Assembly: GCA_944388665.1 (NCBI GenBank)
Contig: CALXJQ010000003.1
Span: 1 to 47,095 of the forward strand
Length of the DNA: 47,095 nucleotides
DNA from: an uncultured Clostridia bacterium
Lineage (GTDB): Bacteria; Bacillota; Clostridia; TANB77; CAG-508
Direction: 5' to 3'
Shown: piece after piece, positions 1 to 47,095 of the stretch
Numbering within the stretch: position 1 is the first letter of the stretch
Layout of the letters: each line of letters begins with the position of its first letter
Position numbers and translations under genes: made by a program
The notes under the pieces: generated by a model
Told to the model about the DNA's origin: nothing
Databases searched by the model: none
The model's input: only the letters and a program-made list of their open reading frames with translations

Positions 1-41
1 AAACCTCCTTATGACATTTTTATTTTATCATAAGAAGGTTT
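1..41 (-). promoter_or_regulatory. Hairpin covering the Shine-Dalgarno of the next, off-window gene
   Basis: On the minus strand the window ends with AAGGAGG (positions 10-4), a full Shine-Dalgarno sequence, so another minus-strand gene must start just beyond position 1. The same bases form one arm (1-14) of an inverted repeat with 28-41: a 14-bp stem with one U.G pair and a 13-nt loop, seen directly. The ribosome binding site is therefore predicted to be paired. In many Firmicutes acpP is followed by rnc (RNase III); that identity is inference only. On the plus strand the hairpin is followed by TATTTTT, so a plus-strand terminator is an alternative reading. Confidence 0.5.
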
Positions 42-97
42 ATTTTTAAACTTTACACAAATTATTCTATATACTCTAAAGACGTGTTTTGCGTACC

Positions 98-124
98 AAA
101 AAAAGAAAGCCACAAAGCTTTCTT
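98..124 (-). terminator. Terminator after acpP
   Basis: Perfect 8-bp stem AAGAAAGC (103-110) / GCTTTCTT (117-124) with a 6-nt loop, followed on the minus strand by a T tract. It begins just after the acpP stop codon. The T run on the other side makes it potentially bidirectional. Confidence 0.8.
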
Positions 125-126
125 TT

Positions 127-369
127 TTATTTTACATGTTCTTTTATGTAGTCAACAACATCTCCTACTGTTGCTACTTTTTCTGCGTCAGCATCTGGAA
201 TTTCTATGTCGAATTCTTCTTCTATAGCCATTACTAATTCAACTATATCTAGTGAATCAGCACCTAGATCATCTATAAATGATGCCTCTAATGTAACGGC
301 ATTTTCTGCAACTCCTAATTGTTCAACTATTATTCCTTTTACTTTCTCTAAAATTTCTTCTGAACTCAT
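127..369 (-). CDS. acpP: Acyl carrier protein
   Basis: Small acidic carrier protein that holds growing acyl chains on a 4'-phosphopantetheine arm in type II fatty acid synthesis, cytosolic. The 80-residue product has the hallmark [10 protein letters not shown] motif; the Ser in DSL (residue 39) is the expected attachment site, and the following helix II is rich in Glu as in other ACPs. The reading frame extends five codons upstream to a GTG, but that GTG overlaps the Shine-Dalgarno sequence (GGAGGTGA, 381-388), so the ATG at 369 is chosen. The gene follows plsX in the same direction but has its own promoter. AcpS, the enzyme expected to load this protein, is encoded at the other end of the window (42204-42590). 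Confidence 0.97.
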
Positions 370-439
370 AATACTAGAGTTCACCTCCTCTCAAGTTAAC
401 AAATACGATTTTATTATTATTAATTATTTGCATATTTCA

Positions 440-468
440 TTTATATTATATGTTTTTGTTTTTGTCAA
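440..468 (-). promoter_or_regulatory. acpP promoter
   Basis: Minus-strand TTGACA (468-463), 17-bp spacer, TATAAA (445-440), about 70 bp upstream of the acpP ATG and downstream of the plsX stop. It implies acpP is transcribed separately from plsX at least in part. A short dyad (ACTGA-4-TCAGT, about 497-510) lies between plsX and this promoter; no FapR consensus is recognised. Confidence 0.75.
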
Positions 469-516
469 GTAGATTGGCTAAAATAATTTATTTTATACTG
501 ATAAGTCAGTTACCTT

Positions 517-1545
517 TTATTTATCTTTAGGAATTTTATCAAATTCTTCTATCATTTTATCTACTGCTTTGTTCTCTACAAATTTTTCTGCCTGTATTAT
601 AGTGTATTCAAATAACAGTGCATCACTGCTTCCATGTGCTTTTACTACTGGCTTTTTTACCCCTAAGAATAGTGCTCCGCCATAAGATTTGTAATCCATT
701 TTTTTACTAAATCTCTTTATTGCTGGCAAAGCAGGAACTGCAAGTATTTTGCTAAGTAGGTTTTTAGTCAAGCTTTCTGTTAATGTTCTCTTAACAAATT
801 TACCTAATCCTTCTGTAGTTTTTAAAAATACATTTCCTGTAAAACCATCTGTTACTATAGCATCAATTTTACCTGAAAAAGCATCTCTACCTTCTACATT
901 TCCTACAAAGTTGATATTTAACTTCTCAGCTTTTTCTTTTAACAAATTATAGCTTTCTCGTACTAATTCGTTCCCTTTAGTTTCCTCTGTACCAATATTT
1001 AACAACCCTATCGCAGGATTTTCTATTCCAAAAGTATTTTTTAGATATATGCTAGACATTTGTGCAAATTGCAATAAATTTATAGGTTTGCAATTAGTGT
1101 TTGAGCCAGCATCAATCAATAGCAGTTGGCTCTTATATGCCGGCAATATACCTGCTAAAGCAGGCCTATCTATCCCTTTTATTCTGCCTACTATCAAAGT
1201 TGCGCCAGTTAACAATGCACCTGAATTACCTGCAGAAATGAAAACATCTCCCTGGCCTTCTTTTAACATTCTAAAGCCCACTACCATAGATGAATCTTTT
1301 TTATGCTTTATAGCAACTGTAGGAGTATCTTCCATTTCTATTGTTTCTGTTGCATTTTGTATTTTTAATCTATCTGAAATTTCTTCTATTTCTTTTCCAT
1401 AAAATTCTTTTATTTTGCTTCTTATTACATCTTCTTTGCCTACTAATACTACTTCTGCCTTTACTTTATTTATGCTATTTACAGCACCTTTTATATTGGC
1501 ATCTGGGGCATTATCTCCACCCATCGCATCTAATATGATTTTCAC
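517..1545 (-). CDS. plsX: Phosphate acyltransferase PlsX
   Basis: Peripheral membrane enzyme that makes acyl-phosphate from acyl-ACP and phosphate, the first step of the PlsX/PlsY route to phosphatidic acid. The 342-residue product has the family N-terminus KIILDAMGGDNAP (residues 2-14), the SAGNSGALLTGA segment, and VTDGFTGNVFLKTTEG near residue 240; length is typical. The longest frame begins at a TTG at 1560, but the GGAGG at 1559-1555 is ideally spaced (8 nt) for the GTG at 1545, which gives the standard PlsX start. It sits upstream of acpP, the donor carrier of its substrate, as in the common plsX-fabD-acpP order, though fabD is missing here. Confidence 0.96.
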   Translation of the reverse strand: MKIILDAMGGDNAPDANIKGAVNSINKVKAEVVLVGKEDVIRSKIKEFYGKEIEEISDRLKIQNATETIEMEDTPTVAIKHKKDSSMVVGFRMLKEGQGDVFISAGNSGALLTGATLIVGRIKGIDRPALAGILPAYKSQLLLIDAGSNTNCKPINLLQFAQMSSIYLKNTFGIENPAIGLLNIGTEETKGNELVRESYNLLKEKAEKLNINFVGNVEGRDAFSGKIDAIVTDGFTGNVFLKTTEGLGKFVKRTLTESLTKNLLSKILAVPALPAIKRFSKKMDYKSYGGALFLGVKKPVVKAHGSSDALLFEYTIIQAEKFVENKAVDKMIEEFDKIPKDK

Positions 1546-1594
1546 TTTTGATTCCTCCAAATCGTACTTATTTCATTATATCGTTAACAGTAAT

Positions 1595-1623
1595 ATTTTA
1601 TTATTGTTTTTAGAAAAAAGCAA
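1595..1623 (-). promoter_or_regulatory. Putative plsX promoter
   Basis: Minus-strand TTGCTT (1623-1618), 17-bp spacer, TAAAAT (1600-1595), about 50 bp upstream of the plsX GTG. Moderate match. It overlaps an A/T-only hairpin at the end of the preceding gene that could be that gene's terminator. Confidence 0.5.
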
Positions 1624-1632
1624 GTCTTTTTT

Positions 1633-2703
1633 TTAATCCACATATATTTTTTCATCTTTATCATTGATATAGTAATATTTATTTTCATAATAATCATACT
1701 GCAATTTTCCTCTTTTATCATTATCAGATAAATCCAAGTTAAATTCTTTTGGTATGACTTTATTTATTCCTAGCAAAACTGAAAATGCTAAATAATCTTC
1801 CCATAAATATACTTCTATAGCTTTTCTATTTTCAATCAAAGAATATTCTTTCAAGTATTCTTCTAGCCTTTTTAGTTTATCTCTATATTGAATGGCTGTA
1901 CCTGTATACACGTGCGCTTTAGTAAATTTAATATATTCTGCTATTGCAATAATAAAAAATATTACTGACTCTGCAACAATTGTATTCCACATAATATATG
2001 GAAAAATTTCTCCTAAAACATATAGCTGAACACAGTATATAACAATGCATAAAATGAATTCTATAATTATACTTTTACGCTCGTCTTTTGAACTATATTT
2101 CATCATTTCGTCATGAATTAATTTATTTTTTAGAGCCTTTAATAAATCCTTTGAATAATTAATGCCTTTCATATTCAAAAACAGAAGTATTGTTATAGCG
2201 ACCATTAACAGAATAACTATAACAGGACTTATAAATGTCCACAATATAGGTATTAATAATATAGCCAAGAATTCTAGTGCTCTGAAAAAATACTTTCTCT
2301 TTTGCTTAAACTTTTTTGAATCTATTAACTTATCTGCCATCGCCTCTTGAATTATTAGTTCTTTTATGTTCTTTTTATGTGTGGCAATTATATTATTCTC
2401 AGATACTCTCAATTCATTTAATGTTAGTCTACCATCACCATCTGAGTCCATAATTTTTAGGCACTCATATATAAATGTTTCTGATATGCGCAATTTTTTT
2501 GTTCCATTTTTTATGTTTATAACAAGTTCATTTTCATTTGTTTTATTAAGCTCCACGTAACCTTTTTTGTGCAACCTTAAAATGGTACTTATAATGATTC
2601 TATTCAAAACATTTTTTTCCAAAATATCATCATAATAAAGTAAAGCACTTTCGCCCATACTAAAATTTTCATCTATATCATTTCGATTATATTTTTTTTC
2701 CAT
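1633..2703 (-). CDS. DUF2207-like membrane protein with EF-hand loop
   Basis: Unknown function. The 356-residue product resembles the C-terminal half of DUF2207 membrane proteins: a winged-helix-like start (ALLYYDD, then TILRLHKKGYVEL), two hydrophobic blocks (about 140-178 and 215-255 as membrane pairs) and the typical tail with YLKEYSLIE and VYLWEDYLAFSVLLG. The usual N-terminal signal peptide and extracytoplasmic beta domain of that family are absent. Residues about 86-97 read DSDGDGRLTLNE, a canonical 12-position EF-hand calcium loop, in a region where the family normally has only a short linker. The frame begins at a TTG at 2715, but GGGGG upstream favours the ATG at 2703. It has its own promoter. 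Family assignment is by pattern recognition and moderate. Confidence 0.7.
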   Translation of the reverse strand: MEKKYNRNDIDENFSMGESALLYYDDILEKNVLNRIIISTILRLHKKGYVELNKTNENELVINIKNGTKKLRISETFIYECLKIMDSDGDGRLTLNELRVSENNIIATHKKNIKELIIQEAMADKLIDSKKFKQKRKYFFRALEFLAILLIPILWTFISPVIVILLMVAITILLFLNMKGINYSKDLLKALKNKLIHDEMMKYSSKDERKSIIIEFILCIVIYCVQLYVLGEIFPYIMWNTIVAESVIFFIIAIAEYIKFTKAHVYTGTAIQYRDKLKRLEEYLKEYSLIENRKAIEVYLWEDYLAFSVLLGINKVIPKEFNLDLSDNDKRGKLQYDYYENKYYYINDKDEKIYVD

Positions 2704-2723
2704 AATCTCCCCCAATTAAAGTG

Positions 2724-2752
2724 ATTATACCACAAAAACAAATTTTTTTCAA
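2724..2752 (-). promoter_or_regulatory. Promoter of the DUF2207-like gene
   Basis: Minus-strand TTGAAA (2752-2747), 17-bp spacer, TATAAT (2729-2724) preceded by TGG, an extended -10. The -35 overlaps the T tract of the tuf terminator. Confidence 0.8.
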
Positions 2753-2794
2753 AAAAAATAAAAGACTACCAAAATATATATCTTGGTAGTCTTT
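2751..2794 (-). terminator. Terminator of tuf / str operon
   Basis: Perfect 12-bp stem AAAGACTACCAA (2761-2772) / TTGGTAGTCTTT (2783-2794), then TATTTTTTTT on the minus strand. A strong intrinsic terminator 20 bp after the tuf stop. Confidence 0.93.
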
Positions 2795-2813
2795 AATGTT
2801 TTTGATATGATTA

Positions 2814-4016
2814 TTATTCAATTATATCAGCAACAACACCTGAACCAACTGTTCTACCACCTTCACGAATAGCGAATCTTAATCCTTTTTCGATAGCGAT
2901 AGGTGTAATTAATTCGATTGTCATTGAGATATTATCTCCTGGCATAACCATTTCAGTTCCTGCAGGTAATTCGATAACACCTGTAACGTCTGTTGTTCTG
3001 AAATAGAATTGTGGTCTATATCCATTGAAGAATGGTGTATGACGTCCACCCTCTTCTTTAGTCAATACATATACTTGAGCTGTGAATTTTGTATGTGGAT
3101 GTATTGAACCTGGTTTACATAGAACTTGACCTCTTTCGATGTCTTTTCTATCTATACCTCTTAATAATGCTCCTATATTATCTCCAGCTTCTGCTTCGTC
3201 TAATACTTTTCTGAACATTTCAAGACCTGTTATAACAGTTTTCTTTCTTTCAGTTGTTAAACCGATAATTTCAACTTCATCACCGATTTTTACTTGTCCT
3301 CTTTCTACTCTACCTGTTGCAACTGTACCACGACCTGTGATTGTGAATACGTCTTCAACTGGCATTAAGAATGGTTGATCAATTGGTCTTTGTGGTGTTG
3401 GAATATAGTTATCAACTGCATCCAATAATTCTTTTATTGGTTGATATACTGGATCATTAGGGTCTTTAGATGTACTTTCTAGTACTTTTAAAGATGAACC
3501 TTTTATAACTGGAACTTCATCACCTGGGAATCCATATTCAGTTAATAGGTCTCTAACTTCCATTTCAACTAATTCTAGTAATTCTGGATCGTCTACCATA
3601 TCACATTTGTTTAAGTAAACAACGATGTATTTAACACCAACTTGTCTAGCAAGCAAAATGTGCTCTCTTGTTTGAGGCATTGGACCATCTGCTGCTGATA
3701 CAACTAATATTGCACCATCCATTTGTGCAGCACCTGTAATCATGTTTTTAACATAGTCTGCGTGTCCTGGGCAGTCAACGTGTGCATAGTGTCTCTTATC
3801 TGTTTCATATTCAACGTGAGCAGTATTAATTGTGATTCCTCTTGCTTTTTCTTCTGGTGCACTATCAATAGCGTCATAAGCTTCATATTGAGCTTGTCCT
3901 TTTAATGATAAATATTTTGTAATAGCTGCTGTTGTTGTTGTTTTACCATGGTCAACATGGCCGATTGTACCAATGTTAACGTGTGGCTTTGTTCTTTCAA
4001 ATTTTGGTTTTGCCAT
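2814..4016 (-). CDS. tuf: Elongation factor Tu
   Basis: GTPase that delivers aminoacyl-tRNA to the ribosome. The 400-residue product has all family landmarks: GHVDHGKT (19-26, P loop), RGITI (59-63, switch I), DCPGH (81-85, with the catalytic His85), NKCD (136-139) and the beta-barrel domains 2 and 3 ending [11 protein letters not shown]. Start ATG at 4016 has GGGAGG 8 nt upstream. It is the last gene of the str block; the 147-bp spacer to fusA holds no clear terminator and only weak promoter-like hexamers, so read-through from the rpsL promoter is likely. Only one tuf copy is in the window. Confidence 0.99.
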
Positions 4017-4163
4017 TTTTATATCCTCCCTTTTCGTTTGCTATAGAATTTTTAATTATTCTATGCTCATTTATTTTTATAAATTTAATAACATAATTTG
4101 TATAAGCATTTTATAACAAATTTTTAAAAAAATCAATAGATTTTATATAATTTAGCCTTATTT

Positions 4164-6245
4164 TTACTCTTTTTTACCTCTAGCTGCAACTATGTTTTCT
4201 AATACTGACTTTGGAACTTCTTCATAGTGTGATGGTTCCATTGTATAAGTTCCTCTACCTTGTGTTTTAGAACGCAAGTCTGTAGCATATCCAAACATTT
4301 CAGAAAGTGGTACAAATGCATGAATTTCTTGCATTCCATCTTGGCTATCCATACCTTCCATTCTTCCACGTCTTGAGTTAATATCACCAATAACATCACC
4401 CATATATTCTTCTGGGACTGTTATTTCAACTTTCATTATTGGCTCTAATATAACAGATTTAGCTTGTTTACAGCCTTCTTTAAATGCCATAGAAGCTGCA
4501 ATTTTGAATGCCATTTCTGAAGAGTCAACTTCATGGTATGAACCATCAACTAAAGTAACTTTAACATCTGTTACTGGATATCCAGCAAGTACACCTGTCT
4601 CAGCTGCTTCACGCATACCTTGTTCAATTGGCTTAATATATTCCTTAGGAACTGCTCCACCAACAATCTTGCTTTCGAATTCAATTCCTTTACCTGGCTC
4701 TAATGGCTCCATTTCAAACCAAACGTCACCATATTGTCCTTTACCACCAGATTGACGAATAAATTTACCTTGAACTTTTACTTTGTTTCTAATTGTTTCT
4801 TTGTATGCAACTTGAGGTTTACCAACGTTACATTCTACTTTGAATTCTCTCTTTAATCTGTCTACGATTATGTCTAGGTGTAGTTCACCCATACCTGCTA
4901 TAATTGTTTGTCCTGTTTCTTGATTTGTATATGTTTTAAATGTAGGGTCTTCTTCAGCTAGTTTTGATAAAGCTATACCCAATTTTTCTTGAGCTACTTT
5001 ATCTTTAGGTTCAATAGCTACATCTATAACTGGATCTGGGAATTCCATAGATTCTAATATAACTGGATGGTCTGGATCGCATAGAGTATCACCTGTTGTA
5101 ACGTCTTTTAGTCCAACTGCTGCAGCAATATCTCCAGCAAATACTTCTTCTATATCTTGTCTATGGTTTGCATGCATCTGCAAAATTCTTCCGATTCTTT
5201 CCTTTTTATCTTTATTTGCATTTAATACACTTGAACCAGATACTAATGTTCCTGAATATACTCTAAAGAAACATAGTTTTCCAACAAATGGATCTGTTGC
5301 TATTTTAAATGCTAATGCAGCAAATGGCTCATTGTCATCAGTTTTTCTTTCAACTTCATTTCCATCTAAGTCTACACCTTTGATATGTGGTATATCTAGT
5401 GGTGATGGCAAAAAGTCTACAATAGCATTTAATAATTCTTGAACACCTTTGTTTTTATATGAAGAACCACAAGTTACAAGAACAAGTTTATTAGAAATTG
5501 TTCCAGCACGTAAACCTTTTTTGATTTCGTCCTCTGTTAATTCTTCACCATCTAGGTATTTCATCATTAATTCTTCATCTTGATCTGCTGCTGCTTCAAC
5601 CATTTTGTCATGGTATTCTTTAGCTAAGTCTTTCATATCATCAGGGATTTCAAGTTCTTCAATATCTTTGCCTAAATCATCCTTGTGTATATAAGCTTTC
5701 ATTTTTATCAAATCTACAATTCCTTTGAAGTTATCTTCTGCACCAATTGGTAATTGGATTGGAACTGCGTTTGCATGTAATCTAGTTTTTAATTGGTCAA
5801 CACATAGCATGAAGTTAGCTCCAGTTACATCCATTTTATTAACATATACCATTCTTGGTACATGATATTTATCAGCTTGTCTCCAAACTGTTTCTGTTTG
5901 TGGTTGTACACCACCCTTTGCAGCAAGTACTGTAACAGCACTGTCTAAGACTCTTAGAGATCTTTGAACTTCTACTGTAAAGTCAACGTGTCCTGGAGTA
6001 TCAATAATATTTATTCTATTGTTTTTCCAAAAACATGTTGTAGCAGCTGAAGTTATTGTAATACCTCTTTCTTGTTCTTGTGCCATCCAGTCCATTGTAG
6101 CTTCACCTTCGTGAACTTCACCTATTTTATGTGTTTTTCCTGTATAAAATAATATTCTTTCTGTTGTTGTTGTTTTTCCGGCATCTATATGTGCCATAAT
6201 TCCTATATTTCTAGTTCTTTCTAGTGGGTATTGTCTTACTGCCAT
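4164..6245 (-). CDS. fusA: Elongation factor G
   Basis: Ribosomal translocase GTPase. The 693-residue product carries AHIDAGKT (18-25), RGITI (60-64), DTPGH (82-86) and NKMD (136-139), followed by domains II-V including the [16 protein letters not shown] region of domain IV and the C-terminal domain V. Length is standard for EF-G. No residue loss is seen in the G motifs. It lies between rpsG and tuf in the usual order. A 222-bp spacer separates it from rpsG and contains a long hairpin, described separately. Confidence 0.99.
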
Positions 6246-6341
6246 TTGTATTTATTTCCCCCTCTCTTTCTTGTTTCAACGTTTATACTTTTTCTTCTCC
6301 AATTTTGATTAGAAATGTTCTCACATCTCTGAACCAATCGT

Positions 6342-6466
6342 AAAACGAAGCAAAAGTAGTATATTGTGCATTTTTGTCGAATTATATAGGCTGATGGTGT
6401 ACTCCTTGTACATCGAAGCCTATATAAGAGACGAAAATGTGCAAGATGCTGCTTTTCATTCGTTTT
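6342..6466 (+). ncRNA. Long imperfect hairpin in the rpsG-fusA spacer
   Basis: Left arm 6342-6402, 5-nt loop TCCTT (6403-6407), right arm 6408-6466. The arms match over about 60 nt with few interruptions, including perfect TTATATAGGC and GTAC segments. Where the arms differ in the outer part, most changes are T against C or G against A in a way that gives G.U pairs in plus-strand RNA but A.C mismatches in minus-strand RNA. The right arm ends in TTTTTTT on the plus strand. This suggests either a plus-strand hairpin RNA or terminator antisense to the str operon, or a decayed palindromic insertion. In the str mRNA it would still fold, less perfectly, and could be a processing site. No known family is recognised. 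Confidence 0.45.
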
Positions 6467-6467
6467 T

Positions 6468-7037
<570 letters not shown>

Positions 7038-7051
7038 TTACTTTTGCGTCT

Positions 7052-7116
7052 AGTGCTTATATCTATTCTAAATTTAAGTACCTTAATCTAGTAAATTTAG
7101 TAAAATTACAAGCACT
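7052..7116 (-). repeat. Nested inverted repeats in the rpsL-rpsG spacer
   Basis: AGTGCTT (7052-7058) pairs with AAGCACT (7110-7116), and inside it CTAAATTTA (7068-7076) pairs with TAAATTTAG (7092-7100). Together they form one long stem with internal loops in the 189-bp rpsL-rpsG spacer, just after the rpsL stop. No T tract follows, so it is more likely a processing or regulatory structure than a terminator. Function unknown. Confidence 0.5.
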
Positions 7117-7127
7117 TTTTTTAGTTA

Positions 7128-7541
7128 CTATTTCTTTGGCTTTTTAGCTCCATATTTAGAACGTCCTTGCATTCTATCTTTAACACCTGCTGTATCTAAT
7201 GTTCCTCTAATGATGTGGTATCTAACACCTGGAAGGTCTTTTACTCTTCCTCCTCTTATTAATACAACACTGTGTTCTTGTAGGTTATGACCTATACCTG
7301 GAATGTATGATGTAACTTCATAACCATTTGAAAGTCTAACTCTGGCAACTTTTCTTAGAGCTGAGTTTGGCTTCTTAGGTGTAACTGTTTTTACAACTGT
7401 ACATACTCCTCTTTTTTGAGGTGCTCTATTGTTTGTTAGTCTCTTTGTTCTTGAATTCCATCCATGTTGTAGAGCTGGTGCTGTTGATTTTGTTACTCCT
7501 GTTTTTCTTCCTTTTCTTACTAATTGATTAATTGTTGGCAC
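7128..7541 (-). CDS. rpsL: Ribosomal protein S12
   Basis: Decoding-centre ribosomal protein. The 137-residue product has [11 protein letters not shown] at the start, [11 protein letters not shown] (54-64), [10 protein letters not shown] and the KDLPGVRYH loop. Its length reflects the 13-residue insertion typical of Firmicutes S12 relative to E. coli. Lys56 and Lys101, the usual positions of streptomycin-resistance substitutions, are both Lys, i.e. wild type. The start is GTG at 7541 with AGGAGGTGA upstream. First gene of the str block behind a strong promoter. Confidence 0.98.
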
Positions 7542-7581
7542 TTAAATTTCACCTCCTATTTATTTTTACATTAAAATTAAA

Positions 7582-7623
7582 ATATCGTTATAAAATAGTA
7601 TTTAAAACTATTTATAGCGATAT
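7582..7623 (-). promoter_or_regulatory. Hairpin at the 5' end of the rpsL transcript
   Basis: Inverted repeat with outer ATATCG/CGATAT and inner CTATAAATAGT/ACTATTTTATA segments directly after the rpsL -10 box. The predicted start of transcription falls at the base of this dyad, so it may stabilise the 5' end or act as an operator. No known leader family is recognised. Confidence 0.45.
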
Positions 7624-7625
7624 CT

Positions 7626-7654
7626 ATTGTATCATTTTTCTATTCGAAAGTCAA
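7626..7654 (-). promoter_or_regulatory. rpsL / str operon promoter
   Basis: Minus-strand TTGACT (7654-7649), 17-bp spacer, TACAAT (7631-7626). Strong match, about 85 bp upstream of the rpsL GTG. It is the only clear promoter for rpsL-rpsG-fusA-tuf in the window. Confidence 0.85.
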
Positions 7655-7713
7655 TCAATTTTTTACTTTTTTTGGCAGTTTTGTAAATTTATATATTATC
7701 TTTCGCCTTTGTC

Positions 7714-7747
7714 TTTATCAACTACCTTTGTTTATCAACTACCTTTG
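7714..7747. repeat. 17-bp exact tandem duplication over a stop codon
   Basis: TTTATCAACTACCTTTG occurs twice head to tail (7714-7730 and 7731-7747). It covers the 3' end of the 656-codon gene. Because 17 is not a multiple of three, the second copy shifts the frame and supplies the current TAG stop. Confidence 0.9.
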
Positions 7748-9692
7748 TTTGCTCTTCTTGACTTTTTGCCATCTTAGTTGGATTTGGAGTAGTAGTTTTA
7801 TATCTGTTTTTATATTGAATAGTTTTCACTTTTTGTCCTATTGCATTATTAATTTTGCTTTCATATCTATATGAATTTCTGCCACCCTTATTATGAGCTA
7901 TCAAATTTTGTGCTACTTTATTCACATTTTCTTTAGTCAAGTTTTCATCCTTTCCTAATACTCCCATTCCACGCAAACTATTTTCTAGTTGTTCGTGACC
8001 TGGTCTGCCAATATATGCTGAAAGTTCAGCCGCCTTTCTTTCTTGTTTACCTGCTCCCAACATTTTAACTTTATTTCTTGCAAATAATGATGGGGCTCTA
8101 TAACTTTCCACTTTAGTTCTCATTACCCTCTCTAAGCTAGTTATTCTTCTTTGTTGTAAGAACTTATCTAGTCGATAACTCTTTTGATAAATATGTTTTA
8201 AATCGAAGTCAGGTTTTACCTCTTCTCTTGAAATACTTTCTCCCTTATTTTTAATATAATTCAAAGATTTACTTGCCTTGCTAATATAATCATGAAGATA
8301 TTCTAATTGATCTATATTTCTTATTGAAGTCAACGCCAATATAACACCTGGATTTAATGATTTCATTAATGTTTTTGGTCTTATTTTAAGTCCATTTTCT
8401 TTTATTACTTTATTGCATGTATTTAAAATTCTTGTAGTATTATACAATTCCTTTTTAGCGCTTCTGCCAAGTTCTTTTCCTAAGTTTTTGACTTCAACAG
8501 TCTTTCCATTTACCATTTCAACTACAACTTTATCAGATTTTTCATCTACTAACATACTTTTAATTCTGTCTTGCATAATAGACACAGGTTGTCCATTTAC
8601 CATTTTTATTCCTTTTGTATCATAGTAAGTGCCATTATCTTGTGGCTGAACTTGTGCTGTTTGCTTAGGTGGTTCAACTGAACTTGTTTTTGAAGCAGCC
8701 CAATTAGAATCAAAAGATTTCTCCTTTGGCATAGCCACATTTGGATCAGCTGGATTTTTTGGTTGGTTGGCACCATCTGGGTCAACTAATTCAATTGTGC
8801 TTTTCCATTGATTTGGCTTCATATTTGGTTCTTGCTTTTGTTGTTCAGCATTATCTGTGTCAACTAATTCAATTGTACTCTTCATCTGAGTTGGTCTCTC
8901 ACTTTGTTCTTGTTTAGTTGATTTTGGAGAGCTATCTTCTTTTTCATATTGACTAGTCCAATAACTAATTGCATCTGCAAAATTATTTTCAAGCTCAGGC
9001 TTTACAGTTCTTGTATTTTCACTTGCTCTATTATTATTTATTGCATTATTAATTGGTTCTACACGTTTTTGCCACCTTTGGTTAATTTCTGCTTTTGTTT
9101 TATCGCAAAGTTCTTTTGCTTGTTTTAATTCTCTTAGATTGTCTTGCATTCCACGATATTCTTCAACTAATTTTCTATATCCATCACCATTAATAACATT
9201 GCCATTTGCATCATACTGATATTTATAGCTACTCATTTCAGCAAGTTTAGCTTGTACTTTTGCATTTGCACTTTTTATATCTGAATCAATAGACATAGAT
9301 TCCTGAGTGAATCTTCTCAACATATTGTCATCTAAGTCTCTATTCTGCTTTTCTCTACTATCTTGCCTATCTTTACGTCCAATGCTAATTTGGTCATTTA
9401 AAATCTTTTTTTGATTATTCAATTTTCCATAAGTAGGATCATTTTTAGCTGCCGCAATTTGCCTATCATATTCATCTGCAAGTTGCTTTGATTCAAAAGC
9501 ATTAGTTGTATTACTTAGCATGTTTTTCTTTTCTTGTTCCAATCTTTGTATATGCAAATCAATTGGTTTTAGTTGTTTGTCTATATCTTCTACCTGCTTT
9601 TTCAAGTTTATGTCACTATTATTCCTATCAATTTGTCTTTTCTGTTTTTCATAATCTGCAATCATACTTTTTACATCTTCTAATTTACCCAT
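7722..9692 (-). CDS. Unrecognised coiled-coil protein
   Basis: Function unknown. The 656-residue product has no signal peptide or membrane segment. Residues about 1-215 are highly charged heptad-rich helix typical of coiled coil (DYEKQKRQIDRNNSDINLKK and similar). A low-complexity middle (about 220-340) is rich in Asn, Gln, Lys and Pro and repeats KSTIELVDxD twice, about 25 residues apart. The C-terminal half (about 365-640) is basic and looks globular, with NGKTVEVKNLGKELGRS and IRPKTLMKSLNPGV segments. ATG at 9692 follows AAGGG. A promoter lies over the end of trmFO. Its last residues were altered by a 17-bp tandem duplication. Composition matches the neighbourhood, so recent transfer is not evident. 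A structural or conjugation-related protein is conceivable but unsupported. Confidence 0.75.
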   Translation of the reverse strand: MGKLEDVKSMIADYEKQKRQIDRNNSDINLKKQVEDIDKQLKPIDLHIQRLEQEKKNMLSNTTNAFESKQLADEYDRQIAAAKNDPTYGKLNNQKKILNDQISIGRKDRQDSREKQNRDLDDNMLRRFTQESMSIDSDIKSANAKVQAKLAEMSSYKYQYDANGNVINGDGYRKLVEEYRGMQDNLRELKQAKELCDKTKAEINQRWQKRVEPINNAINNNRASENTRTVKPELENNFADAISYWTSQYEKEDSSPKSTKQEQSERPTQMKSTIELVDTDNAEQQKQEPNMKPNQWKSTIELVDPDGANQPKNPADPNVAMPKEKSFDSNWAASKTSSVEPPKQTAQVQPQDNGTYYDTKGIKMVNGQPVSIMQDRIKSMLVDEKSDKVVVEMVNGKTVEVKNLGKELGRSAKKELYNTTRILNTCNKVIKENGLKIRPKTLMKSLNPGVILALTSIRNIDQLEYLHDYISKASKSLNYIKNKGESISREEVKPDFDLKHIYQKSYRLDKFLQQRRITSLERVMRTKVESYRAPSLFARNKVKMLGAGKQERKAAELSAYIGRPGHEQLENSLRGMGVLGKDENLTKENVNKVAQNLIAHNKGGRNSYRYESKINNAIGQKVKTIQYKNRYKTTTPNPTKMAKSQEEQTKVVDKQR

Positions 9693-9736
9693 TTTTTCAC
9701 ATTCCCTTCTTAAGGCTTAATTATAGTTGAAAAAGA

Positions 9737-9816
9737 ATTGCAAGAGTTTTCTTTTGCCTTAATTTTTACACTTCAGTTACTATTATATCAAGAAATCAAA
9801 AAAATTGCAAGAGTTT
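9737..9816. repeat. 14-bp direct repeat around the trmFO stop
   Basis: AATTGCAAGAGTTT occurs at 9737-9750 and 9803-9816, each preceded by an A-rich stretch. The 52 bp between them carry the present trmFO stop and the downstream -10 box. The outer copy, read on the minus strand, could encode an alternative trmFO tail (NSCNSFSTIIKP). Confidence 0.7.
9782..9810 (-). promoter_or_regulatory. Promoter of the coiled-coil gene, overlapping trmFO end
   Basis: Minus-strand TTGCAA (9810-9805), 17-bp spacer, TATAAT (9787-9782). The -10 box contains the trmFO stop codon. About 90 bp upstream of the coiled-coil gene. Confidence 0.65.
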
Positions 9817-11171
9817 AGACTTCTTTCGGCAAGTTTCGTATATCTTAATTTCTTATCTTTAATTTTTTCGCCACCTAATTCTGGTAATATACCAAAATTA
9901 GCATTCATTGGCTGAAATTTTTCATTAGGCGTAGAAATATACTTTGCAAGTGCTCCAATTACAGTTTCTTCTGGAAATATAATTTTTTTGTCATCATTAT
10001 TGTTATTTTGATTTTTCATAAAGTCATTACATGCATTTAAAGCAGCAACCATTCCAGACGAAATTGATTCTACATATCCTTCAACACCTGATATTTGCCC
10101 AGCAAAATATATATTTCTATTTTTTTTCAAGTTATAAGTAGCATCAAGTAGTTTAGGTGAATTTATATAAGTATTTCTATGCATAACACCATACTTAACG
10201 AACTCCGCTTCTTTCAACCCTGGAATCATACTAAATACTCTTTTTTGCTCTCCATATTTAAGGTTTGTCTGAAATCCCACAATATTGTAAATAGTACCTT
10301 CTGTGTTATCTTGCCTCAATTGCACAACCGCATAAGGCCTCTTGCCTGTTCTTGGGTCATCAAAGCCAACCGGTTTTAGGGGTCCAAACCTCAATGTATC
10401 AATTCCTCTTTTTGCCATTATTTCAATTGGCATACAGCCTTCAAAAATTTCCCTTTTCTCAAATTCATGTAAAGTCACAACTTCTGCATTTACCAATTCT
10501 TGCCAAAACTTTTCATATTCCTCTTTATTCATCGGTAAATTAATATAATCACTTTTAGTATCTTTTTGTCTTAATTGCCATTCATCTACCGTTTCATCTT
10601 TCTTCTTTTCTTGGCCATATCTATCCCCATAAAAAGCAATATCAAAATCTATGCTATCCTTAGCAACAATTGGCGCTGCTGCATCATAAAAATATAGCTT
10701 ATCTTCACCTGTCATCTTGCGAATCTGTTCAGCAAGGCCTTCAGATGTCAGCGGTCCTGTTGCAATTATCACGATTCCATCTTTCGCCATTTCTGAAACA
10801 TCAGTCACCTCTTCATGCACAACTTCTATTAACTTATTAGATTCAATCCTTTTTGTAACCGCTTCAGAGAACTTCTCTCTATCAACCGCCAGTGCCTGTC
10901 CAGCTGGCACACTTGTCTCAGAAGCAATCTCCATAAGTAAAGACCCTAGTCTTCTTAGCTCTTCTTTTAGTAAGCCGCACGCATTAGTCAACAAATTTGA
11001 CTTAAAAGAATTACTGCACACAATCTCTGCCAATTTGTCACTATTATGCGCAGGTGAATATTTAAACGGTTTCATTTCATATAGCCTTACCATAATTCCT
11101 CTTTTAGCAATTTGATATGCTGCTTCAGTTCCTGCTAGTCCTCCTCCAACCACAGTTATATAATTAACCAT
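9783..11171 (-). CDS. trmFO: tRNA m5U54 methyltransferase TrmFO (folate/FAD-dependent)
   Basis: Methylates U54 in the T loop of tRNA using methylenetetrahydrofolate and FADH2; common in Firmicutes in place of SAM-dependent TrmA. The 462-residue product has the FAD-binding [10 protein letters not shown] near the N-terminus, the conserved CSNSFKS segment, [21 protein letters not shown] and the C-terminal [19 protein letters not shown] motif. The frame starts at 11177, but AAGGAG lies only 2 nt from that ATG and 8 nt from the ATG at 11171, which is chosen. The C-terminus ([10 protein letters not shown]) looks altered by a local duplication. A palindromic unit ends about 5 bp before the ribosome binding site. 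Confidence 0.96.
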
Positions 11172-11186
11172 ATTCATCTCTCCTTT

Positions 11187-11215
11187 TGAACTTTAAGGAA
11201 CGTCCCCAAAGTTCA
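11187..11215. repeat. REP-like unit, type 1 (single copy)
   Basis: 29-bp palindrome with stems TGAACTTT / AAAGTTCA and centre AAGGAACGTCCCC. It fills the spacer between the SNF2 gene stop and the trmFO Shine-Dalgarno. Read on the minus strand the core is GGGGACGTTCCTT, where two G.U pairs complete the stem. Confidence 0.9.
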
Positions 11216-11220
11216 ATCTA

Positions 11221-14200
11221 CTATGCAAATAAGTTTAGTATGTCTTCCTTAGTTAATGTGCTTATGAATGAAGCTTTAGTGTCTAGCATGCTATTTGCTA
11301 AGCTGGCCTTTTTATTTTGCAATTCATATATTTTTTCTTCTATTGAATTTTTTGTTATTAGTTTATATACTTGCACATTATTTTTTTGGCCAATTCTATA
11401 AGCACGATCAGTTGCCTGGTTTTCAGTAGATAAATTCCACCACGGATCATAATGTATTACCATGTCTGCACCTGTTAAGTTTAAGCCAGTACCTCCTGCT
11501 TTTAGAGATATTAAAAATACTTTTATGTCAGGATTTGTATTAAATTCGTCAACTAATCGAATTCTATCATCTACTTTGGTGCTACCTACTAGCTTAAAAT
11601 AGTTTATTTTTCGTTTTTTTAATTCTTTTTCTATAAACTCAAACATCGCAGTATATCCAGAAAATAATAAGATTTTATGCCCTGCTTTTGTGGCATCTTC
11701 TACTACTTCTATACACTGATCTAATTTGCTACTTCCTCCTGTATAATTTTCGATAAATAGACCTGGATGGCAACAGATTTGCCTTAGTCGTGTAAGCGCT
11801 GCAAGGATTTGGATATGGCTTTTTTCATAGCCATTGAAATCAATTTCATCTGCAATCTCTTGCTTTGCTTGTGCAAGATAGGTCAGATAGATTTTCTTTT
11901 GCTCTTCACCCATTTCATTATTTAACACTGTAACTGTTTTTTCTGGTAGTTCTGTTAAAACTTCCTTTTTAGTCCTTCGCAAGATGAATGGTTCAATTAA
12001 CATCTTTAATTTTTTCATAGCATATTGATCGTTTTCTTTTATAATCGGCATTTCATACATTGTTTTGAATTTTTTGTAAGTAAACAAGTACCCAGGCATA
12101 ATATAGTCGAAAATTGACCATAACTCAGATAATGAGTTTTCTATTGGTGTTCCAGTTAGTGCATATCGAGTATCTGCTTTTATTTTTTTCATGGCTTTAG
12201 CATTTTGCGTAGTACTATTTTTTAAGTACTGCGCTTCATCTGCTATTACAAATCTAAATTGATAATCCTTGTATAAGCCTATATCTCTTTTTAATAAGTC
12301 ATAAGAAGTGATAACTAAATCATAATCATCCATATTTTGAATTAATTGCTCTCTTTCTTGTAAGTTTCCTTTAATTACTAGTGTTTTCAGATTATCTGTA
12401 AATTTTTTAGCTTCACTTTGCCAATTAAGTGTTAAAGAACTTGGTGAAACAACTAGGCTTGCTCTTTTTTTTGGCTTATCGCTATCTTCATTAATTACAT
12501 AATCAACTACTACTGATAGCATTTGCAGTGTTTTTCCTAGTCCCATATCATCTGCAAGTATTCCGCCAAATTTATAGTAGTCCAAATTTTTTAACCACCT
12601 AAAGCCCACTTTTTGATAATATCTTAAAACTTTATTCAAGTTTCCAGGAATTTGTAATTCTTCTTCTGCTTGCTCTTTGTCCAATTTATTTATCATATTT
12701 CTATATTCGTTGTTTTTTATAACTTCTGTGCCTTTTATGCCTTTTAACAGCTGATCTAAATACAAGCTTCTTTGCACAGGTAATGTTAATTCACCATTTT
12801 CTATGTCTTCATATTTAACATCCATACCATTCACAAGTTTATCTAAAAAGTCTATTTCTTTGTTGTCCTCAAGTTTTATAAAGCTTCCGTCATTCAAGCG
12901 ATAGTATTTCTTTTTTAACCTATATTTTTGCATTATATCTTCAATTTCAGTAGCATCTAAGTCCAAGTCTTTCAAATCAATAGATAATAAATTATTTTCG
13001 ATTTTGATGCCCAGAGTACCTATTTTAGGCTCTCGTATTTGTTTAGTTTTAAATTTTTCTGTGACTAAGACTTCAAATTTTTGCATATATACTGCAATAT
13101 CTTCAGATAAAAATTCGTAAATTTTATCATTATTAGTCAATATAAACCTTAAATTTTTTGTATCAAACATAAAGCCAGTTTTTCTAAACAAATTTAATGC
13201 TTTGGTTTCTTGAATCATATTTCTAGGAATTTTTACTTCATGTTTTTCATCTAAAGGATTGAATTCATTTTCTCCATAGCAAAACTTTACGTCTGCAACC
13301 AAATAATCATTTTCCTCAAAGTCTAAATAAACTTTTACAACTAATTCTTTTGGCTTATATTTTTCTATTTCTTCTTCAGACAAGTCTTGAATTTCTATTG
13401 ATTTTTTTAATTTAGGTACTATTATTGAAAATAACTTAGAGAGATCCTCCTTACCTAGCATTACTTCTGTTAAATAATTTTGCCTAAATAATTCTAATAG
13501 CTTTAATGTCGATGTTTCAAACTCCTTTGTGCATTTATAAAATTTATTTTTGTCTAATAAATATGTGTAATTTTTTCCCCTAATTATTGCAATATCAAAA
13601 ATATTAATGTTAGGTATTATAGTATATTGATTATCTGATATTTTTTGTAATTTGAATTTTATTGGTGGTTGTTCTCCAGTGAATTCTATTTCACTATTTT
13701 GGAAGTCCTTTTGGAACTTTACTTTTTTTCCTTTTAAGATTTCAAATAAATCATCTATTCCACTGTTTCCCAAAATAATGCTTGTTTCACTTAGTGCTTT
13801 GCCATAATACCTATAATTAGTATTAGAATTCGAATTAGCATATTTTATAATTTCTGCATATTTCATTAAGAAATCTAATAAAGGCTGGCTTTTTTCTTCA
13901 AACATTTCTTTTGTATGCATAAATTGTAATTTTTCACCATACCTATAATATTCCTTTTTCATCATTCTTGTATAGAATTCTGCTAAGTCTTTTATTTTGT
14001 ACATTTTTTTAGTTCCAACTTTAAATTCCACTTTCATGCCTTCTGTAAATTTGTCATAAATTACAACAGGCTCAAGTTTTATTGTTCCTCTTCCTTTTAG
14101 AAGTATATTACCATCAGCTTGATCTTCAATTTCTTCTATTTCTTCATTATAAAATGTGTTCACGATTTGGTTAAAACTTCTATATTTATTCGTTTTATTT

Positions 14201-14256
14201 TTTTCCTCTTCAGTATTCATTATTGAATTATCTATAATATTTTTATTTATTTCCAT
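11221..14256 (-). CDS. SNF2-family DNA-dependent ATPase (RapA/HepA-like)
   Basis: Superfamily 2 helicase-like translocase, probably remodelling protein-DNA or RNA polymerase complexes. The product (1011 residues) has an N-terminal half resembling the bacterial SNF2-associated region, then the motor: GGILADDMGLGKT around residue 565 (motifs Q/I), DEAQ with Lys-Asn around 670 (motif II), LTGTPIENS (motif III), and the C-terminal lobe with LISLKAGGTGLNLTGAD and DRAYRIGQ (motifs V and VI). The ATG at 14274 would lie upstream of the predicted transcription start, while the ATG at 14256 follows GAGG; the latter is used. Its own promoter is seen. The gene ends six bases before a REP-like unit. Confidence 0.93.
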   Translation of the reverse strand: MEINKNIIDNSIMNTEEEKNKTNKYRSFNQIVNTFYNEEIEEIEDQADGNILLKGRGTIKLEPVVIYDKFTEGMKVEFKVGTKKMYKIKDLAEFYTRMMKKEYYRYGEKLQFMHTKEMFEEKSQPLLDFLMKYAEIIKYANSNSNTNYRYYGKALSETSIILGNSGIDDLFEILKGKKVKFQKDFQNSEIEFTGEQPPIKFKLQKISDNQYTIIPNINIFDIAIIRGKNYTYLLDKNKFYKCTKEFETSTLKLLELFRQNYLTEVMLGKEDLSKLFSIIVPKLKKSIEIQDLSEEEIEKYKPKELVVKVYLDFEENDYLVADVKFCYGENEFNPLDEKHEVKIPRNMIQETKALNLFRKTGFMFDTKNLRFILTNNDKIYEFLSEDIAVYMQKFEVLVTEKFKTKQIREPKIGTLGIKIENNLLSIDLKDLDLDATEIEDIMQKYRLKKKYYRLNDGSFIKLEDNKEIDFLDKLVNGMDVKYEDIENGELTLPVQRSLYLDQLLKGIKGTEVIKNNEYRNMINKLDKEQAEEELQIPGNLNKVLRYYQKVGFRWLKNLDYYKFGGILADDMGLGKTLQMLSVVVDYVINEDSDKPKKRASLVVSPSSLTLNWQSEAKKFTDNLKTLVIKGNLQEREQLIQNMDDYDLVITSYDLLKRDIGLYKDYQFRFVIADEAQYLKNSTTQNAKAMKKIKADTRYALTGTPIENSLSELWSIFDYIMPGYLFTYKKFKTMYEMPIIKENDQYAMKKLKMLIEPFILRRTKKEVLTELPEKTVTVLNNEMGEEQKKIYLTYLAQAKQEIADEIDFNGYEKSHIQILAALTRLRQICCHPGLFIENYTGGSSKLDQCIEVVEDATKAGHKILLFSGYTAMFEFIEKELKKRKINYFKLVGSTKVDDRIRLVDEFNTNPDIKVFLISLKAGGTGLNLTGADMVIHYDPWWNLSTENQATDRAYRIGQKNNVQVYKLITKNSIEEKIYELQNKKASLANSMLDTKASFISTLTKEDILNLFA

Positions 14257-14277
14257 ATCTTCCTCACTTGGCATAAT

Positions 14278-14306
14278 ATTATATTATAAAATATGCTTAA
14301 AATCAA
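14278..14306 (-). promoter_or_regulatory. Promoter of the SNF2 gene
   Basis: Minus-strand TTGATT (14306-14301), 17-bp spacer, TATAAT (14283-14278). It places the start of transcription near 14271, which decides the downstream start codon. Confidence 0.75.
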
Positions 14307-14362
14307 GTAGAATAATACTAATTTATTCATATTTGGGTATACTTATATTAATGTTATTTATG

Positions 14363-14378
14363 AATCGTATATGCGATT
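14363..14378. promoter_or_regulatory. Dyad ahead of the Rieske oxidoreductase gene
   Basis: AATCG-TATATG-CGATT, a perfect 5-bp inverted repeat with a 6-bp spacer, just before the Shine-Dalgarno at 14384-14390. It could be an operator or a small leader hairpin; no regulator is assigned. Confidence 0.3.
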
Positions 14379-14401
14379 ATTATAAAGGAGTTGAAAAATA
14401 A

Positions 14402-15904
14402 ATGAATTCTGTATGGTTAGATTCTGTAAATAGATTTGATAATTTAGGTTCTTTAAATGAGGATGTTGAAGCTGATATATGTATAATTGGTGCGGGGATT
14501 TTTGGTGCTACTTGTGCTTACTATTTAAGTAAATTAGGTTACAAAACTATAGTTTTAGAAAAAGATGATATTGCAACTAAAACTACAGCTTTTACCACTG
14601 GCAAAATAACAAGTCAACACGGCCTTTTTTATTCTTATTTAATAAAAACATTTGGGCTAAGTTTTGCTAAAGATTACTTTGATTCAAATGAAGAAGCAAT
14701 CAATAATATTGTAAATATTATTGAAGATGAAAAAATTAATTGTGACCTTGAATTACAAAATAATTATGTATATACTGCATCAGCTTCTAGTATACCTGCA
14801 ATTGAAGAAGAAATTTCAGCAGTTCAGTCCTTAGGCGGTTCTTGCGAATTTACTACTACTACAAGTTTCCCATTTAAAATTAAAGGTGCTGCATGCTTTA
14901 AAAATCAGGCACAATTTAACCCTTTAAAATATGTGCACGCTTTGTGCCAAAAGTCTATAGACAGAGGTACTACTTTTTATATTAATACTGTTGCTACTAA
15001 TATTGAAAAGCATGGCGAATTATACCAGACTTTTGCAAATAATCACATCATTACTTCTAAATATGTTATTGTGGCATCACATTATCCTTTTATGAAATTG
15101 CCTGGATTTTATTTTAGTAAGATGTACCAATCTACTTCTTACATTATCGCTATTGATGCTAAAAAAACATTGCCAAACGGAATGTATATTTGTAGCGATG
15201 TGCCTCATTTTTCTTTTAGAACTGCTAAATTTAATGGAAAACGTATTTTGCTAATTGGTGGTTTTGAGCATAAAACTGGACTTCCTGTTTCTTATAAAGA
15301 TAGTTATGGCGCATTAGAAAATGAAGCTAAAAGTTTATATCCAGAGTGTGAGGTTTTATATAAGTGGAGCACTGAAGATTGTATTTCTTTGGACAAGGTT
15401 CCTTATATTGGAAGCTATTCACCAACTTTACCTAATGTTTTTGTGGGCACTGGTTTTAAAAAATGGGGGATGACTTTATCTAATGTTGCTGCAAACATTA
15501 TAGTTGATAAAATCCAAAATGTTGATAATAAGTATGCCGAAATTTATTGTTCTTCAAGATTTGATGCTTTTAAAAATTTTAAAGAGTTTAAAAATATGAT
15601 GGTTCAAAGTGCTAATTCTTTAATCTTTAATAAGTTAAAGCCTAGTGAAGAAGATTTTGAAGAAATTCCAAATGATTCTGGTGGTATTATTCAAATTAAC
15701 AAGGAAAAAGTTGGTATTTATAAAGATGTTAATGGAAAAGTTTTTGCTGTAAAACCAATTTGCACTCATCTTGGCTGTTTACTTAGTTGGAATGATGTAG
15801 ATAAAACTTGGGATTGCCCTTGCCATGGCTCAAGATATGATTTTTCTGGTAAAAATATATATAATCCAGCATTTGATGACCTTGAAACTTATGACATTAA
15901 TTAA
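14402..15904 (+). CDS. FAD-dependent oxidoreductase with C-terminal Rieske domain (YhfW-like)
   Basis: Probable redox enzyme of unknown substrate. The 500-residue product begins with a DAO-type FAD domain: ADICIIGAGIFGATCAYYL (about 25-43) is the dinucleotide-binding fold, ending with the VFVGTGFKKWGMTLSN segment. Residues about 420-500 are a Rieske domain with CTHLGC and CPCHGS, giving the two Cys and two His ligands of a [2Fe-2S] cluster. This fusion and length match B. subtilis YhfW. AAAGGAG lies 11 nt before the ATG. It is one of the few plus-strand genes and is convergent with the Spo0E-like gene. An iron-sulfur oxidoreductase fits an anaerobe, but the substrate cannot be inferred. Confidence 0.9.
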   Translation: MNSVWLDSVNRFDNLGSLNEDVEADICIIGAGIFGATCAYYLSKLGYKTIVLEKDDIATKTTAFTTGKITSQHGLFYSYLIKTFGLSFAKDYFDSNEEAINNIVNIIEDEKINCDLELQNNYVYTASASSIPAIEEEISAVQSLGGSCEFTTTTSFPFKIKGAACFKNQAQFNPLKYVHALCQKSIDRGTTFYINTVATNIEKHGELYQTFANNHIITSKYVIVASHYPFMKLPGFYFSKMYQSTSYIIAIDAKKTLPNGMYICSDVPHFSFRTAKFNGKRILLIGGFEHKTGLPVSYKDSYGALENEAKSLYPECEVLYKWSTEDCISLDKVPYIGSYSPTLPNVFVGTGFKKWGMTLSNVAANIIVDKIQNVDNKYAEIYCSSRFDAFKNFKEFKNMMVQSANSLIFNKLKPSEEDFEEIPNDSGGIIQINKEKVGIYKDVNGKVFAVKPICTHLGCLLSWNDVDKTWDCPCHGSRYDFSGKNIYNPAFDDLETYDIN

Positions 15905-15946
15905 CCCCATTTAATATAACACTTTATTATAATCTTATTTGTGTAA

Positions 15947-15983
15947 TAATGCCTCCTAAACATTTTTTGTCTAAGAGGCATTA
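15947..15983. terminator. Hairpin between convergent genes
   Basis: TAATGCCTC (15947-15955) / GAGGCATTA (15975-15983), a perfect 9-bp stem with a 19-nt loop, between the Rieske gene (+) and the Spo0E-like gene (-); the right arm includes the latter's stop codon. No T tract on either side, so termination is plausible but unproven. Confidence 0.4.
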
Positions 15984-16154
15984 CTTGACAACTTCTCCAA
16001 CATGAGATTGTCTATTATCATTTAGTTCTTTATAATATTGTGCAATAAGCTCATCAAGTTGTATGCTTAAATTATAAACAATACTATAATCATCTCCACG
16101 TTCAATACTGTCATTTAGTTTATCTCTTAAATCACATATTTCATCATTTAACAT
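15981..16154 (-). CDS. Spo0E-like aspartyl-phosphate phosphatase
   Basis: Spo0E-family proteins dephosphorylate Spo0A~P and restrain entry into sporulation. The 57-residue product is the usual size and forms two predicted helices; NLSIQLDELIAQYYKEL (residues 28-44) matches the family signature S-x-x-L-D (Ser30, Leu33, Asp34). ATG at 16154 is preceded by GGGGG. It has a promoter and a possible Spo0A box upstream. The spoIIE fragment at the right edge supports a sporulating host. The family is recognised by its short signature, so confidence is good but not complete. Confidence 0.85.
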   Translation of the reverse strand: MLNDEICDLRDKLNDSIERGDDYSIVYNLSIQLDELIAQYYKELNDNRQSHVGEVVK

Positions 16155-16196
16155 TATAACTCGCCCCCATCTTTGTTATTTCTCCCTCGTAAATAT

Positions 16197-16225
16197 AAAA
16201 TACCACATTATATTTCTCAAGTCAA
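16197..16225 (-). promoter_or_regulatory. Promoter of the Spo0E-like gene
   Basis: Minus-strand TTGACT (16225-16220), 17-bp spacer, TATTTT (16202-16197) preceded by TGG (extended -10). Confidence 0.65.
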
Positions 16226-16274
16226 GCATTTTCAAAGGGTTTTAGCAACTTTCGTATGTCATTTTTCTTCATTT

Positions 16275-16281
16275 TTCGACA
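16275..16281 (-). promoter_or_regulatory. Possible Spo0A box
   Basis: TGTCGAA on the minus strand, an exact match to the 7-bp 0A-box consensus, about 50 bp upstream of the Spo0E-like promoter's -35. A 7-bp match in 47 kb can arise by chance; position next to a Spo0A-phosphatase gene raises its interest. Confidence 0.35.
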
Positions 16282-16377
16282 TCCATTTACAATACAAAAC
16301 GGCATTATTTTTTATACTTCAAATTCATACAAATTCGCTAAAAATTTTTATGCAAAAAATGAGGTCGAATTATCTAT

Positions 16378-17664
16378 TTAACTTTTTACAACTGACAAAA
16401 TTGTTTTGCTTTCATCAAAAACTTCTTTTAAAATTTGTTCCAAATATTGAACTGTTATTCCATCAATTTCCTCCAAATAATCAAAACTATTAATTCCTTT
16501 AAAGTAATCTGCTAAAAACATTCTTGCTATATTAGAAACATCATTATATTCCCTAACATATCCGCCATAAATCATTTTTTTCATTCTTTCGAAGTCATCT
16601 GCATTTATTCCTTCTTTTTTAAATTTATTTACTTCATCTTCAAATTTTTGAAAGACAGCATCTGGGTCTGATGATTGCCCCGCTACAAGCACGTGGGCAT
16701 ATATTTTTGTAAATTCATAGTCTATGCTTGGTTGTCCAAATATTAGTTCATTATCATACAATTCTTTATACAACCTTGAACTTCTTCCAATTAACAAATT
16801 TAATAAAATTTCTATAGCTATATGCCTTTTTACAATTTCATTTTTATTTACTAAAGCACTTGCAAACTCGGTATCTTTTATTGCAATAGTATATAATGGC
16901 TGGCTAACTTCTAGCTTTTGTTCTACTCTTTTTTGCACTATCGTTTTTGGCTCATCTGGATATATTCTTTTTATCTCTCCCATAGCTTTTTTATCTATTA
17001 ATCTTTTTTTAACTTCATTCAAAATATCATTAGGCTCAAAATCACCGCATAATACTAATACCATATTTGATGGATTATAGAACGTATTATAGCATTTATA
17101 TAAAATTTCTTTATTTATATGACTTATGCTTTCAATTGTACCCACAATATCTATTTTTACTGGACTATTGTGATACATTGCATTCATTGCATTTAAATAA
17201 ACTCGCCAATCTGGATAATCATCATACATCATTATTTCTTGACCAATTATTCCCTTTTCTTTTTCCACATTTTCGTCCGTAAAATATGGGTGCTGAACAT
17301 AGTCCATCAATTCATCCATTGCAGGATAAAAATTGTCTGTGCATTCAAATAGATAAGCAGTATGATCATTTGTCGTATATGCATTTGCATCTACCCCCAA
17401 TGCCGTTAAGACATCCAAACTGTTTGTTCCATTTTCTTGTTCAAATAATTTATGTTCCAAAAAATGAGCCACTCCATTTGGCACTTTTGTCTCTTTATCA
17501 TCTCCCGGAGCTATAAATACGCTCTCATTAGAGCCATAATTTGTTCCCCAAATCATATACTTTTTCTCTACTCCAGGCTTTGGAATTATTAGCACAGTCA
17601 ATCCATTTTCCAATTTCTCCATATATACTTTTTCTTTAACTTTTAAATTTTCTATAACTTGCAT
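16378..17664 (-). CDS. yfmH: M16 zinc peptidase, YfmH-like
   Basis: M16B peptidase-family protein. The 428-residue product keeps the inverted zinc motif HFLEH (His67, Glu70, His71) and a downstream Glu in GQEIMMYDD (about 143), so it looks catalytically competent. It directly follows a second M16 protein lacking that motif; such active/inactive pairs form heterodimers in this family, and the B. subtilis pair YfmH/YfmF is annotated as associated with EF-P aminopentanol modification. No efp gene is in the window. ATG at 17664 has AAAGGA upstream. Likely co-transcribed with yfmF (52-bp gap). Confidence 0.85.
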   Translation of the reverse strand: MQVIENLKVKEKVYMEKLENGLTVLIIPKPGVEKKYMIWGTNYGSNESVFIAPGDDKETKVPNGVAHFLEHKLFEQENGTNSLDVLTALGVDANAYTTNDHTAYLFECTDNFYPAMDELMDYVQHPYFTDENVEKEKGIIGQEIMMYDDYPDWRVYLNAMNAMYHNSPVKIDIVGTIESISHINKEILYKCYNTFYNPSNMVLVLCGDFEPNDILNEVKKRLIDKKAMGEIKRIYPDEPKTIVQKRVEQKLEVSQPLYTIAIKDTEFASALVNKNEIVKRHIAIEILLNLLIGRSSRLYKELYDNELIFGQPSIDYEFTKIYAHVLVAGQSSDPDAVFQKFEDEVNKFKKEGINADDFERMKKMIYGGYVREYNDVSNIARMFLADYFKGINSFDYLEEIDGITVQYLEQILKEVFDESKTILSVVKS

Positions 17665-17716
17665 ATTTTTTTCCTTTCTTTATTTAATTTTAGGCATTTA
17701 GGGTTTGCCTATAAAC

Positions 17717-18988
17717 CTAATCTTTTAAGAAATATACCGTATTTATAGCAATTCTATTTGCAATATCCATAATGTCTTGCTTATTTACACTTTGAACCTT
17801 TTTCATATAATCCTCTAAAGATACTTCCTCTGCTGCCAACTCTTGTCCAAAATAGTAAGTAAGTTCCGTATCTTGCTCATCATCAATTGCTTTTATTGAT
17901 GCAATTATACCTGTTTTGGCATCTTCTATATCTTTTTCTGTAAAGTTTCCATCTTTCATATCATCTATTTGCTTTCTTATCAATTCTAATGCTTTTCCAT
18001 AATTTTTTATTTCTATTCCACAATTTACAAAAATATTGCTTTTATATCTCAAATATCTTGAGCCAGCCACATACGCCAAATGTGCTTTTTCTCTGACATT
18101 TTGGAACATTTTAGAATTTGCACTTCCACCTAAAATGCTATTATATAGCAAAGCTGCATAGCGCTTCTCTGGCTTATCCATATTTATATCTAGCCCTATA
18201 ACTAGTTTACCTTGTGTTACTTCCATTGATTCTTGCACAACATTTTCTTTTTCTGGCAAATTTTTATTTAAAGGATTAGGAATGTTATAATTTGCATTTC
18301 TTTCAACCAATTTTTCAATATTATTATTCTTTTTTATTACATCTGATAGTGTAGTTTGAATGTCACCTGAAACGAATATATCTATTTTGCAAGTACTAAT
18401 AAGTTCTTTATAATATTCGTACAAGTTTTTTTCGTCTAACTGTTTTAAATCTTCTACATATCCCAATCTGAACAATCCAAATGGTTCATCTTTATACATC
18501 TCTTCTATGCAACGCTCCAAGCTATAAGTTGCTTTATTGTCAATTTTTGCCTCAATGCGTTGTTTAATATTATTTTTTTCTTGCTCTACATATTCCTTTT
18601 TAAATGCATTGTTTTCAGTATATGGATTAAAAACAATGTCAAATAAACTTTCCAAAGCAATTTTCAAAATTTCCGTATTTTCATTGTTTACAAAGTTATC
18701 ATTTATTGTTTCTATATAAAATTTTATAACTTGATTGTCTCCAGTTTTATCAATTCCACAATCAAAACTTGCTCCATACAATTCTTCCATTTTTTTGCTA
18801 ATCTCTTCTTGAGAAGGCATCGTTTTACTTCCTCTTCTTAGCAATGCTGAAATAACAGCATTTTTAGTTACATCTTCCCTAGTAAGTTTTGTAGTTAAAA
18901 ATACAGCCATCAAATTTGTTTTAAATTTATTCGTACTAATTGTATGAAGTTTTATTCCTTTTTTTAATTCAGTTTCATTATATTGCAT
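17717..18988 (-). CDS. yfmF: M16-family protein without zinc motif, YfmF-like
   Basis: Partner of the downstream yfmH-like gene. The 423-residue product has the M16 fold signatures (SALLRRGSKTMPSQEEISKK near 48-67, LYGASFDCGIDKTGD, FQNVREKAHLAYVAGS near 300) but no HxxEH, as in YfmF. The R/Y-type substrate-binding strand region is retained. ATG at 18988 follows GGAGG. A TTGAAA/TAAAAT promoter starts the two-gene unit. The exact molecular role is inherited from the family name and should be treated as provisional. Confidence 0.85.
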   Translation of the reverse strand: MQYNETELKKGIKLHTISTNKFKTNLMAVFLTTKLTREDVTKNAVISALLRRGSKTMPSQEEISKKMEELYGASFDCGIDKTGDNQVIKFYIETINDNFVNNENTEILKIALESLFDIVFNPYTENNAFKKEYVEQEKNNIKQRIEAKIDNKATYSLERCIEEMYKDEPFGLFRLGYVEDLKQLDEKNLYEYYKELISTCKIDIFVSGDIQTTLSDVIKKNNNIEKLVERNANYNIPNPLNKNLPEKENVVQESMEVTQGKLVIGLDINMDKPEKRYAALLYNSILGGSANSKMFQNVREKAHLAYVAGSRYLRYKSNIFVNCGIEIKNYGKALELIRKQIDDMKDGNFTEKDIEDAKTGIIASIKAIDDEQDTELTYYFGQELAAEEVSLEDYMKKVQSVNKQDIMDIANRIAINTVYFLKD

Positions 18989-19039
18989 AAGTATATTCCT
19001 CCTTCTTCATTATTATACTTATTTTTCTAGTTATTATTC

Positions 19040-19068
19040 ATTTTATCCTTACTGTAGCATATTTTCAA
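19040..19068 (-). promoter_or_regulatory. Promoter of yfmF-yfmH
   Basis: Minus-strand TTGAAA (19068-19063), 17-bp spacer, TAAAAT (19045-19040). Confidence 0.7.
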
Positions 19069-19083
19069 GACATTTTTTCTATT

Positions 19084-19138
19084 TTAAAAAATAAAAAGAG
19101 AACCTTAGGTTATACAAAAACTATACCTCAACAGTTCC
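19084..19138 (-). terminator. Terminator of rpsU
   Basis: Stem pairing GGGAAC/GTTCTC and GGTATAG/GTATAACC segments on the minus strand, followed by TTTTTATTTTTT. Ends just before the yfmF promoter. Confidence 0.8.
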
Positions 19139-19150
19139 CTTGCATCATAA

Positions 19151-19321
19151 TTAATATTTTCTTTTTCTTGCTGCCTCTGACTTCTTTTTCCTTCTTACAC
19201 TAGGTTTTTCATAATGCTCTCTTTTGCGTACTTCTTGAAGTACCCCATTCCTAGCGCATTGCCTTTTAAATCTTTTCAAAGCATCTTCTATATTTCCATT
19301 ATTAACTTTTATTTCTGACAT
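19151..19321 (-). CDS. rpsU: Ribosomal protein S21
   Basis: Small basic ribosomal protein involved in translation initiation. The 56-residue product reads [20 protein letters not shown] at the start, then [20 protein letters not shown] and a Lys/Arg-rich tail ending ARKRKY, matching S21 throughout. Too short for most ORF screens. ATG at 19321 has AAGGAGGGG upstream. It is a single-gene unit with a consensus promoter and its own terminator. Upstream, before the promoter, lies a REP-like pair. Confidence 0.97.
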
Positions 19322-19389
19322 TTATACTTTCCCCTCCTTCCGGTCCATACGAAATCTGTATGTGGGATAACCCTTTTAACGATATTTTC

Positions 19390-19418
19390 ATTATACATTA
19401 AAGGTTATAACTTGTCAA
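19390..19418 (-). promoter_or_regulatory. rpsU promoter (full consensus)
   Basis: Minus-strand TTGACA (19418-19413), exactly 17 bp, TATAAT (19395-19390). About 70 bp upstream of rpsU and 20 bp from the REP-like pair. Confidence 0.9.
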
Positions 19419-19439
19419 TAGCTAAAACTTATAATTTTT

Positions 19440-19500
19440 TGAACTTTGGGGACGTTCCTTAAAGTTCAAGGTGTTTTTTTCCTCCGTCCCCAAAAACATC
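19440..19500. repeat. REP-like pair, types 1 and 2 in inverted orientation
   Basis: Type 1 unit at 19440-19468 (stems TGAACTTT/AAAGTTCA, core GGGGACGTTCCTT) followed two bases later by a type 2 unit at 19470-19500 (TGTTTTT, core CCTCCGTCCCC, AAAAACATC). The GGGGACG cores face each other. The pair sits between nrdG and the rpsU promoter. Confidence 0.9.
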
Positions 19501-19515
19501 TCTCGTGGCAATTTT

Positions 19516-20037
19516 TTATAGTTCGTACATAACTACCTTATGTTCTTTTAATGATTTTTGAACGTCAATTATCCTTTGATTGCTTGAGCCTCTAAATCTA
19601 AGTTTTATGTCTTTTTTGTCCTCTTCAAATTTTCCATCGACCATCACATCTATGTATGACAATAGCTCTGGCGTTTCTTTCCATTCGTTGTACATTTTCC
19701 CCATTACATCCTTGTCAAATTCATAACCTGTATAGCACCATATATTTTTGTCTGGAAATTTTTCTTTTACTTTTTTTACTAATGGCAATATGCCTTGTTG
19801 ATTTACATGCTCTAGTGGTTCACCACCAAGTAATGTTAATCCTGCAACATAAGGGTGGTCTAGTTCGTTCATAATCCTTTCTTCTTCTTTTTCTGTAAAT
19901 TTATTTCCATAGTTAAAGTCCCACGCTTCGCTATTAAAGCAATCTTTGCAATGGTGATGGCATCCACTTACAAATAATGAAACTCTAACTCCTAGTCCAT
20001 TTGCTACATCTGCTTTTTTTATGTCTGCATAGTTCAT
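19516..20037 (-). CDS. nrdG: Anaerobic ribonucleotide reductase activating protein
   Basis: Radical-SAM enzyme that installs the glycyl radical on class III ribonucleotide reductase NrdD. The 173-residue product has the CxxxCxxC cluster motif (CHHHCKDC, Cys26/30/33 from the chosen start), LLGGEPL for SAM contact, and typical length. The frame opens at a GTG (20046) that lies 2 nt from AAGGAAT; the ATG at 20037 is better spaced and used. NrdD, usually the neighbour, is not in the window. Supports an anaerobic lifestyle. Confidence 0.95.
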   Translation of the reverse strand: MNYADIKKADVANGLGVRVSLFVSGCHHHCKDCFNSEAWDFNYGNKFTEKEEERIMNELDHPYVAGLTLLGGEPLEHVNQQGILPLVKKVKEKFPDKNIWCYTGYEFDKDVMGKMYNEWKETPELLSYIDVMVDGKFEEDKKDIKLRFRGSSNQRIIDVQKSLKEHKVVMYEL

Positions 20038-20116
20038 TTGTATCACATTCCTTATTTATTATATAATATTTAGGTTTTTTTATATGGGATTTACCTATAA
20101 ACCTTTTATTTTTGCT

Positions 20117-20392
20117 CTATTTTAAAAATAAGAAGTTTTTCATAAATTCATGTGTAAATGGGACAAACCACAATATAGCACCTATAGCCAACATACAAAT
20201 AATTGTAAGAATTACAGCAATTATATCTTTTTTGTCTATTTTTTTCTTTTTGTCTAGCCTTGGCCTATCTGCTATAAGCCTTTTTGTTAATTCGATTATA
20301 CTACCTAAAGTTCCTACTTTAGTTTTTTTAGTTTTTTTAGTTTTTGTGGTTTTATTTTCTTTTTCCTGATTATAATTATTATAATTTTCCAT
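20117..20392 (-). CDS. Small Lys-rich single-span membrane protein
   Basis: Function unknown. 91 residues: an Asn/Lys-rich N-terminus with KTKKTKKTK repeats, a basic stretch RLDKKKKIDKKD, then one hydrophobic segment (about residues 57-79, IIAVILTIICMLAIGAILWF) and a short tail. Topology would be N-in by the positive-inside rule. ATG at 20392 has GGAG upstream and a good promoter. SecE was considered because of size and the single span, but the SecE pattern around the membrane segment is not convincing. Stands alone between nrdG and ftsH. Confidence 0.7.
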   Translation of the reverse strand: MENYNNYNQEKENKTTKTKKTKKTKVGTLGSIIELTKRLIADRPRLDKKKKIDKKDIIAVILTIICMLAIGAILWFVPFTHEFMKNFLFLK

Positions 20393-20439
20393 TATTTTTC
20401 TCCATTTACTTTACATTTTTTCTTTTTAGTAACAAGGCT

Positions 20440-20468
20440 ATTCTATATCAAAAGTAGAAAAATTTCAA
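20440..20468 (-). promoter_or_regulatory. Promoter of the small membrane protein gene
   Basis: Minus-strand TTGAAA (20468-20463), 17-bp spacer, TAGAAT (20445-20440). Confidence 0.65.
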
Positions 20469-20510
20469 TAGATTTTTATATTATTCATAATTACTATTTA
20501 CAGCTTATAA

Positions 20511-20549
20511 ATAATAAAAATCCCGAGAGAAATTATTTTCCCCCGGATT
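20511..20549 (-). terminator. ftsH terminator
   Basis: Minus-strand AATCC-GGGGGAAA stem pairing with TTTCTCTC-GGATT (one bulged G, two G.U pairs), followed by TTTTTATTATT. 13 bp after the ftsH stop. Confidence 0.88.
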
Positions 20550-20561
20550 TATTGAATAAAT

Positions 20562-22373
20562 TTAATTCTCATTGAAAATTGCTTCAAATTCATCTGCCTC
20601 AATTTTTTCTTTCTCCAAAAGAACTCCTGCAACAGCATGTAGTTTATCTATATGCTCTGATAATATCTGCTTTGCTCTATTGTATCCTTTGTCTACAATT
20701 GCTTTTGTTTCTTCATCAATTATAGCTGCAGTTTCTTCTGAATATTCCTGAGCCTGTGCAAAGTCTCTACCTAAAAATACTTCTTCTTGATTCGTTCCAA
20801 GTGTTATTGTTCCAATTCTATCACTCATTCCATATTTTGTAACCATGCTTCTAGCAATTTTAGTTGCTCTCTCTATGTCATTACTTGCGCCTGTAGAAAC
20901 ATCGTGTAATACTAAACTTTCAGCAACTCTACCGCCAAGAAGTGAAACTATATTTTCTTCCATTTCAGTTTTTGACATAAATGACTTATCTTCAGTTGGC
21001 CTATACATTGTATATCCTCCTGCCATGCCTCTAGGCACTATAGATATTTGATGTACCGGATCTTGTGTTGTTAAGAAATGACTTACTACTGCGTGACCAG
21101 CTTCGTGATATGCAACAAGCTTGTTTTCTTTTTCACTTCTTACTTTTGTCTTCTTTTCTGGTCCCATAGTTACTTTTACCATAGCTTCTTCGATTTCTTG
21201 CATTGTAATTTCCCTTGTATTTTTCCTTGCAGCTAAAAGAGCAGCTTCATTTAATACATTTTCCAAATCAGCTCCAGAAAATCCTGACGTATTTTTAGCT
21301 ATTACTTTCAAATCAACATCATCTGCTAATATTTTCTTTTTAGCATGTACTTCTAGTATTTGCTCTCTTGCCTTTACATCTGGCATTCCTATTACAATTT
21401 GTCTATCAAACCTACCAGCTCTTAATAATGCTTTGTCTAAAACATCAGGCCTATTTGTTGCAGCAAGCACAATAACCCCTTCATTTTCAGCAAATCCATC
21501 CATTTCAACTAGCAATTGGTTCAAAGTTTGCTCTCTTTCATCATGGCCTCCACCTAAGCCTGCGCCTCTTTGACGTCCTACTGCATCAATTTCATCTATA
21601 AATATAATACATGGTGCATTCTTTTTAGCTTGGTCAAACAAATCTCTAACACGTGAAGCACCCACACCAACGAACATTTCTACAAAGTCAGATCCACTTA
21701 TTATAAAAAATGGTACTCCCGCTTCTCCAGCAACAGCTTTTGCCAATAAAGTTTTACCTGTACCTGGTTGACCAACTAGCAAAACGCCCTTTGGAATTCT
21801 TGCTCCCATATCTGTATATTTCTTTGGATTTTTCAAGAAATCTACAATTTCTTCTAATTCTTCTTTTTCTTCATCAACGCCAGCGACATCATCAAATGTT
21901 ATCTTATTTTTCTCAGCAGGTGTCATCATTCTTGCCTTGCTTTTACCAAAAGACATTGTCTTGTTACCAGCATTTCCACCGCTAGCGCCACCCATCATTA
22001 AGAACCAGAAAATAAAGAATATTAACAATAGTCCAAATGGTGTAAGAAGTGTAAGCACTGTTACAAATATTGACTGTGATCTTTCTTCAAGTGTAAATGC
22101 GCCATCTTTTATAAATTCTTCGCAATAACTCATAAAGCTTCCCATATCTGGTATATTTACCTCTTTTGTTATTCTATCATCTTTTAATTGTACTTCTGCT
22201 GATGTGCCATCTGCATTAATCTCTACAGACTCAACCTTGCCCTCATTTATATTAGTAATTAATTCTGAATATTTTAATTTTGAGTCGCTATTTTCTACAA
22301 TTGATGACAATACTACTAAAAATATTACAGCTATTATTAGCCACATCGCTAAAGTTTTAATTCCATTTTTCAA
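20562..22373 (-). CDS. ftsH: ATP-dependent zinc metalloprotease FtsH
   Basis: Membrane-anchored AAA+ protease that degrades misfolded membrane and regulatory proteins. The 603-residue product has two membrane segments (about 8-25 and 104-127) around a small extracytoplasmic domain, Walker A GQPGTGKT (201-208, Gln where many have Pro), Walker B IIFIDEID (256-263), the second region of homology [18 protein letters not shown], and HEAGH (423-427) with the third zinc ligand Asp499. Start is TTG at 22373 with GGAGGAG 8 nt upstream. It follows tilS as in the Firmicutes tilS-hpt-ftsH cluster; hpt is absent here. Confidence 0.97.
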
Positions 22374-22478
22374 GATAATTCCTCCTCCAAGTTTTGTTAT
22401 TACATAGATTTCTATTTCTCGCCTATATCTTTTTGATATTCGCCGACTTTCAAAATTCTATATCAAATTCATATAGAT

Positions 22479-22507
22479 TTTATAACACATTCATTTTTCT
22501 TTTTCAA
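22479..22507 (-). promoter_or_regulatory. ftsH promoter
   Basis: Minus-strand TTGAAA (22507-22502), 17-bp spacer, TATAAA (22484-22479), in the 194-bp tilS-ftsH spacer. Leader of about 100 nt. Confidence 0.7.
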
Positions 22508-22567
22508 TACCTTTTTATATTAATTTTTCTTTACAAATAAGGCACTTGCAAGAAATTTATTACGGAT

Positions 22568-23704
22568 TTACAGCATTGAGGTAAAAAAAATTTTTTTGTC
22601 CTTTACCAAAATTTTTATATTTTTATTTGGAGTCAAATACTTATTTCCAATATTATTTTTACATAACCTTATAATATCCTCCACATTTATTAGACCAATT
22701 GAGTCACTACTACCAATTATATTTGTTATAGTATATAATATAATCCTTGATTTTATTACATTTTTTTGAAGATTAAATTCTTTTAAGTCTAATACAATTT
22801 CTTTTATTTTTTCATCATTTATAGGATCCTTAATTACCCTCAAAAGCATATTTCCGTAGGCTTCTCTCACTTGTTCATCAATATAATTTTGCTCATCACT
22901 AGCCAACTTCGAAAGCCTATCAAAAGTATCAATAATATTTGGGTTAAACTCTTTTTTAATATATGGAATAACTATATTTCGTATCTTATTTCTAGTATAC
23001 TCATTCTCAAAATTAGTTTTATCAATCCTTGGGTTCAAACCATGCTCTTCACAATATCTCTCAATCTCCTGCCTATCACATTCAATCAAAGGCCTAATAT
23101 ATTTGCCTCTCTTAGGTTCAATACCTATCAATCCATTAACTCCACAACCTCTAAACAAATGCATAATTATCGTTTCAACCTTATCATTCTTATTATGTGC
23201 AATAGCAATCTTATTCGCGCCAGTCTCCTTCAAAACCTCATCAAAAAATTCATATCTTGCTTTTCTTCCTGCTTCTTCCACTCCTATCTTCTTATTATTA
23301 GCCAAACTCATCACATCTATGCTTTTCGCATAAAACTTTATGCCATTTTTCTCGCAATACTCCTTAACATACTGCTCATCATCCTTTGCTTCTTCCCTAA
23401 TAAGGTGATTTACGTGAGCCACCACCAAAAAATTTGCCAAGAGGGACGTAGCGTTTTGGCAATTTTTTGCCACTGGGGACGTACCTTTTTGGCAATTTTT
23501 TGCCATTTTGCTACGTCCCTCTTGGCAATTTGTGAAAATAAAATTGTTTTCTTTTTGAAGCTTTAATAAAATGTCCAGCATGCACATTGAATCTGGACCA
23601 CCTGAAACTCCAAGTACAATTTTATCTCCTGGATTTATTAAGTTAAACTTTCTAATAGTATTAGCAACTTTATCTTTTAATGTTATTTTTTGGCAATCAT
23701 GCAT
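22568..23704 (-). CDS. tilS: tRNA(Ile)-lysidine synthase with in-frame repeat insertion
   Basis: Converts C34 to lysidine in the CAU-anticodon tRNA(Ile), an essential decoding function. The 378-residue product has the PP-loop SGGPDS (34-39), then AHVNHLIREEAKDDE, AIAHNKNDKVETIIMHLFRG and IRPLIE, followed by the C-terminal TilS domains. Residues about 58-91, between the first helix and the strand FLVVAHVNH, are a foreign insertion: three 11-residue repeats (TNCQEGRSKMA, KNCQKGTSPVA, KNCQNATSLLA) encoded by three REP-like units. The frame is kept on both sides. ATG at 23704 has AAAGG 8 nt upstream; the GTG at 23713 overlaps that site. It starts 5 bp after the stop of the upstream small gene. 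Confidence 0.95.
   Translation of the reverse strand: MHDCQKITLKDKVANTIRKFNLINPGDKIVLGVSGGPDSMCMLDILLKLQKENNFIFTNCQEGRSKMAKNCQKGTSPVAKNCQNATSLLANFLVVAHVNHLIREEAKDDEQYVKEYCEKNGIKFYAKSIDVMSLANNKKIGVEEAGRKARYEFFDEVLKETGANKIAIAHNKNDKVETIIMHLFRGCGVNGLIGIEPKRGKYIRPLIECDRQEIERYCEEHGLNPRIDKTNFENEYTRNKIRNIVIPYIKKEFNPNIIDTFDRLSKLASDEQNYIDEQVREAYGNMLLRVIKDPINDEKIKEIVLDLKEFNLQKNVIKSRIILYTITNIIGSSDSIGLINVEDIIRLCKNNIGNKYLTPNKNIKILVKDKKIFFTSML
23434..23528. repeat. REP-like triplet, type 3, inside tilS
   Basis: Three 29-bp units with TTGCCA/TGGCAA stems at 23434-23462, 23467-23495 and 23500-23528; the first two read GGGACGTA on the plus strand and the third is inverted (TACGTCCC). Spacers are 4 bp of T. 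The array is inside the coding region of tilS and keeps it open. Confidence 0.93.
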
Positions 23705-23709
23705 AACTA

Positions 23710-24039
23710 TCACCCTTTCTTATCTAATTGCCTCAAAGTTTCTCTGCTTACACCTATTACACTTTCTATTTCTCTATATGAAACACCATAAGTAACTTTC
23801 AATGTATGCACTACTTCTTTTAGTTTTTCTCTGTTTCCCCTTTTTGAAGCTAAAATAGGCGAAATTCCTTGTTCATTCAATTTGTCAATAATTAAATTTC
23901 TGTTATCAGCTTTTTTATCAGTCTTCTCCTCCAAAAATGCGAATTCATTATTTTCTTCTGCATCGCACTCTTTCAAATTGGCACCTTCTATGATTCGTCC
24001 AACACTTTGGTATAATCTTGTTCTATCCGCTCCATACAT
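23710..24039 (-). CDS. Small protein with C-terminal HTH-like segment
   Basis: Function unknown. 109 residues; N-terminal part is acidic and not recognisable, residues about 66-105 (KRGNREKLKEVVHTLKVTYG, then VSYREIESVIGVSRETLRQL) look like a helix-turn-helix of the homeodomain-like/DnaA-C type. Similar tails occur at the end of REP-associated tyrosine transposases, so it could be a remnant of one, but the HUH catalytic part is absent. The ATG has no clear Shine-Dalgarno and an in-frame stop lies seven codons upstream. It ends 5 bp before tilS and shares its promoter. Regulatory protein or transposase relic cannot be distinguished here. Confidence 0.5.
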   Translation of the reverse strand: MYGADRTRLYQSVGRIIEGANLKECDAEENNEFAFLEEKTDKKADNRNLIIDKLNEQGISPILASKRGNREKLKEVVHTLKVTYGVSYREIESVIGVSRETLRQLDKKG

Positions 24040-24071
24040 TTTGGTAAAACTAGAATATTAGATGAAAAAAT

Positions 24072-24215
24072 AGGGATATATTATTGTTTCTTGCTCTTCT
24101 TGTAATTTTTCCTCATTCCTTTCTACAATTTTAATAATAACCCCTTATCATACTCTCTATTTATTTTTAATATAGCCCTTTTTAATTCATCAATATTCGC
24201 TGTTTGATATTCGCT
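24072..24215 (-). pseudogene. Possible decayed coding stretch
   Basis: On the minus strand three frames in succession give protein-like segments: YQTANIDELKKGY, then AILKINREYDKGLLLK, then IVERNEEKLQEEQETI. Together they read like one helical protein broken by two frameshifts. No family is recognised. A short direct repeat (CAGCGAATAT twice) lies at its start. Confidence 0.25.
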
Positions 24216-24298
24216 GTTGGCCAAATTTCATTACTTTACAACATTATTTCTAAACACCTTATTACTACCCCTGAATTTTCTTATCATCGTTAGTGTAC

Positions 24299-24327
24299 AT
24301 AATAATCGAAAAATTCCGTTTTGTCAA
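24299..24327 (-). promoter_or_regulatory. Promoter upstream of the HTH-like gene and tilS
   Basis: Minus-strand TTGACA (24327-24322), 17-bp spacer, TATTAT (24304-24299). It implies a leader of about 250 nt before the HTH-like gene. Confidence 0.7.
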
Positions 24328-24353
24328 TACTTTTTTAAAAGAATATCAAAAAT

Positions 24354-24415
24354 TTGCCAAGAGGGACGTAGCTTAATGGCAAAAAATTGCCAAAAAGCTA
24401 CGTCCCTGGTGGCAA
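24354..24415. repeat. REP-like inverted pair, type 3
   Basis: Units 24354-24382 (GAGGGACGTAGC core) and 24387-24415 (GCTACGTCCCT core) in opposite orientation, 4-bp spacer, stems TTGCCA/TGGCAA. The first 20 bp of the left unit are identical to the first unit of the tilS array. Confidence 0.92.
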
Positions 24416-24440
24416 ATTTTAAAATTATAAATATTAAAAT

Positions 24441-24618
24441 ATAGCTGTATTTCTATTAAATTTATGCAATGACGAATGCGATTGGAGTGGTTGTAGCCAT
24501 TCTTGATATTAAATAAATGAGGGCGCGCTTCGCGAGAGGCTCGTTTGTTTAATATTTAGAATGGCTAAACCACGCATTGAGCCGAGGAATGAATAAATTT
24601 AATAGAAATATCAGCTAT
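24441..24618 (+). ncRNA. 178-bp long hairpin element
   Basis: Outer arms ATAGCTG...TTTCTATTAAATTTAT (24441-24465) match the complement of 24594-24618 with one extra base; further in, GTGGTT-TAGCCATTCT and ATATTAAA blocks pair with their counterparts; the apex is CGCG-CTT-CGCG (24524-24534). Arms differ in several places; near the apex the changes give G.U pairs only on the plus strand (AAATAAATGAG with CTCGTTTGTTT). This could be a structured RNA or a MITE-like palindromic insertion. GC is higher at the tip than in the surroundings. No promoter or family is recognised. Confidence 0.5.
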
Positions 24619-24642
24619 TATTATAGTAGTAATAGATAAAAA

Positions 24643-24709
24643 TTTTGCCATCAAGGGCGTTCATCTTGGGCAAAGCCTTGACAAAAATGAGATGTCTCTG
24701 CTGGCAAAA
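24643..24709. repeat. Degenerate REP-like type 3 pair
   Basis: TTTTGCCA (24643-24650) and TGGCAAAA (24702-24709) enclose a diverged GGGCGTT core and internal partial matches. Reads as an old, mutated type 3 pair. Confidence 0.55.
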
Positions 24710-24717
24710 TTTAAAAA

Positions 24718-24793
24718 TGAACTTTAAGGAACGTCCCCAAAGTTCACGAAGAATGTTTTTGAGATGTTTTTTTCCTCCGTCCCCAAAAACACC
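24718..24793. repeat. REP-like types 1 and 2 after dnaB
   Basis: Type 1 unit 24718-24746 (core AAGGAACGTCCCC) and type 2 unit 24763-24793 (core CCTCCGTCCCC), here in the same orientation, separated by 16 bp. Ten bases downstream of the dnaB stop. Confidence 0.9.
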
Positions 24794-24803
24794 TCACGGA
24801 TTT

Positions 24804-26138
24804 TTAGTCATCGAATCGTTTTTCGAGGTTTACAAATTTTGTATAGCTTCCAAGCCACAATAGTTCTACTGTGCCAGTTGAGCCACCTCTATGCTTTGCT
24901 AATATAACTTCTGCTATATCCTTTTTTTCACTATCTGGGTTGTAGTAATCATCTCTATACAGAAACATTACAATGTCTGCATCTTGCTCTATGGCGCCAG
25001 ATTCACGTAAGTCTGAAAGCATTGGTCTGTGGTCTGGTCTTTGCTCTACGGCTCTTGACAGCTGTGATACTGCAATTACAGGGACGTTAATTTCTTTGGC
25101 CAATATTTTTAATGACCTACTAATTTCTGAAATTTCTTGTTCACGGCTACCATTTCTTCTATTCGTTCCTTGTATTAATTGCAAATAGTCGATTATAACC
25201 ATACCAATATTTTTTTCAAGTTTCAATTTTCTACATTTAGCGCGGATTTCTGTTACTGAAATTCCTGGCGTATCATCAATGTATATTTCTGACTCTGAAA
25301 GAGGTCCTATTGCTGAAGCGAGCTTAGCCCAGTCGCCTTCTTCTAGTTTTCCTGTTCTCACTTTGTTGCTATCGACCATTGCTTCACTACACAAAATTCT
25401 GTTTACAAGTTGCTCTTTTGACATTTCCAAGCTAAAAATTGCCACAGGCACTTTGGCTCTAACTGCGGCATTTGTAGCAATGTTCAATGCAAAAGCTGTT
25501 TTTCCCATAGCAGGTCTGGCAGCTACCAGTATTAAATCTGATGGATGAAATCCCGCTGTTTTATAATCTAATTCAGTAAATCCTGTTGGAACGCCAGTAA
25601 TATACTGCTTACGATTATATAATTCCTCTAGCTTGGTAAAACTATCAACCAAAACATCCTTTATCGGAGCATATCCCTTCTGATCTTTATCCTGCATTAT
25701 GTTAAAAATTTTCTTTTCAGAGCTTTCCATAATTTCATCAACATCTTCTGTTGGGTCATATCCCAATTCGATAATTTCATTTGCAGTTTTTATCAAATTT
25801 CTTAATGTTGATTTTTCTTTAACAATCTTAATATATTTTGATGCATTAGCCGTAGTTGGCACTTTATCTGGCAACGAAACTATGTACTCCAAGCCACCAA
25901 CTTGTTCGAATTTTCCCATTGACTCTAATTCAGCTTTAACAGTTATTATATCTATCGGTTCTGCTCTATTATACAAATTGTATATTGCTGAATATATAAT
26001 TCTATTATCTTCGCGATAAAAATCTTCTTCTTTTAGGACTTCAATCGCTGAAGTTACAGCATCTTTATCTGTAAGCATACTACCTATTATTGCTTGTTCT
26101 GCTTCAGTATCATGTGGCGGTACTTTTCCTAGCTCCAT
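24804..26138 (-). CDS. dnaB: Replicative DNA helicase
   Basis: Hexameric helicase of the replication fork (called DnaC in B. subtilis). The 444-residue product has the N-terminal primase-interacting domain (PHDTEAEQAIIGSML), Walker A ARPAMGKT (207-214), Walker B VIIDYLQLI and the QLSRAVEQRPDHRP arginine-finger segment. Length is standard. ATG at 26138 is preceded by GGGGG. Last gene of gdpP-rplI-dnaB, the usual Firmicutes order. Confidence 0.98.
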   Translation of the reverse strand: MELGKVPPHDTEAEQAIIGSMLTDKDAVTSAIEVLKEEDFYREDNRIIYSAIYNLYNRAEPIDIITVKAELESMGKFEQVGGLEYIVSLPDKVPTTANASKYIKIVKEKSTLRNLIKTANEIIELGYDPTEDVDEIMESSEKKIFNIMQDKDQKGYAPIKDVLVDSFTKLEELYNRKQYITGVPTGFTELDYKTAGFHPSDLILVAARPAMGKTAFALNIATNAAVRAKVPVAIFSLEMSKEQLVNRILCSEAMVDSNKVRTGKLEEGDWAKLASAIGPLSESEIYIDDTPGISVTEIRAKCRKLKLEKNIGMVIIDYLQLIQGTNRRNGSREQEISEISRSLKILAKEINVPVIAVSQLSRAVEQRPDHRPMLSDLRESGAIEQDADIVMFLYRDDYYNPDSEKKDIAEVILAKHRGGSTGTVELLWLGSYTKFVNLEKRFDD

Positions 26139-26174
26139 CGATTCATTCCCCCTAACTATAAAATTACTCGGTAA

Positions 26175-26621
26175 TTACTCAGCTACAACATTCACTTTTA
26201 ATTTACTTGTGATGCCTTCGAATAATTTTATTTCTACTATATGTACTCCCAATGTCTTTATCGTTTCTTTTACATCAATCTTTTTCTTATCTATTTTTAT
26301 ATTATACTGTTTTTCTAGGTTTTGAGCTATTTCTTTACTTGAAACACCCCCAAAAATCTTTCCATTTTCACCTGCTTTTACAGGTATTTTCAAAGAAATT
26401 TGTGATAACTTTTTAGCTATTTCTCCTGCATTTTCCTTTTCCTGCTCTTTCTGAAATTTAGCAGAATTCAACTTCAATTCCAATTCAGACATATTTCCCT
26501 TGTCCGCAGCAACCGCCAATCCCTTTGGTAGCAGAAAATTGCGTGCATAACCATCAGAAGCATTAATAATTTGATTCTTTTTTCCTACACCTTTGATATC
26601 TGCTTTTAAAATTACTTTCAT
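26175..26621 (-). CDS. rplI: Ribosomal protein L9
   Basis: Elongated two-domain large-subunit protein. The 148-residue product starts MKVILKADIKGVGKKNQIIN and holds GYARNFLLPKGLAV, the L9 signature, followed by the long linker helix and the C-terminal domain. Start ATG at 26621 follows AAAGGA. Between gdpP and dnaB as expected; 36 bp from dnaB, so co-transcription is likely. Confidence 0.98.
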   Translation of the reverse strand: MKVILKADIKGVGKKNQIINASDGYARNFLLPKGLAVAADKGNMSELELKLNSAKFQKEQEKENAGEIAKKLSQISLKIPVKAGENGKIFGGVSSKEIAQNLEKQYNIKIDKKKIDVKETIKTLGVHIVEIKLFEGITSKLKVNVVAE

Positions 26622-26643
26622 TTATATCACAATCCTTTCTTTT

Positions 26644-26680
26644 TGCCATTAGGTGAACTTTAAGGGGGCCCCCAATGGCA
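26644..26680. repeat. Chimeric REP-like palindrome in the gdpP-rplI spacer
   Basis: Outer stems TGCCATT/AATGGCA belong to type 3, but the interior contains TGAACTTTAAGG of type 1 and a GGGGGCCCCC (26664-26673) centre. It lies between gdpP stop and rplI start, so both genes would be separated by this hairpin if co-transcribed. Confidence 0.75.
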
Positions 26681-26685
26681 CATTT

Positions 26686-28701
26686 TTATGTTTCTAGTTC
26701 AGAGAAGTATTCATTTATGCGGTTTATTAGTTCTTGTTTTGTTTCTTCGATTGTCATGTTTTCTACTTGAGCGCCCGCAACGGTTATGTGGCCACCACCG
26801 CCGAGTTTTTCGAGGATTACTTGTACGTTGATGTCGCCTATTGAACGGCCACTTATGCAGACTTTGTCGTCTAGTTGGCCAATGACGAATGAGGCTGTTA
26901 TGTCACTGATAGTAAGTAGTTCATCTGCTGCTTTGGCGCAAACGATGCTTGCATCTTTGGCTTTTTCTTCATAAGTAGAGATGGCTATTGAGCTGTTTAC
27001 TACTTCCGCTCTTTTTACAATGTCTGCTATTCTATTAAAGCTTGCTAAGTCGCTTTGGAACCATTTTTTTACTCTTATGATGTCAACTCCGCATCTACGT
27101 AAGTAAGCTGCCGCTTCGAAGGTTCTTACCCCAGTTTTAAATGTGAAGTTTTTGGTGTCCATCATAATTCCAGCATATAGGCTTTCTGCTTCCATTGTTG
27201 TTAAATTAATATTTTCTTCTACATATTGAATTAGTTCTGTTACTAATTCACAGGCTGAAGAAGCATATACTTCTTGGAATGTGAGTGTAGCTTCTTCTAT
27301 ATAATCAGTACTTCTTCTGTGGTGATCTATTACCACTATCTTTTTTATTTTTTCTAATAATTCTGGCACTTCAACATAATTCTTTTTATTTGTATCAACT
27401 ACCACTAATAATGTATCTTCATCGATGTTTTCTAAAGCTACTTCTTTATTTATAAAAACATCTTCATATTCAGGAAATTTTTCTATAGATTTTCTGTATG
27501 CATCTAATGCTGAAGTGTTGCCCTCTGTAATAATATAGGCATTTGTATTTAATGCTTTTGCTATGCGATAAACACCCATACTAGCTCCAACGCAATCCAT
27601 GTCGGGGTTTGTATGTCCCATTATCATGACTTTTTTTGATTCTTTTATTAGATTTTCCAAAGCATGTGCTACTATTCTTGCTTTTACTTTAGTTCTTTTT
27701 TCTACTTCTTGAGCTCTTCCTCCAAAGAATTTATAAATCTCATTTTCTCTTATAACGGCTTGGTCACCACCGCGGCCTAAAACAACATCCATTGCGGCTG
27801 TTGCAGATTTATACTTTTCTTTATCAGTTGCACCCTCATTAGATACAGCAATGCTTAGCGTGAACTGTACCTTTTCTTTTACATCTATTTCTTTGATTTT
27901 ATCTAATATACTGAATTTATCTTCTTTTATGATGTCCAAATACCTTTGTTCAAAAAGATAAATATATCTGTCTTTTTCTGTTTTTATTAAAACTCCATTG
28001 GTTTTATTTGTCCAATCATATATGCATTTTTCTATTTGTGCAATTACTTGTGGTTTTTCTTCACTCTCTAAGCCTTGCATTGTTTCTTCGTAATTGTCTA
28101 TCATTATTATAGCAATACATGATTTTGAATCCTTGTATTCCTTTTGCAATTTCATATTTTCAGTGTCATCAATAAAGTAAAGCATTATCATGTATTCTTT
28201 TTTTGCTTTCTTTTCTTTTTTCTTTACATTAACATATTTCCCCAAAACCTTATAAGATTTTTCACCGATTTGGATTTGTTTTATAATATCACTTTTAGAT
28301 GTGCCTTGTTTTTCTATTTCTTCTGTTATTTCTTGTGTCAAATCATCTACATAAGTTTTCATATCTATATTAGCAAATTCTGATACAAATTTACTACTTT
28401 TCCAAATAATGCTTCCATTAGTTTCCAAAATTAGCAGTGGAAATGGAGAATTTATCAAGCTAGTTTTAGCTGCTGAATCTACTGTAAGAGTTAAATCCTG
28501 CAAAGTCTCAGATATCTCGCTTTTTCTTTTGTTGTTAGCATAATAACTATATATTAATATTAATATATAAATACATACTGCTGGCAAGATTAATTCTGTG
28601 TTCAGAACACATATTATCACTAGCAATACGAAAATTATAGCTAAATATATTTTTGTTCTTGATACTAAAGTATCGAGAACTTTTCTGCTATTATTTTGCA
28701 T
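26686..28701 (-). CDS. gdpP: Cyclic-di-AMP phosphodiesterase GdpP
   Basis: Membrane-bound enzyme that hydrolyses c-di-AMP and so tunes potassium, osmotic and wall stress responses. The 671-residue product has two membrane segments (about 18-34, 36-54), a PAS domain (about 80-160), a degenerate GGDEF domain (about 190-315), then the DHH domain with GHTNPDMD (362-369), VVDTN and DHH (459-461), and a DHHA1 tail with LGGGGHITVAGA. All visible metal ligands are present. ATG at 28701 follows AAGGAG. First gene of gdpP-rplI-dnaB with a consensus-like promoter. Confidence 0.97.
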   Translation of the reverse strand: MQNNSRKVLDTLVSRTKIYLAIIFVLLVIICVLNTELILPAVCIYILILIYSYYANNKRKSEISETLQDLTLTVDSAAKTSLINSPFPLLILETNGSIIWKSSKFVSEFANIDMKTYVDDLTQEITEEIEKQGTSKSDIIKQIQIGEKSYKVLGKYVNVKKKEKKAKKEYMIMLYFIDDTENMKLQKEYKDSKSCIAIIMIDNYEETMQGLESEEKPQVIAQIEKCIYDWTNKTNGVLIKTEKDRYIYLFEQRYLDIIKEDKFSILDKIKEIDVKEKVQFTLSIAVSNEGATDKEKYKSATAAMDVVLGRGGDQAVIRENEIYKFFGGRAQEVEKRTKVKARIVAHALENLIKESKKVMIMGHTNPDMDCVGASMGVYRIAKALNTNAYIITEGNTSALDAYRKSIEKFPEYEDVFINKEVALENIDEDTLLVVVDTNKKNYVEVPELLEKIKKIVVIDHHRRSTDYIEEATLTFQEVYASSACELVTELIQYVEENINLTTMEAESLYAGIMMDTKNFTFKTGVRTFEAAAYLRRCGVDIIRVKKWFQSDLASFNRIADIVKRAEVVNSSIAISTYEEKAKDASIVCAKAADELLTISDITASFVIGQLDDKVCISGRSIGDINVQVILEKLGGGGHITVAGAQVENMTIEETKQELINRINEYFSELET

Positions 28702-28741
28702 AAATTTTCTTCTCCTTATTTTTATTATAATATACCATTAT

Positions 28742-28770
28742 ATTTTACTCGGAAAAGGCAGATTTGTCAA
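28742..28770 (-). promoter_or_regulatory. gdpP promoter
   Basis: Minus-strand TTGACA (28770-28765), 17-bp spacer, TAAAAT (28747-28742), 40 bp upstream of the gdpP ATG. Confidence 0.8.
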
Positions 28771-28783
28771 GGCTTTGAAGGCC

Positions 28784-29023
28784 TTATGTGTTATCATTAT
28801 CTAATTTATCCACCGTCTCTTTATATATATCATCTATGTTTTGCGTATTTGAATTATATTCTTGTTGAATTATCTCTATTTGCTTATCTTGCTCAATTGC
28901 TTCTGACCTTATTCTAAATAGCCACGTAGTTAAAACTACAACAAAAAATAGCATAACTACTGTAACAAATAAAGTTGCAGAGCCATTTTCTGAGCTTATT
29001 TTTTTTAATATTCTTCTAAGCAT
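28784..29023 (-). CDS. Small TadE/pilin-like membrane protein
   Basis: Unknown function. 79 residues: a basic start (MLRRILKKISSENG), a hydrophobic segment SATLFVTVVMLFFVVVLTTW (about 15-34) and a Glu/Gln/Asn-rich helix after it. The arrangement NGSATLFV plus single span resembles TadE-like and other pseudopilin-type N-termini. The frame opens with a TTG at 29047, but AAGGA is 7 nt before the ATG at 29023. Own promoter; sits between rpoC and gdpP with no pilus genes nearby. Confidence 0.7.
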   Translation of the reverse strand: MLRRILKKISSENGSATLFVTVVMLFFVVVLTTWLFRIRSEAIEQDKQIEIIQQEYNSNTQNIDDIYKETVDKLDNDNT

Positions 29024-29068
29024 AATTTTATCCTTCTTTCTTTTCAACTATCAATCATTATTGTTTTC

Positions 29069-29097
29069 ATTATAACAAATACTATTATGCTTTTCAA
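29069..29097 (-). promoter_or_regulatory. Promoter of the TadE-like gene
   Basis: Minus-strand TTGAAA (29097-29092), 17-bp spacer, TATAAT (29074-29069). Confidence 0.8.
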
Positions 29098-29135
29098 GAA
29101 ATTTTTAATTTTTTACAATTCATGCTTATATGATC

Positions 29136-29176
29136 ATAATAAAAAGCACCATAACTTTTACATTATGGCACTTTTT
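29136..29176 (-). terminator. rpoBC terminator
   Basis: AAAAAGTGCCATAA / TTATGGTGCTTTTT stem (29141-29176; one mismatch) with T tract on the minus strand, 3 bp after the rpoC stop. Confidence 0.9.
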
Positions 29177-29179
29177 GTT

Positions 29180-32100
29180 TTATTCTTTTTCAGTATTTGC
29201 TGACTCGTCTGCCTTACCTGATTCTTCTGTGCTCAAGTTTTCTGCTGACTCACTTTCTACTCTATCTGTATCTTGTACAGGTGTCTCTTCACTTTTTGCA
29301 TTCTCCTCAACTGTAGCATTTTCAGTTTCTTCAGTAGTTGATGTTTTTGTTGGCATTGTTGTATTTATCTGAATCTCTTGGTACTTCTTCATTCCAGTAC
29401 CTGCAGGGATTAATTTTCCTATAATTACATTTTCTTTTAATCCAACTAAATCATCTGTTTTACCTTTGATTGCCGCATCTGTAAGTACTCTTGTTGTCTC
29501 TTGGAATGATGCAGCTGACAAGAAGCTATCTGTTGCAAGTGATGCTTTTGTTATTCCTAGCAACACACGTTTTCCTGTTGCTGGGCGTTTTCCTTGTGCT
29601 ACTGCTTCTTCATTTTTATCAGCAAATTCATACATATCAATCAATGAACCTGGGAACATATCTGTATCACCATTATCATCAATTCTAACTTTTTTAAGCA
29701 TTTGTCTACCAATAACTTCTATGTGTTTATCATTTATATCAACACCTTGATTTCTATATACTTTTTGAACTTCTGATATCAAATACTCATATACCCCTTC
29801 TGGTCCTTTTACTGCCAATATATCACTTGGATTTATTGAACCTTCTATTAGAGGATCTCCTGCTTCTACAATGTCTCCATCTTTTACTTTCATCTTAGAG
29901 CCAAATGGTATTGTATATGTTTTTGAGTCATCTTTTGATGTTACTACTACTTCTTTCTTCTTCTTTGTTTCTTTTATTTTTACTTTACCAGCAATTTCGG
30001 TAATTATAGCAACACCCTTTGGTTTTCTAGCTTCAAATAGCTCTTCAACTCTAGGAAGACCTTGTGTAATATCTGCTACACCTGCAACACCACCAGAGTG
30101 AATAGTTCTCATAGTAAGCTGTGTACCTGGCTCACCGATTGATTGTGCAGCAATTATTCCTATTGCTTCTCCTATTGATACTAAGTCTCTTCTTGCTAAG
30201 CCCATTCCATAACATTTCTGGCATACGCCATGTTTTGAATGACATCCTAAAACTGAACGTACTTCTAGCTTTTCAATTCCTGCATCAACAATTTCTTCAG
30301 CAATTTTTTCTGTAATCATTGTATTTGTATCAACAATTAGTTTATTAGTCTTTGGATTGTATACGTCCTTTGTTACAAACCTTCCTAATAATCTTTCTTG
30401 CATTTTTTCAATTACTTGATTTCCATCTTTTATGTCATATACCATTATTCCTTCTGTTGTACCACAATCGTGCTCTCTAACAATTATATCTTGAGAAACA
30501 TCAACTAATCTTCTTGTTAGATATCCAGAGTCAGCTGTTCTTAAGGCTGTATCTGAAAGTCCTTTACGAGCACCATGTGCTGAAATAAAGTATTCCAAAG
30601 CATCTAGTCCTTCTGCGAAAGATGACTTAATTGGTATTTCAACTGCCTTACCAGTGGTACTAGCCATCAATCCACGCATACCAGCAATTTGCCTTAATTG
30701 GTTCATATTACCACGGGCTCCAGATTTTACCATCATGTATATTGGGTTCAATTCATCGAAGTTTGCTTCCATTGCATCACTAACTTCTTGAGTTGTATCT
30801 TCCCAAATTTTTATTACAGCTTTATATCTTTCATCATCAGTAATTAAACCACGAAGATATTGTTTTCTTACATTTTCTACTTTTTCATCAGCTTTAGCTA
30901 AAATTTCTTTTTTGCTATCTGGAACTTTAACATCATCCATTGAGAATGTAATTCCTGCTAAAGTTGAATATTTGAATCCTAAAGCTTTTATATAATCTAT
31001 AACTTCTGCAGATTCTGTTAGTCCATGTGTTCTTATAACTTTTTCAATTATTGTTCCCATTGATTTTTTCATAACTGGGAAGTCAATTTCATATTGGAAT
31101 GGATCTTTTTTTCTATCAATAAATCCTAAGTCCTGAGGAATTCCTTGATTAAAGATAATTCTTCCAACACTTGTTTCAATTTTTTTAGATTGCTCTTTGC
31201 CATTAATTTCCTTTGTTATTCTTACGAATATTTTTGCATGTATATCTACATCATGATTTTCAAAAGCCATTATAGCTTCATCAGGGTCTTTAAAATATTT
31301 TCCTTCACCTTTTTCGCCATCTAATGTCATTGTTAAATAATAGCTTCCCAAAATCATATCTAGTCTAGGTGTAGCAACTGGCTTACCATCTTGTGGTTTT
31401 AACAAGTTGTTTGTAGATAACATTAAATATCTTGATTCTGCTTGTGCTTCTAAAGATAGTGGTAAGTGAACTGCCATTTGGTCACCATCGAAATCGGCAT
31501 TGAATGCTTCACAAACTAATGGGTGAAGTTTTATTGCTCTTCCTTCTACTAGTACTGGCTCAAAGCTTTGAATTCCTAGTCTGTGTAGTGTTGGGGCACG
31601 GTTTAACATTACAGGATGATCTTTTATAACATCCTCCAAAACTTCCCATACCTCTGGCTTCAATCTTTCTACCATTCTTTTTGCACTTTTTATGTTTTGT
31701 GCAATATTTCTTGCTACTAGTTCTTTCATTACAAATGGCTTGAATAATTCAACTGCCATCTCTTTTGGTAAACCACATTGATATATTTTTAGCTCTGGTC
31801 CAACTACAATAACTGAACGTCCAGAATAGTCAACACGTTTACCTAACAAGTTTTGACGGAAACGTCCTTGTTTTCCCTTTAACATATCAGACAATGATTT
31901 TAATGGTCTATTACCTGCGCCTGTTACTGGCCTACCTCTTCTTCCATTGTCTATCAATGCATCAACAGACTCTTGAAGCATTCTTTTTTCATTTCTAACA
32001 ATTATTTCTGGTGCTCCTAATTCTAGCAATCTTTTTAAACGATTGTTTCTGTTTATTACTCTTCTATACAAATCATTCAAGTCTGATGTTGCAAATCTAC

Positions 32101-32842
32101 CTCCATCTAATTGGACCATTGGTCTTAAATCTGGTGGTATTACTGGAACAACTTGCATTATCATCCATTCTGGTCTATTTCCTGAAATTCTGAATGCTTC
32201 TACAGTGTCCCATCTTTTGATTAATTTTCCCTTTTTCTGTTCACTTGCATGTTGCAATTCTTTCTTTATTTCTGCAGATAATTTATCCAAATCAATCTCT
32301 TGTAGTAGTTCTCTTAATGCTTCTGCACCCATTTTTGCAACAAATGAACCTTTACCATATTTTTCTTCTGCCTCGTGATATTCTTTTTCATTTAATATTT
32401 GGCATTTTTCAAGATCTGTTGTGCCTTTGTCTATTACTATATATGACGCAAAATATATTACTCTTTCCAAGTTCCTTGGTGAAATATCTAGCATTAAAGC
32501 TATTCTGCTTGGAATTCCTTTAAAATACCAAATATGTGCTACTGGTGCAGCAAGCTCTATATGTCCCATTCTCTCACGTCTAACTTTAGATTTTGTGACT
32601 TCTACACCGCAACGATCACAGACTATTCCTTTATATCTAACTCTCTTATACTTACCACAATGGCACTCCCAGTCCTTTGTAGGTCCAAATATTCTCTCAC
32701 AGAACAAACCATCTTTTTCTGGTTTTAAAGTTCTGTAGTTAATTGTCTCTGGCTTTTTTACTTCTCCTTTTGACCACTCTCTAATCTTTTCATCTGATGC
32801 AATACCTATTTTTAATTTATTAAAAGTATTTAACTCATCCAC
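29180..32842 (-). CDS. rpoC: RNA polymerase beta' subunit with acidic tail
   Basis: Catalytic large subunit of RNA polymerase. The 1220-residue product has the first zinc site (Cys60, 62, 75, 78), the active-centre NADFDGD near residue 450, the second zinc site (CGTTEG ... [13 protein letters not shown]) and the trigger loop/bridge helix region around [24 protein letters not shown]. After the conserved end ([14 protein letters not shown], about 1155) comes a 60-residue low-complexity tail rich in Glu, Thr, Ser and Ala. Start is GTG at 32842 with AAGGGAG upstream. 31 bp after rpoB; one transcript. Confidence 0.99.
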
Positions 32843-32873
32843 TTATAGTATTCTCCCTTCACTTGAATTTTTC

Positions 32874-35800
32874 TTAATCTTCTTCGTCATTATCATTTTC
32901 TAAGTTGTCTTCTGCCAAGTCATTATCAAATAGCATACCGTCATCTTCATCATCTAAATCGTCAAATAATTCGTCTTTACCATCATCTAAGCTATCATCT
33001 TCGTCATCAGCATCATCTGATTCTTCTACATAGCCGTCGTCTAAATCTCCTTCTTCTATTACTTCATCTTCTGATAAGATTTTCTTGTCTTTTTCCGGAT
33101 CATATTCTATGCCATCATCTATATCTTCTTTTAGCTCAAGTTCTTTGTTGTCTTCAGTATATAGACGCACATCTAAGCCTAAAGACTGCAATTCTTTTAC
33201 TAAAACTTTGAAGCTTTCTGGAATTCCTGGCTCTGGAATATTTTCGCCTTTTACAATTGCCTCATAAGTTTTAACACGTCCTACAACATCATCTGATTTT
33301 ACTGTCAACATTTCTTGTAATGTATATGCTGCGCCATAAGCCTCTAATGCCCAAACTTCCATTTCTCCGAAACGTTGTCCACCAAATTGTGCTTTACCTC
33401 CAAGTGGTTGTTGAGTTACCAATGAGTATGGTCCAGTTGAACGAGCATGTATTTTGTCATCAACTAAGTGGTGTAGTTTTAACATATACATAACACCTAC
33501 TGTAATTGGCTTATCAAAAGGATCTCCTGTTCTTCCATCATAAAGAATTGTTTTTCCATCTTCGCTCATTCCTGCTTTTTTTAGTAACTCTTTTACATCT
33601 TCTTCATTTGCCCCATCAAATACTGGAGTAGAAACTTTCCATCCTAGAGCTTTTGCTGCGCCTCCTAAGTGAACTTCTAGTACTTGACCTAAGTTCATAC
33701 GTGAAGGAACACCTAGTGGGTTCAATAAAATATCAATTGGTGTACCATCTGGCATAAATGGCATATCTTCTTCTGGCAATACTCTTGAAATAACACCTTT
33801 ATTACCATGACGTCCAGACATTTTATCACCTACTGAAATTTTTCTTTTTGTTGCTATATAACATCTGATTATTTGATTTACACCTGGTCCTAATTCTTCT
33901 GAATTTTCTCTTGTGAATATTTTTACATCTACAATTGTTCCTGCTTCACCATGTGGTACTCTAAGTGATGTATCTCTTACTTCTCTTGCTTTTTCACCAA
34001 AGATAGCTCTAAGTAGCCTTTCTTCAGCTGTTAGCTCTGTTTCTCCCTTTGGAGTTACTTTTCCTACTAGTATATCTCCTGGGCGAACTTCTGCACCAAT
34101 TCTGATAATACCGTTTTCATCCAAGTCTTTTAACGAATCATCGCCGATATTTGGTATATCTCTAGTTATTTCTTCAGGTCCCAATTTTGTATCACGACAT
34201 TCACAATCATATTCTTCTATATGTATTGATGTGAATACATCTTCTTTTACTAATCTTTCATTTATTAAAATAGCATCCTCATAGTTATATCCTTCCCAAG
34301 TTGAAAATGCTACTAATACGTTTTTACCTAATGCCATTTCTCCATTGCTTGTTGAAGGTCCATCAGCTATTGCATCGCCTTTTTTTACTATTTCACCCTT
34401 TTTAACAATTGGTCTTTGATTTATACAAGTTCCACCATTTGTTCTTTTAAATTTACAAAGTTTATGAACAACTGTCTTACCATTTTTATATTTCATTGTA
34501 ATGCTATCGCCTGTTACTTTTTCGACTGTTCCATCATCTTCGGCCAAAACTAATATTCCTGAATCCTTAGCTGCTCTATACTCAATTCCTGTTCCTACAA
34601 TTGGGCTTTCTGTTATCATAAGTGGAACAGCTTGACGTTGCATGTTTGCACCCATTAGGGCTCTTTTTGCATCATCATGCTCCAAGAATGGAATCATTGC
34701 CGCAGCTATAGAAACTAATTGTTTTGGTGAAACATCAACATATTGCACTCTGTCTCTATCTACTTCAATTATATCATTTCTATATCTAACTCTAATTCTC
34801 TTATTTACGAATCTTCCCTCTTCATCAACTGGCTCTGCAGCTTGAGCTATTATGTAATTATCTTCTACATCCGCACTCATATATTCTACAATGTCAGTTA
34901 ATTTATGTGTTTCTGGGTCTACTTTACGATATGGAGTTTCAATAAATCCATACTCATTGATTTTTGCAAATGATGAAAGTGCAGAAATTAGTCCTATATT
35001 TGGGCCTTCTGGTGATTCTATTGGGCATAACCTTCCATAGTGAGTATAGTGAACATCACGAACCTCAAATCCTGCTCTCTCTCTTGTTAATCCTCCTGGT
35101 CCAAGTGCAGAAATTCTTCTTTTATGTGTTAACTCTGACAATGGGTTTGTTTGATCCATGAATTGTGACAATTGTGAACTTCCAAAGAATTCACGAATTG
35201 CAGATGTAATAGGCTTTGTATTTATTAGAGTTTGTGGTGTTACTACATCTAAGTCTTGTATTGTCATTCTTTCACGTACGACTCTTTCTAGCCTCGTTAA
35301 CCCAATTCTGAATTGATTTTGCAACAATTCGCCTACGCAACGAATTCTACGGTTTGCTAAGTGGTCTATATCGTCTGTCTTTCCAACATTATGTGAAAGA
35401 TTTAGTAAATAGCTTACAGAAGCAATCATGTCCTCAGTTGTAATATGTTTTGGTACTAACTCATTATGCCTTTCTTTTAATACTTTTAGTAAATCTTTTT
35501 TATCTGTATGATCTATTATATCTTTTAAGACATTGTAGTTTACAAATTCTTTAAAATTCAATTCTGAAAGATCAACGTCTGGTAACACTTTGTGTATATC
35601 TACTGTGCCATTTCCGATTACTTTTACTTTTCTATCATTTACCATAATCTCTACAGTATTTATTCCTGAATTTTGAATATTTTCTGCTACTTCTGGAGTA
35701 ATAGTTTCACCTGCTTGTACAAATACTTCTCCTGTCTCACCATCTACAATATCACTTGCAGCTACCTGATTTTTAATTCTAGCAGATAAAGCTAATTTTT

Positions 35801-36632
35801 GGTTAAATTTATATCTTCCGACTTTTGCCAAATCATATCTTCTATTATCAAAAAACAAGCCATTAAACAAATTTTTGGCAGCATCTGCAGTTGGCAATTC
35901 TCCTGGTCTTAATTTTTTATAAATTTCTATTAAAGCCTCATCCTGATCTTTAATTGGGTCTTTTGCAATTGTAGCATTTATTAGCTCCTCATCACCAAAT
36001 AACTCTTTTATTTGATTATCAGTTATTACACCAATAGCCCTCAACAATGTAGTTACAGGAACTTTTCTTGTTCTATCAACACGAACCCAGAAAATATCAT
36101 TTCCATCTGTTTCATATTCAAGCCAAGCACCACGAAGTGGCATTACTGTTGATGTGTAAGTCTTTTTTCCAGTTTTTGTATCAAATTCTTCTGCATAGTA
36201 GCATCCAGGTGAACGAACTAACTGGCTTACAACAACCCTTTCCGCACCATTTATTATGAATGTACCACTATCAGTCATCAATGGAAAATCTCCCAAATAA
36301 ATCTCTTGCTCTTTAATTTCTCCTGTTTCACGGTTAATCAACCTAACTTTTACATGTAACCTTGTTGAATAAGTAGCATCTCTTTCCTTAGCTTCTTCTA
36401 AGGTATATTTAGTTTTGTCCTCCATGTAGTAATCGAAAAATTCAAGAACTAAATTTCCAGAATAATCTTCAATTGGCGAAATATCTCTTAAAACTTCTCC
36501 TAATCCCTCTTTTACGAACCAATCATAAGAATCCTTCTGTACTTGAATCAAATTTGGCATCTCAATATAGTCGCCAACCTTTGCGAAATCTTTACGAGAA
36601 GCTTTCTCGTACTTAACTTCTTTAATTTTCAA
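32874..36632 (-). CDS. rpoB: RNA polymerase beta subunit with acidic tail
   Basis: Large subunit of RNA polymerase. The 1252-residue product is canonical to about residue 1165 ([19 protein letters not shown]) and then carries an 85-residue, almost wholly Asp/Glu tail ([14 protein letters not shown] and similar). The rifampicin-binding cluster around residues 480-515 ([20 protein letters not shown]) has the wild-type Asp, His and Ser residues, so no classical resistance change is seen. Start is TTG at 36632 with AAAGGAG upstream. rplJ/rplL, usually directly upstream, are absent; the gene has its own promoter and a leader of about 200 nt. Confidence 0.99.
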
Positions 36633-36659
36633 AAAAAACCACTCCTTTAAAAAAATTAA

Positions 36660-36836
36660 GCAGATTTGAAATATAAAAAAACAATTGTTAAAAGAAGTCC
36701 TTCTTGTCTACAATTCATCAACTACTTACATCAGCCTACCTGCTCCTGTATGCCAATATCCGTAGCAACTCCTCATATCCAATTCCTCTTCTTTTACTTT
36801 TACTTTTGAATATAAGTTTTAATTTGCATAAAAATA
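36660..36836 (-). promoter_or_regulatory. rpoB leader region
   Basis: About 200 nt lie between the predicted transcription start and rpoB. It contains GC-rich short blocks (CAGGAGCAGGTAGG) and, nearer the gene, AGAAGGACTTCT then AACAATTGTTTTTTT, a weak hairpin-plus-T tract that could act as an attenuator. It is not recognisably the L10 leader. Function unproven. Confidence 0.35.
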
Positions 36837-36842
36837 TATAAT

Positions 36843-36872
36843 ATAATATCACACTTGTCCTAATAAAGTCAA
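36843..36872 (-). promoter_or_regulatory. rpoBC promoter
   Basis: Minus-strand TTGACT (36872-36867), 18-bp spacer, TATTAT (36848-36843). A REP-like unit lies only 23 bp upstream of the -35. Confidence 0.75.
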
Positions 36873-37210
36873 GTATTTTTCAAAAATTTTTTTAGGTGTT
36901 TTTGGGGACGGAGGAAAAAAACATCTTGAATTCTCGGTTCATTATCCTCATCAAGAACTTCTAAATCAATTTTGTGGCTCCCTTCCAAAAACAAGTTTTT
37001 GAACTCTTTCCACAAAATTGATAAAGAAGTTCTAAGTGAGTCTAATTCACATTCGAACATATTCCTAAAATAATTACATATATCATCAATAAAATTCTTA
37101 TAAATAGAAAAAACGGTGAGCTTTAAAGAACATTTCAAAAGTTTATTTTTTATTAATAATAGCAAAGATAATATGATAAATAATTTTTGAACTTTAAAGA
37201 ACGTCCCCAA
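36869..37210 (-). pseudogene. Doubtful 113-codon frame between REP-like units
   Basis: The frame starts at a TTG inside the type 1 unit (37188-37216) and ends past the type 2 unit (36895-36925), so both its ends are translated palindrome (PQKH at the end). The middle, about 60 codons (DDICNYFRNMFECELDSLRT, then LWKEFKNLFLEGSHKIDLEV), has protein-like composition but no recognised family and no Shine-Dalgarno. It may be a gene relic trapped between two repeat units, or chance. Confidence 0.25.
36895..36925. repeat. REP-like unit, type 2
   Basis: GGTGTTTTT, core GGGGACGGAGG, AAAAAAACATC. It is the inverse of the type 2 copies near 19470 and 24763 and lies just upstream of the rpoB promoter. 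Confidence 0.9.
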
Positions 37211-37216
37211 AGTTCA
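37188..37216. repeat. REP-like unit, type 1
   Basis: TGAACTTT/AAAGTTCA stems with core AAAGAACGTCCCC. Its GGGGACG faces that of the type 2 unit 262 bp away, so the two bound a 322-bp segment in inverted orientation. Confidence 0.9.
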
Positions 37217-37263
37217 CTAAAAAAATATGCTCTAAATGCTGAAAAATAAAGGAAAAATGAAGA

Positions 37264-37292
37264 TGAACTTTAAGGAACGTCCCTAAAGTTCA
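37264..37292. repeat. REP-like unit, type 1, overlapping a stop codon
   Basis: TGAACTTT/AAAGTTCA stems, core AAGGAACGTCCCT. The last three bases of the unit are the TGA stop of the AI-2E family gene. On the plus strand it is followed by seven T. Confidence 0.92.
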
Positions 37293-38411
37293 TTTTTTTG
37301 AAAGTTTATATTCAACGTAATCTTCGACTAGTATTTTTATAACTGCAATTGCTGGAACTGCCAAAAACATGCCAAGTATGCCAAAGTATGCACCGCCAAC
37401 TGTTACAGCAAAGATTACTAATAGTGGGCTTATTTTTAATGATTGGCCAATTATTTTTGGATTGATTATGTTTGCATCTATTTGTTGCAAAATTATTACT
37501 ACAATAATCATCCAAATTGTTTTGCTTAATCCACCTGTAATTAATGTGATAATTGCAGCTATTACGCACGCTATAATTGCGCCGAAATATGGAATCATGT
37601 TAAATATTCCTATTAAAAATCCTAGTAATGGAGCATATTTAACTTGCATTATTGTCAATGCGATTGTTACCAAAATGCCTACTATTACTGCATCTAAAAA
37701 CTGACTAGCTATAAATTTGAAAAATATTTCATTTGAATTGTCAAAGTACTTGTCTAAATTTTTATATGTTCTTTCTTTGAAAAGTGCCTCTGACAATCTT
37801 TTTAAGAATCTTATTATTTTTGATCTTTCTGCTAATATGTATACAGAAACAACAACTGCAACAAATATATCAAATAGACTTGTAACAGCTGATATTGCAT
37901 TTTCAATATATGACAATACCTTATCTACTTGGAAATATTGCTTAATATCTATCCCCTGTATGCTTTTTATGGCATCATTGACTATGTCTCCTTTTAGCCA
38001 AGAATTTTCTGGTAAATCGTTATATTTTTGTATTGCTAGTTCAAAATAGTGTTGAATGTTATTAACTAGGTCTGTTATACTTTCAGCCACAACAGGTATG
38101 ATAAAGTTCATCAAAATTAGTATTATTAAAAATATTATTAAATAAACAGCAAAAATTCCAAGGGCCCTAGCTCTTTTTGAGATAAATTTTAATTTACATT
38201 TTTTGAAGGCTCCTTCAAATTTTCTACATGGCAAATATAGCAAATATGCTATAAACACTCCTGAAAAGAATGGTGCCATTATTTCAAAGAACTTAGTCAC
38301 CACGTTTTTCACACCACTAAAGTCCCCTAGTGCTTTATATACAACTATTACAGCTACAGCTAGTACAAACCAATATAGCCACTTTTTCCAATGACTTTTT
38401 ATTTCACTCAT
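37290..38411 (-). CDS. AI-2E family transporter (YtvI/PerM-like)
   Basis: Polytopic membrane protein, substrate uncertain; members include autoinducer-2 exporters, Na+/H+ antiporters and the sporulation protein YtvI. The 373-residue product has about eight hydrophobic segments (two near the N-terminus, 60-120, a large loop 110-200, then 200-360), with the family motif GFLIGIFNMIPYFGAIIA and the ending GILGMFLAVPAIAVIKIL. ATG at 38411 has AAAGGGGG upstream. 13 bp after xth in the same direction. Its stop codon is supplied by a REP-like unit. Confidence 0.88.
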   Translation of the reverse strand: MSEIKSHWKKWLYWFVLAVAVIVVYKALGDFSGVKNVVTKFFEIMAPFFSGVFIAYLLYLPCRKFEGAFKKCKLKFISKRARALGIFAVYLIIFLIILILMNFIIPVVAESITDLVNNIQHYFELAIQKYNDLPENSWLKGDIVNDAIKSIQGIDIKQYFQVDKVLSYIENAISAVTSLFDIFVAVVVSVYILAERSKIIRFLKRLSEALFKERTYKNLDKYFDNSNEIFFKFIASQFLDAVIVGILVTIALTIMQVKYAPLLGFLIGIFNMIPYFGAIIACVIAAIITLITGGLSKTIWMIIVVIILQQIDANIINPKIIGQSLKISPLLVIFAVTVGGAYFGILGMFLAVPAIAVIKILVEDYVEYKLSKK

Positions 38412-38424
38412 CAGATTTCCCCCT

Positions 38425-39180
38425 TTACAAAGAAATTTCTAATCCGATTGGGCAATGGTCGCTTCCCATAATTTCTGGATAAATTTCAGCATTCTGTATT
38501 TTATTTGCAATATCTTTTGAAACTATAAAGTAGTCAATTCTCCACCCTATATTTTTTTCTCTAGCTCGTCCCATGTAAGACCACCAACTATATGCATCTA
38601 CTTTATCTGGATATAGGTATCTAAATGAATCTACAAAGCCTGCATTTAACAATTCTGTCATTTTTTCTCTTTCTTCATCTGTAAAACCTGCATTTCCTCT
38701 ATTTGATTTTGGATTTTTTAGGTCAATCTCTTCATGTGCAACATTCAAATCTCCACACATTATGACAGGCTTTGTTTTATTCAGCTGCAATAAATATTTT
38801 CTTATTTCATCTTCCCACACTTGCCTATATGCTAGTCGCTCTAATTCCCTTTTAGAATTTGGAGTATATATATTTACCATATAAAATTTCTCAAATTCAA
38901 GCGTTATAACTCTTCCTTCTTTGTCATGCTCAGGGATTCCAATTCCATAGCTAATGGCATTTGGCTTTTCTTTACTAAAAATAGCAGTACCTGAATATCC
39001 TTTTTTCTCAGCACTGTTCCAATAACTTTGGTATCCCTCAAAATTCAATTCAATTTGCCCAGGCTGACACTTAGTTTCTTGTATACAAAAAATATCTGCA
39101 TCAGCACTTTTAAAAAAATCACTAAAGCCTTTATTAACACATGCTCTTATTCCATTTACATTCCAAGATATTAACTTCAA
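38425..39180 (-). CDS. xth: Exodeoxyribonuclease III / AP endonuclease
   Basis: Cleaves abasic sites and trims 3' ends in base excision repair. The 251-residue product has KLISWNVNGIRAC at the start, FCIQETKC (Glu35, metal ligand), GDLNVAHEEIDL and the terminal GSDHCPIGLE with the catalytic Asp-His. The frame runs back to 39264 through the REP-like array, but AAGGAG is 10 nt before the TTG at 39180, which gives the standard start and length. The extended N-terminus would be translated palindrome. Confidence 0.95.
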   Translation of the reverse strand: MKLISWNVNGIRACVNKGFSDFFKSADADIFCIQETKCQPGQIELNFEGYQSYWNSAEKKGYSGTAIFSKEKPNAISYGIGIPEHDKEGRVITLEFEKFYMVNIYTPNSKRELERLAYRQVWEDEIRKYLLQLNKTKPVIMCGDLNVAHEEIDLKNPKSNRGNAGFTDEEREKMTELLNAGFVDSFRYLYPDKVDAYSWWSYMGRAREKNIGWRIDYFIVSKDIANKIQNAEIYPEIMGSDHCPIGLEISL

Positions 39181-39199
39181 TTTATTTTCTCTCCTTTTC

Positions 39200-39301
39200 T
39201 GAACTTTGGGGACGTTCCTTTTTGGCACAAAAAAGATGTTTTTTTCCTCCGTCCCCAAAAACACCCAAAAAATGAACTTTAAGGAACGTCCCTAAAGTTC
39301 A
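39200..39301. repeat. REP-like triplet with a chimeric unit
   Basis: Three elements: 39200-39228 joins a type 1 left stem and core (TGAACTTT, GGGGACGTTCC) to a type 3 right stem (TTTTTGGCA); 39235-39265 is type 2 (core CCTCCGTCCCC); 39273-39301 is type 1 (core AAGGAACGTCCCT). The array fills the xth / yabE-like spacer. Confidence 0.92.
39267..39301 (-). terminator. REP-like unit acting as probable terminator of the yabE-like gene
   Basis: Read on the minus strand, the type 1 unit (39301-39273) folds into a 12-bp stem with G.U pairs and is followed at once by TTTTTT (39272-39267), 13 bp after the yabE-like stop. This is the architecture of an intrinsic terminator. Confidence 0.65.
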
Positions 39302-39313
39302 TTTGTGCACATT

Positions 39314-40261
39314 TTAGTTTACTACAGTAACTGGTAAATACCTTACGCCCCATTGTATTGCTTCTGTTTTTGAATTTACAAATATATCAAGTTTGTTGCC
39401 TTTTATTGCTCCACCTCTATCTTCAACTGTATAGATATGACCGCCTATATTTAATTTTGTTCCAAATGCAAATTGTGAAGATGCAGCAACTGTTCTGCCT
39501 TGAACTGGCTTTGTACCTGAAGCTGTTCTTCCTGTGCCTGAGCCTTCTGCTAAAGTGTATGCTGTTATTTTAAATACTGTACCTCCGGCATTTGCACTGG
39601 TATTTATACTACTAGTTAATGAACTTGATGTTCTAGGTAAACTCATTGACCTTGATGTTGCCTTTTTGCTAATTTGGACTATTTTATCAACAGGTTCTTG
39701 AACTATTTTTTCTGATAAAACAGTTCTTTCTATCTCTTGATTATTTTGATATTTTACTTTATATGTTATTTCTTTTAAGCCTTCTTTTCCTTCTTGTAGT
39801 ACCTTGCTTGTTGTATTTCCATCACTTGCCACTGAATTTTTTGTAATTGTTTCATAAGGTATAGCCTCTTGCTCTACAATTATTTTTTCCGTAATAGGTG
39901 CATAGTTTTCTAGCAATTGATCTAATGTAGTCTGTGTACCTTCCTCAGAAATTTTAGCTATTTGAACTTCATTATATGACTTGTCTGTTATTTTGATGCT
40001 TTGACCTGCTGTAACTTCAGCATCCAAGTCTGGTATTGTCTTTTGATTTTCGTCTAAAATTATATTATTTTCCTTCAAAATGTCTGACACCTTTGTTTTT
40101 GATGTCAAAGCTGTCATTTCATAACCATTTTCCAATGTTATTTTTACATCATTTAATTTTGTGTTTACTGCCATAACTCCTATTCCTGAAATAAGAATTA
40201 GGATAACACTAATGCATATTATTTTCATTATAGAAATCGAAGCTTTTTCTTCTTTTTTCAT
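39314..40261 (-). CDS. YabE-like cell-wall protein (DUF348, G5, 3D domains)
   Basis: Secreted or membrane-anchored peptidoglycan-active protein. The 315-residue product has a membrane anchor/signal (about 12-31), a DUF348 module (about 36-75), a G5 domain (about 122-198), a Ser-rich linker and a 3D domain (about 228-315) with the conserved Asp residues in VEDRGGAIKGNKLDIF (Asp281, Asp292). The 3D domain has the double-psi barrel fold of MltA-type lytic transglycosylases; family members (YabE, Rpf-like Sps) act on walls in stationary phase or germination. Only one DUF348 copy is seen, fewer than in YabE. Consensus promoter and AGGAGG upstream. Confidence 0.9.
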   Translation of the reverse strand: MKKEEKASISIMKIICISVILILISGIGVMAVNTKLNDVKITLENGYEMTALTSKTKVSDILKENNIILDENQKTIPDLDAEVTAGQSIKITDKSYNEVQIAKISEEGTQTTLDQLLENYAPITEKIIVEQEAIPYETITKNSVASDGNTTSKVLQEGKEGLKEITYKVKYQNNQEIERTVLSEKIVQEPVDKIVQISKKATSRSMSLPRTSSSLTSSINTSANAGGTVFKITAYTLAEGSGTGRTASGTKPVQGRTVAASSQFAFGTKLNIGGHIYTVEDRGGAIKGNKLDIFVNSKTEAIQWGVRYLPVTVVN

Positions 40262-40297
40262 AATAAATTTATTACCTCCTTTTTTGGCAACAATTAA

Positions 40298-40326
40298 ATT
40301 ATACTATTTTTTTCTTTTCTTGTCAA
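40298..40326 (-). promoter_or_regulatory. Promoter of the yabE-like gene (full consensus)
   Basis: Minus-strand TTGACA (40326-40321), 17 bp, TATAAT (40303-40298). Confidence 0.9.
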
Positions 40327-40537
40327 ATTTATGAAAATCCTTATATTATAGTATATGCATAATTTTTCCAGATATAACCATTTTGATGAACTTGTCTCAT
40401 TTCAACACATATAGTTATTTTTTAATAATTTTTTTTTAAATATTACATATTTTTCACAAATTCTACACAAAATTGTTGTATAAGTTTAATTAATATGTTA
40501 TTATCTAATCGTATATAATATATATAAAAAATATTTA

Positions 40538-40591
40538 GTTGCTTGCTACAGCATTGTGTTTTTTACACTTGCTGGGCGTACTTACAGCAAC
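40538..40591 (+). promoter_or_regulatory. Structured leader before lemA
   Basis: GTTGC (40538-40542) pairs with GCAAC (40587-40591); inside, CAGCA (40549-40553) pairs with TGCTG (40570-40574) and GTGT with ACAC around a T6 loop. The single-stranded GGCGTACTTA segment lies between the two helices, and GGAGG follows 8 nt after the outer helix. The density of GC here, unlike its flanks, suggests a folded RNA. No riboswitch class is recognised. Confidence 0.4.
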
Positions 40592-40609
40592 GGAAATGGA
40601 GGTTTATAT

Positions 40610-41161
40610 ATGGGTTGGATTATACTTGCAATTGTTGTAATTGTTGTTATTGCTGTCATTGCAATGTACAATAGTTTAGTTCAAAGTAAAATTAAAGTTG
40701 ACAATGCATGGAGCCAAATTGATGTTCAATTGCAAAGAAGATTTGATTTGATTCCTAACTTCGTAGAAACTGTTAAAGGTTATATGACACATGAAAAATC
40801 AACATTTGAAAAAATTGCAGAACTTAGAACTTCATGGGCTAACAGCCAAACTGTAGCAGAAAAAGCTTCTATTGATAATCAATTATCAGATGCTTTAAAA
40901 ACAATTATGGCTGTATCTGAAGGTTATCCTGAGTTAAAAGCTAATCAAAACTTTTCAGAGCTATCTGAAGAATTAAGAAATACAGAAAATAAAATTTCTT
41001 TTGCTAGACAATTTTACAATGATACTGTAACTGCTTACAACACAAAATTAGAAGTATTTCCTTCTAACATAATTGCTGGAATTTTTAAATTTAAACCACG
41101 TGATTTGTTTGAAGCAGAAAATGACGAAGCTAGAAAAAATGTAAAAGTAAATTTTAATTAG
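40610..41161 (+). CDS. lemA: LemA family protein
   Basis: Membrane-anchored helical-bundle protein of unclear role, often paired with HtpX. The 183-residue product has one N-terminal membrane segment (about 3-23), then YNSLVQSKIKVDNAWSQIDV, QLQRRFDLIPNFVETVKGY and RQFYNDTVTAYNTKLEVFPSN, all LemA hallmarks. The frame extends to 40556, but GGAGG is 7 nt before the ATG at 40610, giving the normal start. Forms a unit with htpX 14 bp downstream. Confidence 0.95.
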   Translation: MGWIILAIVVIVVIAVIAMYNSLVQSKIKVDNAWSQIDVQLQRRFDLIPNFVETVKGYMTHEKSTFEKIAELRTSWANSQTVAEKASIDNQLSDALKTIMAVSEGYPELKANQNFSELSEELRNTENKISFARQFYNDTVTAYNTKLEVFPSNIIAGIFKFKPRDLFEAENDEARKNVKVNFN

Positions 41162-41175
41162 AGATTGGAGTAAAA

Positions 41176-42081
41176 ATGTTTAAAAGTATCAAGAAAAACA
41201 AAATAGAGTCTGGCGTTATTGTTGGAATTTTTATTCTTGTCATCACATTAATCGTATATTTTATATGTAATGCATTAAATTTAGGATATCTTTCAATAGT
41301 AATTGCTTTAATAATCTCTATAGCATCAGCTTGGGGCTCTTACTATTATAGTGACAGAATTGTTCTTTCTATGAGCAATGCCAGACCTGCTACTAAAGAA
41401 GAGGATCAAAAATTAGTAAATATTTTAGACGCTTTGATGCTAGCTGCCGGCTTACCATCAAAGCCTAGATTATACGTTGTAGATGACCCTCAGCCTAATG
41501 CTTTTGCTACTGGAAGGAATCCTCAAAATGCTGTAATATGCGTCACAACTGGCTTACTTGAAAAACTAGATTATTACGAGCTTGAAGGAGTTATTGCACA
41601 TGAAATGAGCCACATTAGAAACTATGATATTTTGCTTAGTTGTGTAGTGTCTGTGATGGTCGGTTTTATAGTAATGTTAGCAGACATGTTTTCTAGGCTA
41701 CTTTTCTGGGGTGGACTAAGTGACAATGATAATGACCGTGGCAATGGAAATGTTATTTTAATGTTAATAGGTCTAGTTTGTTTGATTCTTTCTCCGATAT
41801 TTGGTACACTTATGCAACTTGCACTTTCAAGGAAAAGAGAATTTTTAGCTGACAGCACTGCCGTAGAATTTACCCGTAATCCAGAGGGACTAATTTCAGC
41901 ATTAGAAAAGCTCGAGGCAGACCCTAATCAATTGGCTACCGCTAACAGCGCTACAGCCAACATGTACATCGTCAGTCCATTCAAAAGCAACACCAAAGAA
42001 GGTAAGAAAAAGCGTTCCAGCATCTGGTCTACGCACCCAAGCACCGAAGCCAGAATTGAAGCTTTACGAAAACTAGAATGA
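41176..42081 (+). CDS. htpX: M48 membrane zinc protease HtpX
   Basis: Inner-membrane quality-control protease. The 301-residue product has membrane segments at about 14-33, 38-57, 152-172 and 192-216, HEMSH (142-146) as the zinc motif and Glu222 in SRKREFLAD as third ligand, plus the terminal STHPSTEARIEAL. ATG at 41176 has TTGGAG upstream. The lemA-htpX pairing is widespread and suggests joint function. Confidence 0.96.
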   Translation: MFKSIKKNKIESGVIVGIFILVITLIVYFICNALNLGYLSIVIALIISIASAWGSYYYSDRIVLSMSNARPATKEEDQKLVNILDALMLAAGLPSKPRLYVVDDPQPNAFATGRNPQNAVICVTTGLLEKLDYYELEGVIAHEMSHIRNYDILLSCVVSVMVGFIVMLADMFSRLLFWGGLSDNDNDRGNGNVILMLIGLVCLILSPIFGTLMQLALSRKREFLADSTAVEFTRNPEGLISALEKLEADPNQLATANSATANMYIVSPFKSNTKEGKKKRSSIWSTHPSTEARIEALRKLE

Positions 42082-42097
42082 ACTTGATGTTTGAGGG

Positions 42098-42175
42098 ATG
42101 TTTTTGGGGACGGTGTTTTTGGGGACGGAGGAAAAAAACATCTTTGTTGCCATCAGGGACGTACCTTTTTGGCAA
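42098..42175. repeat. REP-like array, types 2 and 3, before acpS
   Basis: A partial type 2 unit (42098-42114, ending GGGGACGG), a full type 2 unit (42112-42142, core GGGGACGGAGG) in tandem, and a type 3 unit (42147-42175, core AGGGACGTACC). It ends 28 bp before the acpS start. Confidence 0.9.
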
Positions 42176-42203
42176 TTTTTGTATTGATGGGAAGTTATGA
42201 AAA

Positions 42204-42590
42204 ATGAAGATACTTTGTGGAACAGATATTATTGAAATCAATCGTGTAAAAGATAGCATTAAGCAAGTAGGCGATAGATTTTTGCAAAAAGTGTACACTA
42301 AAAATGAAATTGAATATTGCGAAAGTAAAAAAGTCCAGAAATATCAGCACTATGCTGCTAGATTCGCCGCAAAAGAAGCAACGTTCAAGGCTATTTCTGG
42401 GCTAATTTCTAAATATGATATTTCTTGGAATGATATAGAAGTACTGAATGATGAAAATGGCAGACCTTACTTAAATTTGCTTGGGAAGGCAAAGGGAAAA
42501 ATTATACCTAAAATTAATAGTATAGATATTACAATTTCTCACTGCAAAGAATATGCTGTTGCAAATGTAGTGATATTATTAAATGACTAG
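42204..42590 (+). CDS. acpS: Holo-acyl carrier protein synthase
   Basis: Transfers 4'-phosphopantetheine from CoA to the ACP serine. The 128-residue product has GTDIIEINRV (Asp8) and FAAKEATFKA (Glu58), the metal-binding pair of AcpS, and the ISHCKEYAVANVV tail. Length is typical. The Shine-Dalgarno is weak (GGGAAG). It lies after a REP-like array that separates it from htpX, so its promoter is uncertain. Its substrate acpP is at the other end of the window. Confidence 0.95.
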   Translation: MKILCGTDIIEINRVKDSIKQVGDRFLQKVYTKNEIEYCESKKVQKYQHYAARFAAKEATFKAISGLISKYDISWNDIEVLNDENGRPYLNLLGKAKGKIIPKINSIDITISHCKEYAVANVVILLND

Positions 42591-42649
42591 CATTAGTTTT
42601 AGTGCTAATAGTATAGTGCAATAATATTATTTATTTTGGAGGCGGAAAA

Positions 42650-43447
42650 ATGGAATTTTTTGATAGTCACGCTCATTTGGATGATGCAAAGTTCGATTCA
42701 GATAGAGAAAAATTAATTGATGAAATTTATAAATCTGGCGTTACAAAGCTAGTATCAGCAGGATACAGCTTAGAAGGGTCCAAAAAAGGCGTCGAGCTCG
42801 CCAATAAATATGATTTTATTTATACAACAAGTGGCATTTCCCCAAATGATGTTCCAGAGGGCGACGATTTTCCACAATTAGAGAACAATTTGTGGAAAAC
42901 TTTAACAAAAATAAAAGATTTAGCAAAACAAAATTCTAAAGTTGTTGCTATAGGAGAAATTGGCTTAGATTATTATTGGAATAAAGAAAATAAAGACTTA
43001 CAAAAGCTGGCTTTTACAGCCCAAATTGACATCGCAAATGAACTAAATTTGCCAATTGTAATACACACTAGGGAAGCTGTGATGGACACGCTTCAGATTC
43101 TGAAAGAACACCCTGTAAATCAAAAAGGAGTATTTCACTGTTGCCCTTTAAACAGAGAATTAGTAAAAGAGGCCCTAAAGCTAGACTTTTTCATTTCTTT
43201 TGCTGGCCCAGTGACATTCAAAAATTCAAAAAATGCCAATGAAATCGTTAATCTAGTGCCACTAGACCACATTTTAATTGAAACAGATAGTCCTTACCTA
43301 TCCCCTGAACCATTAAGAGGCAGAAGAAATGACTCAAGAAATGTAAAATATATTGCACAAAAAATCGCAGACTTTAGAGGAATTTCCTTAGAAAAAGTGG
43401 CACAAATAACATATCAAAATGCGAAAAAAATATTTAAAATTTCTTAA
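42650..43447 (+). CDS. tatD: TatD family metal-dependent hydrolase
   Basis: TIM-barrel deoxyribonuclease-type hydrolase. The 265-residue product shows the full metal set: SHAHLD (His7, His9), GEIGLDYY (Glu103), VIHTREA (His139), FHCCP (His163) and ETDSPYL (Asp213), ending with the usual GISLEKVAQITYQNAKKIF. Start ATG has GGAGG 7 nt upstream. 59 bp after acpS, likely co-transcribed. Family members act in DNA repair or tRNA turnover; the precise role is open. Confidence 0.96.
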   Translation: MEFFDSHAHLDDAKFDSDREKLIDEIYKSGVTKLVSAGYSLEGSKKGVELANKYDFIYTTSGISPNDVPEGDDFPQLENNLWKTLTKIKDLAKQNSKVVAIGEIGLDYYWNKENKDLQKLAFTAQIDIANELNLPIVIHTREAVMDTLQILKEHPVNQKGVFHCCPLNRELVKEALKLDFFISFAGPVTFKNSKNANEIVNLVPLDHILIETDSPYLSPEPLRGRRNDSRNVKYIAQKIADFRGISLEKVAQITYQNAKKIFKIS

Positions 43448-43448
43448 A

Positions 43449-43509
43449 CGAACTTTGGGGACGTTCCCCAAAGTTCAAGATGCTTTTTTCCTCCGTCCCC
43501 AAAAACACC
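43449..43509. repeat. REP-like pair between convergent genes
   Basis: A perfectly symmetric type 1 unit (43449-43477, GGGGACGTTCCCC) and a type 2 unit (43479-43509, core CCTCCGTCCCC). It fills the whole gap between the tatD stop and the stop of the minus-strand gene, and may serve as a terminator for both. Confidence 0.93.
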
Positions 43510-44742
43510 TTATTTTTTAGCGAGCAATATGAAGTTTAGTATGTTTACTATTAATGAAATAATTAATATTACTGCTATTAAAATGGTAACTGTATGGTCT
43601 TTTTCAATGTTTAGTTCTTTGTAAAGGGTGTCATATTTGGCTTTGGCTTCGTTATAGAGTTTTTCTAGCTCGAAGGTTTCTTGGAGCTTGTGGTTTAGGA
43701 TGGTGCCGATTTCGTCTTCGGTTATTTCTTGTATCCACAAGTTTTTGGTGAAGTCGATGAATTTTCTGCGGGCTTTTTTTATTTTTTTTATGTTCTGGAA
43801 GTCTGCGCTGAGTTTTTTTAGATATATTTTTTTGTATAAGTTTAATATATATAAGTAGAAATATTGGTTTTCGAATTCTTCTGGTAATTTAGTGTAGTTG
43901 TTGCTGTCGCAGTTTGAGCTGAATAGCATTACGCCAAGCTTAGAGATGCCAAGTTTTGCATAGTTCCATTTTGAAAAACTTTGTATTTTGTCAAAGTCTA
44001 TTTTTCTAGTATCATCTGATGGCAAGACACTAGCATACTTTGAAAAGTAGTCTTTTACGTTATCAAAGCCTATAGTGTTATTCCAATATTGCTGATCTAT
44101 GCAAGCATAAGAATATGTAAGAAATCTTTCGGTGTCTATGTCAAGCTTAGAGGCTTCGGTATTAGAGCCAGTGATATTATGTATGAATTCTTGAAAGTCC
44201 TCTATGCTTTCGAAGCTATCTGTTTGGATTTTTATGTTATCGTTACTGTTTTGTCTTTCAAATTTGTTGTTTATGTCTCTAAATTTGTAGTTGAAGTCAA
44301 GTATATTAGCAAAGTTGTCCGCATCTTCTACATTTGTTTTTATTGCTAAAAAGCATATTCCTGTGTTAAAACAGATTATTTCTATTTTTTGAATTGTAAA
44401 AAATATGCCTGTACGGTTTCCAACTTTACCTTGTATATCCTGTTTTAGTTGATATTCAAATATATTGCATGGATATTTGCTAAGGATTGCTGCTCTAGTT
44501 TCTAATGGAAGATCTTCTAATTTTTTTAATTTTGCACTGCTAAATGTGAAACTTGAAAATAATATTTCTCTAGCTTTAGGCAAGAAATAGTTGCATATAT
44601 TAAGGTCCTGCCCTTTTTTAAAGATTTTCAATTGACATTTAGGATCTTTTAGTATTTTTAGTATATATTTTTGATATTTTCCATCTTTTATAACAAATGG
44701 ATATATAAAATACGTATACTGATAATTTGTCTTTAGTTCCAT
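43510..44742 (-). CDS. Unrecognised tail-anchored protein downstream of spoIIE
   Basis: Function unknown. 410 residues without signal peptide; the body is soluble and mixed alpha/beta (QYTYFIYPFVIKDGKYQKYI start), followed by a helical, basic stretch (about 305-380) and one C-terminal membrane segment (about 385-407, TVTILIAVILIISLIVNILN). This layout recalls CorA-like channels, but no GMN motif is present. ATG at 44742 follows AAAGGG. 40 bp after the WG-repeat gene in the same direction, so it is probably in the spoIIE transcript. Its stop codon abuts a REP-like unit. Confidence 0.8.
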   Translation of the reverse strand: MELKTNYQYTYFIYPFVIKDGKYQKYILKILKDPKCQLKIFKKGQDLNICNYFLPKAREILFSSFTFSSAKLKKLEDLPLETRAAILSKYPCNIFEYQLKQDIQGKVGNRTGIFFTIQKIEIICFNTGICFLAIKTNVEDADNFANILDFNYKFRDINNKFERQNSNDNIKIQTDSFESIEDFQEFIHNITGSNTEASKLDIDTERFLTYSYACIDQQYWNNTIGFDNVKDYFSKYASVLPSDDTRKIDFDKIQSFSKWNYAKLGISKLGVMLFSSNCDSNNYTKLPEEFENQYFYLYILNLYKKIYLKKLSADFQNIKKIKKARRKFIDFTKNLWIQEITEDEIGTILNHKLQETFELEKLYNEAKAKYDTLYKELNIEKDHTVTILIAVILIISLIVNILNFILLAKK

Positions 44743-44782
44743 ATTTTTTCCCTTTCCTTCTACGACTTTAAATTATTTATAA

Positions 44783-46315
44783 CTAAGCATCTAATTGATT
44801 ATAGTAATTCATGTTCAAGTCTTTTCCGTAATGCCACCTACCTATAAAATCAATTTGCAAATAATCATCTAAATTGTAAATTGGTTCCTGTACTACATTG
44901 CCCGAGCTATCAATGCTACCCCATTTACCGTCTTTCTTTATGCCGGCAAATCCAAAAGCATTTTGCTCTGTGGCATCATCATATATATAATCTACTACAA
45001 GATTTCCTTCTTTGTCAACAAACCCATACTTTCCATTATTTTTGCTTAAAAATAGAGTAGAACTTGGGTTAACTTCTGCAGCTTGCTTTTCTTCAAAATT
45101 GTAAGTATAATATTTGTAATCGTCGTTCTGTCTTAGCTCCATATATCCTTTATCATCATTCATAGAGATTAGAATTCCCTTTTGCCTAGATGTAAATGTG
45201 TTGTCAAAAATTTCGTTATTAAAATCAGCGTCCTCTGCCACATATAAATCGCCTTTTTCATTATATGAAATCATTGCATAATTAAAATCAATCTTTGTAT
45301 TTCCTTCTAAATCAATTACTCCATATTTTCCATCTTCGTTTGCAATGAAAATTCCTGATTTTGTTTCTTTTAATGAATCGTAATTAGGCTCTATAAGAAC
45401 ATTTCCTGACAAGTCCATAACACCACTTTTTGAATCTTTCATGAAGATTATTCCTGCGCCCTCTGACTTTAATATACCTGTTATTGAATCATATCCACTT
45501 GTCAAAACTTCAGTTCCATCATTTTTTACTAACTTTGTTGTATCATCTTGCTTTACAACATAAAGATCATTGCCAGAGACTTTTTCTATTTCGTCATAAT
45601 TTGGCTCAAGTACAACATTATTTGAAGAATCTACAACACCGTATTTGCCATCTTCTGCCTCAACTATAAAGCCTGATACTGTATCTTTTCCCAAATTAGT
45701 TACATCAATGTATTTTGAATCAACCAATGTAGTTCCAGAATCATTTATAATGCCATAAGCCTCATTTTCTTTTACTTTCAGAACACCTTGAATACCTTGA
45801 ATTGGCTCAATTGCATCATATTTTATCTCTGTTAATTCTTTGCCTTGCAAGTTTATTATTCCATATTTGCCATCTTTTTTTACTTTTAAAACGTTTTTTT
45901 CATACCACGCATTTTGTGCATTATCAACATTTTGAATAGGTTCAACTTGATCATACTGGGTAAAAATTTGCTCGTTTTTGCTGTTTAATGCCAATGTTTT
46001 GTATTCACCAGTATCATAATTCACATCATAAGTACACAAAAACACATCTGTTTTGCTATCTGGAATAACTATCATCTCTGCATAAGATGGAGTTATAACA
46101 TCATTGCCTTTTTGGTCAATTACGCCCCATTTGTTATCTTTAAAACTAGCAAAATAGTCCTTACTTGTTATGCTTTCTTCTGTATCATTTTTAGTGAGAG
46201 TCCCGCTGGCTAAAAGATATATCAATACTACTATTATTACAAATATAAGTAGCACCGCCACCACCTTTTTCTTATTTAAATGTGGTTGATCATCATATCG
46301 TTTTCCTCTACTCAT
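44783..46315 (-). CDS. Membrane-anchored WG-repeat protein
   Basis: Function unknown, probably extracytoplasmic binding or structural. The 510-residue product has an N-terminal membrane segment (about 17-36), then at least eight WG/KWG-type beta repeats, e.g. KWGVIDQKGNDVITPSYAE, KYGIINLQGKELTEIKYD, KYGVVDSSNNVVLEPNYDE, KYGVIDLEGNTKIDFNYA and KWGSIDSSGNVVQEPIY. ATG at 46315 has GGGAGGG upstream. It starts 18 bp after the spoIIE stop, which suggests co-expression with that sporulation gene. Confidence 0.9.
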   Translation of the reverse strand: MSRGKRYDDQPHLNKKKVVAVLLIFVIIVVLIYLLASGTLTKNDTEESITSKDYFASFKDNKWGVIDQKGNDVITPSYAEMIVIPDSKTDVFLCTYDVNYDTGEYKTLALNSKNEQIFTQYDQVEPIQNVDNAQNAWYEKNVLKVKKDGKYGIINLQGKELTEIKYDAIEPIQGIQGVLKVKENEAYGIINDSGTTLVDSKYIDVTNLGKDTVSGFIVEAEDGKYGVVDSSNNVVLEPNYDEIEKVSGNDLYVVKQDDTTKLVKNDGTEVLTSGYDSITGILKSEGAGIIFMKDSKSGVMDLSGNVLIEPNYDSLKETKSGIFIANEDGKYGVIDLEGNTKIDFNYAMISYNEKGDLYVAEDADFNNEIFDNTFTSRQKGILISMNDDKGYMELRQNDDYKYYTYNFEEKQAAEVNPSSTLFLSKNNGKYGFVDKEGNLVVDYIYDDATEQNAFGFAGIKKDGKWGSIDSSGNVVQEPIYNLDDYLQIDFIGRWHYGKDLNMNYYNQLDA

Positions 46316-46333
46316 AAGGACCCTCCCATTTTA

Positions 46334-47095
46334 TTATTTTTTATTAAATTTACATACAATAACTGTCATATCGTCTTTGATTTTTCCAAAATTATTATCT
46401 ATTGCTTCATTTAAAACTAAATTAGCTATTTTTTTCGTGTTAACTGTCTCGATGTCTTCTAAAAGATATTTTAGCCATAATTCTTTATTTTTGTACTCGA
46501 TGTTAGCATCTAGTACGCCATCTGTACACATTAGCATTATATCTCCTGATGCTATATCTCTATCGAAGCTTTGAAGATTACTATTTTCAACTATTCCAGT
46601 TGGTAATGAGTTGGCCTTTATTATTTGCACGCTCTTTTTGTTTTTAATATAAGTAGGGCATGCAGCACTTTTGATAAATTCAATGTTGCCTGCATATAAA
46701 TCTATTATTGCAATATCTAGTGTTGCAAACATTTCACTCTCTTGGCTCATTAATGAAGTATTTATTAAATCAAGTGAAATTTCTTTATCAAACCCTGAAA
46801 GCAGCAAATTTTCTAACATCCTTAAAGCCCTGCTACTGCTATTTTTTGCTGACTTGCCTGTGCCCATTCCATCGCTAATTGCAACTAGATATTTTCCATC
46901 TTTTAGCCTGATATTTAGCATGCTATCCCCAGAAAGCTCACTTCCATTTTTAGTTGTTTCTGAAGTTCCTAGTGCCATTTCGTACTTATCATCTGAAATA
47001 AAGTCCAGCTTTTTACCTACGCTTGCTTCATCATTTAAAACTATAGGCTCCCCTAGAACTTGAGTTAAAATCTTTTCAATTGCTTCTATTTTTGC
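46334..47095 (-). CDS. spoIIE: Stage II sporulation protein E, C-terminal part
   Basis: PP2C-type serine phosphatase that dephosphorylates SpoIIAA to release sigma-F in the forespore. The gene enters from the right edge of the window; the frame is open to the last base (LNDEASVGKKLDFISDDKYE before the first internal Met). About 253 C-terminal residues are visible, with the PP2C motifs VAISDGMGTGKSA, LMCTDGVLDAN and DDMTVIVCKF. The N-terminal membrane and oligomerisation parts lie outside. Followed closely by the WG-repeat gene. Confidence 0.95.
   Translation of the reverse strand, partial: AKIEAIEKILTQVLGEPIVLNDEASVGKKLDFISDDKYEMALGTSETTKNGSELSGDSMLNIRLKDGKYLVAISDGMGTGKSAKNSSSRALRMLENLLLSGFDKEISLDLINTSLMSQESEMFATLDIAIIDLYAGNIEFIKSAACPTYIKNKKSVQIIKANSLPTGIVENSNLQSFDRDIASGDIMLMCTDGVLDANIEYKNKELWLKYLLEDIETVNTKKIANLVLNEAIDNNFGKIKDDMTVIVCKFNKK

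Follow-up and report, generated by a model that had tools for sequence, protein, structure and literature searches.

The tilS locus and its REP triplet

The window, by which we mean the whole stretch of 47,095 nucleotides analysed here, includes a dnaB gene and a tilS gene (Table 1). The tilS product, a tRNA(Ile)-lysidine synthase, matches the Pfam ATP_bind_3 family at 2e-53 in a profile search, and the best structural matches of its AlphaFold model are the TilS structures 1wy5, 2e21 and 3a2k. TilS is generally an essential enzyme, and this is assumed to hold for the window organism as well. Apart from this gene the genome has a single PP-loop match, 21% identical over part of the protein, and no second TilS was found.

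Table 1. Positions of the features discussed in the text
Feature	Position	Strand	Basis and remarks
tilS, tRNA(Ile)-lysidine synthase	22568..23713	-	381 aa, GTG start, single intact frame
tilS 5' part (start, PP-loop SGGPDS, helix alpha1), upstream of the REPs	23529..23713	-	assigned by position here; exchanged together with RAYT in relatives
Type-3 REP unit 1 in tilS	23434..23462	+	perfect pattern match
Type-3 REP unit 2 in tilS	23467..23495	+	perfect pattern match
Type-3 REP unit 3 in tilS	23500..23528	-	perfect pattern match, inverted relative to units 1 and 2
109-aa ORF, RAYT C-terminal remnant	23710..24039	-	match to full-length RAYTs over 24057-23716; overlaps tilS start
Possible RAYT N-terminus shred ITRRARNNNISLFFHLI	24056..24106	-	E 0.09, supported by position only; other frame, abuts the C-terminal part
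Type-3 REP, first half of inverted pair on the far side of the RAYT remnant	24354..24382	+	pattern match, fold
Type-3 REP, second half of the same pair	24387..24415	-	pattern match, fold
dnaB, left neighbour	24804..26138	-	ORF, profile match; highly conserved cassette flank in relatives
Type-3 REP, dispersed copy	42147..42175	+	pattern match

A reading made from the sequence alone had pointed to three type-3 REP units lying in frame within tilS, and the pattern TTGCCANNNGGGACGTANCNNNNTGGCAA indeed has three perfect matches there, at 23434-23528, where shuffled sequences lead one to expect 0.00. The units are translated, as that reading had it, into three 11-residue repeats (TNCQEGRSKMA, KNCQKGTSPVA and KNCQNATSLLA) between the PP-loop helix and the AHVNH strand. 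Since the third unit is inverted, the array consists of an inverted REP pair, or REPIN, with one additional unit. As single-stranded DNA it folds into a very stable hairpin (z = -10.5), and it has no match in Rfam.

In the AlphaFold model, residues 61-91 have a pLDDT below 50 and are flanked by a helix (40-54) and a strand (96-102), while the remainder of the protein is modelled with confidence. The segment that the repeats encode, between alpha1 and the AHVNH strand, is thus predicted to be a disordered loop. Modelling had been proposed as a check on the sequence-only reading, and its suggestion of a tolerated surface loop gains support both from this result and from relatives without an adjacent transposase gene, in which the loop is mostly 19-23 residues long. 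The same reading would have been contradicted by a second intact tilS, or by a loop of similar length without repeat similarity in all relatives; no such gene was found in the genome, and loop lengths differ among the relatives.

The 109-aa ORF that overlaps the start of tilS is, by its match to full-length proteins, what is left of the C-terminal part of a REP-associated tyrosine transposase (RAYT). It lacks the catalytic HUH/Tyr core and has a weak match to HTH_28. In the interval from dnaB to tilS, no integrase was noted. Just past the type-3 pair upstream of the remnant, at 24430-24630, is a near-perfect, MITE-like hairpin of about 200 nt (DNA fold z -10.5), of which the genome contains about 10 copies at 89-98% identity.

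Three REP-RAYT systems in one genome

The 1.4 Mb genome contains about 330 REPs in total: about 165 copies of type 1, 62 of type 2 and 103 of type 3, the last counted with one mismatch allowed. Two intact RAYT genes are found elsewhere in the genome, one within inverted type-2 REPs (L051, on G000 C5) and the other within inverted type-1 REPs (L052, on G000 C34). Both match PF01797 above the cut-off, as do the RAYT genes of relatives, and the window copy consists of the C-terminal remnant only. With L051 belonging to type 2, L052 to type 1 and the remnant to type 3, there is one RAYT locus for each REP type, and that of type 3, beside tilS, is the dead one.

The tetranucleotide GTAG is absent from most of the REP types here, and in type 3 it is not located at the foot of the hairpin. 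These are not canonical GTAG-footed REPs.

Type-3 sites were sampled in 20 stretches of the genome, which hold 39 units besides those in tilS, and none of the 39 truly lies within a gene. The proposal that a mobile palindrome had been inserted into an essential gene is not supported by this comparison; the tilS units are better described as the downstream flanking REPs of the RAYT locus. Nor does the event look recent, as had been suggested, for in much of the genus the RAYT locus has stayed where it is while its REP types changed.

The same locus in related genomes

The relatives are uncultured gut Clostridia of the same genus, of which more than 190 genomes were searched, all of them metagenome-assembled (MAGs). 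A tilS match at 1e-30 was missing from 12 of 195 genomes, probably because these are incomplete; contigs that break at REP arrays, as in G022, may add to the number.

All 26 intact dnaB-RAYT-tilS loci of the genus that were first examined have REPs at the tilS loop. Where the loop could be parsed, it is REP-derived in 24 of 24 loci with an intact RAYT and in 5 of 5 with a broken one, although in one of these (L108) the REP is degenerate. An inverted copy of the loop REP is found just upstream of RAYT in most of the intact loci. The distance from GGPDS to HxNH in the 24 intact loci ranges from 21 to 92 residues, with a median of 40. Among 42 loci with no adjacent RAYT, 34 have no loop REPs and mostly 19-23 residues, and 8 keep one; for three (L010, L014 and L015) the absence of RAYT was judged on limited upstream sequence. 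A second collection, from GTDB, added two RAYT loci with loop REPs and 63 RAYT-less loci, all 63 of them short-looped, as well as one exception, L128, in which the loop has 23 residues and the downstream REP is located in the intergenic gap between RAYT and tilS.

The longest loop belongs to the TilS of G140 (L100:1133-2413), which has six tandem CHLNPEPMA-type units in its 92 residues. In L114 (about 1158-2278) and L116 (about 1182-2166) REPs are present in tilS, which is apparently frame-shifted at the array in these MAGs, either through assembly error or real decay; L116 has a second frameshift further on.

The loop REP differs in sequence from species to species, and is translated into peptides such as NCQKGPSPMA and ENLSCHLNPEPMA. 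The frame differs as well: L071 and L073 use another one than the others, and in L004 and L088 a single REP type is translated in two frames inside one protein. That the REP is read in different frames indicates that it is the DNA, and not the peptide, that is conserved. Selection for the peptide as such was rejected on these grounds.

The type of REP at tilS follows that of the neighbouring RAYT. Two RAYT clades correspond exactly, in every case, to the REP cores CGGAAC and CGTCCC. The RAYT and tilS trees, made by quick tree searches, are correlated (r 0.46, 0/5000 permutations), and on the tree of the tilS C-terminal part the REP/RAYT type, defined by its core, changes seven times, at least four of these being forced by well-supported branches. 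A test with phylogenetically independent pairs gave about 5 to 0, with a median p of 0.06 from few pairs.

Counts of dispersed copies were made with five patterns in 31 genomes and depend on the patterns chosen. In most genomes tested, the REP type in tilS is also that of the genome's own dispersed family (21-128 copies, compared to 0-5 in nearly all others), with L097, L108 and a few others having a loop REP that was not matched to a genome family. Three genomes that have lost RAYT and kept the tilS REP (G020, G108 and G165) contain just 2-5 dispersed copies. G094 and G194 have 23 and 33 copies of a second REP type, other than that in tilS. G107 and G179, the genomes with the L089 and L110 cassettes, have a RAYT and a tilS REP of the CGTCCC type with almost no dispersed copies, while REPs of the CGGAAC type number 21 and 30; we read this as a probable recent replacement of the REP system.

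Exchange of the segment between dnaB and the tilS loop

Several pairs of loci are mosaic. In L110/L085, L089/L004, L094/L022 and L026/L080, identity is around 0.8-1.0 in dnaB and after the loop and falls to 0.3-0.8 in between. Comparisons of L089 with L088, and of L080 and L099 with L026 and L103, give the same kind of profile: high in dnaB, a dip to 0.3-0.8 and a recovery after the loop. The dip spans the upstream REP, RAYT and the 5' end of tilS, corresponding to its first 50 or so codons. Pairs with the same cassette have a flat profile.

Over all pairs at least 80% identical after the loop, the mean drop in protein identity of the 5' segment is 0.00 for pairs of the same type and 0.02 where both lack RAYT, compared to 0.25 for pairs of different types and 0.21 for a RAYT locus against a RAYT-less one without REP. 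The diversity of the 5' segment is raised in RAYT-bearing species only (within-group identity 0.595 vs 0.678, compared to 0.687 vs 0.689 after the loop). In L128, with its REP outside tilS, the 5' segment and the rest of tilS are equally similar to those of a RAYT-less relative (0.84/0.84); the 5' segment is not divergent, as the cassette model predicts.

Exchange extends to segments without RAYT. L022 has dnaB immediately before tilS and is almost identical to L094 after the loop, yet the two differ in the 5' segment. The idea that RAYT is always lost through deletion was rejected, because L022, L026 and L103 lost it with the 5' segment of tilS replaced. L024 and L014 lost RAYT and kept their 5' segment, so replacement is not the sole route of loss either. 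A duplicated 5' end of tilS, the trace expected of an additive insertion, was searched for and none was found; with no second 5' end left over, the exchange amounts to replacement.

By these patterns, the REP-RAYT-tilS 5'-REP segment has been exchanged as a cassette several times in the genus. The exchange is seen directly in the relatives, whose cassettes include none that is close to that of the window.

How the REPs came to lie within tilS

The anatomy of the locus, the association of loop REPs with RAYT, the matching of REP types, the mosaic boundaries and the exchange of the segment can all be read from the sequences themselves. The explanation that we favour, at a probability of about 0.84, is that a REPtron, meaning a RAYT gene with inverted REPs on both sides, occupies the interval between dnaB and tilS, that the triplet forms its downstream REP boundary, and that the segment behaves as an exchangeable cassette. 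The triplet would then be the right-hand edge of the unit. We infer that RAYT needs a REP on each side; since the RAYT and tilS frames abut or overlap, the downstream REP would have to be located at the first tolerant site in tilS, which is the surface loop between alpha1 and beta2. There it would be translated in any frame that is open, the peptide being incidental, and the DNA hairpin would persist as a part of the RAYT unit. In several lineages the segment, including the first 50 or so tilS codons, was replaced by one of another type or by an allele lacking RAYT, which yielded a chimaeric TilS. In the window species, the catalytic core of RAYT is gone, but the tilS array persists, as do about 100 type-3 copies.

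Could mobile REPs or REPINs instead have hit a permissive tilS loop repeatedly, like the Rickettsia palindromic elements, with the adjacency of RAYT a coincidence? The loop is disordered in the model, REPs within genes are already known (PMC3733652), and species differ in REP type, all of which would fit. However, none of the 39 other type-3 units sampled is internal to a gene, and all 29 loci to which a RAYT, intact or broken, is adjacent have loop REPs, compared to 8 of the 42 that have no such neighbour. Furthermore, the partner REP upstream of RAYT is inverted and the clade of the neighbouring RAYT predicts the REP type. Random insertion of a mobile REP was rejected on the RAYT linkage, and we regard independent insertion as highly improbable. 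It is also very unlikely that the hairpin was retained for a role as regulatory RNA, or for a peptide of use in TilS, with the RAYT linkage secondary. The stability of the hairpin, and the overlap between RAYT and tilS, which implies that the two may be co-translated, are in favour of such a host function, but one REP is read in different frames between species and even within one protein, the REPs are often lost after RAYT is lost, and no Rfam family matches.

The manner of exchange is a separate matter, on which the cassette explanation is compatible with more than one answer. It is about an even bet that the exchange is purely a matter of ordinary homologous recombination, with dnaB and tilS as the conserved flanks in which it takes place; the REPs would mark the boundary because what lies between them has diverged too far for recombination. 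In most close pairs dnaB is 95-100% identical, the exchange is a replacement that leaves no duplicated tilS 5' end, and L022 acquired a RAYT-free segment, with no transposase. Against this, in several events the return to recipient-like identity comes about 0-60 nt from the loop, which is tighter than random crossovers would give and speaks for a part played by the REPs, although the mosaic pairs were selected for similar C-terminal parts, a choice that favours tight-looking boundaries. A process driven by RAYT, in which a mobile REP-RAYT-tilS 5'-REP unit recognises the resident tilS REPs, takes out the segment present there and puts its own in place, is conceivable but rather doubtful.

Implications

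Why RAYTs persist as single-copy genes over millions of years is an open question. A RAYT unit with one edge inside an essential gene could offer an explanation, since clean excision would break tilS and the unit could be replaced only along with the front end of tilS. If RAYT does drive the exchange, the unit would be an element with a Y1 transposase that secures its place in an essential gene by bringing that gene's 5' end along, its loss by simple excision then being lethal. The genus provides a natural series at a fixed locus, in which RAYT and REP types match and RAYT has been lost or swapped. This makes three things directly testable: RAYT-REP specificity, the turnover of REP families after replacement (in G107 and G179), and how chimaeric housekeeping proteins arise.

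Comparison with known systems

REPtrons in which inverted REPs flank the gene and each RAYT has its own REP type are known (PMC2817692, PMC6006769). The locus described here resembles REPtron and REPIN-RAYT systems (PMC2817692, PMC6006769, PMC8049555) in having a Y1 transposase gene within inverted REPs, one RAYT for each REP type, hundreds of dispersed intergenic REPs and a REP type that tracks the RAYT clade. The RAYT-type Y1/HUH gene is seen in the relatives and in L051 and L052, inverted REPs are present on both sides, and dispersed copies occur except in G107 and G179. Unlike in a typical REPtron, the downstream REP lies within the coding sequence of a neighbouring essential gene, the RAYT segment is swapped along with the 5' end of that gene, and the REPs lack a GTAG foot, as has been reported for relatives of subclass 2.6 and class 3 (PMC6006769). 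According to published descriptions, the inheritance of RAYTs is vertical (PMC8049555) and REPtrons do not move as units (PMC6006769), and models take a REP copied into a gene as destroying that gene (PMC8049555).

Intragenic REPs and the Rickettsia palindromic elements (PMC3733652) are likewise in-frame palindromes in conserved genes, adding tens of residues. Theirs are spread across many genes, whereas here one site in one gene is used genus-wide, linked to RAYT and with a changing REP family; among the sampled type-3 sites, only tilS has its REPs in frame, rather than many unrelated genes.

A further parallel is offered by the integrative elements that supply a 5' end, such as the dusA islands and SXT in prfC (PMC8409611), mobile segments with an alternative N-terminal coding part that create a chimaeric open gene. 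In the relatives of the window species, too, the segment carries an alternative 5' end of its target gene, and the N-terminal identity of 50-60% is similar to that in dusA, 61% over 35 residues (PMC8409611). Those elements use an integrase and an att site and are additive, whereas the present locus involves a Y1 transposase, REP boundaries, a segment of about 1 kb and replacement. Among the open papers searched, none reports a REPtron with a boundary inside an essential gene and swapped together with its 5' end. The capture of an essential gene's 5' end between the REPs of a REPtron, and its exchange along with the unit, thus appears to be new.
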